DNA of 64,000 nt from Methylobacterium sp. NMS14P (lineage in GTDB: Bacteria; Pseudomonadota; Alphaproteobacteria; Rhizobiales; Beijerinckiaceae), in assembly GCF_028583545.1 (NCBI RefSeq), contig NZ_CP087107.1, forward strand, positions 456,501 through 520,500. The letters run 5' to 3'. The notes beneath the pieces are model-generated. The model made no database searches and had not been told where the DNA came from. It worked only from the letters and a program-made list of their open reading frames with translations. Position numbers and translations under genes: made by a program. This document shows positions 1-64,000 of the stretch, piece after piece (positions within the stretch are counted from its first letter, which is position 1; each line of letters begins with the position of its first letter).

Positions 1-88
1 GGGTCGATATCACGCCCTCCTGGCGCCGGATGAGGTCCTGCATGCCCCAGAAGCAACCACCGGCTAGCACCGCCCTCTCGGTTCTCAT
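1..88 (-). CDS. msrA: Peptide-methionine (S)-S-oxide reductase MsrA, 5' end only
   Basis: This is the first 29 codons of a gene that runs off the left edge of the window. The visible protein begins [19 protein letters not shown], which contains the MsrA active-site motif GCFWG; its cysteine attacks the sulfoxide of oxidised methionine so that protein methionine can be repaired with thioredoxin. The ATG at 86-88 is preceded by a strong AGGAGGA ribosome site at a good distance. The catalytic core and resolving cysteines are outside the window, so only the family can be stated. Confidence 0.85.
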
Positions 89-517
89 CGTAGCTCCTCC
101 TGAGCCGTTCCACTGACTGCGCAGATATAGGGATCCCTCGGGCCCCGCGTGCTGCGACGTCCTAGCCCGCCGTCGCGATCGAGGCGGCGGGCGGTCTCGC
201 GTCCGCCTCGGCGTCAGCCACCGACGCCCGCGATGCGGGACCGCGGGCTACGACGCCCGCGGGCCGCCAGAGATCTCGCCAGCGGCGATCCCAGTCTCGA
301 TCTCGCGCGGCAGGCGCGGGATGCAGGCGCGGGCTGAGGCCCGCCCTGTCCGGAAGTTCACCGACTGGCCGAGCGTCGAGGGTGAGCGTCGCGCGCGGCT
401 GACGCGCGGCTGACGCGCGGCTGACACGTGCCGGACGGCCCGGTCACCGACGGCGCGGGCCTGGCCGGGGACCGGGCGAGACGTCCGCTCCTGAGCGAAC
501 GTCTCCGGAGCGGCCTC
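89..517. other. Intergenic stretch, nothing recognised
   Basis: About 430 bases between the msrA start and the next gene. It is very GC-rich, with a small tandem run of GCGGCTGACGC units near 395-425. No convincing coding frame or RNA was seen. Confidence 0.5.
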
Positions 518-673
518 CTAGCTCCCCGCGAGGGGCTTGTTGGCCTTGAAATTCTTCCGCGCCGGCTCGGCCTTGCGGGGATCCGGCTTGTCGGCGAGCA
601 GGCGCTTCACGCGCTCGTTGAAGTCCTCGGGCGTGACGCCCTGGGCTTTGCCGGTCTTGAGTTCGCGTGCCAT
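518..673 (-). CDS. Small conserved hypothetical protein, lysine-rich
   Basis: A 51-residue protein starting MARELKTGKAQGV and ending in a basic tail. The ATG at 671-673 is chosen over a GTG at 746-748 because a GGAGG ribosome site lies five bases upstream of it and none precedes the GTG. The fragment VTPEDFNERVKRLLADKP looks like a short amphipathic helix. It has no signal peptide or membrane segment. I do not recognise a function. The longer form would add 25 residues at the N-terminus. Confidence 0.6.
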   Translation of the reverse strand: MARELKTGKAQGVTPEDFNERVKRLLADKPDPRKAEPARKNFKANKPLAGS

Positions 674-819
674 CTCGGCCTCCGCTTCGTGGCCCAGAGC
701 ACGGGATTGCGCGGAGGGATCGGACTCATATGGGCACTCGTCCGGCACGGCGCCACCAACTTCAGGCCAGGATAGCCGTTCGCCCGCGATGGACCCGCGG
801 GCCGGGATGGGATAGGCTC

Positions 820-1222
820 GCTGCGAGGTTGATGACCGGTTCGTAATAACGCTTCAGGACCCGGGGGCGGTACCCGGCGCCTCCACCAGAAGCACCCTGC
901 CCCGGTTACCGCGCGGGGACGAGGGCGAGCGTCCGACGTTGCGGACCGCGCGCTGCCAGGGTGCTTCTGCTGGGGGTGAAACAGGTTCGACTGGGCGGTA
1001 AAGGGATCGCGAGTTCTGTCCTGCTTCGGCAGGGTAAGATGCGGCTTTCGGTAAGGACTCGACCGGTTCGGCGCGGGCAACCCCCGTTCCGAGCACCTGA
1101 CCAAAACTCTAAATGCCAACGACAACGTCGGCATGGAGATGCGCCTCGCGGCGTAATCTTCCGGGGCGTGGGTACGCCTAGCAACAGAACCCGAGGCTTC
1201 GGCCTCGGGACCCGCCTTTATC
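820..1222 (+). ncRNA. ssrA: tmRNA, circularly permuted two-piece form (ssrA)
   Basis: tmRNA rescues stalled ribosomes by adding a degradation tag. Here the tRNA-like 3' part comes first: a T-arm-like stem (CCGGG/CCCGG) and acceptor strand end in CCA at 886-888. An intervening segment (889-971) follows, then the mature 5' end of the coding piece at 972 (GGGGGTG), which pairs with CGCCTCC upstream of the CCA. The tag frame at 1115-1156 reads ANDNVGMEMRLAA followed by TAA; ANDN at the start and LAA at the end are typical of alphaproteobacterial tags. A stem at about 1189-1210 closes the coding piece or ends transcription. The outer ends of both pieces (about 820 and 1222) are estimates. Confidence 0.9.
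883..973 (+). repeat. Inverted repeat framing the pre-tmRNA intervening segment
   Basis: The 17 bases at 883-899 and those at 957-973 are reverse complements with one mismatch (core AGAAGCACCCTG against CAGGGTGCTTCT), with 57 bases between. They continue the acceptor stem of the tmRNA outward. In the precursor they would hold the two pieces together before RNA processing removes the segment after the CCA. Confidence 0.8.
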
Positions 1223-1272
1223 GTCTGCCCGTTTCAGGTTCAGGGTCGCGGCTGGGCAGATCGGAGCGTCGC

Positions 1273-1566
1273 TTGAACGAGCCCGAACAGGGCAGTGCGG
1301 AGGCCGTCTACATCTCGGCCATGGTCGGCGAGATGATGCGGCGCGTCCTGGAGGACGCTCTCGCCGAACTCGCGAGAACCCGCGGTGCTGCCTTCCTGGA
1401 GATCTTCGTGGCGCGCGAGCTGGCCCGCTGCGCCGACCTGTTCCGTGAGCGGCCCGGCGATACGCCCGAGACGACGGACATGCTGCGGGCCTGGTTCGCC
1501 ATGGAAGGCGGCGAAGCGCTGCGAGCCGTGGTCGATCGCGCCAACGTCGAGGCGGCGCGTGATTGA
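1273..1566 (+). CDS. Hypothetical protein, helical, about 97 residues
   Basis: The reading frame is open far upstream but that part overlaps the tmRNA, so the gene must start after it. A TTG at 1273 has GGAG about eight bases upstream; an ATG at 1321 is the alternative and would give 81 residues (MVGEMMRRVLEDALAELAR). The protein is rich in Ala, Glu and Arg and should be mostly alpha-helical, with no signal peptide. Function unknown. Confidence 0.5.
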   Translation: MNEPEQGSAEAVYISAMVGEMMRRVLEDALAELARTRGAAFLEIFVARELARCADLFRERPGDTPETTDMLRAWFAMEGGEALRAVVDRANVEAARD

Positions 1567-1901
1567 GGCGCTCCGCAGATGTACCTGCCAGCGGCCTTGT
1601 AGACGGTGATCGCGCGGCGGCACGCCTCGGAGAGCTGCGCACGGTCTGTCCGGGCAGGTTTCGTCTCGAGGATGTTCGGCCCGTGATCGCGGCCGTCGAT
1701 AACGGCATCCCGAGTCAAAGAGCCTCAGACTCCTCTCGGCTCAGTCAGGGGCAGGGGTGGCCGGAACCGCCGATGAGGCCGGTCGCGCGCGGCCAGGCTG
1801 CCGTCATCCGCGGCGAAGCAATCGCCGCTTCCTCGCTCCACTCCGTTCCGGCTTCGGGACCAGGGAGCGTTCGAGCGCTCAACGGGGAACGGCGACGCGA
1901 C
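1567..1901. other. Intergenic stretch, nothing recognised
   Basis: 335 bases between two convergent small genes. No reading frame with a credible start, and no strong hairpin, was seen. Confidence 0.4.
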
Positions 1902-2132
1902 CTACAGATCTGTCGCTGAGAAGTTGGCGCTCGCGCTCATCACGAGCATGCCCGCTTCGTCATAGGCCTGGGCGGTGAAAGCGTTCACCTCGGTGCGATA
2001 CCCCTCATCGCGCAGGATGTCGGTCAGCAACCGGCGAAGGGTATCCCGCAGCGCGTCCCGGCCGGACAGTTGCACCCCTTCGTCGTCCCTGATCGTGATG
2101 CGATCGGATGTGACGATGAAGTATCTCGGCAT
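1902..2132 (-). CDS. DUF6894 family protein
   Basis: A 76-residue protein beginning MPRYFIVTSDRITIRDDEGVQ. The pattern of MPRYF, then a D-x-x-G turn near residue 18, then an amphipathic helix and a C-terminal strand (DEAGMLVMSAS) matches the DUF6894 family, which is common in many copies in Methylobacterium and Bradyrhizobium and has no known role. The start at 2132 has GGAG six bases upstream; the 15 extra residues open upstream (MTARCALLCQ...) are not family-like. Confidence 0.75.
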   Translation of the reverse strand: MPRYFIVTSDRITIRDDEGVQLSGRDALRDTLRRLLTDILRDEGYRTEVNAFTAQAYDEAGMLVMSASANFSATDL

Positions 2133-2734
2133 CGGGCTCTCCGCCGACTGACATAGCAGCGCACAACGCGCGGTCACCGGGGCCCCGGTCGCCCCGGCCG
2201 CAATCGTCTACGCTCGCACAGAGGCGGCTCGCGGGCATTCACCTGGATCAGTCGCTGCGGCGCGCGGGGGGCGGCGGCGCGGAACGGGGGCCGACCACGG
2301 GGATCGTGCGCACGATGCGCAGCGCGCTCCGGAGCTGTCCCGCCGCTTCGTCCAACCTCGGACCGGTGCGGGTCGCCGTGCAGCGTCGGAAGGGTGACCT
2401 GTCTCGCTCGGGGATCGGGAACAGCGACGCTCCGCGCGGCGCCGAACGCGCGGCACCCGGTGCCGTCCACCTCGCGTTGCCGCCGACCGTCACGGACACC
2501 GAAGGCATCGTGCGCCGCGGAGGGCCCCTTCGCGTCGCCAGCCCGGCGGGAACCTGCATCCGAGGCGGCAGTTCTGTGCCGACACCGATCCGTACAGCCG
2601 GCAACGGCGTCACCGAGCAGGAGCCTCATCAGGCTGTAGCCGAAGTGGTTCCCGAGTTCTCGGAATTATAGTTCATCTATCGAGTTGCCTATTGCCCGGT
2701 CAAAACATATAGTGCTGCATCGGCGGGGGGGCCA
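2133..2734. other. Intergenic stretch with a probable promoter at its right end
   Basis: About 600 bases without a convincing gene. The last 80 bases are AT-richer than the surroundings and include TTGCCC near 2692-2697 and CATATAGT near 2706, which could serve as -35/-10 elements for the cobalamin-binding regulator. This is a guess from base composition. Confidence 0.35.
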
Positions 2735-3568
2735 ATGCCTGAGATGGCTGGGATCGGTGTCGCGCGGACCTGCGTCGACCGACAGACTTGGTCCGCTCGC
2801 GGAGCGGCCGCACGCAACACGGCCGTCATCCAGGCCGGTCTCGCCCGGATCGTCGAGGACGAGATCCTGCCGCGCCTCGCGCTCGCGCATCAGGCGGATT
2901 CGCCGTCGCCTGCATCGACGACCCGATCACCGATGCCTGAGCGCGTCGCCTCTCTGGCTCAGGCGCTGATGGAGGGCGATTCGCACGGCGAGTGGGTCCG
3001 CGCGCTTCTGGAAGAGGGGCTGTCGCTGGATGCGCTGCTGCTCGACCTGTTCGCACCCGCGGCGCGGTATCTGGGCGCCCTGTGGGAAGAGGATGCCGCG
3101 GATTTCCTCGACGTGGCGGTCGCGCTCGGTCGTCTTCAGAACCTGACCCGCGCTCTGTGTGCGGATCTGGAGGGCGTGGACGTGAGGGCGAACGGGCGCC
3201 GCGTCCTGCTGATGCCCTGTCCCGGCGAGACCCATCTCTTCAGCCTCGCGCTCGTGGCGAGCTTCTTCCGCGAGGCGGGGTGGGATGTGGTCCTGACCGA
3301 TGGAGCGGACGAGGATCCCGCCAGCCTGGTTCGCGCCCAACAGTTCGATCTGGTCGGCATCTCGCTGTCTTGCGACATTCTCCTGCCCGCGATGGCGGAG
3401 TCCGTGGCGAAGTTGCGCGCCGCGTCGTGCAATCGGGACTTGCGCGTCATCGTCGGTGGCCCGCTGTTCGTGCGCGAGCCTGCCTGCGCCAGCTTCGTGG
3501 GCGCAGATGCCGTTGCCGCGGACGCGCAATCGGCCGTCAAGATCGCCGAGGCCACCTTCGCGCGATGA
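2735..3568 (+). CDS. Cobalamin-binding regulatory protein, PpaA/AerR-like
   Basis: A 277-residue soluble protein. Residues about 70-145 form a helical B12-cap region containing LGALWEEDAADFLDVAVALGRLQ-type sequence (with W117), and residues about 155-270 form a Rossmann-like B12-binding domain. The cobalt-ligand loop is PGETHLFS with H167, which matches the E-x-H form of light-sensing PpaA/AerR antirepressors better than the enzymatic D-x-H-x-x-G. AerR relatives bind cobalamin in the light and control CrtJ/PpsR repressors of photosystem genes. No PpsR gene is nearby, so its target here is not known. A run of G just upstream acts as the ribosome site. Confidence 0.75.
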   Translation: MPEMAGIGVARTCVDRQTWSARGAAARNTAVIQAGLARIVEDEILPRLALAHQADSPSPASTTRSPMPERVASLAQALMEGDSHGEWVRALLEEGLSLDALLLDLFAPAARYLGALWEEDAADFLDVAVALGRLQNLTRALCADLEGVDVRANGRRVLLMPCPGETHLFSLALVASFFREAGWDVVLTDGADEDPASLVRAQQFDLVGISLSCDILLPAMAESVAKLRAASCNRDLRVIVGGPLFVREPACASFVGADAVAADAQSAVKIAEATFAR

Positions 3569-3672
3569 CGTCGTGCGGCCAGGCGCCGGATCCGGCGAAC
3601 CGGCGCTGCGCGGATCTCTTCTCATCCGGACGGTGTTAAAGGTTTCGCGGTTGAGAGGCAGAGATCCAGGAT

Positions 3673-3894
3673 TTGCAGGAGTTCGACGAGCAATTGGCGC
3701 GAGAATTCGTCCGCGGCCTCGTACAGTCGGCCGTGGCACGAGGCGTCGATCCGGCCATTCGGCTCGATCAGTTTCGGGCGCTGCAGCAAGCGGTCGTCGC
3801 TCTATCGCGAGACCCTGCCGTGGTTCGCGCCAGTGAGCAGCTCATCCGGGCGATCGACTGCGCTCACCACGAGCTGACCGCGGTAAAATCGTAG
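3673..3894 (+). CDS. Small hypothetical protein
   Basis: A 73-residue helical protein (MQEFDEQLAREFVRGLV...) with a TTG start at 3673 and CCAGG a few bases upstream. It is rich in Ala, Arg and Val and carries a single Cys-Ala-His-His near its end (DCAHHELTAV). No domain recognised. It follows the cobalamin-binding regulator by 104 bases on the same strand and could be co-transcribed. Confidence 0.45.
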   Translation: MQEFDEQLAREFVRGLVQSAVARGVDPAIRLDQFRALQQAVVALSRDPAVVRASEQLIRAIDCAHHELTAVKS

Positions 3895-4274
3895 GCGCAC
3901 CGGACCGTACCGCGGCACGAACAGGGTAGGGCTGCCTGCGCGCAACCAGCGACGCCCGCGATCGACGATCCAATTGAATGTCCGCCCGCAGGCTTCGCCG
4001 AGCGGGCCCTCGCGTTGACGGCTGCGCCGAAGCGCGAGCCTGGCGCGAAGATGTTCGTCATTCTCGGCCACTCTCAAGATCGCGTCGGGCCGTTGTCTCG
4101 AGATCGGGCGCCTCGATGCGTGCCTGCCCGCTGTTCGGGCGCGATGTCTCGACGCGCGTCCGCGGCTCTCGACCGGTCCCGTGCCGAACCGAGCCAGTGC
4201 GCGGCGACCGGACATCGCCCAGGCCGGCGGTGACCGGCCGTTGCGGACACCCTGCAAGTGCCCTATCGGCCGCG
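3895..4274. other. Intergenic stretch, nothing recognised
   Basis: 380 bases. The frame of the next gene is open leftwards to about 3978, but that part has no family-like sequence and no good start, so it is treated as untranslated. Confidence 0.35.
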
Positions 4275-4967
4275 ATGATGCCCGACCGATCCCTCCGCGC
4301 CGTCTGGTCCGACAGTCTCATGGCCGAGGTCGGCGCGCGCCTCCCCCTCTTCGATGGCCTTTCTCCGGACGCGATCCAGCGCCTGTCGGCCGAGGGCTTC
4401 GGACGCGGCTTGCTGACGGCGTCCTTGCGAGCCCGCCTGCGCAAGGCCGGATTTCCAGATCTCGGTCATCTCGCCCAGTCGTCACCGGTCGCGATCGCCG
4501 CGACCAGAAAGTTCGGCCCCGTCCGCGTCGAGCGCGTCCGGCACTTCATCCTCGACGCGCTGGCGCGCTGGCTCCCACGCGCGCGGGAGATGCACACCTC
4601 CGAAGCCACGCGGGACCGGAGGCTCGGCCGGCTGCGCGGGCTGTCAGCCGGATGCCTGCCCCTCGCGGCGGGTCAGATCGCGGCGCTCCGCTTCGAGGAC
4701 GGATCCTGCGCCGACATAGCCACGTGTTCGCGTCTCGGCCTCCTCCGGACAGGTGCCGTGACATCCGGTGACGTGGACCACGTTGTCGCGACGCTCACCC
4801 ACCTCGCTCGAGCGGCCGATCCGATCCCGCCGCGTCCCCTGGACGAGGCCGGGGCGGCACCGGCGGGCGACGCCGCGGCCCTGGCGGCCCGTCGCGCCGC
4901 TCTGCTGTCGGAGCGGGATCGCGAATGGGACGCGGCCGCACCGACCGAGAGCCGGCCTCGGAGTTGA
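4275..4967 (+). CDS. Protein with RNA polymerase alpha-CTD-like helix-hairpin-helix region
   Basis: A 230-residue protein beginning MMPDRSLRAVWSDSL. Residues about 50-95 (LRKAGFPDLGHLAQSSP... FGPVRVERVRHFI) resemble the C-terminal domain of RNA polymerase alpha, where a helix, a turn (F/I-x-x-L/I-G-x-L) and a paired helix bind DNA minor groove and activators. A second, weaker repeat of this kind may lie before it (LPLFDGLSPDAIQRL). The C-terminal third is rich in Ala, Arg and Pro and probably disordered. The fold is inferred by eye; the function is unknown. Confidence 0.55.
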   Translation: MMPDRSLRAVWSDSLMAEVGARLPLFDGLSPDAIQRLSAEGFGRGLLTASLRARLRKAGFPDLGHLAQSSPVAIAATRKFGPVRVERVRHFILDALARWLPRAREMHTSEATRDRRLGRLRGLSAGCLPLAAGQIAALRFEDGSCADIATCSRLGLLRTGAVTSGDVDHVVATLTHLARAADPIPPRPLDEAGAAPAGDAAALAARRAALLSERDREWDAAAPTESRPRS

Positions 4968-5186
4968 CCACCCTTCCGGATCCGAGGTCGAGCCTGATCG
5001 AGCCGGACCGCGGGCTGCCACGCGCCCTCGAGACGTCGTGGCTCGGTCCGACGCGGGCCTGTTCGTGTCCTTGCGGTGCGGCCCAGCGCTTCGTCGAAGA
5101 CCCGGCGAACGACCCTTGAAGCGGGCCTGATCGGCCCATCCCGGGTCGAGTGCCCGAGGTGCGCCCTTGCGCCGTCGCAAACGCTA

Positions 5187-5216
5187 ACCATCTCTAGACC
5201 ATCCAACGAGATGGTC
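5187..5216. promoter_or_regulatory. Inverted repeat upstream of the RHH regulator, probable operator
   Basis: ACCATCTC at 5187-5194 and GAGATGGT at 5208-5215 form a perfect 8-base inverted repeat with 13 bases between. A second, nested pair is GACCATC (5197-5203) and GATGGTC (5210-5216). The site ends six bases before the regulator start, which fits autoregulation by a ribbon-helix-helix dimer. Confidence 0.5.
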
Positions 5217-5221
5217 CAGGG

Positions 5222-5650
5222 ATGGCGAGAATGGCGGACAAGGTGCCCGATCTGCGACCGAAGCTGCCCGACAGCGAGAAGATCACGCTCAACCTCGGCT
5301 TCGTCGACCTCGGCCACATCGACCTGATGGTCCGCGACGGCTTCTACGCCAACCGTGCCGATTTCATTCGAACCGCCGTGCGCAATCAGATCGAGCGCCA
5401 GGGCGAGGCCGTCAGGCAGTCCGTCAGCCGGAAGCAGCTCAGCCTCGGCCTGTCGCACTACACGAAGCAGGCGCTCGAGGCGGCGCGCGACGCGGGCGCG
5501 CCGCTGCATATCCAGGTGCTCGGGCTGGCCAGCATCGCCCTCGACGTCACGCCTGAACTGGCGCGCGCCGCCATCGCCTCGGTCGAGGTGCTCGGCGCCT
5601 TCCAGGCCAGTCCCGCGGTCAAGGCGGCGCTCGCCGACCGGACGACCTGA
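5222..5650 (+). CDS. CopG/ribbon-helix-helix family regulator
   Basis: A 142-residue protein. Residues about 20-60 contain the ribbon (KITLNLGFVDLGHIDLMV) followed by two helices (YANRADFIRTAVRNQIERQ), the RHH DNA-binding fold. The rest is helical and may bind a ligand or stabilise the dimer. It sits 73 bases before a PHB depolymerase-type esterase; in Methylobacterium and relatives such a regulator is often found next to that enzyme, which suggests it controls it. A start at 5231 (MADKVP) is also possible. Confidence 0.75.
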   Translation: MARMADKVPDLRPKLPDSEKITLNLGFVDLGHIDLMVRDGFYANRADFIRTAVRNQIERQGEAVRQSVSRKQLSLGLSHYTKQALEAARDAGAPLHIQVLGLASIALDVTPELARAAIASVEVLGAFQASPAVKAALADRTT

Positions 5651-5723
5651 CGGCCCCACGTCTTCCCGCCGACGCGACCGGAGATTCCGCCGCGCCCGCT
5701 CTCCCTCACCCAGGACCTGTCCG

Positions 5724-6971
5724 ATGGATCACACCACGAAGACCGCCTTCTCGCGCTTCGCGTTCCCGAAGGTCGACCCGGCCCGTGCCGCGGAGGCGAT
5801 GGCCAGGCTTCAGGAGCGGCAGGCCGCGGCCTTCAAACTGTGGTCGGAGGCGAGCCGGAGCGCGGTCGAGGCGGGTGCGCGGACCGCGGACGCGGCCGAC
5901 ATCCTCGACATGGTCGCGCCCTCCGCTCCCGGCGGAGCCTGGGTCGCGCCGGAGACGACCGGAGGACGCTCGGGCCGGCATCCCCACGCCGAATCCGGGG
6001 GCGACATCGCCGGCACCGTGATGCGCACCGTCCAGGAGGCGCTGGCGAAGGCCGGCGTGGGCACGGATCGCGACGGGCAGGGCGGCGCGACGCCGGCCCC
6101 GGCTCGGCTTCCGGAGGGGGCACGCTTCGAGGCCCGCACATTCACCGGCGCGGCCGGGACCCGGAACTACAAGGTCTACGTACCGAGCGGCTACACCGGC
6201 CAGGCGCTGCCCGTCGTGGTGATGCTGCACGGCTGCACGCAGAACCCGGACGACTTCGCCGCAGGCACGCGGATGAACGCGGTCGCCGAGGCGCGTGACG
6301 TCCTCGTGGTCTATCCGGAGCAGCCGCGCTCGGCCAACATGCAGCGGTGCTGGAACTGGTACGAGCCCGGTGACCAGCAGCGGGAGGGCGGCGAGCCCGC
6401 CCTGATCGCCGGCATCGTCCGGCAGGTGATCGCGGAGTTCTCGGCCGACGACAGGCGGGTCTACGCGGCAGGCCTGTCGGCAGGCGGGGCCGCCGCCGCG
6501 ATCCTGGCGATGACCTACCCCGACCTGTTCGCGGCGATCGGCGTCCATTCCGGCCTGGCCTGCGGCTCCGCGCGGGACGTGCCCTCGGCCTTCGCGGCCA
6601 TGAAGGGGGACGGCGCGCGCGCGACGGGGAAACGCCACGCCGTGCCGCTGATCGTGTTCCACGGCGACCGCGACCGCACGGTCCACGCGGCCAACGGCGA
6701 TCGCGTGGCCGCGCAGGGGCCGTCGGACCCGGAACTCCGCACAGCGGTGACCCAGGGCCGGACACCGGACGGGGTGGACTACACCCGCACCGTCCGTTCG
6801 GACGCGTCCGGCCGCACCATGGTGGAGCAGTGGGTTCTGCACGGAGCCGGGCACGCGTGGTCGGGCGGCAGCCCGGCCGGCTCGTTCACCGACCCGCGCG
6901 GACCGGACGCGAGCCAGGAGATGATCCGCTTCTTCCTGGAGCACGCGCGCGCCGCCGGTGCCAGACCCTGA
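5724..6971 (+). CDS. PHB depolymerase family esterase
   Basis: A 415-residue alpha/beta hydrolase that would cleave ester bonds in poly(3-hydroxyalkanoate) or similar esters. The core begins near residue 140. It shows the oxyanion region MLHGCTQNP (167-175), the nucleophile elbow GLSAGG (Ser252), an acid in HGDRDRTVH (about 313-321) and the catalytic His in HGAGHAWSG (about 377). The first 130 residues are a family-typical helical, Gly/Ala-rich extension without a signal peptide, which suggests an intracellular enzyme. The start at 5724 fits this extension; the frame is open upstream but overlaps the RHH gene. Confidence 0.85.
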   Translation: MDHTTKTAFSRFAFPKVDPARAAEAMARLQERQAAAFKLWSEASRSAVEAGARTADAADILDMVAPSAPGGAWVAPETTGGRSGRHPHAESGGDIAGTVMRTVQEALAKAGVGTDRDGQGGATPAPARLPEGARFEARTFTGAAGTRNYKVYVPSGYTGQALPVVVMLHGCTQNPDDFAAGTRMNAVAEARDVLVVYPEQPRSANMQRCWNWYEPGDQQREGGEPALIAGIVRQVIAEFSADDRRVYAAGLSAGGAAAAILAMTYPDLFAAIGVHSGLACGSARDVPSAFAAMKGDGARATGKRHAVPLIVFHGDRDRTVHAANGDRVAAQGPSDPELRTAVTQGRTPDGVDYTRTVRSDASGRTMVEQWVLHGAGHAWSGGSPAGSFTDPRGPDASQEMIRFFLEHARAAGARP

Positions 6972-7194
6972 ATGCTGCCGGCCCGTCGGCCGCATCGGCC
7001 CGGACGAATCATCCAACGGGCGTTGGGCGCGAATCTCGACCGGATCCGCCGCGTCGCGCGCCGGGCGCGACGCCCGTCCGGTCAGGGCTATCTTTGTCGG
7101 CCCTGAGAGCGCAGAGTGTTGCCATCACCGGATCGGTTGATCCAGGCTCCGGTGGCTGAGGGTCCATGCCCCCGCCTGCAACGGACAGGCGCGC

Positions 7195-7473
7195 GTGGCA
7201 GACCTCATCACGTTTCCCGCCAGGCCGCGCTCACGACACGCGCGCCGCGCCTATCAGGTCCATCGGCTCGCCCCGACCGGTGGCGTGCTCACGACTTGCG
7301 TCATCACAGCGCGCAACGACGGCGACGCCAGGCGGCAGGCAACGGGTCTGATCGCGGGGCATCATGCCGAACTCTGGGCAAGCGACCGCCTCGTTGCCGT
7401 CTTCGGCCTGTTCGAGACCCCGATCGCGACCGCGATCCGGTTGCTTCCAGATCAGCCGACGCCCGAACGGTGA
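7195..7473 (+). CDS. Hypothetical protein
   Basis: A 92-residue protein with a GTG start and GGACAGG upstream. It begins MADLITFPARPRSRH and has a short hydrophobic stretch around residues 62-75 (RLVAVFGLFETPIATAI), too polar to be a clear membrane segment. No domain recognised. Confidence 0.45.
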   Translation: MADLITFPARPRSRHARRAYQVHRLAPTGGVLTTCVITARNDGDARRQATGLIAGHHAELWASDRLVAVFGLFETPIATAIRLLPDQPTPER

Positions 7474-7516
7474 GGACGACGTCGTCGGGGCTGTCATCGT
7501 ATCCAGGAGCGAGATC

Positions 7517-7648
7517 ATGGCAGCGGAACAGAAGCGCGGAAATCGCGAAGCCAAGAAGCCGAAGAAGTCTGTGCCCAAGACCAACGCGTCGGCGCCCTCC
7601 GTCAAGGGCTCCGTCGCGGCGGCCACGAAGCCGCCCCGGAAGGCCTGA
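7517..7648 (+). CDS. Very small basic Lys/Ala-rich protein
   Basis: A 43-residue protein, MAAEQKRGNREAKKPKK followed by a Ser/Ala/Lys tail. The start has AGGAG eight bases upstream. Small basic proteins with the QKRGNREAKKPKK core are widespread in Methylobacterium and relatives; their role is unknown. The composition suggests an unfolded nucleic-acid-binding peptide. Confidence 0.65.
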   Translation: MAAEQKRGNREAKKPKKSVPKTNASAPSVKGSVAAATKPPRKA

Positions 7649-7714
7649 CGCGATGTTCGCACGTCACGGCCAAGCCGCGTGGTAGAGCCCGGCCGACCCC
7701 GGCCGTGCCCGGTG

Positions 7715-7924
7715 ATGCGGAAGCTGACCAGGTTGGTCGTCCGTATGGCGCAGCGACCCGGCCTCCTCGAGAGCGGGCGGCTGATCGATCAGCTCACGGA
7801 TCTGGAAGCCGAGGGCCTGGCCCGGAATATTTCGTGGCGGTCCATCGAGACGATCAGGGCCACTCGATTGAAGCTGCGCGTCGAGGGCCTGATGCCGACG
7901 TCGTCTCTGCCGCTCGCTCCCTGA
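7715..7924 (+). CDS. Hypothetical protein
   Basis: A 69-residue helical protein starting MRKLTRLVVRMAQRPGLLESGR. A GTG at 7679 would add 12 residues. Its stop codon overlaps the start of the next gene (TGATG), so the two are probably translated together. No domain recognised. Confidence 0.45.
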   Translation: MRKLTRLVVRMAQRPGLLESGRLIDQLTDLEAEGLARNISWRSIETIRATRLKLRVEGLMPTSSLPLAP

Positions 7925-8208
7925 TGGATGTGCGCATGACTGATCGTGAGACGTGCTTGGACGCGCTGGGAGCGCTCATCGTCCGGGCGGACCCGGCCGA
8001 TCTCGCGGCCGCCCAAGATATCCTGCTGCGACTCGTCCTGCGTGAAGACGGTGCGGCGCGACGCGCGGCGGCCCTCGACGGACTCCGTGCCGAACTCGCG
8101 TGCGCGACGCGGGCGGGCTCCCGCTCGCGCGAGCAGGAGGCCTTTCACACGGTCCTCCTCGCGATGATCGAGCGGACCCGCGACATGGCCGGTGCCACGA
8201 CGGCGTGA
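7924..8208 (+). CDS. Hypothetical helical protein
   Basis: A 94-residue protein starting MDVRMTDRETCLDALGALIV, coupled to the previous gene by a TGATG overlap. It has alternating charged and Ala/Leu stretches, expected to be all-helical and cytoplasmic. No domain recognised. Confidence 0.5.
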   Translation: MDVRMTDRETCLDALGALIVRADPADLAAAQDILLRLVLREDGAARRAAALDGLRAELACATRAGSRSREQEAFHTVLLAMIERTRDMAGATTA

Positions 8209-8281
8209 CGCGCCGCCGCTGGCCCAACGACCGCGGAAGCGCGACCCGGTCCTCCGCGGAACGAATGTCCCGCGTCTCCCG

Positions 8282-8650
8282 TCAGATGCCGATGCTCGCC
8301 GCCCCGGCCGCGGCCGCCTGCGGAACGGTGGCGCCGTTCCGCAACGCCATCGCTATGGCGATCGACATGGTGTCGATGGCGAGCGCGCGATCCTGCCCGT
8401 AATCGTAGGAGCTGTTTCTCCCGGAACTCAGCCGCGCGTAGTAGGCGTCGGGGAATTCCCGATCGATCCGCGTTCTGAGGAGCTGAGCTGCCGCGGCGTA
8501 GTTGGCTTCGAAATCCCGGCCCCTGCTCGCCGATGCCCCCTCGAAGGTCCCGGCTTCCTTTCGCTTGGCGATCGCATCGGACCTGCGCTCCTGCGCGCTG
8601 CCAAGAAAAAACTGGATCGTTCTGGAGATCAGCCACCGGACGATGGTCAT
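8282..8650 (-). CDS. Hypothetical protein with an N-terminal hydrophobic helix
   Basis: A 122-residue protein starting MTIVRWLISRTIQFFLGS, which may be an amphipathic or membrane-attached helix. A basic linker (RRSDAIAKRKEAG) follows and then an Ala-rich C-terminus (IAMALRNGATVPQAAAAG). The ATG has AGGAG seven bases upstream, so the longer open frame (17 more residues) is rejected. Function unknown. Confidence 0.6.
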   Translation of the reverse strand: MTIVRWLISRTIQFFLGSAQERRSDAIAKRKEAGTFEGASASRGRDFEANYAAAAQLLRTRIDREFPDAYYARLSSGRNSSYDYGQDRALAIDTMSIAIAMALRNGATVPQAAAAGAASIGI

Positions 8651-8854
8651 CGGAATCTCCTGAGCGGGCGGCGAATGCGTGCCCGTGCGGATACATAGCA
8701 CATCGCGGCGCGCCCTGAGCTTAAAAATACGATCTCGGAGACAATTGAAGGCCCCGGCCTACCGCCGCGGCCTGCCGGGACGAGGGCCCGGACGCCGCGC
8801 GCCCACCGAGTCGTCGCGCGTCCCGGCACCCGGCCGTGCCCGCAGCGCCGACGG

Positions 8855-9250
8855 TCACGGCGGATAAATCTGCGGACCCGGATGCACCAGGGTCGTGTCG
8901 TATTCGGTCGCCTGCCACACGGGCCAGGAGCCCTCGCGCACGAACATGGCGAACGCCTCGATCACGTCCGGCCGGTCGAAGGCGTGCACGCCCTCGACTG
9001 CGCGCCCGACGATGCAGGCCGCATCCGCCACATCGGCCGCGGGCGAGCGGATATCCAGTGAGAACATCACGCCCGATCGATCGGGCCTGAGCGCGTCGGG
9101 CAGGACGTCGATCTTGCGCCAGAGGCAGTACCACCGGGCACAGGCCTCCGGGCGCTCGCTGTAGATCCCGCAGCCCGTTCCGGTGTTGTGCCGGCACACG
9201 ATCCCTGCCGGCTTGTCGAGGGCAGGGATCGCCAGAACACGGCAGCACAC
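8855..9250 (-). CDS. YkgJ-type Cys-rich (Zn/Fe-chelating) protein, 5' end unclear
   Basis: The frame encodes RVLAIPALDKPAGIVC, GCGIYSERPEAC and WYCLW, matching the YkgJ/Fe-S-oxidoreductase-like family whose cysteines bind a metal. The first canonical start in frame is a GTG at 9250, but the family motif C-G-S-C-T-V-C-C lies across and upstream of it, so that start would lose two conserved cysteines. No ATG, GTG or TTG lies further up in frame. An ATG at 9306 in another frame gives a family-like leader (MPRAPPSAPSPA), so a one-base frameshift is likely. Treat as a damaged or mis-sequenced gene. Confidence 0.6.
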   Translation of the reverse strand: MCCRVLAIPALDKPAGIVCRHNTGTGCGIYSERPEACARWYCLWRKIDVLPDALRPDRSGVMFSLDIRSPAADVADAACIVGRAVEGVHAFDRPDVIEAFAMFVREGSWPVWQATEYDTTLVHPGPQIYPP

Positions 9251-9593
9251 CGTGCAGGAGCCGCATGACCGGCCGGGGACGGTGCGCTCGGGGGCGCGCG
9301 GGGCATCCCGGCTCGGGACGCCGCGGGCTCGTGCTTCGCTTGCGATCGGTCTGTCCTCGATTGCCGCCGTGCGGCGGCGATGGTGCTGATCTCGGAGAGG
9401 CGAGGGGGCTGCGCAACCGTCGGTCGCTGCACAGCCCGCGGAGCCGCAGCGCCCTCATACCGTGCCGGCGGCCGCTGTTCACGCCCCCGTCCAGGATGCC
9501 GCTCCGCGATCGGGCCGGACCGAGAGGGCGGCGCGTGCCAGGCGCTTCGACGACGGGGGTGCCAAGCGGCGCCCGATCCGACAGGCGGGTGGC

Positions 9594-9812
9594 TCAGGCG
9601 GCCGGGCGCCGCGCGTGCCGCCACGCCGCGATCGCGCTCCGTCTCGCCTCGAAGGCCGTGCGCAACCGCGTGCCCGGTGCGCCCTGACGCTCCGCGCCGA
9701 AGCCGTGGAGCAGGACCGCATCGGGTCCGAAGACGCGACGCATCTCGGCGCGCCAGAGGCGGTCCGCGACGGCGAGCGTCGTCTCTGTTTCCGCGAAGCG
9801 TTCGATGTTCAT
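9594..9812 (-). CDS. Small conserved hypothetical protein
   Basis: A 72-residue protein starting MNIERFAETETTLAVADRLW and ending in a basic tail. The start is preceded by GGAGGA at eight bases. It is expected to be helical and cytoplasmic. The family is not one I can name. Confidence 0.6.
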   Translation of the reverse strand: MNIERFAETETTLAVADRLWRAEMRRVFGPDAVLLHGFGAERQGAPGTRLRTAFEARRSAIAAWRHARRPAA

Positions 9813-10007
9813 GGCAGACGTCCTCCGCTCACCGCCGCCTGCCACAACGCGCTGTCCTGCCCGGAGGTCCAACGCGGCCGTGACCCCGGTCGCGGCCGCG
9901 GATCGGCTCGGGGGATCGGCGCGGCTGGAAGACCTCGTGGGTTACGAGGGTCGCACTTCGGCGTCTCCGCGCGGTCCCGCGGTGTGGCCGGGCCAGGGGC
10001 CGTCGTG

Positions 10008-10283
10008 TCAGAGAGCCCGCGCGAGGCCCGCTTCCAGATCCAGTGCGCTGGCGGTCTGCTGAGAGAGGCGGACGCCCGTCGGCTCGACCTCCGCATCGGC
10101 CTTCACCGCGCGGCGCACGATGGCCAGCGCCTCGTCCTCCGAGGTGGTAATCGCGGCGTAGAACATGACCAGTCGGCCCGACAGCTCCGCGTCGTCGGGC
10201 CGCGTCACCTTGAGGATGAAGGCCGTCTGATTGGGTTCGATCATCGCCGCGTCGGCCGGGTGGGTGTCCTTCGTCGTCGTCAT
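10008..10283 (-). CDS. Hypothetical protein
   Basis: A 91-residue acidic protein starting MTTTKDTHPADAAMIEP. Its middle (AFILKVTRPDDAELSGRLVMFYAAI) predicts beta-strands and a helix. The longer frame upstream (MVHRPGGRR...) lacks a family-like look. GAGG lies 12 bases before the ATG, a weak ribosome site. Function unknown. Confidence 0.5.
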   Translation of the reverse strand: MTTTKDTHPADAAMIEPNQTAFILKVTRPDDAELSGRLVMFYAAITTSEDEALAIVRRAVKADAEVEPTGVRLSQQTASALDLEAGLARAL

Positions 10284-10403
10284 GGATCGCAAAGGCCTCG
10301 ATCTCGGTCCAGCCGGACGCCTTCCGCCGGGCCGGTGCACCATGGCGGATGCGCGTCACGGGACGCCGCGTCGTCCCCCGCGGGCCCGACCGCCCGAGAC
10401 GGT

Positions 10404-10598
10404 TCAGGCGGGCGTGAGTTCGCCTTCCCGCACGGCGCGCTCGCCGCTCGCGGACTTGATGCGGTAAGTCGGCTCGCCGGAACGGTCGTCCGGCGTCAGG
10501 CGGACCACCTCGAAGAGGCCGTCGACGGTGCTCTTACTGCCAGCGTAGCTGATCCCCAGCTGCCGGACATGCTGGCCGATCTTGAACTTGTGAGACAT
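10404..10598 (-). CDS. Small conserved protein, SH3-like barrel suspected
   Basis: A 64-residue protein starting MSHKFKIGQHVRQLG. The order of short strands (FKIGQHVR, GLFEVVRLTP, PTYRIKS, ERAVREGEL) is that of small alphaproteobacterial proteins with an SH3/KOW-like barrel, often named only as hypothetical. The ATG has GGAGG seven bases upstream. Role unknown. Confidence 0.7.
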   Translation of the reverse strand: MSHKFKIGQHVRQLGISYAGSKSTVDGLFEVVRLTPDDRSGEPTYRIKSASGERAVREGELTPA

Positions 10599-10641
10599 GG
10601 GTCGTCCTCCGGAGTGATGGCGCGCGCGGGCTGGGTTCGAC

Positions 10642-11004
10642 CTAGCGGCGTGCACGCGCCTTGCGGGCCGCGAATCGCGCGTCGCGTGCCGCCTTCTGTT
10701 CGGCGGCGCGGGCAACCTGCTGCTCCGCCTTCTCGGCGGCCAGACGGTCGGACTCGGCCTCGGCGCGGGCCTGCGCGGCCTGGATCTCAGCCTCACGCTC
10801 GATCTCGGCGGCCAGACGAACGGCTTCCCGTTCGGTCGCCCGCAGGTCCCGGGCCTGGACGACCGCGCGCCGCGCGGCTTGCCGAGCGAGGACGACGGGA
10901 TCATCGGCCGCCGGGCGTGCCCGGAACCGGGCCAGTGTGGCCTGCCGCGCTCTGGCCGTCTCCGCGAGACGGTCGACGAGGTGATCGGTTTTCAAAGGCT
11001 TCAC
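10642..11004 (-). CDS. DUF6481 family coiled-coil protein
   Basis: A 120-residue protein, MKPLKTDHLVDRLAETARA after the GTG start, followed by a long Ala/Glu/Arg helix and a basic tail RDARFAARKARARR. The N-terminal K-x-D-x-L-x-x-R-L and the C-terminal basic repeat are characteristic of DUF6481, which is often encoded near cold-shock genes, as here. GGAGAG precedes the GTG at 11004. Probably an RNA- or ribosome-associated coiled coil, but that is inference. Confidence 0.7.
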   Translation of the reverse strand: MKPLKTDHLVDRLAETARARQATLARFRARPAADDPVVLARQAARRAVVQARDLRATEREAVRLAAEIEREAEIQAAQARAEAESDRLAAEKAEQQVARAAEQKAARDARFAARKARARR

Positions 11005-11111
11005 GAACTCTCCGTGGGTGCACCGGACGTCAGCCCCGGTGGCGAGACATGGATGAAGCCGCTCCGCGGTAGGAACGGCTTCGAAGCGCGTCACGAGTGG
11101 ACGCGTGAGAC

Positions 11112-11321
11112 TCAGGCGGCCTGAAGGCTGCCGGCCGACTGCTTGCCGGTCCTCCGGTCGGTCTCCATCTCGTAGGAGACCTTCTGGCCCTCGTTCAGGC
11201 CTTGCATGCCGGCGCGCTCGACGGCCGAGATGTGGACGAACACGTCCTTGCCGCCGTCATCCGGCTGGATGAAGCCGAAGCCCTTGGTGTCGTTGAACCA
11301 TTTAACGGTGCCGATGGTCAT
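11112..11321 (-). CDS. Cold-shock domain protein (CspA family)
   Basis: A 69-residue single-domain protein with both RNA-binding motifs: KGFGFIQP (RNP1) and VFVHIS (RNP2). It would bind single-stranded RNA and melt secondary structure as a chaperone. Length and sequence are typical for the family. It lies 107 bases before the DUF6481 gene on the same strand and may share its promoter. The AT-rich leader region to its right may hold a temperature-responsive 5' UTR, which cannot be judged here. Confidence 0.92.
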
Positions 11322-11869
11322 AGGTATTCCATGTCAGTGAAGGCAAATAGATAGGGCGGGCGCATGGATCACACGCGCCCGGTCGCCGGATGTCGAAAAT
11401 GGGAGAGATGCAGAACGCTCGCCCTGTTGAGGCGATACGGCCGGATACCTGGCCAAAAATCGATGCCATATCTGTACGCCATCGACGTGGCGATGACAAG
11501 TACATTGAGAAATTGCGCGATTCACGCCGATTTGCGCGGCGATTATTTATCCTGAAACTTCGCGTGGCGTTTCCCGTGAACGGCTCGGACGAAGCGGCTT
11601 GCCGGTTCCCGTGCGGTCCCGCGTCCGGCCGCCCGATCTCCGACAGTGTCGACCGCCGGTCGCGCGTGATGAGGAGGGCCGCGCCAGCGGGGCGGACAGG
11701 CGGCAATATCGGCTCCGACCCGTGACGCCGTCCGCGCCCCGGCGCGGATGCGGCGACGTGGACACTTGGCCGGGGGCGGCCGGGCTCTCTCTACACGCGC
11801 ACCCAACGCACGGTTTGCGCGCCGGCCGTCGGGGTCGGCGCGCCGCTCGATCCGGAAGCGCGCTCGCCG
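11322..11869. other. AT-richer divergent intergenic region
   Basis: About 550 bases between the cold-shock gene and a methyltransferase gene. Bases about 11330-11570 have lower GC than the surroundings, as expected for a cold-shock promoter and long leader. No gene recognised. Confidence 0.4.
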
Positions 11870-12505
11870 ATGACTCAGGATCTGCCGGACTTTCCCCCGG
11901 AGGCGTTCGCCAAGCGCGACCGCGATCCCGATCCCGCGTTCTACGCGCGACCGCGCTTCGTGACCCATATCGATGCCGCCGCGATCGCGGCGGTCACCGA
12001 CCTCTACAGGGAGATCGTCCCGGCGGGCGGCGACGTCCTCGACCTGATGTCGAGTTGGGTCAGCCACCTGCCCGACGAGGTCGCGTATGCCAGCGTCACC
12101 GGTCACGGCCTGAACGCGGCCGAACTCGCCGCCAACCCGCGCCTGACCCGGCATCTCGTGCAGGACCTCAACGCCGAGCCGCGCCTGCCGCTCGACACGG
12201 CCTGCGTCGACGCCGCGCTGATCTGTGTCTCGGTCCAGTATCTCCAGCGCCCCGTTTCCGTCCTGTCCGAGATCGCGCGCGTGCTGCGCCCCGGTACCCC
12301 GGCGGTGATCAGCTTCTCGAACCGCTGCTTCCCGACCAAGGCGGTCGCCATCTGGAGTGCCCTCGACGGCGTCGGCCATGCCCAGCTCGTCGGTCTGTAC
12401 CTCCAGCGCGCCGGCTTCGCCCGCGTCGAGCGGCGCGTCCTCAAGCCCGCGGGAGGTCCCGGCGACCCCGTGACTGCGGTGGTCGGCTGGACCGCCGCGG
12501 CCTGA
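11870..12505 (+). CDS. Class I SAM-dependent methyltransferase
   Basis: A 211-residue protein with a methyltransferase core: GGDVLDLMSSWVSHLP (motif I region, about residues 52-70), a second strand with an acid, the motif IV-like DAALICVSVQYLQRP (about 118-132) and LRPGTPAVISFSNR (about 145-160). Motif I is DLMSSW rather than the usual D-x-G-x-G, a feature of a bacterial subgroup of uncharacterised methyltransferases. The substrate cannot be predicted. The gene converges on the carotenoid oxygenase gene, 41 bases apart. Confidence 0.7.
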   Translation: MTQDLPDFPPEAFAKRDRDPDPAFYARPRFVTHIDAAAIAAVTDLYREIVPAGGDVLDLMSSWVSHLPDEVAYASVTGHGLNAAELAANPRLTRHLVQDLNAEPRLPLDTACVDAALICVSVQYLQRPVSVLSEIARVLRPGTPAVISFSNRCFPTKAVAIWSALDGVGHAQLVGLYLQRAGFARVERRVLKPAGGPGDPVTAVVGWTAAA

Positions 12506-12546
12506 TCGGTCCGGATTCGGCCGTCACCGGGACCGCACCCGGTCTC

Positions 12547-13986
12547 TCAGGCCGGCGCGCGCGCCGGGAACCAGTTGCCGTGGAAGCCCGGCGGGATCCG
12601 GTGCCCGAGGCGGATCCGGGCGAGGGGAGGGGCGTCGAACGCGCGCGCGTCGAGGACGGTGAAGTCGGTCGTGTCGCCGGCGGTGTCGATGACGAGCCCG
12701 ACGAGCCAGCCCTCGTCCTCGTCGGCCCCGGCATGCGCCGGGACGAAGACGAACTCCCCCGGGACGTGATCGGGACCGAAATCGTGCACGTGGCGCGCGC
12801 CCGTCTCGAGGTCGTGCTTGTAGAGCTGCGTCGCACCGGCGAGCTGCGTGTTGCCGTCGGCCGGTACGCTGACCGTGTAGACGTAGCGGTGGCGCTGCCC
12901 GAGGCGCCGCTCATCGATGCGGGGGAATTCCTGCGCCGCGGGGTCGATCACGCGTCGCTCGACCCGACCCGTCGACGGATCGATGATCCAGCGCTCGAGT
13001 CGGCCCGGCGCGTCGAGCCCGCCCCGGGGCGAGGCGAACACGGTCCCGTAGGCGACGACATCGAGGATCACCCGCCCGTCCGCGTCGTCGTAGGCGTTGG
13101 CGGTGTGGAACACGAAGCAGGGCTCGACGGCGCACCAGAGGATGTCGGCGCCGTCGCCCTGGCGTGGGAGGAGGCCCACGCGGGCCCCGTGGTCGGGGTT
13201 CCAGCGGAACGGGAAGCGGTACCCGGCGAGCAGGGCCCGGAACGAGAACGTGACGGGCAGGTCCAGCACGATCACGAAGCGCGCCGTGATCGCGCAATCG
13301 TGGATGCAGGGGCCGTGCGCGACCGGGACCGGCACGTCACGCACGACCTGCCCGCTCGGGGCGAGGACGACGTGGCGCACGCTGTCCCAGACGCGGCCGT
13401 CGTACGCGACGGCGTGCGTCTCGCCGGTCAGCGGGTCGCGGTGCGGGTGCCCGCTGAAGGAGCCGGCCAGCGTCCCGTCGAACGGGTTGTAGCGCTGCGC
13501 CTCCAGGGTGGGCGCGAGTTCGACCGGGAAGCTGCCGGCCTCCACCACCGCGAAGATCCGGCCGCCGATCTCGACGACGTTGGTGTTGACGGTGTCGTTG
13601 CCGCCCCGCCGCGGCCCGGGCGCCGCTGGCCGCCCGAGCGCCGTGGCGGCCGTGCGCGAGTTGATCCAGCGGTTGCGATACCACAGTGCCCGGCCGGCCT
13701 CGAGCGCGAGCCCGTGCACCATGCCGTCGCCGAGGAACCAGTCGTGGCCCCGCGTCGTCGCGCGGACGGGGTTGGCCCCCATCTTGAGATAGAGGCCGTC
13801 GAGGCCAGGTGGGATCGCTCCGGTGACGGGCAGGTTCTCCAGCGTCAGCTCCGCGCGCATCGGTTCGTGGACACCGACGACGAAGGGGTTGGCCGTTCCG
13901 GGCAGGCGCAGCCGGTTGCAGGCCGCCAACAGGCCAACGCCGACCTCGGCGGCCGCGCGGAAGGCCGACTGGACTCGTTTCGGCAT
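12547..13986 (-). CDS. Carotenoid cleavage oxygenase / lignostilbene dioxygenase family
   Basis: A 479-residue non-haem Fe(II) dioxygenase that cleaves a conjugated double bond in carotenoids, apocarotenoids or stilbenes. The four iron-binding histidines can be placed in SGHPHRDP, IHDCAIT, VFHTANAYDD and GFHGNWFP near the C-terminus. Family blade motifs (GLDGLYLKMGANP, GDGMVHG) are present. The start at 13986 (MPKRVQSAF) gives a normal length; 49 extra open residues upstream are not family-like. The ribosome site is weak. Methylobacterium makes carotenoids, so an apocarotenoid role is plausible but unproven. Confidence 0.85.
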   Translation of the reverse strand: MPKRVQSAFRAAAEVGVGLLAACNRLRLPGTANPFVVGVHEPMRAELTLENLPVTGAIPPGLDGLYLKMGANPVRATTRGHDWFLGDGMVHGLALEAGRALWYRNRWINSRTAATALGRPAAPGPRRGGNDTVNTNVVEIGGRIFAVVEAGSFPVELAPTLEAQRYNPFDGTLAGSFSGHPHRDPLTGETHAVAYDGRVWDSVRHVVLAPSGQVVRDVPVPVAHGPCIHDCAITARFVIVLDLPVTFSFRALLAGYRFPFRWNPDHGARVGLLPRQGDGADILWCAVEPCFVFHTANAYDDADGRVILDVVAYGTVFASPRGGLDAPGRLERWIIDPSTGRVERRVIDPAAQEFPRIDERRLGQRHRYVYTVSVPADGNTQLAGATQLYKHDLETGARHVHDFGPDHVPGEFVFVPAHAGADEDEGWLVGLVIDTAGDTTDFTVLDARAFDAPPLARIRLGHRIPPGFHGNWFPARAPA

Positions 13987-14507
13987 CGGCAGCGATTCCA
14001 GGATCTGGCGGCGAGCAGGGACGGTATCGACGCGAAGCCGCCCGGGCCCTTCCCGCCGAAGGAGGCCGCACGCACTGAGCGGCGCAACATACCCGAAAGC
14101 GGTGAGGTCGCGCGCCTCCAGATTCCGCTGCAACCGGAGAGGGCGAACGTCTCAAGCGGGTGAACTTCTGCGTTCCGGTTTCGGGCGCAGGTCCGAAGGA
14201 AGCGGACGTTCGGAGACTGGCTGAAGCTGGCCGAAAACGGGCGGCCCGCTTCGGAGTCGACCCGCCGGATAAGCGGACGGCCTTCTGCCGACCCAAACCG
14301 ACCAGGACTCTCCGTAGGGTCCCCCCGTCCTGCCGACCGCCTGCGTGCACCAGCACCGCCGGCCGGTGGCTGCCACCGGACCCTCACCCTCGACAATACC
14401 CGAACTCTTCCCCGTCCACGCCGCCATCCGTCGGTCTCTACTGAACAAAGTGTGCGCGGGTGGCGTTGATGTACCGACCCAAACTTGGGACGATTGAGGA
14501 AACGCCT
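13987..14507. other. Intergenic region with palindromic repeats
   Basis: About 520 bases between divergent genes. Around 14190-14290 it has several AAGCGGAC / GTCCGCTT-like words, as in the dispersed repeats seen further right. It ends in the promoter of the small exported protein. No gene recognised. Confidence 0.4.
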
Positions 14508-14774
14508 ATGCGCATGAAGATGTACGGCTTCGCGGCCGCGCTTGCTGTTGCTCTGACCGGCACAGCCTATGCCCAGCAGCCCGCCGGTGGCGGTAGCGCT
14601 ACGGGCAACATGAACAACCCGGGTTCCGTGAAGAGCGAGGGGCAAAAGGCGACCGAGGAGACGACGGGCACCAGCACCCGCTCACCCGCAGCTGGCGCCG
14701 CAGCGGTGCCCGGAACCGGCACCGCGCGTCCTGGCGTCGGTGCGGGCGGGAGCACCACCGCACCCGCACGGTAG
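14508..14774 (+). CDS. Small exported Gly/Ala/Thr-rich protein
   Basis: An 88-residue protein with a classic signal peptide, MRMKMYGFAAALAVALTG and cleavage after AYA. The mature part is a low-complexity chain of Gly, Ala, Thr and Pro without cysteine. The ATG at 14508 has GAGGAAA upstream. A perfect hairpin follows the gene. Such short periplasmic proteins are common in this group and have no known function. Confidence 0.65.
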   Translation: MRMKMYGFAAALAVALTGTAYAQQPAGGGSATGNMNNPGSVKSEGQKATEETTGTSTRSPAAGAAAVPGTGTARPGVGAGGSTTAPAR

Positions 14775-14815
14775 AGCCCGCGGGCGTGCCCGCACCATAC
14801 GCTCTGTAAGTTCTC

Positions 14816-14844
14816 GGCAGGGCCGCATCGAAGGCGGCCCTGCC
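14816..14844 (+). terminator. Hairpin terminator
   Basis: GGCAGGGCCGC at 14816-14826 and GCGGCCCTGCC at 14834-14844 form a perfect 11-base-pair stem with a 7-base loop, 42 bases after the exported protein gene. There is no T-run, but the stem is strong. Confidence 0.65.
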
Positions 14845-15437
14845 AACACCGCACCGTCGTGCAGCCGCTGCAGGCATCGCTGCAGCCACTCGGGTCCGCT
14901 CTATCCACCCTGAGCAGCCATCCTGCTTCCGGCCCGAGGCGGCCGTAGGAGGCGCTATAGGCAGAACCCGGAAGCAGCCATCAGTGGGCAGGCGGGCAGG
15001 CGCGGCTCAGAGTGCGAAGCGGTAGAGGCACCGAGCAGCCGTGATCGTCTGCTCTCAGATTGGGCGCCGCCCCCGTTCGCCGTCAGAGGAGCCCTCATAA
15101 ACCGAGGTTCAGCTGCCGACTGTTGCCGCGCTGGAGGTTATGGAGACGCGATAGGGCAAACAGGGGAAAGAACAGGCGGTAGCCGTGGCTCTTCAACTTG
15201 AAGACGCGCGGAAGGCCGACAGCGTCGTAGGCGCGCCCCTGCCATTCCCCATGCGCCCCCTGGCTGCGATGAAGGTAGGCTGCGCCTTCCGTTGAACGCG
15301 CCGACCTCACTCAGCGACGACCCCGGTGTCTGGCCGGCGCGCATGCCGCGACGGAGAACGGGGACGAGGCGCTCCCGGCGCCGCCGCCGGAAGCCACATG
15401 TGTTCCATGCCACTCAGAAGAGATCTGTCACTTCTAT
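14845..15437. other. Intergenic stretch, nothing recognised
   Basis: About 590 bases. A minus-strand frame at 15095-15310 ends in SHGYRLFFPLFALSRLHNLQRG, which looks somewhat protein-like but has no ribosome site and matches no family known to me. It may be a gene relic. Confidence 0.35.
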
Positions 15438-16649
15438 CTAGATGAAAGGTGCGTCGGATTCGAGGCCCAGAAGGATACGGCCAGGCGATACCAGCATGCG
15501 GTCCTGATATTGCATGTGCTGGCAGGCCGCGTACACGTCGCGCAGCTGGCGCGCGAACGGCAACTCTTCGAGAACCGCGGAACTGCCCGCCGCTTCGTAC
15601 ATGCTCGTGACGACCTTCTTCCCGACGTGGCCCGCGTACCAGCAGGCCCGCCGAAGGTTGGCCTGCCACGCGGGGGTGACTGGGCGGCCGTTCTCGGCTT
15701 CCGACCAGAAGCCGGAGACCGTATCGCGGGCGAAGGCGCGGGCGGCGCCGAGACTCGTCTCGGCGCGCGCGATCTCGACCTGCACGTCCTCGCGAAGTCG
15801 CAAGGGCACCTTGCCGCCGTGCGGCGTCTTCGTCTGTGCGAGATTGATGAACGCGTCGATCGAGGCCCGGGCGAGTCCCAGCGGAACACCAGCGGCGGCG
15901 ATCGCGGCAGCCGACGCCATCGGCAGCATGTAGAGCGGTTTCCTATCGCGCGGCATCATGATGCGCGCGCCGTCGACGGTCTGCGCGTCCGGCACCCAGA
16001 TATCGGTGCAGACGACGTCGTGACTCCCGCTGGACCGCAGCCCACCGGCGTTCCAGTTGCCGACGACCTCGACGTCCTTCGAGGCGATGAAGGCGCCTCG
16101 CACAGATGGTCGCCCCTGCGCGTCGAGCCTCGGCTGCCCTTCTTCGATCTCGAGACACATCAGTGCCGAAACCGAGCTGAAGCGGCAGAAGCTTGCCCAG
16201 GACCAGCGTCCGTTGATCCGCCAGCCGGTTCCGTCGCGAACCGCCGTTCCCGTCGGCTGGCCGCTGCCGCTGCCCGCGAACTTCTTGCCGGCGGGGATGA
16301 GCGAACGCATCACGTCCTGATCGATGAGGTCGGCGAAGCGTGACGCGCCCCCGGACGAGATCGCGGCGCACCAGGCAACCGAACCGTCGAGTTCCGCCAA
16401 AGCCTCGATGGCTGCTAGAACGCGCAAGGGATGGGTCTCAGGACCGCCCAGACCCTGCGGAAGCCAGAGCTGCGTGAGACCGGCGTCGATGAGCGCCTCT
16501 GCAACCGGCTCCGGCAGGTCCGGTCCGACGGCCAGGGCCGATCCGTGCTCCGCGATCACGGGCCGAAGCGTCTCGATGGTCGCGAGGAGCGCCGCGTCCG
16601 GATTTCCGGCCCCCGCGTCAGGGGCAATCGAGGGTGCTACAACGTTCAT
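15438..16649 (-). CDS. Acyl-CoA dehydrogenase-type flavoprotein / flavin-dependent monooxygenase
   Basis: A 403-residue protein with the acyl-CoA dehydrogenase fold: a helical N-terminal part (residues about 15-115), a beta-barrel with GKKFAGSGSGQPTGTAVRDG and WRINGRWSWASFC (about 125-160), and a C-terminal helical bundle. The lack of the acyl-CoA dehydrogenase catalytic Glu context and the WSWASFC-type segment fit the HsaA / HpaC-partner group, which uses reduced flavin to hydroxylate aromatic rings, or the sulfur-compound DszC/SfnC group. The start at 16649 follows AGAGG. No reductase partner is adjacent. Substrate unknown. Confidence 0.75.
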   Translation of the reverse strand: MNVVAPSIAPDAGAGNPDAALLATIETLRPVIAEHGSALAVGPDLPEPVAEALIDAGLTQLWLPQGLGGPETHPLRVLAAIEALAELDGSVAWCAAISSGGASRFADLIDQDVMRSLIPAGKKFAGSGSGQPTGTAVRDGTGWRINGRWSWASFCRFSSVSALMCLEIEEGQPRLDAQGRPSVRGAFIASKDVEVVGNWNAGGLRSSGSHDVVCTDIWVPDAQTVDGARIMMPRDRKPLYMLPMASAAAIAAAGVPLGLARASIDAFINLAQTKTPHGGKVPLRLREDVQVEIARAETSLGAARAFARDTVSGFWSEAENGRPVTPAWQANLRRACWYAGHVGKKVVTSMYEAAGSSAVLEELPFARQLRDVYAACQHMQYQDRMLVSPGRILLGLESDAPFI

Positions 16650-17053
16650 TCTCAGACCTCTTGTCTGTCCGAGATGCATATTAAATTCGGCAATCGATCG
16701 ATTTCGTGTCGCCCGGAAGAGGTCTTGGTTACGGTTGTAACCTGAAGTTCTGGCAGACGGGGCCGTCTGCCGGCTCGAATGCGCTCGACCGCGTCATCGC
16801 GGCTGCCATTGATCTTCTCGCGTGACCGATCCGCATCGATCATGCTTGGTCTATACAGGCGCGCGATCTCGGGATCGCGATCAGGCCCGACGTGCGTCGA
16901 AGGTCTGCGTCCGAACCGTCGGGATCCCGATGCCGCCCGATCGGCTCAAGTCCGATCTGGATTGTCCGCACGCGGATGACGGCCAACGATCCGATTGTTG
17001 CCGCGAACATGACGTGCGGCCCGCAGATTGCGGGACGAAGCGCGAGTGTCGGC

Positions 17054-18715
17054 TCATGACGCGAAGCCGGATCGCTCGGTCGCGCGGTCGTCGGTGCCCA
17101 ACCAGCCCCCGTAGTGCACCATCAGCCCGACGAGTGGCAGGATGATCGACACGTCGAAGCGGAACAGCTCGGCCTCTTCCCACTCGCGGGCGGAGGCGCG
17201 GGGAGCGAAGGCCAGCGGAAGCGGCAGCCGCGCAACCGACCAGCCGCGCAGCACCATGCGCAGCCCATCGCCGTCGCTCGCGAGATCGAACCTGAAGCGG
17301 AACAGACCGAACCGCTCGACCACGCAGCCGCGCTCCTCGGAGAACGCGCTCGCGAACCGGCGACCGGAGAACGTCCGCGTCCAGCGTTCGACCCCGTGCC
17401 GCTCGCTGAAGCCGACGTGAAGGGTATGTTCGCCCGCGACCGGGAATCCGAGGAGCGCGGCGAGGCCTCGCGCGACGGGGTGACGGCCGCGCGTCACGAC
17501 GGCGCGACCGTGCGCCCCTGCCTCGCGCAGGACGCCGTGCAGGGCCGCGACGCGCGGGGCGAGTTCGGCAAAGCGCGGACCCATGACGCTCGCGTAGAGC
17601 GAATCGGCCCGGACCGACTCCCGCACCTCGTGACGGATCGACAGGCCCGCGAAGCTCGGCTCGAAATCTGCCAGATCGAGCAGGGTCCCGGCGTCGCGCG
17701 CGCCGGGGGCGATCGAGCCGGCCAGGATCCGCTCGGCCAGGATCGCCGCCGGTAGCACCGGGATCTCCGGGCCGTGACCCTCGTCCGCGAGCAGGGTCCA
17801 GCACCGCTCGACGCGGCGCCCGTCGGCCGAGCCGAACATCCGGACGACCATGCCGGACCGATCCGAGCCCCAGCGCGCGGTCAGCCGCTGCGCCAGGAGG
17901 AGCCCGCCCGCGAGCCGCTGCAAGGAGGGGATCCAGCGCCAGCGCACAGGCCAGCTCGCACACCAGAGGCCGATCGTCTGGACCGCGCGGTCGGTCCCGG
18001 CCCTGAAGCTGACCGCCGGCCGGCCCGGAAGCCGACCGGGCAGGAATTCGAGGTCCGGGACGTCTGCCAGCGCCAGCCAGCGGCGGCCGAGGGATGAGCC
18101 GTCGGACAGGGCGAAGCGCTCGCGCCGCAACTCTTGCCAGCCGACGCCCACCGACCAGCGCTGCCCGCGCCAGAGCCGGATCGGCTTGCCCACGTAGCTC
18201 AGGATGGCCGCGGCGACCGACGTCCCGGCGGTCGCGCGGTTCGAGGCGCTGATCGCGATCTCGACCGCGCTGACCGCGTCCATCCCCTGCGCCAAACGCC
18301 GGGCGACGGCGCCGGACAGGGCCGGGACGCTCGACGCGCCGGCCAGGATCGCGACGCCGGCCGCTCGCGCGGGGGCGTCGAGCTCGCCGATGCCGGCCAC
18401 GAACGCGCGGCCGTCCGCGAGATCGAGGTAAGGAATCGCCGCGGCGATGCAGGCCCGGGGCAGGTCGTAGCCGCTGCCCTGAAACGGGCCGGCGGCATCG
18501 ATCACGAGGTCGGGACGGACGCGTTCCAGTACGGGCGCGACAGCCCCGTTGCGGTCGGCCAGGAGAGGGCGGCACGGAGGATGGGCCGCGCAGAACGCCT
18601 CGGCGCGCGCGAGGCGCCGGCCGGCGACGACCACCGCGTGACCGGCGGCCGCGAGGCGGCGCGACAGGCGCGCACCGAAGCCGCCATAGCCGCCGAAGAC
18701 CAGGATCGTGCTCAC
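17054..18715 (-). CDS. Saccharopine dehydrogenase-like protein with C-terminal DUF4166 domain
   Basis: A 553-residue two-part protein. Residues 1-about 350 are a saccharopine dehydrogenase/SDR-type NAD(P)-binding domain with GGYGGFGARLSRRLA at the N-terminus and DAAGPFQGSGYDLPRAC (about 73-90). Residues about 380-540 are a DUF4166 domain (GEHTLHVGFSERHGVERWTRTFSG). The gene starts inside the end of the separate DUF4166 gene (a 4-base GTGA overlap), so both are translated together. The reaction is unknown; related proteins are linked with lipid or membrane changes in other bacteria only by prediction. Confidence 0.8.
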   Translation of the reverse strand: MSTILVFGGYGGFGARLSRRLAAAGHAVVVAGRRLARAEAFCAAHPPCRPLLADRNGAVAPVLERVRPDLVIDAAGPFQGSGYDLPRACIAAAIPYLDLADGRAFVAGIGELDAPARAAGVAILAGASSVPALSGAVARRLAQGMDAVSAVEIAISASNRATAGTSVAAAILSYVGKPIRLWRGQRWSVGVGWQELRRERFALSDGSSLGRRWLALADVPDLEFLPGRLPGRPAVSFRAGTDRAVQTIGLWCASWPVRWRWIPSLQRLAGGLLLAQRLTARWGSDRSGMVVRMFGSADGRRVERCWTLLADEGHGPEIPVLPAAILAERILAGSIAPGARDAGTLLDLADFEPSFAGLSIRHEVRESVRADSLYASVMGPRFAELAPRVAALHGVLREAGAHGRAVVTRGRHPVARGLAALLGFPVAGEHTLHVGFSERHGVERWTRTFSGRRFASAFSEERGCVVERFGLFRFRFDLASDGDGLRMVLRGWSVARLPLPLAFAPRASAREWEEAELFRFDVSIILPLVGLMVHYGGWLGTDDRATERSGFAS

Positions 18716-19440
18716 GCCACGCCATCCTGCGCTGCCGGCTCAGCGTCCTGGAAGATCGCTTCCTGGCGGATCAGCTGCCCGAACCAGGGGTGGACGATGT
18801 CGAGGATGAAGCGGAAGGCGCCCGCCGTCGCGTCCGCGGCGGCATCGGCGTGTGTGACGGTGAGCGTACCGGGGGTGAGCCAGCCCGGCAGGTGCAGGCG
18901 GAGCCCGAGGCAATCGATGAAGTAGCGGTGGCTGCGAAACACCAGCGTTCCGTTCGCGACCGCGACGGTCAAGGTCATGCCGACGCCGGCGCCGACGTGC
19001 TCCTCGAGGCCGGTGGGGCCGGCGAAGCGCTTGGCCGAGTGGATCACCTGCGGGAAGCCGGAGGCGCGCGCGTACAGCCGCGTCCAGATCTGACCGCCCC
19101 CGTCCGGGTCCTCGGTGACGGTGACGACGCCGGCACGGCCGGTCCCGCGTTCCAGGGGGAGAGGGGCACCGACGAGGCGCGTCGCCTGCGCGACGAGCCA
19201 GCCGAGGCGGCTGACGCGCATCGCGGCGACGTGGCCGACATAGACCGCGCTCGCGCCCTGCGCGAGGCGCTTACCGAAGCGTCGGCGCACCGCCGGCGAC
19301 AGGCTCACCCATTCGCGTTCCGGGATCAGCGTCCTGAAGCGCAGGTCGAGGAGGTCGCCCGGTCCGTCGAACGACCGGGCGGGGCGTGTTTCGCGGGACG
19401 GCCCCGCATCGGCTCGACGGACGCTTCCCATCGCGGTCAC
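18712..19440 (-). CDS. DUF4166 domain protein
   Basis: A 242-residue protein. Residues about 50-215 form the DUF4166 domain, with conserved RRFGKRL, GGGQIWTRLYARASGFPQVIHSAKRF and GLRLHLPGWLTPGTL. The same domain is found at the end of the next gene, so the operon carries it twice. A GTG at 19440 with GGAG five bases upstream is preferred to the ATG at 19431. It overlaps the following gene and lies 48 bases after the GbsR-type regulator. Confidence 0.75.
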   Translation of the reverse strand: MTAMGSVRRADAGPSRETRPARSFDGPGDLLDLRFRTLIPEREWVSLSPAVRRRFGKRLAQGASAVYVGHVAAMRVSRLGWLVAQATRLVGAPLPLERGTGRAGVVTVTEDPDGGGQIWTRLYARASGFPQVIHSAKRFAGPTGLEEHVGAGVGMTLTVAVANGTLVFRSHRYFIDCLGLRLHLPGWLTPGTLTVTHADAAADATAGAFRFILDIVHPWFGQLIRQEAIFQDAEPAAQDGVA

Positions 19441-19488
19441 TTGGGCTCCTCGATCGTTCGGGCTGTCCGAGCACGTCCCCTGGGATCG

Positions 19489-20046
19489 TCACTCGGTCTT
19501 GGCCGGCAGGAACTTCACGATCCGGGCGCCCAGCCGGATCAGCTTGGCCAGCGTCCCGCGGGGCACGTTGAGCATCTGGCCGTACCAGCGCTCCATCGAC
19601 TCGGTGAAGGCGAGCATCGCGTGCAGGCGCCGCTTGGCGACCGCCCCGAGCGCCGGGTCCGCGTCCGCCTCGGCGACGCAGGCGCGCAGGGCCGCGATGG
19701 CGGGATCGATCTCCCGCTCCTTGCGGCCGGCGGCGATGCGCGTGACCATCTCCCAGAGGTCGGTCTCGGCGACGAAGTGGTCGCGGCGCTCGCCCATCAC
19801 CGGCACGCGGCGGATCAGGTTCCAGCCGAGCAACTCGCGCAGCGAGTTCGAGACGTTCGAGCGCGCGATGCCGAGCAGGCCGGCGATATCCTCGGCAGTG
19901 AGGGGACGCTCGGAGAGGTAGAGGAGCGCGTGGATCTGCGCGACGGAGCGGTTGACGCCCCACTGGCCGCCCAGGTCGCCCCAGTGCAGCACGAAGCGCT
20001 CGACCGCGGCGGGCAGGGGGCGCATTGTGTCTGTTATTTCTGTCAT
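19489..20046 (-). CDS. GbsR/MarR family transcriptional regulator
   Basis: A 185-residue winged-helix regulator. FVLHWGDLGGQWGVNRSVAQIHALLYLSERPLTAEDIAG covers the first helices, and GIARSNVSNSLRELLGW is the recognition helix. Its C-terminus is helical (about 100-180) and probably the dimer interface. It heads the DUF4166/saccharopine operon and is likely its repressor. The ATG at 20046 lies inside a perfect palindrome; an ATG at 20025 (MRPLPAAVERF) would leave the palindrome in the leader. Neither start has a clear ribosome site, so translation may be leaderless. Confidence 0.8.
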   Translation of the reverse strand: MTEITDTMRPLPAAVERFVLHWGDLGGQWGVNRSVAQIHALLYLSERPLTAEDIAGLLGIARSNVSNSLRELLGWNLIRRVPVMGERRDHFVAETDLWEMVTRIAAGRKEREIDPAIAALRACVAEADADPALGAVAKRRLHAMLAFTESMERWYGQMLNVPRGTLAKLIRLGARIVKFLPAKTE

Positions 20047-20060
20047 AACAGAAATAACAG
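20031..20060. promoter_or_regulatory. Perfect palindromic operator at the GbsR-type regulator start
   Basis: CTGTTATTTCTGT at 20031-20043 and ACAGAAATAACAG at 20048-20060 are exact reverse complements with only CATA between. It lies at the start codon of the regulator gene, in an otherwise very GC-rich region. MarR/GbsR proteins bind such palindromes; autorepression is the simplest reading. Confidence 0.7.
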
Positions 20061-20344
20061 ACTGGATCGAAGCCGTTGTCAAGCGCACGGGACCCTGGGG
20101 AAGCCGGCGATCCGGCTCGGACCGGAGCCGCAGCCTCCGAGGCTCACGACACGATCGGCGCGCGACCGAACGCCCGCCGGTCGCGGCTCATGCGCGGTCG
20201 TTGAGCGCCATGCGCGTGTCGGCCAGCTCCGTCACCGTCTCACGACCCTGTCGCGCTTGGCGGACCGCCTCCGCGGCGAGGGCGCGGCCGGGCATTCGGC
20301 AGCCATGTCGTCCCGCTCGGGCGGTGTCAGGTCGTCCGCAACTC

Positions 20345-20965
20345 TCAGCGACGCCAGCGCGGTGACCTTCGGCGGTCGCGCGTCAGGCGGTCGACGGTGA
20401 ATTCCGCGGCAATGCCGATGACGGCACCCGTCAGCACGTCGGCGGGGAAGTGGGCCCCACGCAGAACCTGTGCCGCGACAACGCCGGCGGCAGCGGCGTA
20501 AGCTGGTCCCTTGATCTCCGGATAGGCGCGAGCGGCGGCGCACGCGACGGCGGTGCTCAGGGCGGAATGACCCGATGGGAAGGATTGCCATGGACCGACG
20601 CCCGTTCCCGGCCATCCCCGTACGTAGAACCCCTCCTCCATGAGGACGTTCGGGCGGGTCCGATGCACAGTCCGCTTCAAGCTGGTCTTGACGACACCGG
20701 CCAGGACACCGGCTTGCAGCATATGCCGTCCCGCTTCCGCCATTCGGCGATCGCGCACCATAAGCCCCAGGACGAGGGTGCCAGCAGACAGCGAGAGCAG
20801 GGATTTCCAGCTCCCGATCTCGCTCGCCAGCCCCACAGTTCGAACGAGAGGGTGATCTTTCGCGCGCGCCAGCCCGAGGCCGAGGGCAACATCGGCCGCC
20901 TCGAACCGGTTGGCCGTGTCGACAGCTCTGAAGTCGGACCGTCTGTTCGGGGATCGCGCAAGCAT
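20345..20965 (-). CDS. PAP2-family phosphatase (membrane)
   Basis: A 206-residue protein of the phosphatidic acid phosphatase type 2 family, which removes phosphate from lipid phosphates or undecaprenyl pyrophosphate. All three motifs are present: K-x6-RP as KRTVHRTRP, FPSGHS, and LRGAHFPADV corresponding to S/L-R-x5-H-x3-D. Hydrophobic segments around residues 50-70, 85-105 and 155-180 would span the inner membrane. The start is uncertain: a GTG at 21043 would add 26 non-family-like residues. It is divergent from the histidine phosphatase gene. Confidence 0.8.
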   Translation of the reverse strand: MLARSPNRRSDFRAVDTANRFEAADVALGLGLARAKDHPLVRTVGLASEIGSWKSLLSLSAGTLVLGLMVRDRRMAEAGRHMLQAGVLAGVVKTSLKRTVHRTRPNVLMEEGFYVRGWPGTGVGPWQSFPSGHSALSTAVACAAARAYPEIKGPAYAAAAGVVAAQVLRGAHFPADVLTGAVIGIAAEFTVDRLTRDRRRSPRWRR

Positions 20966-21133
20966 GGCCTTAAACGCGCACAATGGGCGTTCGTTCGCAC
21001 GCGCCTTCCGCTGGGCAAGGTCCTCGCGAACGGCACACTTCACCGAACCCGCGTCCGATCAGGAATGCGCGCTGCGTCCGCGAACTCCCAGGCCAGACGG
21101 GAGTTGCCGAACGCAACCAAAGGGCGAAACTCC

Positions 21134-21898
21134 ATGCATCAGCGCTGGCCGAGCCGGTTGTGGATCGTGCGACATGGTGAGAGCGCCGGCAACGTCGCGG
21201 CGGATGCCGCGCACGGCGCGAGCCTCGCGCGGATCGACATCGCCGAGCGCGACGTTGATGTTCCCCTCAGCGCGCGCGGTGAGCGCCAAGCCGATACCGT
21301 CGGGGCCTGGTTTGCGGATCGGCCGGCCGAGGATCGCCCCGAGGTCGTGCTAACCTCGCCTTACCTTCGTGCTCGGCAGACCTCGGAGCGCATCCGCGCC
21401 GCGGGCGGTCTGACAAGCGACACGGCGGACCACTCCGTGGACGAGCGACTGCGCGAAAGGGAACTCGGGATCCTGGACAGGCTGACACGGGCCGGTGTCG
21501 AGCAGTTGCATCCCGATCAGGCCGCCATGCGCCGACGCCTCGGCAAGTTCTATCATCGGCCACCCTCCGGCGAGAGCTGGTGCGACGTGATCCTGCGCCT
21601 CAGGAGCGCGCTGGACACCATCTCCCTGCACCACGGCGAGCGGCGGGTTCTCATCGTGGCGCATCAGGTCGTCGTCCTCTGCCTGCGCTATCTGATCGAG
21701 GATATGACCGAAGCGCAGATCCTGGCGATCGACGCCGAGGGCGACGTCGCAAACTGCTCGGTGACGGAGTACGCCTTTCGCCCGTCCGACCACGGCACCG
21801 GCAAGCTCGCGCTGGAGCGCTACAACTTCGTCGCCCCCATCGCCGAAGGCGGCGCGACGGTGACCTCCGAGCCCGACGCGAACGTGGCGGCCCGATGA
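21134..21898 (+). CDS. Histidine phosphatase (phosphoglycerate mutase-like) family
   Basis: A 254-residue protein with the catalytic RHGES at residues 13-17 (LWIVRHGESAGN), a TSPYLRARQTSERI motif near 75 and the second His in VLIVAHQVVV near 175. It would remove or transfer phosphate through a phosphohistidine; the substrate is not predictable from sequence. Its stop overlaps the start of the NAD(P)H-hydrate dehydratase gene (ATGA), so the two are translationally coupled. Confidence 0.85.
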   Translation: MHQRWPSRLWIVRHGESAGNVAADAAHGASLARIDIAERDVDVPLSARGERQADTVGAWFADRPAEDRPEVVLTSPYLRARQTSERIRAAGGLTSDTADHSVDERLRERELGILDRLTRAGVEQLHPDQAAMRRRLGKFYHRPPSGESWCDVILRLRSALDTISLHHGERRVLIVAHQVVVLCLRYLIEDMTEAQILAIDAEGDVANCSVTEYAFRPSDHGTGKLALERYNFVAPIAEGGATVTSEPDANVAAR

Positions 21899-22788
21899 TC
21901 CAGCAGATACTCACACCCGGCCTGCTCCGGGAGCGCCCGCTCCCGGTACCCGAGGAAGGCAGCAAAGAGGCGCGCGGCAGCGCGTTCGTCATCGGCGGCT
22001 CGGCGTCGGTTCCGGGCGCGGCTCTGCTTGCCGGTGTTGCCGCCCTGCGCGCGGGCGCCGGCAAACTGAAGATCGCCACCGTCCAGAGCGCCGCTACCGG
22101 AATGGGGCTGATGGTACCGGAGGCGATGGTTGTCGGATTGCCGGAAGCAGCGGATGGCGGCGTGAATGCGAAGCGGGCATCTGACGACCTGCTGCAGATG
22201 GCCGGCGGCTGCGGAGCTGTCCTGATCGGGCCCGGCATGATCGGCGACGAACCCACCACGTCGCTCACGGTCCGGTTGCTCGGCGCGGAGGGATCCTCGT
22301 CCTTCGTTCTCGACGCGGCTGCAGTGTGCGGGCTGGCGGCCCGTGCCGAGGAGGTCAAGGCGAGCGGCAAGCGCGCGGTGATCACGCCCCATGCCGGCGA
22401 GATGGCGCAGCTTCTGGACCGGAGCCGGGACGAGGTCGAGGTCGACCCCCTCAACGCGGCCCGCGCGGCCGCCGACCTGCTCGGGGCGGTAGTGGTGATG
22501 AAGGGGGCCACGACGTGGATCGTGGACCCGCAGGGCGGGCACTGGCTCTACGAGGGAGGCGGCGTCGGCTTGGCGACTTCGGGTTCGGGTGACGTTCTCG
22601 CCGGCCTGGTCGTCGGACTCCTTGCCCGCGGGGTCGATCCGGTCACCGCCGCGCTGTGGGGCGTGTTCCTGCACGGTGAGGCTGGCCGGCGCTTGTCCAG
22701 CACGATCGGCCCGGTAGGATTTCTCGCCCGAGAGATCTCGGGCGTCGTGCCCGGATTGATGCGCGAGACGATGGGCTCGATGTCCTGA
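21895..22788 (+). CDS. nnrD: ADP-dependent NAD(P)H-hydrate dehydratase
   Basis: A 297-residue carbohydrate-kinase-like (YjeF C-terminal) domain protein that converts damaged S-NAD(P)H hydrate back to NAD(P)H using ADP. Seen motifs are RGSAFVIGGSASVPGAALLAG near the N-terminus, VLIGPGM (about 110), ITPHAGEMAQLL (about 160) and the ADP-binding ATSGSGDVLAG (about 223-233). The YjeF N-terminal epimerase domain is absent, so this is the stand-alone dehydratase. It overlaps the histidine phosphatase gene; a metabolite-repair or salvage role for both is inference. Confidence 0.88.
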   Translation: MIQQILTPGLLRERPLPVPEEGSKEARGSAFVIGGSASVPGAALLAGVAALRAGAGKLKIATVQSAATGMGLMVPEAMVVGLPEAADGGVNAKRASDDLLQMAGGCGAVLIGPGMIGDEPTTSLTVRLLGAEGSSSFVLDAAAVCGLAARAEEVKASGKRAVITPHAGEMAQLLDRSRDEVEVDPLNAARAAADLLGAVVVMKGATTWIVDPQGGHWLYEGGGVGLATSGSGDVLAGLVVGLLARGVDPVTAALWGVFLHGEAGRRLSSTIGPVGFLAREISGVVPGLMRETMGSMS

Positions 22789-23079
22789 ACGGGCCCCGCG
22801 GTCATCCGGCGGATCGTTGCGTCCATATGTTCAGCCCATTATTGGTTAATTCCGAACCATTGCTCTGAGGCAACTTTGGCTCAGCGCCGCGTCCGATAGA
22901 AAATAGACAAATTTGGAGGGAAAACACGATCGGCGCCTGCCTTCAACTGGTTCCTCAAGGGATTTTGCCCGGTGGCACATGACTTGAGCGGACTTGTGAA
23001 GGGGCATCTCTCGACATCGATCCGAATACAGGGCTACCACTGGGAGGATTGTCGCCCCAGCGGCGATGGCCCGACTGCC

Positions 23080-23240
23080 GATGCTGTGCTGGCGCCCTGT
23101 GCGCAGGCCGTCGAGCACTACGAGATTGCCCGCGACGGCACCCTGAAACCTGCGCCACGCAATTCCACCACAAGGATGCGGCTAAGCTTCTCGACGAGAC
23201 GCTGCAGGAACAGAAGAATAGCGGTCAGTCGCTTCCGGAG
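23080..23240 (+). pseudogene. DUF892 (YciF-type ferritin-like) gene remnant
   Basis: The segment translates as AQAVEHYEIARDGTLK in one frame and then, after a one-base shift near 23150, as HHKDAAKLLDETLQEQK in the next. Joined, they are the conserved C-terminal half of DUF892 stress proteins (AVEHYEIARYGTL...LGHKDAAKLLDETLQEE). The N-terminal ferritin-like half is not found upstream. It is a decayed fragment. Confidence 0.75.
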
Positions 23241-23657
23241 AACCGCGGTGAAGGGTGGGGGAGCTACAGGGCGAACGTAAGCGGCCCTGAACACCCTGGC
23301 ACGGTCCTTCGCGGGCCAGCGTTCCGGAGCGCGACGGGTCGTCGTTCACATGGGCCCGAGATGGGTGCGGACCGATCTCGGTGGCCGTCGCGCAATCTTT
23401 GACGTCGAAACCAGTGGCCTTGGAATGGTCGCCGTCATCGAAGCCCGAGTTGGCCAGCGCGGATGCGCGTTCCTCGACGACACCGGCTCGACGGAGCCGT
23501 GGTCGCCAGCGGGTGCCGCGTGGTCCGGACACGGCGGCCACATTCATCGGGGCTCATCTCTGGGGGCTCCGGGAGCTGGACGCTTCCGTTACCTGCACGT
23601 CCGGCGCGCTGAGCGGCCGATGTTCGCGCAGGGAATGGCACGAGGCGGATCCAGCGC
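23241..23657. other. Intergenic stretch, nothing recognised
   Basis: About 420 bases with no credible gene. With 22789-23079, which is AT-richer near 22830-22930, it surrounds the DUF892 relic and looks like decayed sequence. Confidence 0.4.
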
Positions 23658-23963
23658 TCAATGCGCCTGCGATCGCTCCGATGCGGCCGACGAGCGCTTC
23701 TTCCTTTTGCGCTTGCTCACTTTCAAAACCACGTCCGCGTTGTCCTCCGCAATGCGCTCAGCCAGCGCGAAGTCGTGAAGCTCCGCGGTCGCGCCTTCCG
23801 CAGTGGCCGGCGCTTCTGTCACGGCGTGAAACGCGGCGCGAACGATCTCCTTCTTGCTCGCCTCCGGATGTCGTTCACGGATGGCGGACCGGATCGCCTT
23901 AGGCTTCATGCCTGGCGCCGCGATCTTCCTGAGCGTGTCTGCGATCTCCCTGATCGATGCCAT
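23658..23963 (-). CDS. Small conserved hypothetical protein, HTH-like N-terminus
   Basis: A 101-residue protein, MASIREIADTLRKIAAPGMKP followed by AIRERHPEASKKEIVRAAF, two helices with a turn that recall a DNA-binding motif. The C-terminus is strongly basic (KVSKRKRKKRSS). GAAGG lies upstream of the ATG. A nucleic-acid-binding role is possible; the family is not recognised. Confidence 0.6.
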   Translation of the reverse strand: MASIREIADTLRKIAAPGMKPKAIRSAIRERHPEASKKEIVRAAFHAVTEAPATAEGATAELHDFALAERIAEDNADVVLKVSKRKRKKRSSAASERSQAH

Positions 23964-24198
23964 ACCGCTACCTTCACCTCACCCGTTCGGCCGGCTCACA
24001 AACCCGTCAGACGATGGGACGTTCCGATGCCACGGCCACACCGGCGGTTCCTGCGCGCGACGCGTCGTTCCCGCGGACGTGAGCTCGCACCGAACCGCCG
24101 CGTTCCTCCTCGGACCGGAACGCATCGGGGGACGCCCGCGACGCGGGGCGCCTGTCGTCCGACGCCCTGTGTGAGCGAGCACGCGGGCCGCGTTCACC

Positions 24199-25698
24199 TC
24201 AATAGCGGGTGATGGCACGCAGGCCGAACACCGCGGCGCCGCGCACCCGCTTGCCGTCGGGATCGCGAGGATTGGCGATCCCGCCACCCGGATGGGCGAC
24301 GTACTGCACCGTCGGCTGCAGGGCGATGCCGGGAGCGAGCACGGCCTGATAGGTCGCTTCGAGCAAGATCTCGGCGCTCCGGCGGGGTGCGGGTGTCATG
24401 CTCTGGAGGGCGGCGATCGCATCGAGCCGCCGTGCCGCCGGGGAAATGCGGGTGATGCCGACGGCGAGGCCGAGCGTGTCGTCAGACCGGCCGGGGATCA
24501 GGCCGCGATAGGCGATGCCACCGTCGATGTAGAGATCCACGAGATTGCGGTCCCCCGGCGAGGCTGAGGCACGCAGGAAGACGCTGGCGCCGTCGTTGGG
24601 ATCATCCGGCTCCTGGTAGATCGTCTGGTCGATGAGCCCGTAGATGCCTGAATTGCCCGAGACCCTCCGGTCGAGGCCACTGATCGGATCCGGCGTGAGG
24701 GCGTCGACGCGGCCGAAGCGGTGCCAACCTCCCAGCGTGACGGTGCCCGGCCGGCCTTCGGAACCCGGACGGGTGTTGTAGGCGTAGGCGACCTCCGCGA
24801 TGACAAGCGGTGGGCCGGAGACGGGGAAGCGGATACCGTTCGGATTGCGGCGCTGCGGGTCTATCCCCGAGCGGGGATGGCCACCGCCGGGCGTGCCGTC
24901 GATCACGCTCGCCTGGAACGAGAGATCCGGCGTGGGCACGTACTTCAGGCGGACGGTCGGCGCGGAGAGCGGATAGGCCGGCCCTCCATCCACCATGTTC
25001 GCGGCGAAGATCTCCGGCCAGCCGAAGGTGCCGTTGGTGAACAGGATGCTGGTCTGGCTGACCATGTACTCGGTGTCGGCGGAGAGCTGGCCGACACGGA
25101 GGAACAGCCTGTCGTCGAACAGGCTCTGCTCCAGCCACAGCTCCGAGAGCCGCGACGCCGGCAGGGCTTCGATCTCGCTGACCGTCATGAGGTTGCCGAC
25201 GCGGGTGCGGGAGGCTCCGCTCCCCTGGATCTGGTAGACGGTGGCGTGGGCCGTGGCTCCCTTCCACCCGGCGACAGTGTCGAGGTCGACATCGACGTCG
25301 AGATCGAGCAGCGTCAGACCCGTGGAGCCCCGCCGCAGGCCGCCGCGCAGGTTGCGGTAGGTCTCGGCCACAGTGATCAGGCCGAAGGTGATCCCGCGGC
25401 TCTCCAGGAAGGCGCGGTACCCGCCGGGATCGCCGGCAGCCCCGAGCAGGGGCTGGAACGAGGTCGTGACCTCCGCCGCGCGACCGGCCGAGAACACGGG
25501 CTGAGCGACCGAGGTCTGCGGATCGCCGCCTGCGCCGGAAGGTGAACCGATGGCGAGGCCCTCCGCGGCGACCCGCGCGGCCGTCGCCAGCGGATCCGCG
25601 GCCGGCTCGGCCGTAGCGGGGCTGACCGGTGCGGTGAGAACGAGCGCGATGCCGGCGATTGCGCAGATGACAGAGCGCACAAGGACCTCAGGAGACAT
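24199..25698 (-). CDS. Carbohydrate-selective porin, OprB family
   Basis: A 499-residue outer-membrane protein. Residues 1-30 are a signal peptide (SVICAIAGIALVLTAPVSPATA). The mature part shows OprB features: SRGITFGLITVAETYRNLRGG near 110, LDLDVDVDLDTVAGWKG, LSELWLEQSLFDDRLFLRVGQLSADTEY, and a C-terminal strand ending in Tyr (RAITRY). It would form a 16-strand barrel for sugar or small-solute uptake. The start at 25698 has a weak ribosome site; a start 12 residues upstream is possible. Confidence 0.85.
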   Translation of the reverse strand: MSPEVLVRSVICAIAGIALVLTAPVSPATAEPAADPLATAARVAAEGLAIGSPSGAGGDPQTSVAQPVFSAGRAAEVTTSFQPLLGAAGDPGGYRAFLESRGITFGLITVAETYRNLRGGLRRGSTGLTLLDLDVDVDLDTVAGWKGATAHATVYQIQGSGASRTRVGNLMTVSEIEALPASRLSELWLEQSLFDDRLFLRVGQLSADTEYMVSQTSILFTNGTFGWPEIFAANMVDGGPAYPLSAPTVRLKYVPTPDLSFQASVIDGTPGGGHPRSGIDPQRRNPNGIRFPVSGPPLVIAEVAYAYNTRPGSEGRPGTVTLGGWHRFGRVDALTPDPISGLDRRVSGNSGIYGLIDQTIYQEPDDPNDGASVFLRASASPGDRNLVDLYIDGGIAYRGLIPGRSDDTLGLAVGITRISPAARRLDAIAALQSMTPAPRRSAEILLEATYQAVLAPGIALQPTVQYVAHPGGGIANPRDPDGKRVRGAAVFGLRAITRY

Positions 25699-25850
25699 CG
25701 GGCTCGTCGAACGAAGGCATAGCCCCGTGACCATTCGACGACGGCGGTGACGAGTCCTCGCCGCGAATTGATGGGACAGACTCGGCGCTGGTTCTGGCTG
25801 GTGCAACCGCAAGTCGCTACGTTCGGCTGCATCACTGGAGGTCCTCCACC

Positions 25851-26171
25851 GTGCGTACGCTCGCTCTCGCCTCGGCCCTCGTCCTCGCCTGCACGGTGTC
25901 CGTCCGAGCTCAAGCCCCCGCACCCTCGGCGGCTCAGACCGCTCAGCGGGATCGGATGAAATCCTGCAACGTGGACGCTGGGACGCAACGGCTGTCGGGC
26001 GCCGCTCGCAAGAGCTTCATGGCGGATTGCCTCGCGGGAAAGAGCGCCGCGCCGGCCAAGGAGCTGACGCCGCAACAGGCGAAGATGAAGAACTGCAACG
26101 CAGATGCGTCGGCCAAGAGCCTCAAGGGTACCGAACGCAAAGCGTTCATGAGCACGTGCCTCAAAGGTTAG
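25851..26171 (+). CDS. psiF: PsiF repeat protein, exported
   Basis: A 106-residue protein with a signal peptide (LALASALVLACTVSVRAQA) and two PsiF repeats, RDRMKSCNVDAGTQRLSGAARKSF and KMKNCNADASAKSLKGTERKAF, each with two cysteines (the second closing as STCLKG). PsiF was named for phosphate-starvation induction in E. coli; its function is unknown. The start is GTG at 25851. It is divergent from the porin gene. Confidence 0.85.
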   Translation: MRTLALASALVLACTVSVRAQAPAPSAAQTAQRDRMKSCNVDAGTQRLSGAARKSFMADCLAGKSAAPAKELTPQQAKMKNCNADASAKSLKGTERKAFMSTCLKG

Positions 26172-26331
26172 TCGCCTGCGGCCACACCGCTTCCGCGTTC
26201 GGCGTCTGAACGATGTCAGGGCTGCGTGAGACGGCCGCTTTTCGAGATGCCGACATCCACGCAGAACGTCTCCTTGACCCTGAACTAACTTTGAACTCGG
26301 ACCCCCGCACAGGGGCAGGTCAGGCAACCCG

Positions 26332-26678
26332 GTGAGCTTCTCCGGGTCCGTACGCGTCGATCGACTGTTCTCCTCGACCGAGAGCACCCGCGCGGCGGGT
26401 GCCCTGGTCACCTTCGAGCCGGGCGCTCGCACGGCCTGGCACACGCACCCGCTCGACCAGTCCCTGATTGTCACCGCCGGCGTCGGCTGGGTTCAGGAAC
26501 GCGGCGGCCAGAAGCGGGAGATCCGTCCCGGCGAGTGGTGTGGATCCCGCCGAGCGTCGAGCACTGGCACAACGCGACCGCGACCGACGGCATGAGCCAC
26601 ATCGCCATCCAGGAGGCCGTCGATGGCAAGGTGGTCGATTGGCTCGAACGGGTCGAGTACGGGCAGTACCGGGACTGA
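26332..26678 (+). pseudogene. Cupin-domain gene with a frameshift
   Basis: The first frame (26332-about 26540) encodes [28 protein letters not shown] and EIRPGEW; after one missing base near 26538-26542 the protein continues in another frame as [19 protein letters not shown] and [18 protein letters not shown] before a stop at 26676. Together they give a complete single-domain cupin with both metal-binding motifs (H-T-H and H-W-H), of the type annotated as cupin or (R)-mandelonitrile lyase-like. The expected junction is G-D-V-V-W-I-P. Either a recent inactivating mutation or a sequencing error. Confidence 0.8.
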
Positions 26679-26787
26679 TGCCTGTCCAGCCTCAGCCGGT
26701 CGGGCAGACCAGTTACCCGGCCAGCTCGATCTCGCCGTCAACGCGCCGTGGCGAGTTCAGGCACGAGGTGGTTGATCACGCTGCAGT

Positions 26788-27504
26788 TCACCGGCGTCCA
26801 GACGTCCGATGTCTCCCGGCAGGCGAACCCGGCGCTCGGCCGTCCGCACCTGACACTCCGCTCATGCTCGCGCTGTTCGAACGGTCTGCCGCGGCGCCAT
26901 CCAGTCCCCGAACGAGCAAGCTCAACGCCAGAAGGACGAGAAGAACGCCGGCGGCCTTGTTCATCTGGTTTAGAACCTGGCTGGTCACACAGCGCCGGAA
27001 CAGGGACACTGCGGTGTTGAGCACCACCCACCAGCCGAACGAGCCGAAGAAGACGCCAGCCGCCAGAACCGGGAATGGTGCGGTCCCGCGCTCGAGGAAT
27101 GCCGGCATCGCGGCCAGGAACAGCACGGGGGTGACTGGATTCGCCACGGCCAGCACGACCGCACTTCCGTAGCTCACCGCCAGGGTGTCGCGGCACTCAC
27201 TGCGCTCATGCAGCACCGAGACGCTGATAAGCACCCGGACCGCGAGGGCGAGTAGCACTGCCCCTGAGATCAGGGAGAGCACGGCTCCGTTCGACCACAC
27301 CTCCGCTAGGTCCGCGCCCCAGCGCATTATGAGACTTCCGTATGTCAGATGCACGGTGGCGACACCGAGCCCGGTAGCGAGGCCGGTAGATAAGCCCCCT
27401 GACAGTGTTCGCTGAACGCAGAGTAAGCTCGTCGGCCCGATCGGCGCGGCGATGGACAGACCAAGACTCGCGCCGGTGAGCAGAGCCGTGGCGATGACGT
27501 TCAT
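26788..27504 (-). CDS. LysE family translocator (amino-acid exporter)
   Basis: A 238-residue inner-membrane protein with about six transmembrane segments. The family signature lies in helix 1 (LGLSIAAPIGPTSLLCVQRTL) and NPVTPVLFLAAMPAF near residue 120. LysE/RhtB proteins export amino acids or related amines. The C-terminal 35 residues are polar and may be disordered. A small exported protein gene follows 17 bases to the right on the same strand, upstream in transcription. Confidence 0.85.
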   Translation of the reverse strand: MNVIATALLTGASLGLSIAAPIGPTSLLCVQRTLSGGLSTGLATGLGVATVHLTYGSLIMRWGADLAEVWSNGAVLSLISGAVLLALAVRVLISVSVLHERSECRDTLAVSYGSAVVLAVANPVTPVLFLAAMPAFLERGTAPFPVLAAGVFFGSFGWWVVLNTAVSLFRRCVTSQVLNQMNKAAGVLLVLLALSLLVRGLDGAAADRSNSASMSGVSGADGRAPGSPAGRHRTSGRR

Positions 27505-27520
27505 GACACCGAGACTTCAC

Positions 27521-27724
27521 CTAGTCGTCTTCCGCGCGTTCGAGGGGCGAGGCAGCCGCCCGGGACCCCGCCGCCGCCTTGTCGGTGCCCGGGCACCCAA
27601 TGTGATCGCGCTCCACGGCCGAAGAAGCTTGGGCACACGCGATGTCCGGCATGTCGTTCAGCTCGTCGGCCCGGGCACCCGTGCAGAACAAGACGACCAC
27701 GACGGTGGTGACGATTGTTTTCAT
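27521..27724 (-). CDS. Small exported protein
   Basis: A 67-residue protein with a signal peptide, MKTIVTTVVVVLFCTGARA, and a short mature part containing two cysteines (DIACAQASSAVERDHIGC). The ATG at 27724 is preceded by an excellent GGGAGGAA ribosome site. It is transcribed just ahead of the LysE exporter. Function unknown. Confidence 0.65.
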   Translation of the reverse strand: MKTIVTTVVVVLFCTGARADELNDMPDIACAQASSAVERDHIGCPGTDKAAAGSRAAASPLERAEDD

Positions 27725-28059
27725 GGCTGTTCCTCCCTTGCGTTGACACACTAGGGATAGCTGGAACCCTATCATCCTCTGTTCGGCGGATGGCGCCGCC
27801 GGCGCTGCGCCAAGCTCGCCGCCTGCGTCCCAGCCGAGCGAGAAAGCACAGTGGCTCCAAGTGTTTACGCCGCGGCGCCGTTGATCCGGGAGGCTCTGTC
27901 GTCGCCGCGTCTCCGGGGCTCTAGAACGGTGAATCCGTCGGAAACGCCCCCGGCGCGCCGTCCCTCGCAGACGGCATCATCTGTTTGAAGGATGCAGGTG
28001 TCGGTTTTGGACTGATATTGGTCTTATCGCGGTCAGAAAAATCGTCGCGGGACGTGCCA
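27725..28059. other. Divergent intergenic region
   Basis: 335 bases between the small exported protein gene and a LuxR-type regulator gene; promoters for both are expected here. Nothing else recognised. Confidence 0.4.
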
Positions 28060-29151
28060 ATGCGGGAAGCGCTTATCGACCGGATTTACGAGGCTGCGGG
28101 CACGCCGGAACTCTGGCCTGACGTCCTCCAGTCAATCGGCGATATGGCAAACTCGGACGGCGCTGTGCTTACGGTGCTGCCCCCCGCTGGGATGTCCCGC
28201 TGGATTGCCTCATCGGCCCTGGCGCAGCGCCTCAGTCTTCATAGCGGCCCGACCGCCGGACGCAGCAGCGGTCGCATGGCGCCATGGCGCACCGACGCCC
28301 ATACGGGTTTCGTGCGCGACGTCGACCTCGTGCCGGCCTCCTACGAGGGCTGGACCCGCGAAGGCGACAGGCCGTTCTGGCAGGTGGGCACAACGATCCC
28401 CCTCTCGACAGGCGACATCGCGATCGTCACCGCCGAACGGCGGGCTCAAACCGGCCCCCATGAGGCCTCCGTCCTACCCGGACTCGACGCCTTGCGGCCC
28501 CACCTCGTGCGTGCTTGCCAACTCAGCGCCCAGTTCAGCTGCGAGCGCGGCCGCGTCACGACCACGACGCTCAGCCAGATCGGGCTCCCCGCCGCCGTTC
28601 TGTCGGCTTCGGGTCGGGTGCTGACCATGAATGCCCGTCTGCAGGAGCGGGAGGAGATCCTGCCCGCGGGCCAGCACGGCGGCCAGTTATTCAAGAGCCT
28701 GATCAACAGCAAGCTGTTGCAGGACGCGATCGGCAACGTCGTTGGCGGCCGGTGCGCGGCGCAGACAATGCCGGTGCGCAGCTATTCTGATCACCGTCCT
28801 CAGATCGCTCATATCATGCGCCTGAAGCAGCGCCCCGGCGACGTCTTCGGTGCCTCGGCGGTGCTCCTCGTTCTCGTGCATGTCGGCGCGCGGGCAGTTC
28901 CAGACGACGGCCTGCTGAACATGCTGTTCGACCTGACCCCGGCGGAGGCGCGGTTGCTCCAGGCGCTCGCCGGAGGCTTACGTCTGCAGAGCTACGCCGA
29001 GAGCGTTGGCGTCCAGACAAGCACCGTCCGCACCCAACTCAACTCGATCTTCAACAAGACCGGGACGAAGCGGCAGGCCGAATTGCTGAGTATCGTCACG
29101 TCGCTCGCGCTCTTCAGTGGGCAGACGACGAAGTGCCTCGGTGCGGCGTGA
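28060..29151 (+). CDS. LuxR-type helix-turn-helix regulator
   Basis: A 363-residue protein. The first 230 residues (MREALIDRIYEAAGTPELWPDVLQ...) have no named sensor but resemble the N-terminus of alphaproteobacterial LuxR-type proteins with a PAS-like core. The last 65 residues contain the LuxR DNA-binding helices: FDLTPAEARLLQALAGG, YAESVGVQTSTVRTQLNSIFNKTGTKRQAEL. A TTG at 27985 would add 25 residues. It ends one base before the converging PfkB gene. Confidence 0.8.
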   Translation: MREALIDRIYEAAGTPELWPDVLQSIGDMANSDGAVLTVLPPAGMSRWIASSALAQRLSLHSGPTAGRSSGRMAPWRTDAHTGFVRDVDLVPASYEGWTREGDRPFWQVGTTIPLSTGDIAIVTAERRAQTGPHEASVLPGLDALRPHLVRACQLSAQFSCERGRVTTTTLSQIGLPAAVLSASGRVLTMNARLQEREEILPAGQHGGQLFKSLINSKLLQDAIGNVVGGRCAAQTMPVRSYSDHRPQIAHIMRLKQRPGDVFGASAVLLVLVHVGARAVPDDGLLNMLFDLTPAEARLLQALAGGLRLQSYAESVGVQTSTVRTQLNSIFNKTGTKRQAELLSIVTSLALFSGQTTKCLGAA

Positions 29152-29152
29152 G

Positions 29153-30082
29153 TCACATTTCGACGTCGTTGAGGAAGGCGGCCAACACCTGCGCGGTTGG
29201 AAAGGCTTCGAAGGCCCCGAACTGGCAGGCCGTCAGCGCACCGCAGGCCGCAGCCTGCCGCAGGGTCGCGTCGAGGGGCTCTCCTGCGAGTAGGCCCGCG
29301 ATCAGCCCGGCCGTGAAAGCGTCCCCTGCGCCGACCGTATCGACCGCCGTGACCACGAAGGCCGGCTGGCGTAGGGGGGGCAGTCCAGCCCGGAACGCCA
29401 TCGCGCCACGCTCTCCCAGGGTCACCACCAGCAGTTTGAGGCCGCCGGAGAGCAGGGCGGCAATGGCCGGCGTCGCGGCCGTGGCGTCAGAGATGGCGTC
29501 GGGGGCTCCGAGGCCGAGGCCGGCGGCCTCGACCGCATTGACGACAAGGATCGCGGTATCGGCCAGGATTGCCGGGTCGATGGGGCGCATCGGGGACGGA
29601 TTCAGCAGAGTGGGGATGCCCGACATCCGAGCGAGAGCGAAGGCCGCTCGGATGGAGACGTCCGGCGATTCGAACGTCGCCGCCACGAGGTCCGCTCGCC
29701 CGAGACGGGCGGCGACGGCTCGGACGTCCTCCGCACCGAGGGCGAGGTTGGCCCCGAGGCAGACCGCTAGACAGTTCTCGCCGGCGGAGTCGACGAACGC
29801 GACGCCGGCGCCCGTCGAGCCGGCATGCGGCACCAGCATATCCTCGGAGAATCCGACCTGCGCGAAGGTGGCGCGGACCATGGGGGAGAACACGTCCGTG
29901 CCGACGGCGAAAAGTCCGTCCACCGTGATGCCGAGCTGGTGCGTAGCGAGCGCGAGGTTGAAGCCCTTGCCGCCAGGTTCGGCCAGGAAGGCCAAGCCAT
30001 CGAGGGACTCGCCCGCCTGCGGCAGCCGCGCGACCTTGACCGAGCAGGCAATCACAAAGCTTCCAATGACGAAGAGGCGCAT
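29153..30082 (-). CDS. PfkB family carbohydrate kinase (ribokinase-like)
   Basis: A 309-residue sugar or nucleoside kinase. GGKGFNLALATHQLG near residue 38 is the first PfkB signature and DTVGAGDAFTAGLIAG near 250 the second, with the catalytic Asp in GAGDAF. It would phosphorylate a sugar using ATP in the cytoplasm. The gene is divergent from a GntR-type regulator, which probably senses its substrate or product. No transporter is adjacent, so the sugar cannot be named. Confidence 0.88.
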   Translation of the reverse strand: MRLFVIGSFVIACSVKVARLPQAGESLDGLAFLAEPGGKGFNLALATHQLGITVDGLFAVGTDVFSPMVRATFAQVGFSEDMLVPHAGSTGAGVAFVDSAGENCLAVCLGANLALGAEDVRAVAARLGRADLVAATFESPDVSIRAAFALARMSGIPTLLNPSPMRPIDPAILADTAILVVNAVEAAGLGLGAPDAISDATAATPAIAALLSGGLKLLVVTLGERGAMAFRAGLPPLRQPAFVVTAVDTVGAGDAFTAGLIAGLLAGEPLDATLRQAAACGALTACQFGAFEAFPTAQVLAAFLNDVEM

Positions 30083-30098
30083 GGAGCGCTCCGAACCT

Positions 30099-30119
30099 GT
30101 ACAATGTAAGCATCTGTAC
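30099..30119. promoter_or_regulatory. Candidate GntR operator between pfkB-type and GntR genes
   Basis: GTACA at 30099-30103 and TGTAC at 30115-30119 form an inverted repeat with 11 bases between, in the 53-base region shared by the two divergent genes. HutC/FarR-type GntR proteins often bind sites with outer TGTA/TACA-like halves. Confidence 0.4.
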
Positions 30120-30135
30120 CGGAGGTCGATCGGAC

Positions 30136-30945
30136 GTGCGCCCCAAAAATCGGACGATAAAGGGTGTGGTTGAGGCGGACCTCGTGGAAGGCGAGCGTCC
30201 CTCGGTGCTCTCTCTCCTCCGCCTGCGCGCCGACACGGCGATGCCGCTGTACCGGCAGATCGAGGGCCAGCTACGCGAACTCATCCTGTCGGGCTCGCTG
30301 CCACCGGGCGTCACTTTGCCGGCCGAGCGCCAACTCGCCGACGGCCTCGGAGTCAGCCGCGTCACGGTCCAACGCGCCTATGCTGAGCTCAGCGACAACG
30401 AGCTGCTCGTACCGCGCGGGCGCTACGGCTTCCTCGTGCGCCGTCCCCCCGAGCCCGTGCGCCCGGGTATGGACCGGCTGAAGGGCTTCACGGAGGAGAT
30501 GCGGGAGCTGGGGAAGATCCCATCCTCGCGCATCCTCGATCGGGCGGTCACCGAGGACCGCTCGATCGCATCGATCTTCGGCCTGCCCTCGACGGCCCCG
30601 TTCCTGCGTCTGACGCGTGTTCGCTCCGGCGACGGTGTGCCGATGTCGCGCGAGGTCGCCTGGTACAACATCCGCGCCGTGCCCGCCCTCGAGACCGGCG
30701 ACCTCTCCGGTTCCGTCTACGCCTTCCTGAACGAGCACCCGGGCGGCCGTCTTGTGCGCTGCGAGCAGACGGTGGAGGCGACCATGCCGACGGCGGACGA
30801 GTGCGAGACCTTTGCCTTCGAGCAGCCCCTCCCGTGCCTGCTGATCAAGCGCCACAGCTACAACCAGGACTCGGTGATGATCGAGTACGTGGAAGGCCTG
30901 TTCCGAGGCGATGCCTATCGCTATCGGCTCAATCTGCGGGCGTAG
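30136..30945 (+). CDS. GntR family regulator with UTRA ligand domain
   Basis: A 269-residue regulator. Residues about 35-105 are the winged helix (MPLYRQIEGQLRELILSG, LPAERQLADGLGVSRVTVQRAYAEL), and residues about 125-265 the UTRA effector domain of the HutC subfamily (FLRLTRVRSGDGVPMSREVAWYN, YVEGLFRGDAYRYRL). It most likely represses the divergent sugar kinase gene and itself until an effector, perhaps a sugar phosphate, binds. Confidence 0.88.
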   Translation: MRPKNRTIKGVVEADLVEGERPSVLSLLRLRADTAMPLYRQIEGQLRELILSGSLPPGVTLPAERQLADGLGVSRVTVQRAYAELSDNELLVPRGRYGFLVRRPPEPVRPGMDRLKGFTEEMRELGKIPSSRILDRAVTEDRSIASIFGLPSTAPFLRLTRVRSGDGVPMSREVAWYNIRAVPALETGDLSGSVYAFLNEHPGGRLVRCEQTVEATMPTADECETFAFEQPLPCLLIKRHSYNQDSVMIEYVEGLFRGDAYRYRLNLRA

Positions 30946-31220
30946 TATCCCTGACTCACCGGACTGGTCCAAGCTGAGCGCGAGTTTTCGGGCGCCCTGA
31001 ACCCTCTAGGAGCGTGGATGGCTCGCGCGTTGCAAGTGGCGAATCGAGCTTCTGACGCGTTGGCCGTGTGCAGTCTTGTGTCCGGCCTGTTGATACAGTC
31101 GTTCACGTTGAGTGCCGGCCCTGATGATATCCGCGAACTGGGTTCCCACTCTGCTTTGCGGGCTATGACGCCCTGGACGTTCGGCGGGATGTCCCAGCTC
31201 CCGGTCTGTCCGGTTCGCCA

Positions 31221-31797
31221 TCAACTCTCATCGTCCTCGCAACGTGAAAAAGTCTCCTCTGCGCGCTGTCGGGCGGCCGTAGCCGCTGGTGCGCGGTAGG
31301 CGCCGCCGCGGGTCATGATCGCCCAGGCGACCCGCGCCGTGCGATCGGCCGCCGCGACAGTCACCGCGCGCACCGGCTCGCGCTGCAGCAGCGCCGGCAG
31401 CCGCGGGTCGACCGAGGTCAGCATTGCCTTCGCGCCGGATCAGGGAGGTCATGCCGACTACGAGCAGGCGGCGCAGGGAGCGGTCGCCCATGCGCGAGAT
31501 CCGACCCAGTCGCTCCTTGCCGCCGCTGCAGTTCTGCAGAGGTGTCAGGCCCGGCAGGGCCGCGAACTGCCGACCGGAGCGGAAGCGCTCGGGCTCGCTC
31601 ACCGAGGCGGCCAGCGCCGTCGCCGAGACGATGCCGACACCGGGGATCGTCGCCAAGCATCGCGGCAGCTTGGCGAAGAACGGCACGACCTGCGCCCGCC
31701 TCGAGGCTCTGCGAGCGACGACATTCCCAACTGCATCGACGGCATGAACTCGGAAGACGCTCTTGGCCAGATCGATGCCGGCGGTAGTGATCTCCAT
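31221..31797 (-). pseudogene. IS110-family transposase, internally deleted and frameshifted
   Basis: The frame starts MEITTAGIDLAKSVFRVHAVD, the IS110 N-terminus with the first catalytic Asp. After VVPFFAKLP it jumps directly to RCLATIPGVGIVSATALA, the start of the C-terminal transposase-20 domain, so roughly 150-200 residues including most of the DEDD core are gone. Near 31420 the frame shifts, and the C-terminus (RTARVAWAIMTRGGAYRAP) lies in another frame. It cannot be active. Confidence 0.8.
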
Positions 31798-32051
31798 GGG
31801 AGTGGCTCCTGCATCTGCATGGCCGCTTCTTCGACAGCGACCACATCTCGGCACTCAGATGCCCTCAGTTGGAGCGGGAGCCATCCACCCCATCTGCTTC
31901 GGTTCAGGAGGCTGTCAGCCCGTTCTACGAGGGAGACGCCCCCTTCGTACAAGCCGGACTGTGGCGGTCCCACTGGTCCGCCCGGGCCTCGTGAAAGGTT
32001 GAGTTGCCTTACGCTCGATTAAACCTTCTTGTTGTACCGCAGGACAGCCTC

Positions 32052-33584
32052 ATGGCGTCAACGAGGTCGATTGTGCTGCAGGGGAACACGTCGAACGCGC
32101 AGCGCGAGGCGCTTCGCCAACAGGCGCTGACCGAGATTGCTCTCCTCGACACGCCGCCAGAGCGAGAGTTCGACGCGCTCGCCCAGCTCGCACAGCGCAT
32201 GCTCGGTACAGGCATGTCGTCGATCACTCTGATCGACCCGGAACGCCAGTGGTTCAAGGCGCGGTGCGGCCCTTTGGCAGCCGAGACTCCGCGTGCGCAG
32301 GCCTTTTGCCCCGTCGTGTTCGAGACCGAAGAGCCGCTCACCGTGGCGGACGCGAGACTCGACCCCCGGTTCGCCGCGAGTCCTTTTGTCACGAGCGCTC
32401 CGAAGATCCGCTACTACGCCGGTGTGCCAGTTCGCGTCCGGCGCTCCGATGGCGACGCGATCACGATCGGTACGCTCTGCGTCCTCGACGAGCAGCCCCG
32501 CGAGCCGACGTCTACCGACCTCGAGGTGCTCGCCGAGTTGGCCTGCATCGCGGAGGCCCTGATCGAGGCTCGTGCCGTGGCCCTACGCGCTGCTGAAGCG
32601 GCCGAGGAGCGCCGTCTGGCCGTGGACGGCTTGGAGCGCGAACGCCGGCAGTTCAAGCAGGCGGAGCGCATGGCCGACATGGGATCGTACCGCTACGATA
32701 TCGAGAAGCAGACAACCTCATGGTCGGACGGCGTGTTCGCCATTCATGAACTGCCGGTCAGCAGCGGTGTGCCGACTGGCGAGATCATGAACTTCTTTCC
32801 GGAGACCGATCGTGCCCTGTTCCGCGCGGCCGTCGGGCGCGTGCTGGATACGGGCGAGCCGTTCGAGATGGACGCCGACTTCGTGACAGCCAAGGGCAAT
32901 GCCCGTCGCGTGCGATGCTCCTGCGAGATCGAGCTGGTCAAAGGCAGGCCCGTCGCCCTCATCGGCCTGATCCAGGATATCACCGAGCGGCACGGCTTAG
33001 AGAAGCGTCTCCGCCATCAGGCCCGCACCGATGACCTGACACAACTGGCCAATAGGGCCGAGTTTCATCGTGTCCTCGACGGACGGCTGCGTGAGGCGCG
33101 CTCTTCGGACGTCGACGTGGCTGTCCTCGTGATCGACCTCGACGGCTTCAAGAGCGTGAACGATCGCCTCGGGCATGCTACCGGCGACGACGTTCTGCGC
33201 CGCGTGGCCGAGCGGTTGCGTGCACCTTGCTACGCCGGCTGCTTTCCGGCGCGGCTGGGTGGCGACGAGTTCGCGATCCTGGCACCTGCCGCGTGCGACA
33301 GGGCGCACCTGACTGCGATGGTGCAGCGTCTCTTGCACGACCTCGAGATCGTCGTGGACGGCCAGGGTCAGATCGCGCGGGTGACGGGAACGATCGGCCT
33401 CGCGTGGTCGCGAGAGGCTGGACAAGATCGAGACTTGCTCCTGCGCCACGCTGATGCGGCACTCTACGCCGCGAAGCGTAGGCAGAAGGGAACGGCTCAA
33501 GCCTACTCGACCGATCCGGATCAGCGTGCCGCGCAGATTCACGGCGCGTCCGCTCTCGAGCTGGCCCCCAACCGACGCCTATGA
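32052..33584 (+). CDS. GAF-PAS-GGDEF sensor protein (diguanylate cyclase)
   Basis: A 510-residue soluble protein. Residues about 25-170 are a GAF domain (ITLIDPERQWFKA, FCPVVFETEEPLTVADARLDPRF), about 205-325 a PAS domain (WSDGVFAIHELP ... GLIQDITERHGLEK), and about 335-495 a GGDEF domain with intact LGGDEFAIL at about 402-410. It should make cyclic di-GMP. No R-x-x-D inhibitory site is seen just before GGDEF, so product inhibition may be absent. There is no EAL domain. The ATG at 32052 has AGGAC upstream; a TTG at 32004 is less likely. Confidence 0.88.
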   Translation: MASTRSIVLQGNTSNAQREALRQQALTEIALLDTPPEREFDALAQLAQRMLGTGMSSITLIDPERQWFKARCGPLAAETPRAQAFCPVVFETEEPLTVADARLDPRFAASPFVTSAPKIRYYAGVPVRVRRSDGDAITIGTLCVLDEQPREPTSTDLEVLAELACIAEALIEARAVALRAAEAAEERRLAVDGLERERRQFKQAERMADMGSYRYDIEKQTTSWSDGVFAIHELPVSSGVPTGEIMNFFPETDRALFRAAVGRVLDTGEPFEMDADFVTAKGNARRVRCSCEIELVKGRPVALIGLIQDITERHGLEKRLRHQARTDDLTQLANRAEFHRVLDGRLREARSSDVDVAVLVIDLDGFKSVNDRLGHATGDDVLRRVAERLRAPCYAGCFPARLGGDEFAILAPAACDRAHLTAMVQRLLHDLEIVVDGQGQIARVTGTIGLAWSREAGQDRDLLLRHADAALYAAKRRQKGTAQAYSTDPDQRAAQIHGASALELAPNRRL

Positions 33585-33608
33585 CTTCGGTGGGTCGGTG
33601 TCGGACTG

Positions 33609-33665
33609 GCCGCTCGGGGTGGATCTTAGCCGACCCGCTTTCGGGCAGCGACGCGTGGAATGGGC
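33609..33665. repeat. Dispersed intergenic repeat, type A
   Basis: The stretch around CCGCTTTCGGGCAGCGAC and GCGTGGAATGGGC matches, with substitutions, the stretches at 43179-43240 and 47430-47490. It lies between the GGDEF gene and the HxlR gene. Confidence 0.5.
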
Positions 33666-33756
33666 AAGGTTCCCGTGCTCGCTTCCAACCCTTCGCAAGA
33701 GCTCAGAATGTCCGGCCACATGCTTCCCGGCCGAGCACGCTTGACGAGCCTATGAG

Positions 33757-34194
33757 CTATAACATCTCCTTTGGTGCAGCCTGGTGCTCCAAACCTTGAG
33801 CTTTGTCGAAGGACCGACGGGCGTCGACGATCAAGGGCCAATGCTCCCGTATCCAACCTGTAAAGCCTTCCAAAGCCGGTAGCAGGCTCGTGCCCATGGG
33901 CGTCAGTTCATACTCGACGCGCGGCGGGACCTCGGGGAAGTAGTGCCGCACGAGAAGGCCGTCTCTTTCCATGTTCCGGAGGGTCACGGTCAGCATGCGC
34001 TGCGTGATGCCCTCGATGCCATTCTTGATGGCCGAGAAGCGCAGCCGATGGCCGGGAACGATGCTCAGCAGCAACAGCGTCAGGATCGTCCACTTGTCAC
34101 CCATCCGAGACAGTACGTCGTGCGGTGCGCAGGGTTTCAGTCGTGGACCTTGCTCTGTCTCCTCATAGTCGCGGCCGTACAGCGTCTTGGCCAT
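33757..34194 (-). CDS. HxlR family transcriptional regulator
   Basis: A 145-residue winged-helix protein. The family core is DVLSRMGDKWTILTLLLLS, LRFSAIKNGIEGITQRMLTVTLRNMERDGLL and PPRVEYELTPMGTSLLPAL. HxlR proteins such as YodB and HypR react to electrophiles or quinones. The ATG at 34194 has GGAGGG six bases upstream, so the 50 extra open residues are rejected. It is divergent from a glutathione transferase gene, which is its likely target, and is a relative of the HxlR gene near 47.7 kb. Confidence 0.85.
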   Translation of the reverse strand: MAKTLYGRDYEETEQGPRLKPCAPHDVLSRMGDKWTILTLLLLSIVPGHRLRFSAIKNGIEGITQRMLTVTLRNMERDGLLVRHYFPEVPPRVEYELTPMGTSLLPALEGFTGWIREHWPLIVDARRSFDKAQGLEHQAAPKEML

Positions 34195-34294
34195 GGGTAC
34201 CCTCCGTGTGCCTGACGCACACCTGCGTGCCGTCTTTCGCGAAAACCTTAGCGGTATACATGGGTAACCATTGCGCTGCGAGATGGTCGGAAGA

Positions 34295-34906
34295 ATGCTG
34301 CTGTACCAGTTCCGAAAGGGCACGAACCCGCGCCGGGTCATCATCTACTTGGCGGAGAAGGGGATCGATGTCCCGCGCTACGAGCTCGATTACGAGAATG
34401 ACGAGCATCGCTCGCCGAGTTACCTGAACGTCAATCCATCCGGCCGGGCGCCGACCCTGGTGACCGACAGCGGCCTTGCGATCACGGACTCCGCTGCCAT
34501 CGTCGAGTACCTGGAAGAGTGCCACCCGGACAGGCCGATGATTGGCACGGACCGAGCGTCGCGCGCGCGGGTCCGCTCTCTGGAGCGGCTCGGAAGCGAC
34601 TTGGTCGCCCGTGGCCAGCTCTGGCTCTGGAACCGGACGGCCGCGTTTCCCGCGAAGGAGCCGAACCCCTCAAATGAGACCGCCGATCGGGCGCATCGCT
34701 ACGTGTCGGAGCTGCTCGACGTTCTGGAGCGAGAGATCGAAGAGAACCAATTCCTGGCCGGAGACCGACCAACCGTGGCGGACTGCACCGCCTTCACGAT
34801 CTTCCAGACAGCGCGCGAACGGTTCGACCTTCCTTTCGGTCAAGGGCATCCGCGACTGGACGCCTGGTATAAGCGCTTCCGGGCCCGGCCGAGCGCGGAT
34901 TACTGA
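34295..34906 (+). CDS. Glutathione S-transferase family protein
   Basis: A 203-residue protein with a thioredoxin-like N-terminal domain (LLYQFRKGTNPRRVIIYLAEKG, NPSGRAPTLVTDSG, ITDSAAIVEYLEE, residues 1-75) and a helical C-terminal domain with LAGDRPTVADCTAF near 155. It would conjugate or reduce electrophiles using glutathione. The start could also be 34283. It is divergent from the HxlR regulator and followed by a DUF2798-type membrane protein gene 12 bases downstream, so the two form an operon. Confidence 0.82.
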   Translation: MLLYQFRKGTNPRRVIIYLAEKGIDVPRYELDYENDEHRSPSYLNVNPSGRAPTLVTDSGLAITDSAAIVEYLEECHPDRPMIGTDRASRARVRSLERLGSDLVARGQLWLWNRTAAFPAKEPNPSNETADRAHRYVSELLDVLEREIEENQFLAGDRPTVADCTAFTIFQTARERFDLPFGQGHPRLDAWYKRFRARPSADY

Positions 34907-34918
34907 GTGGAAGCCGAC

Positions 34919-35206
34919 ATGCCGCGCTCCTTCAAGGCGAGCCGCCTGACCTTCTGCATGCTGGTCTTCGCTGCCGTCTATCCGATCGTGACCGGATTGG
35001 CCTACCTGACACAGGCCGCCGCCCGCGACTGGGAGATCTGGCAGCGACACCTAGTCGTCGTTCCAATCATCGTGTGCGCGATGGTGTTCGTCATCATCCC
35101 GAACATCCAACGCCTGCTCGCTCACCTGTCCGAGCCCGCAAACCCGCCTTGCGCGCGCAGTCGCGAGGAGAACCGGGGAGGAACAGACGGCGGAGACGGC
35201 CCATGA
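34919..35206 (+). CDS. DUF2798-type small membrane protein
   Basis: A 95-residue protein with two transmembrane segments, LTFCMLVFAAVYPIVTGLAYL (about 9-29) and HLVVVPIIVCAMVFVIIPNI (about 45-65), and a polar C-terminus. The arrangement fits the DUF2798 family. GGAAG lies six bases before the ATG at 34919; a GTG at 34907 is the alternative. Function unknown; probably co-expressed with the GST. Confidence 0.65.
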   Translation: MPRSFKASRLTFCMLVFAAVYPIVTGLAYLTQAAARDWEIWQRHLVVVPIIVCAMVFVIIPNIQRLLAHLSEPANPPCARSREENRGGTDGGDGP

Positions 35207-35341
35207 GGAAGACTGCATGGGCCGACTTCCCGTTTGGGGCAGAGATCCAGTTCATCCCGCGAGAGACGTGAGCAGCCGGAACTGCCTGTTGCAGCATATC
35301 CGTTACCGGGAAGCTCTTGTGTCATCGAAGGCGTCCGAGTT

Positions 35342-35391
35342 GGGTCGATAGGGGCCGTCCGCTTTTCCGGGCGACCTTCTCCGAAGCGGAC
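35342..35391. repeat. Dispersed intergenic repeat, type B
   Basis: The 50 bases run from GGGTCGATAGG through GGCCGTCCGCTTTTCC to CTCCGAAGCGGAC. Close copies lie at 44764-44814 and 48780-48830. The GTCCGCTT and AAGCGGAC ends are complementary, so it can fold. Confidence 0.6.
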
Positions 35392-35949
35392 CGGCGGCTC
35401 TCGGCCAGACTGCGTCACGCCGGATCGTCAGCACACGCAGGACCAGACATTCGGCTTGGCGCCCATCACGACCATTCGGCGATCAACGCCGGTATCCCGG
35501 AAGCGGATCTGGTCTCACGTTGGATACTGCGCTTCAGATGTGCGTGCAGCATCGTAAGACCCCGTCGTGCGGAGGCGTGCGGCCGGGAGAGTCTGCGGCT
35601 ATCCGTTCGGAGAACAGCTTCAGGCCAGCGGGCGCGGCTCGGTGCTCGGTTCCGATCCCGCAAGAGGCGGCCGGGACTTTTGCAAGAAGTTCAAGACGTC
35701 ACGCGATTGATCAAGCCGCCTTTCTGGAGCTGCACGCTTGGCGGGCGGCCTCTGCAAGGGAGCAGAAGTCAGTTCGATGGCAGGAGAGGTCGCGTCCTTG
35801 GCCTCGAGAACACTGGCGCATCTGGGTCGCAGAAGGCGGTATGTCTGAGCGCCGTATGGATGCAGCCGATGGTCGCTCAAGCCCTCCCTTGAGAGCTCCC
35901 CCGTTTTAGGGATACTGGATACATAATGCTCGTTCGGGAGAGGGGTCAG
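35392..35949. other. Intergenic stretch before the Mo-hydroxylase/sox operon
   Basis: About 560 bases with no credible gene; frames open here have no ribosome site or family match. The last 60 bases are AT-richer and end in the GAGAGGGG ribosome site of the first operon gene, so the operon promoter should lie around 35880-35940. Confidence 0.4.
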
Positions 35950-36411
35950 ATGGCACGACTGAACGTCAACGGCGTCGTGCGTGAGGTCGATGCCGAGCCC
36001 GATACGCCTCTCCTCTGGGTTATCCGCGAGCAGATCGGGTTGACCGGCACCAAATACGGCTGCGGTATCGCCCAATGCGGCGCCTGTACCGTGCACATCG
36101 ACGGGGCGGCCGTCCGCTCCTGCTCCGTGCCGCTCTCGGCGATCGAGGCGGGGCAGAAAATCGTCACGATCGAGGGGCTGGCCCCGGATGCCCGCCATCC
36201 GGTCCAGCAAGCCTGGGCCGAGCTCGACGTGCCGCAATGCGGCTTCTGCCAGCCCGGGATGATCATGGCCTCGGCGGCGCTGCTGGCGCAGAACGCGCAT
36301 CCGAGCGAGGAGCAGATCCGTCAGGAGATCACCAACATCTGTCGCTGCGGCACCTACAATCGCGTCCTCGCGGGCATCAAGATCGCCGCCGAGCGCGGCC
36401 AGTCCGGCTGA
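35950..36411 (+). CDS. [2Fe-2S] subunit of a xanthine dehydrogenase-family (IorA-type) oxidoreductase
   Basis: A 153-residue protein with two [2Fe-2S] domains: the plant-type site [16 protein letters not shown] with a further Cys in RSCSVP (residues about 37-65), and the C-terminal site QCGFCQPGMIM ... CRCGTYNRVL (about 95-140). It relays electrons from the Mo cofactor of the next gene's product to a haem protein. It has no signal peptide; such subunits are exported folded together with the Tat-targeted partner. The ATG at 35950 follows GAGAGGGG. First gene of an eight-gene block reaching soxA. Confidence 0.9.
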   Translation: MARLNVNGVVREVDAEPDTPLLWVIREQIGLTGTKYGCGIAQCGACTVHIDGAAVRSCSVPLSAIEAGQKIVTIEGLAPDARHPVQQAWAELDVPQCGFCQPGMIMASAALLAQNAHPSEEQIRQEITNICRCGTYNRVLAGIKIAAERGQSG

Positions 36412-36425
36412 CGGGGGGAGAGCAG

Positions 36426-38618
36426 ATGAGCGAATCCAAGGCCTCCCCGCAGGCCGCCCGCCCCAGCCGCCGCACGCTGCTTGCCGGCGCCGGTCTGTTC
36501 ACCCTCGGCTTCCACATCCCGTTCCCCGCACGGGCCGCAACCCTCGACGCGGCGCCCGCCGCGCCGGAGGTGAACGCCTGGGTCGTGGTGAAGCCGGACG
36601 AGACCGTGGTGATCAGGATCGCCCGTTCCGAGATGGGCCAGGGCACGCTCACCGGCCTCGCGCAGCTCGTCGCCGAGGAACTCGACTGCGACTGGGCCAG
36701 GGTCACCACCGAGTATCCGAGCCCGGGCCAGAACCTCGCCCGCAAGCGCGTCTGGGGCGACTACTCGACCGGCGGCAGCCGCGGCGTGCGCGATTCCCAC
36801 GAGTACGTGCGAAGAGGCGGCGCCGCCGCCCGCACCATGCTGGTCGCCGCCGCCGCGAAGGGCTGGGGCGTACCCGCCGCCGAGTGCCGCGTCGAGCGGG
36901 GCGTGATCACCCACGGCCCCTCCGGCCGCAGCATCACTTACGGCGCCGTCGCCGCGGAGGCGGCCAGGATCGAGCCGCCGAAGGACGTGGTGCTCAAGGA
37001 TCCGAAGGACTGGACCATCGCGGGCAAGCCGCTGAAGCGGCTCGACACCCTGCCCAAGCTCGACGGCAGCCAGGTCTACGGGATCGATCTCAAGCTGCCC
37101 GGCATGCTCAACGCCGCGATCCGCGACTGCCCAGTCACCGGCGGCAGCGTGAAGAGCTTCGACGCCGCGGCGGTGTCGGGCATGCCCGGCGTAAAACGAG
37201 TCATCCAGGTCGGCGACAGCGCGGTCGCGGTGGTGGCCGACACGTTCTGGCGCGCCAAGACCGCCCTCGACGCCCTCCCGATCGTCTGGGACGAGGGACC
37301 GAACGCGCAGGTTTCCAGCGAGACCATCGCGTCGACCCTCCGCGAGGGGCTCGACGCCGAGCAGGCCTTCGTCGGCAACAAGGCCGGCGACGTGGCCGGC
37401 GCGCTGAAGGGCGCTGCCAAAGTGGTGGAGGCCGTCTACGGCGTGCCGTTCCAGAACCACGCCACGATGGAGCCGATGAACGCGACCGCGCTCTGGACGC
37501 CGGAGCGCTGCGAGGTCTGGACACCGACGCAGAACGGCGAGGCTGCACTGGCCGCGACGGCCGACGCCGCCGGGCTGCCGGCCACCTCCTGCGAGGTCTA
37601 CAAGATCCATCTCGGCGGCGGCTTCGGCCGGCGGGGCGCCACGCACGACTGGGTGCGGCAGGTGGTGCTCATCGCGAGGGAGATGCCGGGCACGCCGGTC
37701 AAGCTGATCTGGACCCGCGAGGAGGACATGACGCATGGCCGGTACCACCCGGTCACCCAGTGCCGGATGCGCGCCGCCCTCGACGGGGACGGCAACCTGA
37801 CCGGCCTGCACATGCGCATCTCCGGCCAGTCGATCCTGGCCGCCATAGCGCCACAACGCATGGTCGAGGGTCGCGACCCGGTCACTTTCCAAGGTCTCAA
37901 CCCCGGAGGACCGGAGGCCGCGATCGGCTACACGATCCCGAACATCCTCGTCGATCACGCGATGCGCAACCCGCACATCCTGCCGGGCTTCTGGCGGGGC
38001 GTGAACCTGAACCCGAACGCCATCTATCTCGAATGCTTCATGGACGAGCTGGCCCACGCCGCCGGCCAGGACCCGCTGGCTTTCCGGCTGAAGCTGATGG
38101 ACAAACACCCGAAGCACCGGGCCGTGCTGCGGGCGGTGGCCGACCGGATCGGCTGGGCCAACAAGCCGCCGGAGGGCATCTACCGCGGCATCTGCCAGAC
38201 GATGGGGTTCGGCAGCTACGTGGCGGGCGCGGCCGAGGTCTCGGTCTCCGACCAGGGCGAACTGAAGATCCACCGTATCGTGGCGGCCACCGATCCCGGC
38301 CACGCGGTCAACCCGCAGCAGATCGACGCGCAGGTGGCGGGCTCCTTCGTGTACGGTCTCTCGGCCGCGCTTTACGGCGCCTGCACGGTCAAGGACGGGC
38401 GCATCGAGCAGACGAACTTCGACAGCTATCCCGTGATGCGAATGGACGCGATGCCGGCGGTCGAGGCCATCCTGATGCCGTCCGGCGGCTTCTGGGGGGG
38501 CGTCGGCGAGCCGACGATCGCGGTCGCCGCGCCGGCCGTGCTCAACGCGATCTTCGCGGCGACCGGCAAGCGCGTTCGCCAGCTGCCACTGAAGGACACG
38601 GATCTGCGCCGGGCATGA
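36426..38618 (+). CDS. Molybdenum hydroxylase large subunit (IorB / xanthine dehydrogenase family), Tat-exported
   Basis: A 730-residue molybdopterin-binding subunit. The N-terminus PSRRTLLAGAGLFTLGF is a twin-arginine signal (RR at 15-16), placing the enzyme in the periplasm. GGGFGRRG near residue 397 contacts the cofactor, and GVGEPTIA near 695 holds the catalytic Glu. The family hydroxylates aldehydes, N-heterocycles or other carbon centres with water as oxygen donor. Its placement before flavocytochrome-type and Sox genes suggests electrons pass to those cytochromes or that its substrate is a sulfur-containing compound; this is inference. Its end overlaps the next start (ATGA). Confidence 0.9.
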   Translation: MSESKASPQAARPSRRTLLAGAGLFTLGFHIPFPARAATLDAAPAAPEVNAWVVVKPDETVVIRIARSEMGQGTLTGLAQLVAEELDCDWARVTTEYPSPGQNLARKRVWGDYSTGGSRGVRDSHEYVRRGGAAARTMLVAAAAKGWGVPAAECRVERGVITHGPSGRSITYGAVAAEAARIEPPKDVVLKDPKDWTIAGKPLKRLDTLPKLDGSQVYGIDLKLPGMLNAAIRDCPVTGGSVKSFDAAAVSGMPGVKRVIQVGDSAVAVVADTFWRAKTALDALPIVWDEGPNAQVSSETIASTLREGLDAEQAFVGNKAGDVAGALKGAAKVVEAVYGVPFQNHATMEPMNATALWTPERCEVWTPTQNGEAALAATADAAGLPATSCEVYKIHLGGGFGRRGATHDWVRQVVLIAREMPGTPVKLIWTREEDMTHGRYHPVTQCRMRAALDGDGNLTGLHMRISGQSILAAIAPQRMVEGRDPVTFQGLNPGGPEAAIGYTIPNILVDHAMRNPHILPGFWRGVNLNPNAIYLECFMDELAHAAGQDPLAFRLKLMDKHPKHRAVLRAVADRIGWANKPPEGIYRGICQTMGFGSYVAGAAEVSVSDQGELKIHRIVAATDPGHAVNPQQIDAQVAGSFVYGLSAALYGACTVKDGRIEQTNFDSYPVMRMDAMPAVEAILMPSGGFWGGVGEPTIAVAAPAVLNAIFAATGKRVRQLPLKDTDLRRA

Positions 38619-38908
38619 GGGCGATGACGCCGACGCTCGCGCTGCTCGCCGCCCTCGCGGGGGGAACGGGCGCGTGCGCCGCCGGGATGCGGCCGCCGCC
38701 CGGCGCCTCGTCCTGTACCGGCTGCCACGCCGAGGGCTCCGCGATGGGCGTGCTCGCGGGACGGCCGGAAGCCGAGATCGTCGGCGCGCTCGATGCCTTC
38801 CGAACCGGCGCGCGCCCGGCGACGATCATGAACCGCATCGCCAAGGGATTCGACGCGCGGGAGAGTCAGGCCATCGCCGCCTGGTTCGCGGCGCAGGGAT
38901 CGCGGTGA
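38615..38908 (+). CDS. Small c-type cytochrome, FccA-like
   Basis: A 97-residue exported protein with a signal peptide and one haem site, CTGCH at residues 34-38, with Met72 (ATIMNRIAKGF) as the likely sixth ligand. It is the size of a single-haem partner of flavocytochrome c sulfide dehydrogenase, whose flavoprotein follows with a TGATG overlap. It would accept electrons from sulfide oxidation. Its start overlaps the Mo-subunit stop. Confidence 0.85.
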   Translation: MRAMTPTLALLAALAGGTGACAAGMRPPPGASSCTGCHAEGSAMGVLAGRPEAEIVGALDAFRTGARPATIMNRIAKGFDARESQAIAAWFAAQGSR

Positions 38909-40170
38909 TGCGCGCTCCTCCCTCTCCGACCCGCCGCGCCCTGATCGGCGGAGCCGCGGCCGCCGCGCTGGCGCGCCCGGCCCTCGGTGGCACAGCTCCG
39001 CGCGTCGTGGTCGTGGGCGCCGGGTTCGGGGGTGCCACGGCGGCGCGCTGCCTCGCCGCGGGCGGCGTCGACGTGACCCTGATCGAGGCGGCCGAGCGCT
39101 ATGTCGCCTGCACGGGCAGCAACGCGGTCGTCGTTGGCCTGCGCGGCATCGAGGCCCAGACCTTCGGTTACGAGGCCCTCGGCCGAGCTGGACTGCGCTT
39201 CGTGCAGGGGATGGCGGATGCGGTCGACCCGGTGGCGCGCCGGGTGACGCTCGGCGACGGCACAGTACTGACCTACGACCGCCTGATCCTCTCGCCGGGC
39301 ATCGCGCTGCGCTTCGACGCGGTGCCGGGCTACGACGCGAAGGCCGCAGAGGTGATGCCCCATGCCTGGAAGGCCGGGGCGCAGACGGTGCTCCTCGCCC
39401 GCCAGCTCGAGGCCATGCCGGAGGGCGGCACGGTGGTCATCTCGGCGCCCGCCAACCCGTATCGCTGCCCGCCCGGCCCGTACGAGCGCGCGAGCCTGAT
39501 CGCCCATTTCCTGAAGACCCGGAAGCCGAAGGCGAAGCTCGTCCTGCTCGACGCCAAGGACACGTTCTCGAAGCAGAAACTGTTCGAGGCGGCCTGGGCG
39601 AAACTGTACCCGGACGTGCTCGAATACGTGCCGCTCGCCTCGGGCGGTGCGGTCACGGACGTCGACGCCGCCGCGATGGTCGTTCGCACGGACTTCGCCG
39701 AGTACAGGGCCGATGTGGCGTGCATCATCCCGCCCCAGCGCGCCGGCCCCATCGCGGCGCAGGCCGGCTGCGCCGACCGCAGCGGCTGGTGCCCGATCGA
39801 TCCGGTGACCTTCGAATCGCGCCTCGTGCCGGGCATCCATGTCATCGGCGACGCGGCGATCGCGGGGGCAATGCCGAAATCCGCCTTCTCGGCGAACGCG
39901 CAGGCCAAAGTCTGCGCGCAGGCGGTGATCGACCTGCTGGCCGGACGGGAGCCAGAGAGCCCGAAGCTCATCAACACCTGCTGGAGCCTCGTCGCACCGG
40001 GCAACGGCATCTCGATCGCGGGCGTCTTCCGCCCGACCGACGGTCTCCTGGCGGACGTTCCGGGAGCCGGCGGCATCAGCCCCCTCGACGCGCCCGACAC
40101 GGTGCGCGCGCAGGAGGCGGCCTGCGGCGAGAGCTGGTACCGGACGATCACCCGGGACGTGTTCGGATGA
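38908..40170 (+). CDS. fccB: Flavocytochrome c sulfide dehydrogenase flavoprotein (FccB-like)
   Basis: A 420-residue FAD protein with a Tat-like leader (TRRALIGGAAAAALA). VVVVGAGFGGATAA (about 33-46) binds FAD; YVACTGSN (Cys68) corresponds to the cysteine that covalently holds FAD in FccB; Cys187 (YRCPPGPYE) and Cys295 (GWCPID) match the redox-active disulfide. It oxidises sulfide to sulfur or polysulfide in the periplasm and hands electrons to the small cytochrome. C-terminal VIGDAAIAGAMPKSAFSANAQ is family-typical. Overlaps both neighbours. Confidence 0.88.
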   Translation: MRAPPSPTRRALIGGAAAAALARPALGGTAPRVVVVGAGFGGATAARCLAAGGVDVTLIEAAERYVACTGSNAVVVGLRGIEAQTFGYEALGRAGLRFVQGMADAVDPVARRVTLGDGTVLTYDRLILSPGIALRFDAVPGYDAKAAEVMPHAWKAGAQTVLLARQLEAMPEGGTVVISAPANPYRCPPGPYERASLIAHFLKTRKPKAKLVLLDAKDTFSKQKLFEAAWAKLYPDVLEYVPLASGGAVTDVDAAAMVVRTDFAEYRADVACIIPPQRAGPIAAQAGCADRSGWCPIDPVTFESRLVPGIHVIGDAAIAGAMPKSAFSANAQAKVCAQAVIDLLAGREPESPKLINTCWSLVAPGNGISIAGVFRPTDGLLADVPGAGGISPLDAPDTVRAQEAACGESWYRTITRDVFG

Positions 40171-40637
40171 GGGAAGGCCGCGTGGCCGCCATGCTCGTGC
40201 TGGCAGTCGCCGCCCCGCCGGCACGGGCCGGGGAGGGCCTTGTACCCATCACGATCGTCGGCGACGCCATCCCTGAGAGCCTGACGGGCGCGCCGGGCGA
40301 TGCCGCGCGCGGCCGGGCCATCGTCGTGGACCGGACCCGCGGGCTCTGTCTTCTCTGCCATACCGGACCCTTCCCGGAGGAGCGGTTCCAGGGCAACCTC
40401 GCCCCGGATCTCGCGGACGTCGGCGGGCGGCTGAGCTCGGGGCAACTGCGCCTGCGGCTGGTGGACGGACGGGCCTTGAACCCGGAGACGATCATGCCAC
40501 CCTATTACAGCCTGACAGGGCTCACCCGCGTGGGGCGGGCGTGGCAGGGACGCCCGATCCTGAGCGCGGCCGAGATCGAGGATATCGTCGCCTTCCTGGC
40601 GACGTTGCGCGGGGCTGGTCCCGAGGAAAGCCGATGA
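40167..40637 (+). CDS. soxX: Sulfur-oxidation cytochrome SoxX
   Basis: A 156-residue exported single-haem cytochrome with haem motif CLLCH (61-65) and Met110 in TIMPPYYS as the axial ligand. GDAARGRAIVVDRTRGLC and APDLADVGGRLS are typical of SoxX. With SoxA it forms the SoxXA complex that links thiosulfate to the SoxY carrier cysteine. Starts in a 4-base overlap with fccB and ends in one with soxY. Confidence 0.9.
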   Translation: MREGRVAAMLVLAVAAPPARAGEGLVPITIVGDAIPESLTGAPGDAARGRAIVVDRTRGLCLLCHTGPFPEERFQGNLAPDLADVGGRLSSGQLRLRLVDGRALNPETIMPPYYSLTGLTRVGRAWQGRPILSAAEIEDIVAFLATLRGAGPEESR

Positions 40638-41119
40638 GCGGGCACAGGAGACGGAGCGCACGTTCGATGGACCGGCGCGGTGTGCTCGCCGGGGCTGTCG
40701 GCACCGCGCTCGCCGTCGCGCTGCGCCCCGCCGCCGCGGCGACGCTGCCGCGCACGGAAACGACCGAATCCGCCATCCGGCGCTTCGCGGGTGACAACCC
40801 GATCCGGCCGGGCCGGGTGACCCTCGACCTGCCGCCGCTGGTGGAGAACGGCAATACGGTGCCGCTGTCTGTCGCTGTCGAGAGCGCGATGACGCCCGAG
40901 GATCACGTGCGCCGGATCGGGGTGTTCAACGAGAGGAATCCGCAGCCGAACGTCGTCACGGTCCACCTGCGGCCGGGCGCCGGCCGCGCGCAGGTCTCGA
41001 CACGCATCCGGCTCGCCGACACGCAGCGCATCACCGCCATCGCCGAGATGAGCGACGGGACTTACTGGTCTGCGAGCGCGGATGCCATCGTGACCCTCGC
41101 CGCCTGCCTGGAGGGCTGA
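40634..41119 (+). CDS. soxY: Sulfur-carrier protein SoxY with atypical C-terminus
   Basis: A 161-residue protein with a Tat-like leader (MDRRGVLAGAVGTALAVAL) and the SoxY immunoglobulin-like fold (LPPLVENGNTVPLSVAVES, MTPEDHVRRIGVFNERNPQPNV, RIRLADTQRI). SoxY normally ends in GGCGG, whose Cys on a flexible arm carries the sulfur substrate. Here the end is VTLAACLEG: one Cys, but with a bulkier, acidic setting. The Cys could still act as carrier. The annotation as SoxY is firm; its full function is not. Confidence 0.88.
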   Translation: MSGHRRRSARSMDRRGVLAGAVGTALAVALRPAAAATLPRTETTESAIRRFAGDNPIRPGRVTLDLPPLVENGNTVPLSVAVESAMTPEDHVRRIGVFNERNPQPNVVTVHLRPGAGRAQVSTRIRLADTQRITAIAEMSDGTYWSASADAIVTLAACLEG

Positions 41120-41124
41120 CCCCG

Positions 41125-41445
41125 ATGGCCCGGACGCTGATCAACCTGCCGAAGACCGCAAAGCCCGGCGACACGATCACGATCAAGACCTTGATCTCGC
41201 ACCCGATGGAGACGGGCTTCCGCCCCGGTGCCGACGGCCGGATCCTGCCGCGCAATATCGTGACGGACTTCGTCTGCCGCTTCGAGGACGAGGAGATCTT
41301 CCGGGCCGAGCTGTTTCCCGCTTCGGCGGCCAACCCCTACCTGACGTTCACCTGGATCGCGACGCGCAGCGGCCGCTTCAGCTTCACATGGCGCGGCGAT
41401 GGCGGCTTCGATCAGACCGAGTCCGCGGCGATCACCGTGGCCTGA
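41125..41445 (+). CDS. soxZ: SoxZ, partner of the SoxY sulfur carrier
   Basis: A 106-residue protein that forms the SoxYZ dimer. It has no signal peptide, as usual, and is exported with SoxY. Typical sequence includes GDTITIKTLISHPMETGFR near residue 15 and a C-terminal SFTWRGDGGFDQTES. It follows soxY by five bases. Confidence 0.92.
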   Translation: MARTLINLPKTAKPGDTITIKTLISHPMETGFRPGADGRILPRNIVTDFVCRFEDEEIFRAELFPASAANPYLTFTWIATRSGRFSFTWRGDGGFDQTESAAITVA

Positions 41446-41452
41446 GACCGCC

Positions 41453-42244
41453 GTGCCGCGCCGCTCGGTCTCCCTGCTGCCGACGGCTCTCGTGGGGCTG
41501 CTCCTCTCCAGCCCTGTCGCGCGGTCGGAGCCGATCCCACCGGCCGAGCGACACTCGGGCTTCGACCAGATGAGCCCCGAGATCCAGGCGATGCAGCGGG
41601 ACGACGGGGCCAATCCCGGCATGCTCGCGGTCGCGGACGGGGAGGATCTCTGGGCGAAGGCGCCTCCTTCCGGCCGGCCCGCCTGTGCCGGCTGCCACGG
41701 CGAGGCCTTGTCCACGATGCGGGGCGTCGCGACACGCTACCCCGCCTGGGACGCCCGGACCCAGAAACCCATCGACCTTCAGGCCCGGGTCAACACCTGC
41801 CGGGGCGAGCATCAGGGCTTAGAGCCTCTCGCCTACGAGAACCCCGACCTGTTGGCGCTCACGGCCTTCATCGCCGCGCAGTCCCGCGGGCTGCCGATGA
41901 CCCCACCGGATGATGTCCGGCTCGATCCCGCACGGGCCGAAGGCCGTGCGCTCTTCGAGGCGCGTCAGGGTCAGCTCGGTCTGTCCTGCGCGGTCTGTCA
42001 CGACGATCATTGGGGTCGCCGCCTCGGCGCGGCGGTGATCCCACAGGGACAGCCGACCGGCTATCCGCTCTACCGCCTCGAATGGCAGGGTCTCGGCTCA
42101 TTACAGCGACGCCTGCGCAACTGCCTCACCGGCATGCGCGCCGAACCCTTCGGGTACGGGGCGCCGGAATACATCGCGCTCGAACTTTACCTCGCGACCC
42201 GGGCCGCCCCGCTGCCGCTTGAGACGCCGGCCGTGAGGCCCTGA
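41453..42244 (+). CDS. soxA: Sulfur-oxidation cytochrome SoxA
   Basis: A 263-residue exported diheme cytochrome with a signal peptide (LLPTALVGLLLSSPVARS). Haem motifs are CAGCH (78-82) and CAVCH (179-183). The active-site Cys224 lies in RLRNCLTGMRAEPF, followed by the family-typical YGAPEYIALELYL. NTCRGEH (Cys116) corresponds to the conserved middle cysteine. With SoxX it attaches thiosulfate to SoxY. The start is a GTG seven bases after soxZ. No soxB or soxCD follows; the next gene is an unrelated metallopeptidase. Confidence 0.9.
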   Translation: MPRRSVSLLPTALVGLLLSSPVARSEPIPPAERHSGFDQMSPEIQAMQRDDGANPGMLAVADGEDLWAKAPPSGRPACAGCHGEALSTMRGVATRYPAWDARTQKPIDLQARVNTCRGEHQGLEPLAYENPDLLALTAFIAAQSRGLPMTPPDDVRLDPARAEGRALFEARQGQLGLSCAVCHDDHWGRRLGAAVIPQGQPTGYPLYRLEWQGLGSLQRRLRNCLTGMRAEPFGYGAPEYIALELYLATRAAPLPLETPAVRP

Positions 42245-42388
42245 TCTTGGGGTGCCGCCTCCCAATCGCAACGCGCCTGCCGGTCGCCGATCCGCAAGGT
42301 CATCCGTGTGCCTGGCCCGAGAGATGCGCCAGTGGTGGCTTAAAGCCGCTGCGCTTAAACCGACTCGATCGCGCGCCTACATACGGGG

Positions 42389-43075
42389 ATGCCCGTCCTC
42401 CTGGTGCTCGGCGCCGCCCTCCTGTTCGGCCTCGTGTTCGGCCCCCGGTGGTGGGTGCGCCGGGTGATGCAGCAACACGCCACCGATCGACCGGACTTGC
42501 CCGGGACCGGAGGTGAATTCGCCCGCCATCTGCTCGACTTGGCGAAGCTCGAGCACGTCCCCGTCGAGATTGCATCAGCCGACCACTACGATCCCGTCGC
42601 GAACGTCGTGCGCCTGTCGCCAGACAACCATGACGGCCGCTCGATCACGGCAGTTGCGGTTGCTGCGCACGAGGTCTCCCACGCGTTGCAGCACGCGGCT
42701 GGGGACAGGCTCCTCGCGGCGCGGGTGACCTTCGCCCAGGTCGTACGAGGCTTCGAGTTCGCCGCGGGCCTAGTGATGATGACCGCGCCCATCATACTTG
42801 CCGTCGTCAAGTCGCCGGCACTGCTCGCCCTACAGGTAGGAATCGGCATCGCGCTGCTGAGCGTTCGCCTCGTGTTTCACCTCTTGACGCTGCCCGTTGA
42901 ACTCGACGCGAGCTTCCGCCGGGCTTTGCCCATCTTGGAAGCAGGTCGCTTCCTCGACGCTGACGATCTGGTCGGCGCCCGCACCGTACTGAGCGCCGCG
43001 GCCCTCACCTACGTGGCCTCGTCCCTCGTATCGCTCGTGAACATCGCCCGCTTCCGGCGACTCCTCCCGTTCTAA
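42389..43075 (+). CDS. Membrane zinc metallopeptidase, YugP family
   Basis: A 228-residue inner-membrane protein with an N-terminal transmembrane helix (residues 2-18), a zinc site AAHEVSHALQH (HExxH at 94-98) and two further membrane helices around 115-165. This is the neutral zinc metallopeptidase (YugP/DUF232-type) family of unknown substrate. It begins 144 bases after soxA and appears to be its own unit. Confidence 0.82.
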   Translation: MPVLLVLGAALLFGLVFGPRWWVRRVMQQHATDRPDLPGTGGEFARHLLDLAKLEHVPVEIASADHYDPVANVVRLSPDNHDGRSITAVAVAAHEVSHALQHAAGDRLLAARVTFAQVVRGFEFAAGLVMMTAPIILAVVKSPALLALQVGIGIALLSVRLVFHLLTLPVELDASFRRALPILEAGRFLDADDLVGARTVLSAAALTYVASSLVSLVNIARFRRLLPF

Positions 43076-43178
43076 GTTATGCCGAGAGCGCGTCCGTCTT
43101 CTCTGGTCCGCTCAATTGCAAGCGGACTGTCTTCCATCGGCCAACGTCAGTCGCCTTGGTGGGCGCGGCCGAATGGCT

Positions 43179-43240
43179 GGGTTGGGCGGTTTCCTGCCCG
43201 TCTGCTTACGGTCGGCAAAGCATGGAAGCGGACCTCGTCG
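43179..43240. repeat. Dispersed intergenic repeat, type A
   Basis: GGGTTGGGCGGTTTCCT, GTCTGCTTACGG and CATGGAAGCGGAC match the copy at 47430-47490 with a few substitutions. Confidence 0.55.
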
Positions 43241-43256
43241 ACATGCGCGCTCTTGA

Positions 43257-43832
43257 TCAGTTCGGCAGGAGGCCTGCGTCCTGATAGCTCCGGACCAAAG
43301 AGTCGAACAGGTTTATATCTGAACGGCTTCGAGCAATGATCTGAGCTCCGGCTATAGCAGCATAGATCGCACGGGCTCTCGTCTCGCTATCCTTCGGCTT
43401 CGCGAGCTTTGCAGCAACTAGCTGCTCGCGTAGCCAAGCGGTGTTCACGTCGGCGAAAGCCTGTACCTCCTTCAAGACCTGCTCAGGCAACACATCATAT
43501 TCCGTCGCCATGAAGCTGCTGAGGCACATGCGATTGTTGCGCTCTAGAGATAGGCGGAAAATGCGAGGGTATTGCCGCAACGCTTCCATCGGGCTCTGCG
43601 CATTCGTCGAGATAGCTTCAAGATCGCGGGCGATGTCCTCCCAATAGCGGCGCGCGACCGCCTCACCGAGGATCGCCTTGTTGGCGAAGTAGTAGTTGAT
43701 GCTTGCGGCCTTGATGCCGACCGCTTCCGCCAGATCGCGGAAGTTGATGCCGCCATAGCCATAGGCCATCGCCGCTTCCCTTGCGGCCACGAGGATCGCC
43801 TCGCGCACATCCCTCTTCAACGTCGCTGCCAT
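43257..43832 (-). CDS. TetR/AcrR family regulator
   Basis: A 191-residue repressor with an N-terminal HTH (REAILVAAREAAMAYGYGGINFRDLAEAVGIKAASINYYFANKAIL). The ATG at 43832 has GGAGG seven bases upstream; the open ATG at 43853 would lie inside an operator-like repeat. The C-terminal ligand domain has no named subfamily. The gene is divergent from a glutathione transferase gene, its likely target. Confidence 0.85.
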   Translation of the reverse strand: MAATLKRDVREAILVAAREAAMAYGYGGINFRDLAEAVGIKAASINYYFANKAILGEAVARRYWEDIARDLEAISTNAQSPMEALRQYPRIFRLSLERNNRMCLSSFMATEYDVLPEQVLKEVQAFADVNTAWLREQLVAAKLAKPKDSETRARAIYAAIAGAQIIARSRSDINLFDSLVRSYQDAGLLPN

Positions 43833-43844
43833 TTTCCAACCTCC

Positions 43845-43865
43845 ATCTGTCATATGGCAGACAGG
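43845..43865. promoter_or_regulatory. TetR operator copy 1
   Basis: A palindromic core CTGTCATATGGCAG flanked by AT and ACAGG. It is nearly identical (19 of 21 bases) to the second copy 55 bases to the right. It lies in the leader of the TetR gene. Confidence 0.65.
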
Positions 43866-43899
43866 GGTTGACAGCGCAAGATAGAGGCCCTAGCTCCTT

Positions 43900-43920
43900 A
43901 TCTGTCATCTGACAGACAGG
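43900..43920. promoter_or_regulatory. TetR operator copy 2
   Basis: Core CTGTCATCTGACAG, a palindrome, near the GST promoter, 27 bases before the GST start codon. With copy 1 it would let one repressor control both divergent genes. Confidence 0.65.
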
Positions 43921-43947
43921 CACGATCCTCAGAAAAGCGAGACGACG

Positions 43948-44646
43948 ATGTCCGACAAGCTTAAGCTCTTCACCTCTCCCTCGGCCTTCCCGAACCCGCA
44001 GCGACTGCGGATCTTCATGCACGAGAAGGGCATCGCCGATCGCTTCGACGAGACGATCTACGACATGTCGCCGGTGGGCGAGCAGCGGGGTTGGAGGCAC
44101 CTGAAGATGAACGCCTGGGGCGAGACGCCGACCCTCGCGCTCGCCGATGGTTCGTACCTCAGCGAGACCTCCGCCATCGCCCGCTATCTCGACGACACGT
44201 TCGAGGGCCGCAAGATCATGGGGGCGACGGCGCATGAGCGCGGTCTCGATCAGATGTGGGACAACCGGGTGTGGGTGCACATCCTCTACCCTATCGTCAC
44301 CGCCTTCCACGTCCTGCACCAGGGATTGGGCCCGAAGCTCGAACTGACCAGCAACCCGGCTTGGGGCGAGCATTCTCGTAAGGTGGCACTGGCGCATGCC
44401 GGTCTCGTAGACCGACATCTCGCGGATGGCCGCGCTTGGCTGCTGGGTGGTGATCAGCCGACGTTCTCCGACATCACGTTGGCGACGGCGATTGCGTTCT
44501 CCAAGTTCCCCGTCAACGCCACCCCGCTCGATGAGCGGTTCGAGCATCTCGATGCCTTCTGGCGGCGCTGGCAGGCTCGACCGACCTTCATCGCCGCATA
44601 TGCTGACCGTAGCAGCGGTGTGCCGGAGATCGACAATCGCACATGA
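43948..44646 (+). CDS. Glutathione S-transferase family protein
   Basis: A 232-residue protein with the GST layout: a thioredoxin-like domain (KLFTSPSAFPNPQRLRIFMHEKG, WGETPTLALADGSYLSETSAIARYLDDTF) and a helical C-terminal domain with WLLGGDQPTFSDITLATAI near 175. It is only distantly like the GST at 34.3 kb. Preceded by a double TetR operator, so probably induced by an electrophilic compound. Confidence 0.85.
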   Translation: MSDKLKLFTSPSAFPNPQRLRIFMHEKGIADRFDETIYDMSPVGEQRGWRHLKMNAWGETPTLALADGSYLSETSAIARYLDDTFEGRKIMGATAHERGLDQMWDNRVWVHILYPIVTAFHVLHQGLGPKLELTSNPAWGEHSRKVALAHAGLVDRHLADGRAWLLGGDQPTFSDITLATAIAFSKFPVNATPLDERFEHLDAFWRRWQARPTFIAAYADRSSGVPEIDNRT

Positions 44647-44763
44647 GCGTTCGGCGGTCGGGCTGGCAACCGCCCGACCGCAATGCTGCTTTGAGCTACT
44701 TAGAGTGCCGTTCGACGATGGCTGCTTTTGGGATGCGACAGCGAAGGTCCCTACGACCGGCTT

Positions 44764-44814
44764 GGGTCGGTCGGAGGCTGTCCGCCTTTACAGCGGCCCT
44801 GCTCCGAAGCGGAC
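44764..44814. repeat. Dispersed intergenic repeat, type B
   Basis: GGGTCGGTCGGAGGCTGTCCGCC ... GCTCCGAAGCGGAC (broken here for length), a clear relative of 35342-35391 and 48780-48830, in the gap between the GST and the next TetR gene. Confidence 0.6.
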
Positions 44815-44841
44815 AGACCAGTTACAGCCCAATCTACCCGC

Positions 44842-45543
44842 CTACTGGTCCCCAGTCTGAATGAGCGTGGCTTTCGCCGTCTTTCCAGAGCGGCCGACCT
44901 GAGAGTCCCACCCCGACATCGTGAGACCGGCGACGGCCTCGAGCTCCTCTCGGCTAGCGCCGTCGCGAGCCTGGAGCGACATGCCGTTCTGTACCGTGAG
45001 CACGAAGCGCGCGAGCGTAGGGACGTCCACGGAGGTGCTGAGTTCGGCCGTCGCGACCGCGCGATGAAGCCGCTCCTCAACCCTCCTGAGACCTTGGAAC
45101 CGGGCCGCCCGCACCAATTCGCCAAGTTCAGCGTGTCCTTCGCTGCCGGCCATCGACAGCGTCACCATGCAACCAAGCGGTTCCTCGCGACCGCACGAGC
45201 CCGTGAGGGCGGCGGCCGAATCCATCAGGAGCGCCTCGATGGCCTCGCGCGCGGTCCTGGCCGCGGCGAAGTTGGCCCAGACCATGGCCTCGTATTGCTC
45301 ACCGTAGTGGCGCAGCGCCTCGGCGTAGAGGGCCTCTTTGGAGCCGAACGCTGCGTAGAGGCTCGGCGAGCCGATTCCCATAGCCGCAGTGAGGTCGGAG
45401 ATGGATGTGGCAGCATAGCCCCGGCACCAGAACAGCCGCATCGCTTTCCCTAGAGCCGCCTGCCGGTCGAAGGCGCGGGGCCGACCGCGCCCGCGGAGCG
45501 GTGCTACCTCGGCTTCGGCTGATGTCGAACCTGATTTCTGCAT
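44842..45543 (-). CDS. TetR/AcrR family regulator
   Basis: A 233-residue repressor. After a 28-residue leader the HTH reads GRPRAFDRQAALGKAMRLFWCRGYAATSISDLTAAMGIGSPSLYAAFGSKEALY, typical of regulators near oxidoreductases. The C-terminal domain includes GCMVTLSMAGSEGH. The ATG at 45543 is preceded by an AT-rich stretch without a ribosome site. It is divergent from an SDR gene, its likely target. Confidence 0.83.
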   Translation of the reverse strand: MQKSGSTSAEAEVAPLRGRGRPRAFDRQAALGKAMRLFWCRGYAATSISDLTAAMGIGSPSLYAAFGSKEALYAEALRHYGEQYEAMVWANFAAARTAREAIEALLMDSAAALTGSCGREEPLGCMVTLSMAGSEGHAELGELVRAARFQGLRRVEERLHRAVATAELSTSVDVPTLARFVLTVQNGMSLQARDGASREELEAVAGLTMSGWDSQVGRSGKTAKATLIQTGDQ

Positions 45544-45592
45544 CGATCGATATATAATTTGCTTGACCCGAGCTCGCAACGCATCTAGCTCA

Positions 45593-45614
45593 TTCTGTGT
45601 TGTTCACTACAGAA
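45593..45614. promoter_or_regulatory. Inverted repeat in the TetR/SDR intergenic region
   Basis: TTCTGT at 45593-45598 and ACAGAA at 45609-45614 flank 10 bases that include GTTCACTAC. It lies 11 bases before the SDR start and is a candidate repressor site. Confidence 0.4.
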
Positions 45615-45624
45615 AGATCAGACC

Positions 45625-46365
45625 ATGAGCGAACTGGCTGGCAAGCGTGCCTTGGTGACGGGCGCATCGCGCGGCATCGGCGCCGCCATCGCTCTGGCGC
45701 TCGCCGACCGCGGTGCGGATGTTGCCATCACATACGAGCGGTCCGCCGAACGGGCGGCCGAGGTCGTCCGCGCCATCGAGGCAAAGGGCCGCCGCGCCGT
45801 TGCCATTCAGGCCGACAGTGCCGACGCATCAGCGGTGAAGCGCTCTGTCGATGAAGCGGCCGAGGGTCTCGGAGGACTCGACATCCTCATCAATAACGCC
45901 GGCATCGCCCGTGGCGGCCCGGTTGCGGAGATGAGCCTCGCCGACATCGATGCCATCCTCGACGTCAACGTCCGCTCAGTCGTGCTGGCGTCACAGGCGG
46001 CCATCGCCCACCTCACGGAAGGCGGCCGGATCATCTCCATCGGCTCATGCCTCGGGGAGCGGGTCCCATTCCCTGGCGTGACGGTCTACTCGATGTCGAA
46101 GTCGGCGTTGCTCTCGTTCACGCGCGGGCTGGCACGTGAACTCGGTCCACGCGGCATTACCGTGAACCTTGTGCAGCCAGGATCGACCGACACAGACATG
46201 AACCCAGCGGACGGTGCTCAATCGGACTTGCAACGGTCGATGACCGCTCTCGGGCATTACGGAAAGCCTGAAGATATCGCGGCCTCGGTGGCGTTCCTGG
46301 CGAGCCCTGCCGCGCGTCAGATCACTGGCACGACGATCACGGTCGACGGTGGTGCGAACGCATGA
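45625..46365 (+). CDS. SDR family oxidoreductase (3-oxoacyl-ACP reductase-like)
   Basis: A 246-residue classical short-chain dehydrogenase. It has the NAD(P) motif TGASRGIG (12-19), NNAG near 90, and the catalytic Ser and YSMSK (Tyr, Lys) near 140-160; the end, TGTTITVDGGANA, is typical of FabG-like enzymes. It reduces a carbonyl or oxidises an alcohol; the substrate is unknown. Regulated probably by the divergent TetR gene. Confidence 0.87.
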   Translation: MSELAGKRALVTGASRGIGAAIALALADRGADVAITYERSAERAAEVVRAIEAKGRRAVAIQADSADASAVKRSVDEAAEGLGGLDILINNAGIARGGPVAEMSLADIDAILDVNVRSVVLASQAAIAHLTEGGRIISIGSCLGERVPFPGVTVYSMSKSALLSFTRGLARELGPRGITVNLVQPGSTDTDMNPADGAQSDLQRSMTALGHYGKPEDIAASVAFLASPAARQITGTTITVDGGANA

Positions 46366-46381
46366 GACGCGTCGCCGGCCT

Positions 46382-47303
46382 GAGAGCCCGTCCGGTAAGG
46401 GTCTGAGGCGGGGTTGAGTGGCCGGGATGGCGATGATTCCAGGAGGGTGCTGAAGCCTGACCTGGAAGCGCCATGTGGACCCCGACCACCCGGCGGCAGC
46501 ATAGCCGCGTGGGCCTTCGCTATGAAACCGACCTTACCGACGCCGAGTGGGCGGTGATCGAGCCACTGATGCCGAGGCCAGCGCCCTGTGGCCGGCCTCC
46601 GCTCTGGACGACACGGGAGGTCCTGAACGCCATCTTCTACGTTCTGAGGGGTGGGATCTCCTGGCGGTTGATACCCAAGGATCTACCGCCGCGCTCGACC
46701 ACGTTCGGCTACTTCAGCCGCTGGCGCGACACAGGGCTGTTTGGCCGGATCAACCACCACCTGGTCATGGCCGATCGCGAGCGAGTCGGACGGGAAGCCT
46801 CACCGTCTGCCGCGGTCCTCGACAGCCAAAGCATCAAGACGACGGAGAGCGGCGGCCCGCGCGGCTACGATGCCGGCAAGAGGGTCAAGGGGCGCAAGCG
46901 CCAAGCGCTGGTCGACATGGACGGGCGCGCGCTCGTCCTCGATCCTCAGCCTGCCGACGTACAGGACCGCGACGGAGCCGTGCCGGTGCTGCGCCTGTCG
47001 CGTCGGACCTTCCCGTTCATCGCCAAAGCCTTCGCCGATGCAGGCTATGCCGGCAACAGACCGGCGACCGCCACGATCATCACGGTCGAGATCGTGCGCA
47101 AGCCGCCCCATCAAGTCGGCTTTGCCGTGCATCCACGCCGCTGGGTGGTCGAACGCTTCTTCGCCTGGATCAGCCGCAATCGCCGCCTCTGGAAGGACCC
47201 AGAGGCGACTATCGCCTCGGCCAGAGCATTCCTCTACGCGGCAGCCGTCATGATCCTCGTCAGGCGACTGGCCCGCTCAGCCTGACTTCTCGGACGGACT
47301 CTG
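46382..47303 (+). mobile_element. IS5-family insertion sequence
   Basis: The element is bounded by imperfect inverted repeats: GAGAGCCCGTCCGG at 46382-46395 on the left, and at the right end (47290-47303) the complement of CAGAGTCCGTCCGA. It carries one full transposase gene. The end bases are judged by eye, and a short target duplication could not be fixed. Confidence 0.8.
46473..47285 (+). CDS. IS5-family transposase (IS427-like)
   Basis: A 270-residue DDE transposase in one frame. The N-terminal domain has LTDAEWAVIEPLMP; catalytic Asp in VLDSQSIKTTE (about 115), second Asp in FADAGYAG (about 190) and the Glu in VVERFFAWISRNRRL (about 230). The gene looks intact. Confidence 0.9.
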   Translation: MWTPTTRRQHSRVGLRYETDLTDAEWAVIEPLMPRPAPCGRPPLWTTREVLNAIFYVLRGGISWRLIPKDLPPRSTTFGYFSRWRDTGLFGRINHHLVMADRERVGREASPSAAVLDSQSIKTTESGGPRGYDAGKRVKGRKRQALVDMDGRALVLDPQPADVQDRDGAVPVLRLSRRTFPFIAKAFADAGYAGNRPATATIITVEIVRKPPHQVGFAVHPRRWVVERFFAWISRNRRLWKDPEATIASARAFLYAAAVMILVRRLARSA

Positions 47304-47429
47304 AGACAGGCATCCGACTTCGTACGGTGAGATTGTCAGTTAGCGCTCGGCAGCTATCTGGGACGACTCCGAAGCGGTCATTCCGCTTGCGATCAGTTCC
47401 GGCCCCGTCAGTAGGGTCTGTGAATGACC

Positions 47430-47490
47430 GGGTCGGATGGTTCCTCGCCGGTCTCCTTTCGAGCAGCAATGCCTGGAAGCGGACATCGCC
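47430..47490. repeat. Dispersed intergenic repeat, type A
   Basis: GGGTCGGATGGTTCCTC, GTCTCCTTTCGAGCAGCAAT and GCCTGGAAGCGGAC; aligned well with 43179-43240 and less well with 33609-33665. Confidence 0.55.
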
Positions 47491-47580
47491 TTGAGGCCCA
47501 CCTGCGGCGTGACTCAAACCCTTGTCGGCAAGCGAGCTTCTCAGCTTGTCTTTTCGTCTCCCAGTCAGCGGCCGCAGGGT

Positions 47581-47961
47581 TCAGGACACACCCAACTGGG
47601 CATCATAGCGAGCCTGTGCGGCATCAATCTGCGCCAAGTGCCTGAAGGCCCAGGCGCCGAGAGCCTGGACTGGCTCAGCAAGCGAGTGACCCATCTCCGT
47701 GAGTTCGTAATCGACGCGGGGCGGGATCGATGGCGTGACCGTGCGGATTACGAGCCCATCGCGCTCAAGGTTGCGCAGGGTCAGCGTTAGCATCCGCTGC
47801 GATATGCCGTCGATGCCTCGCTTCAACTCACTGAAGCGGCGTGATCGATCCCGTAGAAGCATGATCACGAGCACGCTCCACTTGTCGCCGATCCGCGAGA
47901 GTACCTGGGAAGCCTTCATGCACTCGTTTGTAGAGTGCGGTATAGCGGTGGTTACTTCCAT
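47581..47961 (-). CDS. HxlR family transcriptional regulator
   Basis: A 126-residue winged-helix protein: VLSRIGDKWSVLVIMLL, RRFSELKRGIDGISQRMLTLTLRNLERDGLV and PPRVDYELTEMGHSL. It has a Cys at residue 14 (NECMKASQ), matching the single reactive cysteine of YodB/HypR-type quinone sensors. It is divergent from azoR, the classic partner of such regulators. The ribosome site is weak. Confidence 0.88.
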   Translation of the reverse strand: MEVTTAIPHSTNECMKASQVLSRIGDKWSVLVIMLLRDRSRRFSELKRGIDGISQRMLTLTLRNLERDGLVIRTVTPSIPPRVDYELTEMGHSLAEPVQALGAWAFRHLAQIDAAQARYDAQLGVS

Positions 47962-48017
47962 GTGACCAAGGTATCATGTATGTGCCGTCTTGCGGCTCTT
48001 GGGCAAACTCATATCAT

Positions 48018-48044
48018 AACTCGGTCACAAAAGGGAACCGAGTT
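48018..48044. promoter_or_regulatory. Perfect inverted repeat before azoR, probable HxlR operator
   Basis: AACTCGGT at 48018-48025 and ACCGAGTT at 48037-48044 with 11 bases between, five bases before the azoR start codon and overlapping its ribosome site. Confidence 0.6.
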
Positions 48045-48049
48045 CTGGT

Positions 48050-48667
48050 ATGAAACTCCTGCACATTGATAGCAGCATCCTGGGGGGCGGCTCGGTGTCC
48101 CGCGAGCTATCTGCACTGATCGTGCAGCGGCTCACGCAGGGGGTGTACGCAGAGGTCACCTACCGCGACCTCGTGGCCGAGAACCTGCCGCACCTGACGC
48201 CGGCGACCCTGCCGGCCGCCCATCCAGCATCCGCCATGGCAGGCCCGCTCGACGCCACCGCGCAGGCCGCCCGCGATGACAGCGACCGCATCCTTGAGGA
48301 GTTCCTGGCCTCCGATGTCGTCGTGATCGGCGCCCCGATGTACAACTTCACGATCCCGAGCCAGCTTAAGGCATGGATCGACCGGCTTGGCGTGCCCGGC
48401 AAGACCTTCCGCTACACGGAGCACGGGCCTGAGGGCTTGGCCGGGGACAAGCGTGTCATCGTGGCCTTGGCTCGCGGCGGCTTCTACCGCGCCGAGAGCG
48501 CAGCCGTCTCGGCTGAGCACGCCGAGAGCTACCTGAAGGCGGTCTTCGGCTTCCTGGGCATCACCCAGCCGGAGTTCGTCGTGGCCGAGGGGCTCTCGAC
48601 CGGTGACCACAACAAGACCCAGGCACTCGCTTCCGCCCGCGACGCCATCCAACAACTCGCCGCCTGA
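48050..48667 (+). CDS. azoR: FMN-dependent NADH:quinone / azo oxidoreductase AzoR
   Basis: A 205-residue flavodoxin-like enzyme. [21 protein letters not shown] binds the FMN phosphate, [18 protein letters not shown] lies near 98-115, and a Gly-rich loop (ALARGG) near 140. It reduces quinones by two electrons, preventing semiquinone damage, and azo dyes in vitro. Probably induced by quinones through the divergent HxlR regulator. Confidence 0.92.
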
Positions 48668-48779
48668 CGGGCGTACTGCCGGGACACCGAGGCGCAATGC
48701 TGTTCTAAGCCGAAGTTGCCGAACGTCTGACGAACAGCCGCTTCGGTAAAACGCTGAGGGCGGTCTGAGCGACCGGCAC

Positions 48780-48830
48780 GGGTCGTTAGGTGGCCGTCCG
48801 CTTTTCCAGCCGGTTGTCTCCGGAGCGGCC
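48780..48830. repeat. Dispersed intergenic repeat, type B
   Basis: GGGTCGTTAGG, GGCCGTCCGCTTTTCC and TCTCCGGAGCGGCC: the third copy of type B, after azoR. The rest of 48668-49032 holds further GGACAAGCGGACG-like words but no gene. Confidence 0.55.
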
Positions 48831-49032
48831 GTTCCGCTTACGGCCAGATCACGCCGAACGTCCAACGTCCGCTATCTGAGTTCGACGCTCGAAAGCCGAC
48901 TGGCGGGAATCCACCCCGAGCAGTCATTCGGGGATTCCTGCCCACGGGACGGGATCTGGCCGAGCGCAGCGCGTCTGCTTCGAAGCTCGGGGAGCGGACA
49001 AGCGGACGTTCGCCGCGCCTCAGCCGAGGGAC

Positions 49033-49707
49033 TCAAGATGACAGGGCGGCCAAAGCAAGGGCAGCAGGATCGCGGACGACGACGCGGTTGCGGTGGAGGT
49101 CGAGCATGCCCTGGCGACGCCAAGACTGGAGTTGCCTGTTGACCGTTTCGCGGGTCGTACCCGCGAGGTCAGCGATGTCGTCCTGCGAGATATGGATCTC
49201 GCTGCCGAAATCCTCCGCCAAGCCTAACAGGCGTCGCGCGATCCGCGCAGGCAACGGCATCAGCACCGTCTCTTCGAGTCGCGCACTGGTGAAGCGCAGG
49301 CGCTCGCACAGGAGCTCGATGACCCGCATCGACAAGTCGGCGTGCCGACCGACGAGGTCCAGCATGTCGCGGCGGCGGACCGCGAACAGCTCCGCCGGCT
49401 CGGCTGCAACGGCGTCCGCGCTCCGCGGCCGACCGTCGAATAGCGCGATCTCGCCGAAGATGTCGCCCGGACCGAGCACGTTGAGCGTCATGCGCCGGCC
49501 CGCGCCAGTGCCGGCCGTGATGCGGATCTCGCCGCGGCGGATCGCGTAGAACGCGTCCGCCGGGTCGTCCTTGAGGAACAGGGTCTCGCCGCGGGCAAGA
49601 CTGTGGGTGACGCAAAGGCCGGCGACGGCCCGCCGCGTGTCGGGTTCGAGGCGGCCGAAGAAGGGGCTGGCGGAGAGCAAACGCTCGAACTGCGCCGGAT
49701 CGCCCAC
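49033..49707 (-). CDS. Crp/Fnr family regulator
   Basis: A 224-residue regulator. Residues about 5-125 are a cyclic-nucleotide-type sensor domain (GETLFLKDDPADAFYAIRRGEIRIT, GPGDIFGEIALFDGRPRSADAVA), and about 150-215 a Crp-type winged helix (HISQDDIADLAGTTRETVNRQLQSW). No Fnr cysteine cluster is present. A GTG at 49707 with GGAG eight bases upstream gives the usual length; an ATG at 49797 would add 30 residues of low complexity. Confidence 0.82.
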   Translation of the reverse strand: MGDPAQFERLLSASPFFGRLEPDTRRAVAGLCVTHSLARGETLFLKDDPADAFYAIRRGEIRITAGTGAGRRMTLNVLGPGDIFGEIALFDGRPRSADAVAAEPAELFAVRRRDMLDLVGRHADLSMRVIELLCERLRFTSARLEETVLMPLPARIARRLLGLAEDFGSEIHISQDDIADLAGTTRETVNRQLQSWRRQGMLDLHRNRVVVRDPAALALAALSS

Positions 49708-49859
49708 AGAACTGGCTCCAGTTGGAGCTGCGGACCCGAACGGACCGTGAGGTCGGACGGCGGTCCTTTCATACCAGAGTGACCGCGAACTCGCCATCCG
49801 CCCGGAAGGGCGGCGCAGTGCCGGAGAAGTGCTGGATGCACCGCGGGCGGCCGCGGTGG

Positions 49860-50039
49860 CTATCGTGTCGCCCTGACGGCGGCGGCACGCGTCATATCGG
49901 ATCTGACGAGGTCGAGATCCGCGAGGTCGCGCTCGCTGAACAAGGCGAGTTCGCGCTGTGTACGGCGGCAGTCGAGCCACAGTTTGAAGAGAGAGAACGC
50001 AGCGGCCACCTGATCCTCCTCGGCTGAGGAGGCCGACAT
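49860..50039 (-). CDS. DUF1127 (YjiS-like) small protein
   Basis: A 59-residue protein. FSLFKLWLDCRRTQREL followed by LALFSERDLADLDLVRSDM matches the DUF1127 pattern (W-x2-R-R-x2-R-E-L-x2-L-S-x-R-E-L-x-D-I-G-L-x-R-x-D-I). DUF1127 proteins in Agrobacterium affect phosphate, RNA and carbon metabolism. It was found by reading the frame directly, being too short for common ORF cut-offs. It sits between the Crp-type gene and mddA. Confidence 0.7.
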   Translation of the reverse strand: MSASSAEEDQVAAAFSLFKLWLDCRRTQRELALFSERDLADLDLVRSDMTRAAAVRATR

Positions 50040-50183
50040 GCCCCGGGCGGCGCTCCGCGTCCGTGACGGCGATCACGGACGCGGGTGGGTGGTCGGCCGG
50101 ATGAAGGTTCGGGCCGCGAGGCGCCGGGTCGTGACCGGGCCTCGGGGCACGGCCGATCACGCTTCCGTCGCCGGAGATGCTCC

Positions 50184-50918
50184 ATGTCGCGCGCCGCCCG
50201 CCTGACCTACGCCTTGACCTGCTACGCGATCTTCCTGCTGGCGTTCCTCTACGCCGTCGGCTTTCTGGGACGCGCCGTCGTTCCGAAGACTGTGGACGAC
50301 GGGCCGCCCGTCGATCCGGGACTCGCCGTCCTCGTTGACGTCTCCCTGCTCGCCCTCTTCGCGCTCCAGCACAGCGTGATGGCACGCCCGGGCTTCAAAG
50401 TCTGGTGGACACGCGTCGTCCCGAAGCCCATCGAGCGCAGCACCTACGTCCTCCTAGCGAGCCTCGCGCTGCTGCTGCTGTTCTGGCAATGGCGTCCGCT
50501 CCCGGCTGTCGTTTGGGCGATCTCTGAGCCGGTGGCGGCGGGACTCCTTACGGGACTCTTTTGGATCGGCTGGCTCGTGGTCCTCGCCAGCACCTTCATG
50601 ATCAGCCATCTCGACCTCTTCGGGCTCAAGCAGGCCGTCCAGGGCTGGCGCTCGACCGCGCCGGGCGAGGCCGTGTTCAAGACACCCCTCCTCTACAGGC
50701 ACGTCCGGCACCCGATCTACCTCGGCTTCGTCATCGCCTTCTGGGCAACGCCGACGATGACGGCCGGCCATCTGCTGTTCGCCGCCGTCGCGACCGCCTA
50801 CATCCTCGTCGGTATCCAATTGGAGGAGCGCGACCTCGTCGCCTTCTTCGGTGATCGCTATCGACGCTATCGGCGCGAGGCGGGCATGCTCTTGCCGCGC
50901 TTTCGCGGTGCGCGCTGA
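50184..50918 (+). CDS. mddA: Methanethiol S-methyltransferase MddA
   Basis: A 244-residue membrane enzyme that methylates methanethiol with SAM to make dimethyl sulfide. Five or so membrane segments are seen (for example YAIFLLAFLYAVGFLG, YVLLASLALLLLFW). Family motifs are ALQHSVMARPGFKVWWTR, HLDLFGLKQ, and the C-terminal YRHVRHPIYLGF and GIQLEERDLVAFFGDRY, which bind SAM as in isoprenylcysteine methyltransferases. The ATG at 50184 follows GGAG. The assignment rests on strong motif agreement. Confidence 0.85.
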   Translation: MSRAARLTYALTCYAIFLLAFLYAVGFLGRAVVPKTVDDGPPVDPGLAVLVDVSLLALFALQHSVMARPGFKVWWTRVVPKPIERSTYVLLASLALLLLFWQWRPLPAVVWAISEPVAAGLLTGLFWIGWLVVLASTFMISHLDLFGLKQAVQGWRSTAPGEAVFKTPLLYRHVRHPIYLGFVIAFWATPTMTAGHLLFAAVATAYILVGIQLEERDLVAFFGDRYRRYRREAGMLLPRFRGAR

Positions 50919-50955
50919 TCGCGAGGGTCGCCGACGGGCCGTGGGTGTCGGATCG

Positions 50956-51945
50956 CTACTCGATCACCGCGTCCGCGCTGCTCAAGATCGAGGGCGGCAA
51001 AGTCACGCCGAGGCGTGTGGCCGCCCCGACGTTGGCGAACAGTTCAACCTTCGTGACGAGCTGCACCGGCAGGTCGCGGGGCTTCTCGCCCCGGAGCAGA
51101 CGGCCGGCATAGATGCCAGCCTGGCGATGCGTCTGCGTGAAGTCGCCTCCGTAGCTCAGCAGCCCGCCGGCATTGGGAAAGTCGCGGGATTGGGTGATCG
51201 CCGGAAGGCGATGGCGGTTTGCGAGGGTCGCAAGATGCGCGCTGCGATAGGCGAAGAAGGGGTCGGAGGTGAAGACGAGGCCGGGCACCCCGAGCCGGCG
51301 CGGCGTCGTGGAGAGCGTCTCGAACTCATCCTCGCGGCTGGCCTCGAGCACATGGAGCTGGAGGCCAAGGCTGCCCGCCGACGCCTGGAGTCCGGCCACC
51401 TGCGAGCTGGCCGTCGGACTGGTCGGATTGACCGCGACGGCGAGGGCGGCGGTCGTCGGAAACAGCTCCCGCATGAACTCGAGCCGCTTGTTCGAGACCT
51501 CGACGCTCAGGCTCGACACACCCGTGAGATTGCCGCGCGGCCGAGCGAGATCGTCCACCACGCCGAGGACGACGGGATCGCCGCCCATCTCGAAGACGAT
51601 CGGAATGGTCTCGGTCGCCGCCCGCGCGGCAAGCACCACGGGCGCCCCGCCGGGGGCAACCAAGACCGTGATCCCGCTACCGGCCAGCTCCTTCGCCAGC
51701 GCGGGCAGCCGCTCGTAGCGCCCGTCTGCCCAGCGATAGGCGATCGCGACGTCGCGCCCCTCGACGAACCCAGCATCGGCGAGCCCTCCGCGAAAGGCCT
51801 CAAGCCGGCTGGCAACGCGCTCGGGCGTCTCGGAGCCGAGATACCCGATCACCGGAAGCGTCGGCGCTCGCGCCCGCACCGCACGGGGCATGACGCCGCC
51901 GATCAGGGCGGTGGCCGGCCCGATGAGAATGGCGCGTCGCCTCAT
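50956..51945 (-). CDS. ABC transporter substrate-binding protein (PF04392 type)
   Basis: A 329-residue periplasmic protein. After a Tat-like leader (MRRRAILIGPATALIGG) it has the ABC_sub_bind layout: PVIGYLGSETPERVASRLEAFRGGLADAGFVEGRDVAI, IPIVFEMGGDPVVLGVVDDLARPRGNLTGVS, and YGGDFTQTHRQAGIYAGRLLRGEKPRDLPVQ. This type often lacks linked permease genes, as here. GAGGAGCG precedes the ATG. It follows the adenylate-cyclase gene by 28 bases and is probably in its operon. Confidence 0.85.
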   Translation of the reverse strand: MRRRAILIGPATALIGGVMPRAVRARAPTLPVIGYLGSETPERVASRLEAFRGGLADAGFVEGRDVAIAYRWADGRYERLPALAKELAGSGITVLVAPGGAPVVLAARAATETIPIVFEMGGDPVVLGVVDDLARPRGNLTGVSSLSVEVSNKRLEFMRELFPTTAALAVAVNPTSPTASSQVAGLQASAGSLGLQLHVLEASREDEFETLSTTPRRLGVPGLVFTSDPFFAYRSAHLATLANRHRLPAITQSRDFPNAGGLLSYGGDFTQTHRQAGIYAGRLLRGEKPRDLPVQLVTKVELFANVGAATRLGVTLPPSILSSADAVIE

Positions 51946-51973
51946 CCCCTCGCTCCTCGCCAAGCGCACAGCA

Positions 51974-53767
51974 TCACGCCGCCGCGCCCGGCGTTGGCCG
52001 AGCGGCGGTTCCCTGACCAGCGGCCACGGCGAAGACGGCAACCGGTTCGTCGAAGCCCTTCAGGCGCCGCGTCCCGAGCGACACGAGGGGGATACCGCCC
52101 CCGATCGCCTCGGCCGCCGTGCGGTCGACGAGGATCTGGCCGTCCTGAGCCGAGGCGCACAGGCGCGATGCGAGGTTCGTCACCGTGCCGATGGCCGTGT
52201 AGTCCATCCGGCTGTCGGAGCCGATGCGCCCGACCGTGGCGGGTCCCATCGCCAGGCCGACCCCGAAGCCGAGCGCATGGCCGCGCGCCCGCCAAGTCGT
52301 GGCCAGAGCCTGCACCGTCGTCTGCATCTCGACGACCATGCGGGCGGCCCGCAACGCCGGCTCGGGGCAGGCCACGGGCGCGTTCACCAGGATCATGACG
52401 CCGTCGCCGGCGAGGCTCACGAGCGTCGCCCCGTGCCGGTTCACGGTCGCACCGACCGCCGCATGGTATTCGCCCAGCACGTCCATGATCACGGTCGGCT
52501 GAGATCGGGCGGAGAACGGGGTGAAGCCGCGCAGGTCGCCGAAGACGACGACGACCTCGACGCGCTGTCCATCGAGGACGCTGTCATCGCCGGCCCGGTC
52601 CACGAGCTCGGCGACCTGCGGCGCGAGGAAGCGTTTGAGCCGGTCGATGCGCTCCGAGCGCTCCCGCGAGATCGCGACCTCGCGCGCCATCTGATTGAAG
52701 CGGGTCGCAAGTCGCCCGAGCTCGTCGACCCGCGCGATGTCGATGCGGTGATCGAACTGGCCGGCGCCGATACGGGCCGCGCCGTCCTCGAGCAAGCGGA
52801 TCGGCCCGGTCATTCGGCCGGCGAGCCAGTAGGCCAGCGCGGCGGCGAAGCCTGCGCCGGCGAGCAGCAGGCCGAGCAGGCGCCAGAAGGCGGCGCGGAT
52901 CGGCCCGAACGCCTCGGCGGCCGGCTGGTAAACGATCACGCTCCAGTCCGGACCCTGGACGGGCGCCGAGGCGGCGACCACCGCGCGCCCCGCCGAGTCC
53001 GAGCCGGCGACCGCGCGCCCATTTTGCGCGAGGATTGCAGCCCGCAGAGCTTGGAGGTTCTCGGCCGTCCGGTCCGCGGCACCGCGTAGGACGAGGCTGA
53101 TGTCGGGATGCGCGATGAGGCGACCCGGCCGGTCGAGCACGAAGGCCTGTCCGGTCTCGCCGATCCGGATCCCCACGATGACGTCTAGGATCAGCTTGAG
53201 ATTGATCTCGGCGATCGCGATGCCCGCCGCGGCTCGGTTCCCTGCCACGGCCACGGTCATGTACGGTTCGGAGTTGCGGTGGTAGGTGACGGGGCCGAAC
53301 CAAGCTTGCCCGGTCCGAGCTCCCAAGACCGCCGGATCCGCCGATGCGTCGTCTCCGCTCTCGACGCGGTTGAGGCCGATGCGCGACACAGAGAGCCGCT
53401 CCTTCGAGGCGCCGTCGATCAGCCTGAGGGTGGTTACGGCGGGGGCGTGGCGCAGGAGGCGCAGGGCATCGATGCGCCGCCGCTCGTCGGCTCCGTCCGT
53501 CCAGGGCAAGTGGACCATCCAGGCGAGCTGGTTTCCGATGCCTTCAATGAATATTGCGATACGCGCCGCCGCAGTCCGGGCCTCGGCACCGAGCAGGTCG
53601 TTCAGGTGTGCCCGCTGGTCCTTATACCCGAACCATGCCTGACTGCCGCCGGCGGCCAGCAACGGAACGACCACGGCCGCGAACAAGGCAAAGAAGTATT
53701 GCCGGAACAACGAGCCCCGCGGTGGAATCAGGACGCGAGCCATCGCCGGATCCATTCCAAGGCGCAT
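51974..53767 (-). CDS. Membrane adenylate/guanylate cyclase with dCACHE and HAMP domains
   Basis: A 597-residue sensor. Transmembrane helix near 22-42, a periplasmic double CACHE sensor (about 60-285; RTGQAWFGPVTYHRNSEPYMTVAVAG, GQAFVLDRPGRLIAHPD), a second helix near 295-315 (LLGLLLAGAGFAAALAYWLAG), HAMP (about 315-370) and a class III cyclase domain (about 410-575) with VVFGDLRGFTPFS and a downstream GDGVMILVNAP. It should make cAMP or cGMP in answer to a periplasmic ligand. The substrate-binding protein encoded next might deliver it. Start at 53767 or 53743. Confidence 0.85.
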   Translation of the reverse strand: MRLGMDPAMARVLIPPRGSLFRQYFFALFAAVVVPLLAAGGSQAWFGYKDQRAHLNDLLGAEARTAAARIAIFIEGIGNQLAWMVHLPWTDGADERRRIDALRLLRHAPAVTTLRLIDGASKERLSVSRIGLNRVESGDDASADPAVLGARTGQAWFGPVTYHRNSEPYMTVAVAGNRAAAGIAIAEINLKLILDVIVGIRIGETGQAFVLDRPGRLIAHPDISLVLRGAADRTAENLQALRAAILAQNGRAVAGSDSAGRAVVAASAPVQGPDWSVIVYQPAAEAFGPIRAAFWRLLGLLLAGAGFAAALAYWLAGRMTGPIRLLEDGAARIGAGQFDHRIDIARVDELGRLATRFNQMAREVAISRERSERIDRLKRFLAPQVAELVDRAGDDSVLDGQRVEVVVVFGDLRGFTPFSARSQPTVIMDVLGEYHAAVGATVNRHGATLVSLAGDGVMILVNAPVACPEPALRAARMVVEMQTTVQALATTWRARGHALGFGVGLAMGPATVGRIGSDSRMDYTAIGTVTNLASRLCASAQDGQILVDRTAAEAIGGGIPLVSLGTRRLKGFDEPVAVFAVAAGQGTAARPTPGAAA

Positions 53768-54023
53768 CGATCCGCTTCGGGAACCCCCGGATCGCCCACA
53801 GAACTGCCGCCGCGACGTACCGGGAATTGCCCTGTCTCGTCGATCAGCGCGCGATTATGTTCCGGACCTGAGTGCAGCGCCAGTCTGCCGGGCGCGTCGC
53901 CGACCGAAGCGGCGTTCGGGCACTTATCGAGACAAGCCGCCCTGCCGCGACGTCTGCTTCGGAGACGCGGCCCGCATCGGCCGAGCGACCGAGATGGGCA
54001 CATCACCGCCCGGCTGGTTTGGC

Positions 54024-54049
54024 GCCCCTCGACGCCGAAGCCGAGGGGC
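54024..54049 (-). terminator. Hairpin after the integrase remnant
   Basis: GCCCCTCG at 54024-54031 pairs with CGAGGGGC at 54042-54049 around a 10-base loop, just past the stop of the integrase tail read on the minus strand. Confidence 0.5.
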
Positions 54050-54056
54050 CGACCGC

Positions 54057-54183
54057 TCAAATGTCCGTCCCTTCGGCCAGCGTGAGAGCATCCTCCACAT
54101 CGACCCCGAGATACCGGACCGTGCTCTCAATCTTCGTATGGCCGAGCAGTGACCTGACCGGTATTTTGGACCGAGCCGACTGA
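54057..54183 (-). pseudogene. Tyrosine recombinase (integrase) C-terminal fragment
   Basis: The frame ends SLLGHTKIESTVRYLGVDVEDALTLAEGTDI-like sequence (residues split here for length: SLLGHTKIESTVRYLG, VDVEDALTLAEGTDI), which is the end of a phage-type integrase with the LGH of the catalytic box and the active Tyr in TVRYLG. Only about 40 residues are left; the rest was replaced by the IS3 fragment. Confidence 0.75.
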
Positions 54184-54530
54184 GAGGCTACTGCACGGCC
54201 GCTGCCATGGGTAGCTCGAAGGCCGGATCCGGGTAGCTGACGGGCGCGGGCGGGCGATCGCCAAGCGACGAATGTGGTCGGATGCGGTTGTAGGTGTTCT
54301 GCCATAGACCGATCACCATCTGTGCCTCCTTCAGCGAGTAGAAGATCTCCTGGTGCAGGCACTCGTCGCGCAGCCTGCCGTCGAAGCTCTCACAGTACCC
54401 GTTCCACGGAGATCCCGGCGCGATGTACTGGATCTGCGAGCCAGTTTTGGCGACCCATTTGCGCAGTGCTTTCGAGATCATCTCAGGGCCATCGTCGCAG
54501 CGGATGAGCTCCGGGATGCCGTGCAGGGGC
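54184..54530 (-). pseudogene. IS3-family transposase (OrfB) C-terminal fragment
   Basis: The end of an IS3-type integrase-core transposase: GIPELIRCDDGPEM, then KWVAKTGSQIQYIAPGSPW, NGYCESFDGRLRDECL and TYNRIRPHSSLGDRPPAP. Compared with the usual SPWENGYCES a Glu is missing, and the N-terminal part with the first catalytic Asp is gone. The left limit is approximate. Confidence 0.78.
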
Positions 54531-54600
54531 GATGATGGCCTGGGTCAGCGCATCTTCATCGGCCAGGCCTGGCGTTCCGAGAGGCCGTACCGCTCTCGGA

Positions 54601-55647
54601 TCACGCCGTCCGCGCGAGTTGCGCCCTGACCCGCGGGATCACCTCGGTACCCAGCAGCGTGATCGACCGCCGCATGGCGTCGGGCTCCTGCATCGCCGAA
54701 CTCATCTGGAAGGTCAGGCGGGAGATGCCGCCCAACGCTTCGCTGGCCGCGAGCGCCTTCGCCGCGACCGATTCCGGCGAACCGATGAGGTAGGCGCCGT
54801 AGGGCCCGCACATCGCCTCGAACTGCTCGTGGAGGCCCGTGCTCGGCCAGCCCCGTTCCGCCCCGATCTTCCCGAACATCTGCGCCCACCCCGGATAGAA
54901 CGCCTCCTGTGCATCCCGGTCCGTATCGGCGACGAAACCGACGGCGTGCAGCCCCACCGTCAAGGTCTCCGGGTCATGCCCGGCCTGACGTCCGGCCTCG
55001 CGGTAGAGATCGACCAGGGGCCGGAAGCGCTGGAAGCTGCCGCCGATGATGGCGACCATGAGGGGCAAGCCGAGGGTGCCCGCGCGGGCGAAGGAGGCCG
55101 GGGTCCCGCCGACGCCGACCCAGATCGGGAGACGGTCCTGGTGCGGGCGCGGGTAGACCCCCTGGCCGGTCAGCGGCGGACGGAAACGGCCGCGCCAGGT
55201 GACGTGGGTCCGGTCGCGCAGAGCCAGGAGCAGGTCGAACTTCTCGACGAAGAGCGCGTCGTAATCCTCGGCGGCGAAACCGAAGAGCGGGTAGGCCTCG
55301 CCGAAGGAGCCGCGTCCGACCACGATCTCGGCCCGCCCCTTGGCGATCAGGTCGAGGGTGGCGAACTCCTGGAAGACGCGGACCGGGTCGGCGGCGCTGA
55401 GCACCGTGACGGCGCTCGTCAGGCGGATGCGGCTGGTGCGCGCCGCCGCGGCCGCGAGGATGATGGCGGGCGCGGAGTCGAGGAATTCCGCCCTATGGTG
55501 CTCGCCGATGCCGAAGACGTCGAGCCCGGCGCGGTCGGCGACCTCGACCTCGTCCAGCAGCCGCTCCATCCGTTCCGTCGCCGTGACGGCGCGACCCGTC
55601 TTCAGGTCGGGCAGCGTGACGGCGAAGCTGTCGATGCCGATTTCCAT
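54601..55647 (-). CDS. LLM-class flavin-dependent oxidoreductase (luciferase-like)
   Basis: A 348-residue TIM-barrel enzyme. The start MEIGIDSFAVTLPD and the segments LDVFGIGEHHRAEF, RIRLTSAVTVLSAADPVRVFQ, AEIVVGRGSFGEAYPLFGF and LPIWVGVGGTPASFARA are typical of LLM oxidoreductases using FMN or F420. The ORF is open 34 residues further, without family sequence. It follows the DoxX-type gene and may be in its operon. The substrate is unknown. Confidence 0.87.
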   Translation of the reverse strand: MEIGIDSFAVTLPDLKTGRAVTATERMERLLDEVEVADRAGLDVFGIGEHHRAEFLDSAPAIILAAAAARTSRIRLTSAVTVLSAADPVRVFQEFATLDLIAKGRAEIVVGRGSFGEAYPLFGFAAEDYDALFVEKFDLLLALRDRTHVTWRGRFRPPLTGQGVYPRPHQDRLPIWVGVGGTPASFARAGTLGLPLMVAIIGGSFQRFRPLVDLYREAGRQAGHDPETLTVGLHAVGFVADTDRDAQEAFYPGWAQMFGKIGAERGWPSTGLHEQFEAMCGPYGAYLIGSPESVAAKALAASEALGGISRLTFQMSSAMQEPDAMRRSITLLGTEVIPRVRAQLARTA

Positions 55648-55753
55648 GGCGGATGACCTGTGCTGCGTAACGCGGGACCAACGGGACGCCTGAGGACGCC
55701 TGAGGACGAGGGAGGCCGAGGCAGGCGGGCTCGGCCTCCCGGTCGGCAAGGGC

Positions 55754-56152
55754 TCAGCGGCGACCGAGGACCGCGGAGATCTGATCCCGGCGCAGCCAGG
55801 CCAAGGTCGCCGTCAGGGCGAGCAGCACGGCGGCCGGGGCGGCGGGCGTGGGCAGGACGGTGAGATGGGCCAGGATGGCGCCTGCCATGGTGCAGGCAAG
55901 CCAGAGGGCGGCGAAGGCGGCGTATCCGGGGATCAGCAGGGCGACGGCCCCGGCGACTTCCACGAGGCCCGTGACGACGCGGAACCACTGGCCGACACCG
56001 ATGAGGTCGTAGACCTGCACCATCATGGGCACCCCGGCGAGCTTGGCGCCACCGGCGGCGAGGAACACCAGGGCCAGCAGCACTTGGAGCGTCCAGGCGA
56101 CGATGTTGAGCTTGCGCGACGGGGCGGGTGAGGCTGTGAGGGTCTGGGACAT
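55754..56152 (-). CDS. DoxX-like membrane protein
   Basis: A 132-residue protein with four transmembrane segments: IVAWTLQVLLALVFLAAGGAKL, WFRVVTGLVEVAGAVALLI, AAFAALWLACTMAGAILAHL and PAAVLLALTATLAWL. The first helix with GGAKL fits the DoxX family, some of which take part in thiol or quinone redox. An ATG nine bases upstream is possible. It is divergent from a LysR-type gene. Confidence 0.8.
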   Translation of the reverse strand: MSQTLTASPAPSRKLNIVAWTLQVLLALVFLAAGGAKLAGVPMMVQVYDLIGVGQWFRVVTGLVEVAGAVALLIPGYAAFAALWLACTMAGAILAHLTVLPTPAAPAAVLLALTATLAWLRRDQISAVLGRR

Positions 56153-56229
56153 GATGGGCATCCGGCTTTAGGCGGCCGACCGCGAATGCGGCTTGGCTGT
56201 GAACACAGAGCTAAGCTCCTTCCATCCCC

Positions 56230-56253
56230 CATCGAAGCCTCTATCTTTCGATG
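56230..56253. promoter_or_regulatory. Perfect inverted repeat in the DoxX/LysR intergenic region
   Basis: CATCGAA at 56230-56236 and TTCGATG at 56247-56253, 10 bases apart, containing the T-N11-A pattern of LysR-type binding sites. It lies 23 bases before the LysR-type start codon. Confidence 0.55.
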
Positions 56254-56276
56254 CGTCCCATCACCCGGGCAGATGG

Positions 56277-57167
56277 ATGCTCGATCAGCTCACCCTCGAC
56301 CAGTTGCGGACTTTCGTCGCCGCCGTCGACACCGGCAGCTTCTCCGCGGCCGGCCGCAAGCTCGGGCGCGCGCAATCCCTCGTCAGCCAATCGATGGCCA
56401 ACCTGGAGGCTCAGTCCGGCATCAAGCTGTTCGACCGGTCCAGCCGCTATCCGGTCCTGACCGAGGCCGGAAACGTGTTGCTGGCCCATGCCCGTGCGAC
56501 CGTGGCGGCCGCCGAGACCTTCAAGTCGCACGCCAGGGACCTCGCCGGCGGCCTGGAGCCGGAGGTCAGCGTCGTGCTCGACGTCCTGTTCCCGATCCAG
56601 GTGCTGACGGCCGCCGTGGTCGCGTTCCAGCCGGCATTCCCCACGACCCCGTTGCGCATCCAGGTCGAGACCCTCGGCGCTGTGATCGCGCCGGTTCTCG
56701 ACGGGCGCTGCGCCTTCGCGGTCGCCGGCGCCACGCCCCTGCTGCCCCCCGAACTCGCGCGCGAGGCGTTGTGCCAGATCGAGTTGGTGATGGTCGCCTC
56801 GCCCACGCATCCGCTCGCCCGCCGGACCGGGACGATCCTGACGCCCGACCTGGCCGAGCATGTCCAGCTGGTCCTGACCGACCGGAGCGAGCTGACCAAG
56901 GGGCGCGAGTTCGGCGTGTTCTCGCCGAGGACCTGGCGGTTGGCGGATCTCGGGGCCAAGCACGCCTTCCTGCGCTCGGGGCTTGGCTGGGGTGGGATGC
57001 CCCTCGACGTCGTCAAGGATGACCTGACCAGCGGCCAACTCGTTCGGCTGGACATCGCCGCCCTGCCCAAGGACGGCCTGTTCCTGCCGATGTGGGCCGT
57101 CTACCCCATCGAGCGCCCACCGGGCCCGGCGGGGCGATGGCTGATCTCAAAGCTGGCCTCCCCGTGA
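56277..57167 (+). CDS. LysR family regulator
   Basis: A 296-residue regulator of standard length. The HTH is LRTFVAAVDTGSFSAAGRKLGRAQSLVSQSMANLEAQSGIKLFDRSSRYPVLTEAG (residues about 8-63), and residues about 90-290 form the effector domain. It likely controls the divergent DoxX-like and LLM oxidoreductase genes. The ATG at 56277 is used since 28 upstream residues have no LysR character. Confidence 0.88.
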   Translation: MLDQLTLDQLRTFVAAVDTGSFSAAGRKLGRAQSLVSQSMANLEAQSGIKLFDRSSRYPVLTEAGNVLLAHARATVAAAETFKSHARDLAGGLEPEVSVVLDVLFPIQVLTAAVVAFQPAFPTTPLRIQVETLGAVIAPVLDGRCAFAVAGATPLLPPELAREALCQIELVMVASPTHPLARRTGTILTPDLAEHVQLVLTDRSELTKGREFGVFSPRTWRLADLGAKHAFLRSGLGWGGMPLDVVKDDLTSGQLVRLDIAALPKDGLFLPMWAVYPIERPPGPAGRWLISKLASP

Positions 57168-57338
57168 ACAGACATGCGCCTATTGCCGTAGGTGTGGCAG
57201 TGAACGCGCCTGATGCCTGCTCCGGCCTCATCATCGCAGAGGGGCGAAGTCCGATCCCGCTGTCATCGACTGGCCGACCGCAGCCAGAACGATCGGCCGC
57301 CTGCACCTTAACGGTTCGGATTTTTTACCGACGGCCTC

Positions 57339-57353
57339 TAGACGACCGGTCTA
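57339..57353. promoter_or_regulatory. TetR operator, copy 1
   Basis: TAGACGACCGGTCTA, an inverted repeat of TAGAC/GTCTA, 20 bases before the TetR start codon. An almost identical site lies after the gene at 58018. Confidence 0.7.
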
Positions 57354-57373
57354 ATTGAGACTACGTTAGCGTC

Positions 57374-57976
57374 ATGGCACACGTGAACGGGAACATCGAT
57401 GTCCGGCAAGGCATCCTCGACACCGCCCATCGCATCGTAGGCGCGAAGGGGTTCTCGGGTGTCGGTCTCAACGAGATCCTGGCCGCGGCTGGGGTCCCAA
57501 AGGGCTCGTTCTACCACTATTTTGGCTCGAAAGAGGCGTTCGGCGAGGCGTTGCTGGAGGACTACTTCGAGGATTACCTCGCGGACATCGACGCCACGCT
57601 CGCGGAGCCTGGTCTCAACCATGCCGAGCGCCTGATGAACTACTGGCGTAAGTGGCAGGCGACGCAGGGCAGCATTGACTACCAGCGCAAGTGCCTCGCC
57701 GTGAAGCTCGCGGCGGAGGTCTCGGACTTGTCCGAGCCCATGCGGCTCGCGCTCAAGAGTGGCACGGCCGGGATCATCGATCGTGTGACCGGCGCTATCG
57801 AGGGGGGCTTGGCCGAGGGGTCGCTGCAGGTCAATGGCGAGCCGCGTGCGACGGCCGAGACGCTCTACCACCTGTGGCTCGGTGCGAGCCTCATGGCGAA
57901 GATCGAGCGCACCGAGGCGCCGTTCGAGGCCGCGATGGCAACGACGCGTCGCATCCTCGACCCACAACAAACCTGA
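57374..57976 (+). CDS. TetR/AcrR family regulator (NemR/AcuR-like)
   Basis: A 200-residue repressor. HTH: RQGILDTAHRIVGAKGFSGVGLNEILAAAGVPKGSFYHYFGSKEAFGEALLEDYF. The C-terminal domain resembles regulators that sense electrophiles through cysteine, and one Cys is seen (YQRKCLAVKLAAE). TAGAC-N5-GTCTA boxes flank the gene on both sides, so it likely represses itself and the downstream genes, including the DJ-1-type enzyme. Confidence 0.87.
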   Translation: MAHVNGNIDVRQGILDTAHRIVGAKGFSGVGLNEILAAAGVPKGSFYHYFGSKEAFGEALLEDYFEDYLADIDATLAEPGLNHAERLMNYWRKWQATQGSIDYQRKCLAVKLAAEVSDLSEPMRLALKSGTAGIIDRVTGAIEGGLAEGSLQVNGEPRATAETLYHLWLGASLMAKIERTEAPFEAAMATTRRILDPQQT

Positions 57977-58017
57977 AGGCCCAGCGGCGAGGAAGCTTAT
58001 GCCACACGCCGATTTAC

Positions 58018-58032
58018 TAGACGACCAGTCTA
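58018..58032. promoter_or_regulatory. TetR operator, copy 2
   Basis: TAGACGACCAGTCTA, one base different from the copy at 57339, placed 30 bases before the next gene. It marks a second promoter under the same repressor. Confidence 0.7.
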
Positions 58033-58061
58033 CTCAAGCGTTGCCGACGAGGAGAGTGACC

Positions 58062-58310
58062 GTGACCTTCCGACCCGCACACACGATTGGCCCCTACCTT
58101 CTGCTCGCCGAGTTGGGAGGCGCGCTGTTCGGTGGCTCCGCCGCCTCGGCCGAGGAGCGCATCACCCTGGAAGCCATCGGCGCCGTCCGCATGGCAGGTG
58201 CCGAGGAGATCCGGCGCGTCGGCGCGGCGCCCCGTCCAGCCGAGGCCGTGCAGGCTCGTGGAGCGGCTGCCGAGCGCGTCGACGTCGGGATGTCTTCGCA
58301 CCGCGACTGA
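58062..58310 (+). CDS. Small exported or membrane-anchored protein
   Basis: An 82-residue protein with a GTG start eight bases after GGAG. The N-terminus is a hydrophobic, signal-like stretch (TIGPYLLLAELGGALFGGSAASA); the mature part is Ala/Arg/Glu-rich without cysteine. It lies directly after the second TetR operator and before the DJ-1-type gene. Function unknown. Confidence 0.55.
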   Translation: MTFRPAHTIGPYLLLAELGGALFGGSAASAEERITLEAIGAVRMAGAEEIRRVGAAPRPAEAVQARGAAAERVDVGMSSHRD

Positions 58311-58322
58311 ACCGACCAAGAA

Positions 58323-58352
58323 CGGAAGCCGGTCTGATCGAACCGGCTTCCG
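58323..58352 (+). terminator. Hairpin between the small protein gene and the DJ-1-type gene
   Basis: CGGAAGCCGGT at 58323-58333 and ACCGGCTTCCG at 58342-58352 form a perfect 11-base-pair stem with an 8-base loop. It may end or reduce transcription before the DJ-1-type gene. Confidence 0.6.
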
Positions 58353-58385
58353 ACAACCTTTCACCCCCACTGACCACGGAGAGCA

Positions 58386-59072
58386 ATGATGAAGATCCTG
58401 ATGGTGCTGACCTCGCACGACCGACTCGGCGACACCGGCCGGAAGACCGGCTTCTGGTTGGAGGAGCTCGCCGCGCCCTACTACGTGTTCAAGGACGCGG
58501 GCGCCGAGGTGGTCCTCGCCTCACCCAAGGGCGGCCGTCCACCGCTCGACCCGAAGAGCAACGAGCCGGGCTTCCAGACCGACCAGACCCGCCGCTTCGA
58601 GGCTGATGCCGAAGCCAACGCGGCCTTGTCGGCCACGGTCAGACTCGACGCCGTCGGCCACGACGGCTTCGACGCCGTGTTCTACCCCGGCGGGCACGGG
58701 CCTCTCTGGGACTTGGCGGAAGACCCCGCCTCCGTCCGGCTGATCGAGACGACGCTCGAGGCTGGCAAGCCCGTCACCCTCGTCTGCCATGCTCCGGGCG
58801 TGCTGCGCCACGCGAAGGCGCCCGACGGTCGATCGCTGGTCGAGGGCAAGGACGTCACCGGCTTCACCAACACCGAGGAGGAGGCGGTCGGCCTCAGCCA
58901 GGTGGTGCCCTTCCTAGTCGAGGATGAGCTCAAGCGGAACGGCGGTCGGTTCTCCAAGCTCGGCGACTGGCAGGCCTACGTGGTCGCCGACGGCCTGCTG
59001 ATCACTGGTCAGAACCCGGCCTCGTCCGGGCCCGCAGCCCAGCGGCTCCTCGATCAGCTGGCAAACGGGTGA
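58386..59072 (+). CDS. DJ-1/PfpI family protein (type 1 glutamine amidotransferase-like)
   Basis: A 228-residue protein of the HchA/Hsp31-like branch. The nucleophile Cys134 lies in LVCHAPGVL with His135 beside it, and an acidic residue near 26-27 (WLEELAAPYY). FYPGGHGPLWDL near 100 is typical. Such proteins act as glyoxalases or protein deglycases against reactive carbonyls. Under probable control of the TetR gene upstream. The start may be three bases downstream. Confidence 0.85.
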   Translation: MMKILMVLTSHDRLGDTGRKTGFWLEELAAPYYVFKDAGAEVVLASPKGGRPPLDPKSNEPGFQTDQTRRFEADAEANAALSATVRLDAVGHDGFDAVFYPGGHGPLWDLAEDPASVRLIETTLEAGKPVTLVCHAPGVLRHAKAPDGRSLVEGKDVTGFTNTEEEAVGLSQVVPFLVEDELKRNGGRFSKLGDWQAYVVADGLLITGQNPASSGPAAQRLLDQLANG

Positions 59073-59183
59073 CGCGCTTCCGGCGAGGTCCCGCCAGCGC
59101 GCGGATGACGCCGGAACCTTCATCGAGTGGCGGTGGTCGCGCGACCACCGGCACGTCCACCTCAGAGGACAGAGGATCATTCC

Positions 59184-60089
59184 ATGGCTACGCCATTGGA
59201 GACGTTCCGCCAGCTGCGGGACACCTACAAGTTCCCGTCGCCGTCCGGCTTCGTCGACACGGCCACGCCTCGCATCAAGCTCTTCTGGTCCACCGAGAAG
59301 ATCGACAGGACGCCGCTGCTGCCCGATCTGGGCATCGTCATCATGCTCAGCGGGCGGAAGACCGCGTACCTGGACGACAGGCAGGTCGACTACGACGAGG
59401 ACAACTACCTCGTCGTCAGCGCTCCCGTCCCGTTCGAGTGCGCGAGCAACGCGACCGAGCGCGAACCCCTGCTGGGGATATCCGTCGACATCGATCTTCC
59501 GACCCTCAACCGCTTCGCAAGCATATCCGGCGCAGTCCCGCTCGATGCCGCGGATGCTGCGGAGGAGCCGACGATCCTGCCCCTGGGTCTCCGGCCGACC
59601 CCCGTCGATGCCGGGCTGTCGGACGTCAGTCGGCGCCTTGTTCAAACGCTGTTCTCGCCGAGCGACACGCAGGCGCTCGGCACCTCCCTCGCCGACGAGG
59701 TCGTGTACCGGGCGCTGAAGGGCAGACAGGGCCCCACGCTGCTGGCCCTGACCAACCAGTCGAGCCAGCACGCACGCATCGCACGCGCGATCTCGCGGAT
59801 ACGCCGGAACGTCGCGGCGCCGCACACCGTGGACGACCTCGCGCTCGAGGCCGGCATGAGCGTCAGGAGCTTCCATCGCGCCTTCGTGGCGGTCACGGCT
59901 CTGCCGCCGCTGCAATACGTCAAGGTCGTCCGCCTGAACCTGGCGATGAACCTCCTCCGAGGCGGCACCCGCGACGTGGGCAAGGTGGCGCGAGTGGTCG
60001 GCTACGAGAGCAGCTCGCAGTTCAGCCGGGAGTTCAAGCGGCACTTCTCGATGTTGCCGGGCGATGTCCGCGAGGGACGGGGTTCCTGA
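59184..60089 (+). CDS. AraC family regulator with AraC_N-type sensor
   Basis: A 301-residue regulator. Residues about 15-175 are the PF06719-type N-terminal domain (GIVIMLSGRKTAYLDDRQVDYDEDNYLVVSAPVPFECASN), and about 200-298 the two-HTH AraC domain (TVDDLALEAGMSVRSFHRAFVAVT, VGKVARVVGYESSSQFSREFKRHF). AGAGGA precedes the ATG. It is 183 bases upstream of the molybdenum hydroxylase operon and on the same strand, so is the likely activator. Confidence 0.87.
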   Translation: MATPLETFRQLRDTYKFPSPSGFVDTATPRIKLFWSTEKIDRTPLLPDLGIVIMLSGRKTAYLDDRQVDYDEDNYLVVSAPVPFECASNATEREPLLGISVDIDLPTLNRFASISGAVPLDAADAAEEPTILPLGLRPTPVDAGLSDVSRRLVQTLFSPSDTQALGTSLADEVVYRALKGRQGPTLLALTNQSSQHARIARAISRIRRNVAAPHTVDDLALEAGMSVRSFHRAFVAVTALPPLQYVKVVRLNLAMNLLRGGTRDVGKVARVVGYESSSQFSREFKRHFSMLPGDVREGRGS

Positions 60090-60272
60090 GCTGCCGACGG
60101 CGCAGCAGGCGCGAGCATGTCGGCAGGGGCGGCGCACTTTGGCACGATCAGGCGAACGATTGGCAGGATCGGGTGAGCCAAACTCTAGCGGAAATTATAT
60201 CGATAATGACAGAATCGGTCTTCTTGATCGCACGTACCGGCAAGACCACAAGCCTATAGCTGGAGGCGCGGT

Positions 60273-60755
60273 TTGATCTCGTTCTCGGTCAACAAAGTCG
60301 ATGTCCATGTCGACGCGCCCGGCGACACGCCGCTACTCTGGATTCTGCGGGGTCGGCTGGGGCTGACAGGCACCAAGTTCGGGTGCGGGATCGCGCAGTG
60401 CGGGGCCTGCACCGTCCACGTCGATGGTCAGGCCCGGCGATCCTGCGTCACCCCGGTGGCGAGCGTCGGCGGCAGCGCCGTCACGACGATCGAGGGGCTG
60501 GCCGCGACAGCGGGTGCCGGCGGAGAGCTCCACCCGCTCCAAAAGGCCTGGATCGCGGCCCAGGCTCCGCAATGCGGCTACTGCCAGTCCGGGCAGATCA
60601 TGCAGGCCGCGGCCCTCCTGAGCGAGAACCCCGACCCCTCCGACGACGACATCAGCCAGGGCATGGCCGCGAACCTCTGCCGTTGCATGGCCTACCTCCG
60701 CATCCGCAGGGCGATCAAGCTCGCGGCCAGGGCGCAGAACGGAGGCCGCGGATGA
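60273..60755 (+). CDS. [2Fe-2S] subunit of a second IorA-type oxidoreductase
   Basis: A 160-residue protein with a TTG start six bases after GGAGG. [2Fe-2S] sites: [16 protein letters not shown] with RSC (about 37-65) and [12 protein letters not shown] ... [10 protein letters not shown] (about 100-145). Clearly a paralogue of the 36-kb subunit. Cytoplasmic fold, exported with its partner. Its stop overlaps the next start (ATGA). Confidence 0.9.
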
Positions 60756-63016
60756 GCGGGCGCGACATCACGCGGCGCTGGTTCGTCGCCTCCATCGGCA
60801 GCGCGGCCGTCGCCACGGGCTTCCTGCCGGCCGCCGCCAAGGCGGACCCGCTGTTCGGCGGCGCCTCGTCCGGCGGCTACAACCCGACGCTCTGGTACGA
60901 GGTCCGCGGCGACGGCCGCATCCTCATCCACGTCACCAGAGCGGAGATGGGCCAACACATCGGAACGGCGCTCGCGCGGGTCGTCGCCGAGGAGCTTGAA
61001 GCGAGGTGGGACCACGTCGAGATCGTCCACGTCGACACGGACCCGCGCTGGGGCGTGATGATCACGGGCGGCTCCTGGTCCGTGCACAAGAGCTTCGACC
61101 AGCTGAGCCGCGCGGGTGCGGCCGGCCGCATCGCGCTGCTGGAGGCCGGTGCGAGGATGCTCGGGGTGCCCGCGAAGGAGTGCGACGCCCGCGACAGCGA
61201 GATCCGACACATTTCGCGCTCGATCGGCTACGCGGACATCGTCGCCTCAGGCGAGGTCACGCGCCAGTTCACGGAGGCGGATCTCGCCTTGATCACCCTC
61301 AAGCCGGCCTCGGAGCGGCGTCTTCTCAACCACGACACCGCGGCGCGCGACGTGCCGTCGAAGGTCAACGGCACCGCCGTCTACGGCATCGACCGGAAGG
61401 TCGACGGCATGGTGTTGGCCAGGCCCGTCCTGCCGCCGACGCGGTATGGCAACAGCATCCTCAGCTGGGACGACACGGCCGCGCGCAAGCTCCCCGGATA
61501 CCTTCGCACCGTGGTCATCGACGATCCGACGCGGACGTGCCAAGGCTGGCTCGTCGCCGTGGCGGAGAGCTGGCCCATCGCGGCCCAGGCGGCCGATCTC
61601 GTCGAGGTCCGGTACAAGTCCCAAGGCGGCGCGGCGAGCGACGAACAGATGCTCGCGGAGGGCGCGCGCCTCATTGAGAATCCGAACACGGGCGGCGTCT
61701 TCCATCAGGACGGCGATCCCCTGACCCGGATTGCCGAAGCCCGTGAGGTGCACGAGGGCCTCTATCGCACGCATACCGCCCTGCACATGCACCTCGAACC
61801 GCTGAACGCCCTGGCTTGGCAGGACGGGAAGACGTGGCGCGTGCATGCCGGCAATCAGTGGCAGTCGATCACGCTGCCGCTCGTGGCCAAGGCGCTCGGG
61901 ATCAGCCAGGCCGACCTCGTCTTCGAGACCTCCTATCTCGGCGGCGGCTTCGGCCGGCGGCTGTACTGCGAGTTCATCGTCCCGGCGGCGCTCGCCGCGA
62001 AGGCGATGGGTCGGCCGGTCAAGCTGATCTTCGCGCGATCCGACGACACCAAGTTCGATCAGCCGCGATCCCCCACCGTGCAGAGAATCCGCTCGGTGAC
62101 CGATGGCAAGGGTGCGCTTCTCGCCTACGACCACAGGTGCGCGGCGGGCTGGCCGACCGACTCGATCTCCCCGGCGGCTCTGGAGCCCAGCAAGGACGGC
62201 AACGGGACGGTCGATCCATTCGCGATCAGCGGCGCCGACCATTGGTACGACTCGGAAAGCCAGCGGATCTGCGCGATCCGCAACGACCTCGTCCACACGA
62301 CGCTGCTGCCCGGCTATCTGCGCTCCGTGGCGCCCGGCTACACCACCTGGGCGGTCGAGACGCACATCGACGAGCTCGCGCACGCGCTCGGCCGGGATCC
62401 GGCCGAGTACCGCCTCGCGCTCCTCAGCGCCAAGGGCCGCAACGGCGGAGCCGCGCCGCACGCAGTCGGCGGGGCGAACCGGCTGCGTGCCGTCCTGGAG
62501 TGGGTGCTGGAGAGGTCCGGCTGGTCCAACCGCCACGCGCTGCCCTCCGGCAAGGGAATGGGCCTCGCTCTCGGCACCGGGCAGGAGCGCGAGATGCCGA
62601 CCTGGATCGCCACCGTCGCGCAGGTCGCGGTCGACGGTGCCAGCGGAACGGTCAAGGTCGAGAAGCTGACCTCCGTGTTCGATGCCGGCACGCTGGCGCA
62701 TCCCGACGGCGCGATGGCGCAGGCGGAGGGCAGCGTCCTCTGGGGGCTGTCGCTGGCCATGTTCGAGGGCACGGAATACCAGAAGGGCCTGCCTCGGGAT
62801 CTCAACCTCGACAGCTACACGCCGGTGCGCATGACCGACGTGCCGGAGCTCGACATCGAGTTCCTGCGCAACGACCACATGCCGGTCGGCCTGGGCGAGC
62901 CCGGCGTGATCTCCGTCGCGCCCGCCATCGGGAACGCGATCTTCGCGGCCGTGGGCGCGCGCGTCCGCGATCTTCCAATCCGGCCAGAGGCGGTTCGTGC
63001 CGCGATGGGAGCCTGA
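60752..63016 (+). CDS. Second molybdenum hydroxylase large subunit (IorB type), Tat-exported
   Basis: A 754-residue molybdopterin subunit. N-terminal [19 protein letters not shown] is a twin-arginine signal. [12 protein letters not shown] near residue 395 and the catalytic [12 protein letters not shown] near 715 are intact. It shares family motifs with the 36.4-kb protein but diverges strongly in between, so the substrate probably differs. Coupled to the [2Fe-2S] gene and followed after two bases by a diheme cytochrome gene, which should take its electrons. Confidence 0.9.
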
Positions 63017-63018
63017 GC

Positions 63019-63618
63019 ATGCGCGTTCTGTTCGTGTCGGCGGCTGCGGCGATCACCGCGACCGCTGCGCTCGCCGCAGGCGCCGAGTTGCGAAGCCCCG
63101 AAGCCTTCGAGACGATCCAGGACAGGACCGAACGGTCCGTCGCTCTGTTCAACGAGATGGCGAAGGTGATCACGCACCCGCGCTGCATGAACTGCCACCC
63201 CGCCGACAACATCCCCAGACAGGGCGACGAGAGACGGATCCACCGTCCCCTGATCGTCCGGGGCGGCGAGGCCAGTTTCGGCCCCGCCGGCTTGCACTGC
63301 AACGCGTGCCACGGATCCGAGAACGTGGCGGTTCCCGGTCAAGGCAGGGACATACCGGGACACGAACCTTGGCTGCTCGCGCCCGCCAGCATGGCCTGGA
63401 TCGGTCTGTCGGTCCCCGAGATCTGCGTGCAGCTCAAGGACCCGGCCCGGAACGGCAACCGCTCGCTGGCGGACATTCACGAGCACCACGCGACGGACGG
63501 CTTGGTCGGATGGGGCTGGCATCCCGGCAAGGGGCGTGAGCCGGCACCCGGGACGCAGGCGATCTTCGGCGAGCTGACGCAGGCGTGGATCGATACCGGG
63601 GCCGCCTGCCCGAAGTAG
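63019..63618 (+). CDS. Diheme cytochrome, isoquinoline 1-oxidoreductase subunit type
   Basis: A 199-residue exported protein with a signal peptide (VLFVSAAAAITATAALAAGA) and two haem motifs, CMNCH (56-60) and CNACH (94-98). It is the kind of cytochrome encoded next to IorAB-type oxidoreductases and should link the Mo enzyme to the respiratory chain. It starts two bases after the Mo-subunit stop. Another Cys lies in PEICVQLKD. Confidence 0.88.
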   Translation: MRVLFVSAAAAITATAALAAGAELRSPEAFETIQDRTERSVALFNEMAKVITHPRCMNCHPADNIPRQGDERRIHRPLIVRGGEASFGPAGLHCNACHGSENVAVPGQGRDIPGHEPWLLAPASMAWIGLSVPEICVQLKDPARNGNRSLADIHEHHATDGLVGWGWHPGKGREPAPGTQAIFGELTQAWIDTGAACPK

Positions 63619-63938
63619 CACCCTCGAACAGGACGGCTTCATGGCGGCGAACACCGTCCGCTACGACCCGTGGAGGCTGACCGTGATCGCCATGGATGGC
63701 AGCTCCTCATCCTTGCCGTGACAGACATGGCCGAAGGCCGCGCGGCGGGCGCTTCGCATGACAGGTTGGCTGCGGCGTTCGATGCGAGATCATCGGAGCG
63801 TGGGCCCGGCCGAGGGCCAACTGCGGCGGGAGACGTCGGTACGGCCGGCCAGGGGAGCTCGTGCAGTCCAATCGTCCGCCCTAGTTTCCTAGTCGGGCAG
63901 ATGGGCCCGCCAAGCGCCACCGATGACGGGGAATGCGC
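63619..63938. other. Intergenic stretch, nothing recognised
   Basis: 320 bases between the cytochrome and the tautomerase gene. A 26-codon frame at 63642-63722 (MAANTVRYDPWRLTVIAMDG...) is noted but not supported. Confidence 0.4.
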
Positions 63939-64000
63939 ATGCCGACCTACGTCGTCTCGACCGCGAAGGACATTACGCCCGAACAATGCGCGAGGATCGC
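63939..64000 (+). CDS. Tautomerase family protein, 5' end only
   Basis: The first 20 codons read MPTYVVSTAKDITPEQCARI and then leave the window. The N-terminal proline after Met, used as the catalytic base, and the PTYVV...L/ITPEQ pattern fit 4-oxalocrotonate tautomerase-like (PptA-type) proteins. Confidence 0.65.
   Translation, partial: MPTYVVSTAKDITPEQCARI

Follow-up and report, generated by a model that had tools for sequence, protein, structure and literature searches.

Starkeya novella has a second sox cluster (soxX2Y2Z2A2F2, Snov_1975-1982) that includes a molybdenum (Mo) enzyme of the xanthine-oxidase family and is the precedent for the operon described here (PMC3797975). According to the part of that paper that deals with the cluster, its transcript levels with glucose, methanol, or thiosulfate are very low, its SoxAX and SoxYZ proteins were undetected, and one flavocytochrome subunit was present at a low level. 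The authors suggest that the cluster has no functional significance in that organism, and allow for unexamined conditions. As described, the cluster has the same gene content as our operon, with no SoxB or SoxCD and with the Mo enzyme inside the operon, so the layout is not new. S. novella also has a complete Sox system, whereas the Methylobacterium genome studied here lacks SoxB. Beyond this paper, the open-licence papers listed in our literature searches showed no account tying an AACIE-arm carrier to a Mo enzyme.

Other known systems share parts of the operon. The canonical Sox system (SoxXA, SoxYZ, SoxB, and SoxCD) has homologues of its SoxX, SoxY, SoxZ, and SoxA, including their haem motifs. 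In contrast, the operon has no SoxB, no local SoxCD, and an AACxE rather than a GGCGG arm, and it adds FccAB and a Mo hydroxylase. SAR324 likewise combines an incomplete sox set with a flavocytochrome c sulfide dehydrogenase (FCSD), which has SoxY and SoxZ as its neighbours; the relevant section of that report recovers no further sox subunits and states no link to the isoquinoline 1-oxidoreductase found there (PMC4782131). The TIGR04487 family, to which the operon SoxY belongs by score, covers the carrier only and names no pathway. The name of the TIGR04557 family (quinoprotein-dehydrogenase-associated SoxYZ-like carriers) is reminiscent of the operon in tying a SoxYZ-type carrier to a dehydrogenase. 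However, the carrier of this type in the Methylobacterium genome is encoded elsewhere, next to a metallohydrolase; its SoxY and SoxZ parts are fused and its arm reads GGCSAP. The operon SoxY scores 58.4 bits with this model against a cut-off of 140.

The operon occupies positions 35950-42244 of the window, which is the 64,000-nucleotide stretch of Methylobacterium sp. NMS14P that was analysed. Its eight genes lie on the same strand in the following order.

35950..36411, + strand: Fe-S subunit of a xanthine-oxidase-family Mo hydroxylase, IorA-like, with two 2Fe-2S domains (PF00111, PF01799); start ATG 35950, alternative start 35926
36426..38618, + strand: Mo-cofactor subunit, IorB/aldehyde-dehydrogenase-like (PF02738, PF20256; 8gy3_C)
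38615..38908, + strand: FccA-like monohaem cytochrome c with one CxxCH (matches 5n1t_B, 3vrd_A, and 1fcd_C)
38908..40170, + strand: FccB, flavin subunit of flavocytochrome c sulfide dehydrogenase (PF21706, PF09242; 5n1t_A, 433.5 bits)
40167..40637, + strand: SoxX monohaem cytochrome (TIGR04485, 72.5 bits, cut-off 61; 1h31_B)
40634..41119, + strand: SoxY-related AACIE-arm carrier with a single Cys158 in a C-terminal LAACLEG (TIGR04487, 212.1 bits, cut-off 172)
41125..41445, + strand: SoxZ, partner of the carrier (PF08770; TIGR04490, 70.4 bits, just below the cut-off of 76)
41453..42244, + strand: SoxA dihaem cytochrome (TIGR04484, 211.4 bits, cut-off 110; 1h31_A, 2c1d_A); start GTG 41453, alternative ATG 41399

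The initial annotation had described the genes as overlapping or nearly so, and this is correct: junctions range from -4 to +14 bp when GTG 41453 is taken as the SoxA start, and the alternative start produces a 47-bp overlap with SoxZ. This spacing makes a single transcript likely. The term "fused" that was applied to the operon is not appropriate, as the genes only overlap. Profile scores of several genes were computed from convenient in-frame starts (for example, 36417 for the Mo subunit and 41438 for SoxA), and likely starts were assigned separately.

The first two genes encode a two-subunit Mo hydroxylase of the xanthine-oxidase family, as judged from Pfam models and motifs, with a 2Fe-2S subunit and a Mo-cofactor subunit that has a conserved Glu. 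The latter subunit contains a GVGEP motif, whose Glu we take to be catalytic, as in the rest of the family. Its nearest solved relative, 8gy3_C (265.7 bits), is an aldehyde dehydrogenase, and its N-terminus appears by eye to be Tat-like (SRRTLL). No NCBIfam model exceeds its cut-off for either subunit, so no model names a substrate, isoquinoline included. FccAB has the domains, conserved cysteines, and c-type haem subunit of an FCSD. The FccB cysteines in RCPPGPYERA and TCWSLVAPG, which are presumably catalytic, align with those of 5n1t.

Profiles bear out the earlier identification of SoxXYZA homologues, but SoxY is not of the ordinary type, and its key feature, the AACIE arm, had been missed. 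This protein exceeds the curated cut-off of the NCBIfam "AACIE arm" model TIGR04487 and falls below that of the GGCGG-arm model TIGR04488 (100.3 bits, cut-off 125). Its sole Cys, Cys158, is found within AACLEG near the C-terminus, unlike that of six SoxB-adjacent SoxY proteins inspected, in which the Cys is in a GGCGG tip. An [AGP]ACx[ED] arm is present in all 80 related loci, which were retained from at least 545 confirmed relatives. The SoxY tree includes 31 of these 80 loci, the operon SoxY, 18 further SoxY proteins, and one fused SoxYZ. Its rows were trimmed to the last 130 residues, L133 and L134 were trimmed just past the arm, and L023 is labelled Mo, though the Mo gene lies elsewhere in that genome. 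The operon SoxZ is below the SoxZ_true cut-off (TIGR04490), yet passes the Pfam SoxZ model. SoxX and SoxA exceed their cut-offs and have haem motifs, also when aligned to 1h31. SoxA Cys224 aligns with a Cys of 1h31 that we assume to be a ligand of the active haem.

A search of the whole genome (6.88 Mb, 100% complete) gave no SoxB match at an E value of 0.001, confirming that SoxB is missing. The accompanying claim that SoxCD is missing holds for the operon, but not beyond it: a SoxC above its cut-off (601 bits, cut-off 420) is encoded at C2:284573-285775 with a SoxD-like cytochrome, on the operon's own contig at a distance of roughly 207 kb. Judged from sequence, soxB and soxCD do not occur together in a place linked to the operon. 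SoxC was considered as a hidden partner of the carrier and dropped because the two occur independently in the genus: SoxC is present in 34 of 50 carrier genomes versus 44 of 61 others (Fisher test, p = 0.68, which ignores kinship). The genome also encodes a SoxH-like hydrolase (TIGR04559, 361.7 bits, cut-off 280).

Conservation of gene order, which the initial annotation had proposed to check, was assessed in 60 of the 80 loci retained from the 545 or more relatives; the other 20 were left out for want of flank. The order is conserved and is not unique to this genome. FccB is present in 57 of the 60 loci, and SoxA is not nearby in nine; SoxB shows up at none of the 80. Two loci carry Mo-XYZA with no nearby FccB, and each of the two genomes has an FccB at another site (identities of 55% and 50%), which could be the same gene or a different one. 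In one genome, G176, the locus consists of FeS-Mo-X-A without SoxYZ, and no SoxY is found at E 1e-25; genomes G401 and G310 have Mo copies without a sox neighbour in the stretch examined. Clustering of open reading frames over the 80 loci found nothing widely shared besides the eight core genes. Only one cluster outside the core exceeds 13 loci; it occurs in 26 and has the look of transporter paralogues (one N-terminus, by eye). The clustering tends to miss short genes, picking up SoxX in 31 loci and the Fe-S subunit in 36, so a small conserved neighbour could have escaped it. Among the matches listed, the set occurs in several orders and in many genomes, mostly alphaproteobacterial. Its presence in many other bacteria suggests that it is probably a separate pathway.

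The AACxE carrier is found in 50 of 111 same-genus genomes. The Mo enzyme is present in 49 of these, with a fragment in the 50th, and in none of the 61 carrier-free genomes. SoxA and FccB are each present in all 50, even when the genes are megabases apart, and the Mo gene tracks the carrier even where loci are split. Median identity is higher for the Mo subunit than for FccB. The SoxB model matches 83 of the 111 genomes at E 0.001, and only the 24 above its cut-off were counted as having SoxB; matches below the cut-off reach at most 143 bits, save a second piece in G088. On this count, SoxB occurs independently of the carrier, in 9 of the 50 carrier genomes and not in the other 41. A class-wide sample of 385 genomes contains 21 with the carrier, 19 of which have no SoxB above the cut-off. 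These counts support a SoxB-free branch, as originally proposed. The joint inheritance of the Mo enzyme, the carrier, SoxA, and FccB supports the view that the eight genes may constitute a single pathway that does not depend on SoxB and has the Mo enzyme at its centre.

The sequences show joint inheritance of the genes, an arm of the AACxE type on the carrier, and no loss of the expected motifs. The best explanation overall, which we hold tentatively, is a periplasmic pathway using half of the Sox machinery, in which the Mo hydroxylase takes the place of SoxB and SoxCD and acts on organosulfur carbon. Our best guess at the substrate is an organosulfur compound. SoxXA would join thiol or sulfide-level sulfur to SoxY Cys158, and the Mo hydroxylase would oxidise the carbon part (an aldehyde- or thioacyl-level group) of an organosulfur compound that is either still attached to the carrier or already freed from it. 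FccAB would oxidise sulfide or freed sulfane, and electrons would exit via c-type cytochromes. With its altered arm, SoxY would probably engage the Mo enzyme, not SoxB. It is conceivable, though doubtful, that the Mo enzyme acts on a sulfur compound presented by this arm, in a Sox-derived route whose end does not involve SoxB. We know of no earlier xanthine-oxidase-family enzyme with a protein-bound sulfur substrate, so this would be the first.

Several observations count against the organosulfur pathway. The aldehyde dehydrogenase is the nearest solved relative of the Mo enzyme, and the SoxH-like hydrolase might substitute for SoxB. Nine of the 60 loci (from the 80 of at least 545) have no nearby SoxA and three have no FccB, G176 is without SoxYZ, and the G401 and G310 Mo copies lack sox neighbours in the stretch examined. 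The same-genus counts, moreover, come from related genomes and do not amount to independent observations. The S. novella equivalents are undetected or barely expressed in the part of the paper cited above (PMC3797975), and a recombinant canonical Sox mixture lowered methanethiol only slightly, according to the pertinent section of another study (PMC5371076).

Perhaps instead, though this is unlikely, the operon detoxifies sulfide or persulfide, with FccAB, SoxXA, and SoxYZ storing or oxidising sulfide and a Mo aldehyde dehydrogenase co-expressed for the same stress but acting on its own substrate. The shared cysteines of FccB and a solved FCSD, and the presence of FccB in nearly all loci and all same-genus carriers, are consistent with this. 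However, the Mo gene follows the carrier at split loci, its median identity exceeds that of FccB, and the two Mo-XYZA loci do without a nearby FccB, although both genomes have one elsewhere.

It is also rather unlikely that the Mo hydroxylase replaces SoxCD by stepwise, water-based oxidation of carrier-bound sulfane, the product exiting otherwise, for example through the SoxH-like hydrolase. The xanthine-oxidase family hydroxylates carbon. The Mo subunit keeps the carbon-hydroxylase motifs, and to our knowledge no member of the family oxidises sulfur; both points count against such a role. On the other hand, a Mo enzyme that is putatively periplasmic by its signal is tied to a sulfur carrier, the genome does encode a SoxH-like hydrolase, and SoxH is cited, in the section concerned, as making up for missing SoxB in Sulfurimonas sp. 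CVO (PMC11237559).

A carbon role is improbable. Here the carrier Cys would hold an aldehyde as a thiohemiacetal, which is our own idea, and the Mo enzyme would oxidise it. The resemblance to an aldehyde dehydrogenase fits, as does the fused SoxYZ with a metallohydrolase elsewhere in the genome, and roles in carbon metabolism are speculated upon for other divergent, fused SoxYZ proteins in that same section (PMC11237559). Nevertheless, the retention of SoxA and FccB in 50 of 50 genomes would be left unexplained. That the set redundantly duplicates part of the Sox system and has no function is very improbable: the very low expression in S. novella and its authors' view of the cluster there point that way (PMC3797975, in part), but the set is retained in all 50 same-genus carriers, split or unsplit, and in several orders, and the Methylobacterium genome has no complete Sox system to duplicate.

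Database names label the AACIE carrier a sulfur- or thiosulfate-oxidation protein. Yet the diagnostic enzyme, SoxB, is lacking and the carrier itself is modified. Reading soxXYZA as thiosulfate oxidation could misjudge such organisms; the set is present in about half of the same-genus genomes examined and, among the matches listed, in numerous genomes from elsewhere, most of them alphaproteobacterial. With a Mo hydroxylase and a sulfur carrier so closely co-inherited, what was a vague second sox cluster becomes a pathway that can be tested.

A methanethiol methyltransferase gene (mddA; 374.9 bits, cut-off 270) had been taken as a hint of organic sulfur chemistry. It was rejected as a member of the system, and the hint is not supported, since tblastn finds it near none of the 80 related loci (of at least 545; flanks up to 10 kb). 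The gene lies about 8 kb from the operon, and what appears by eye to be an IS transposase gene is located between the two.

The eight adjacent genes that the initial annotation assigned to one transcript are present, and they are listed here with three other features of the window:

35950..42244, + strand: sox operon, encoding the 2Fe-2S (FeS) and Mo-cofactor (Mo) subunits of a xanthine-oxidase-family hydroxylase, an FccA-like cytochrome, FccB, SoxX, SoxY, SoxZ and SoxA
46473..47285: apparent IS5-type transposase gene, judged by eye, between the operon and mddA
~50184..50918: methanethiol S-methyltransferase gene mddA (374.9 bits; cut-off, 270)
60383..63016: second xanthine-oxidase-family Mo subunit gene (MoCoBD_1 and MoCoBD_2), 18 kb from the sox operon

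The operon genes overlap or almost do so, with junctions of -4 to +14 bp if SoxA is read from GTG 41453. No gene fusion is present, and the description "fused" can mean only tight packing. The window is part of a 542-kb contig in a genome of 6.88 Mb that is rated 100% complete; of its named relatives, Methylobacterium and Methylorubrum are the nearest. The Mo subunit has a Tat-like N terminus and retains GVGEP, conserved Glu included, and the haem motifs and Cys224 of SoxA and the conserved cysteines of FccB are intact. We take the GVGEP Glu, the SoxA haem motifs and Cys224, and the FccB cysteines to have the catalytic roles familiar from their families.

A key feature overlooked in the initial annotation is the AACIE-type SoxY. 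In canonical Sox systems, the carrier arm terminates in GGCGG, and SoxB depends on this arm. With 212.1 bits (cut-off, 172), the window SoxY is a member of NCBIfam TIGR04487, "SoxY-related AACIE arm protein", and it scores below the cut-off for the GGCGG carrier family (100.3 bits; cut-off, 125). Its sole cysteine, Cys158, lies in the C-terminal sequence LAACLEG. The arm conforms to [AGP]ACx[ED] in all 80 related loci (73 AACxE, three PACxE, three GACxE and one AACxD, with locus L074 read in its correct frame), and all six SoxB-adjacent carriers inspected end in GGCGG (L098, L099, L129, L130, L131 and L152). Remoter Mo-linked carriers have similar arms, for example SGACIELGE, or GACVED with an extension after it; the acidic residue is missing in three of them (L125, L127 and L128). 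A tree built from 51 SoxY sequences places 45 Mo-labelled carriers, together with that of L150, whose Mo gene is on a different contig, on a branch apart from the rest with support of 99/93, the bootstrap being not fully settled. Two loci of a distant lineage, L133 and L134, encode a SoxY with a C-terminal extension beyond a GACVE arm. Their Mo-linked SoxYZ/FccAB/SoxXA sets also contain an FGE-sulfatase-domain gene (L133:7445-8296 and L134:6424-7347) and a small protein that by eye is alike in both.

The gene order is widely conserved. Scanning a single genome for each species gave at least 545 confirmed relatives, and 80 loci were retained. Among the 60 with sufficient flank, 59 keep the same order, and all eight genes were detected in 34. 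SoxX, SoxY and SoxZ were each found in 60 loci, FeS and Mo in 59, FccB in 57, SoxA in 51, and FccA, which is short, divergent and perhaps under-detected, in 43. Within the locus DNA of the 80 loci, tblastn found no SoxB, and rough clustering found no other neighbour common to many. The link drawn initially between mddA and the operon is not borne out, as tblastn detected no MddA in the locus DNA of any of the 80.

The strongest argument for a single pathway is that its parts are retained where the operon is broken. Carriers above the cut-off occur in 50 of 111 same-genus genomes, presumably of Methylobacterium. The Mo subfamily (at least 78% identity; next best copies listed, at most 42%) is present in 49 of these 50 and in none of the 61 others, and the lone exception, genome G012, shows a Mo fragment of 85% identity where its operon-bearing contig ends. 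All 50 carriers have SoxA, and all 50 have FccB, versus two of eight included carrier-free genomes. SoxA is apart from SoxY in 15 of the 50, either on another contig or more than 1 Mb away (few-contig assemblies G005, G011, G064, G072 and G105), and in genomes G030 and G051 the FeS-Mo-FccA-FccB and XYZA blocks are separate islands. Loci L068 and L084 lack FccB; copies elsewhere in those genomes (55% and 50% identity) may be the operon FccB or a different gene. Among 385 genomes across the class, 21 have the carrier, 38 have SoxB and two have both; the Mo subfamily (at least 62% identity) is found in 21 of 21 carriers and 10 of 364 others. Nine of those 10 have a related SoxY under the cut-off somewhere in the genome, the exception being G176.

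SoxB is absent not only from the operon, as the initial annotation noted, but from the complete genome (0 matches). Within the genus, 24 of 111 genomes have SoxB above its cut-off and nine have both SoxB and the carrier, approximately the chance expectation (p = 0.49, which is illustrative only, as the genomes share ancestry). The claimed lack of SoxCD holds for the operon and fails for the genome: a SoxC match (601 bits; cut-off, 420) lies ~207 kb away at C2:284573-285775 (L011:7538-8788, where L011 is G000:C2:277000-293000 of this genome), adjoined by a SoxD-like cytochrome, and the best solved relatives of the pair are two chains of 2xts. The pair is surrounded by luciferase-like monooxygenases and an acyl-CoA-dehydrogenase-like flavoprotein, with genes that by eye resemble sulfonate-type transporter genes also nearby, and may act in organosulfur breakdown as a sulfite dehydrogenase. 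SoxC exceeds its cut-off in 78 of 111 same-genus genomes (34 of 50 carriers versus 44 of 61 others), independently of the carrier.

The layout was described in 2013 for Starkeya novella, according to the part of PMC3797975 consulted, and the carrier already has an NCBI family name. Among the open-licence papers listed by our searches, none showed an account of the set's wide conservation, its SoxB independence or its link with the AACxE arm.

At the level of sequence, our comparisons establish inheritance as a set, independence from SoxB, a changed arm and intact motifs. In the mechanism we propose, SoxXA would load Cys158 with sulfur at the thiol or sulfide level, FccAB would take care of sulfide or of sulfane once freed, and the Mo hydroxylase would act on an organosulfur compound, oxidising its organic portion. 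Outside Methylobacterium (16 to 49 loci compared for each gene), identity to the window has a median of 67.1% for Mo, 63.3% for SoxX, 62.4% for FeS, 58.6% for FccB, 57.8% for SoxY, 56.2% for SoxZ, 55.6% for SoxA and 52.0% for FccA; because the Mo value is the highest of the eight, it suggests that this subunit is central.

Alternately, the Mo enzyme might oxidise sulfane, standing in for SoxCD. The genes might instead be a sulfide-detoxification set beside an unrelated aldehyde dehydrogenase. Results against one pathway are that genomes G401 and G310 have Mo copies beside which the stretch read shows no sox gene, and that G176 has FeS-Mo-X-A at a locus lacking SoxYZ, a genome search for SoxY at E 1e-25 being negative as well. 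In the part of PMC5371076 consulted, a recombinant canonical Sox mixture lowered methanethiol only slightly, so that work does not establish thiol chemistry for Sox proteins. A carbon role for the gene set is a further alternative. Finally, the set might have no function: the portion of PMC3797975 consulted reports that the equivalent Starkeya novella cluster had very low transcript levels whether on glucose, methanol or thiosulfate, that its SoxAX and SoxYZ escaped detection, and that one flavocytochrome subunit was present at a low level. Its authors suggest that the cluster is without functional significance there, allowing for other conditions.

A fused SoxYZ-like carrier (271.7 bits; cut-off, 140) is encoded on contig C1 of the genome (stretch L012:6104-8005), next to a SoxH-like zinc metallohydrolase (361.7 bits; cut-off, 280). 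This hydrolase is a possible substitute for SoxB, and the part of PMC11237559 consulted cites SoxH as making up for the lack of SoxB in a strain of Sulfurimonas.
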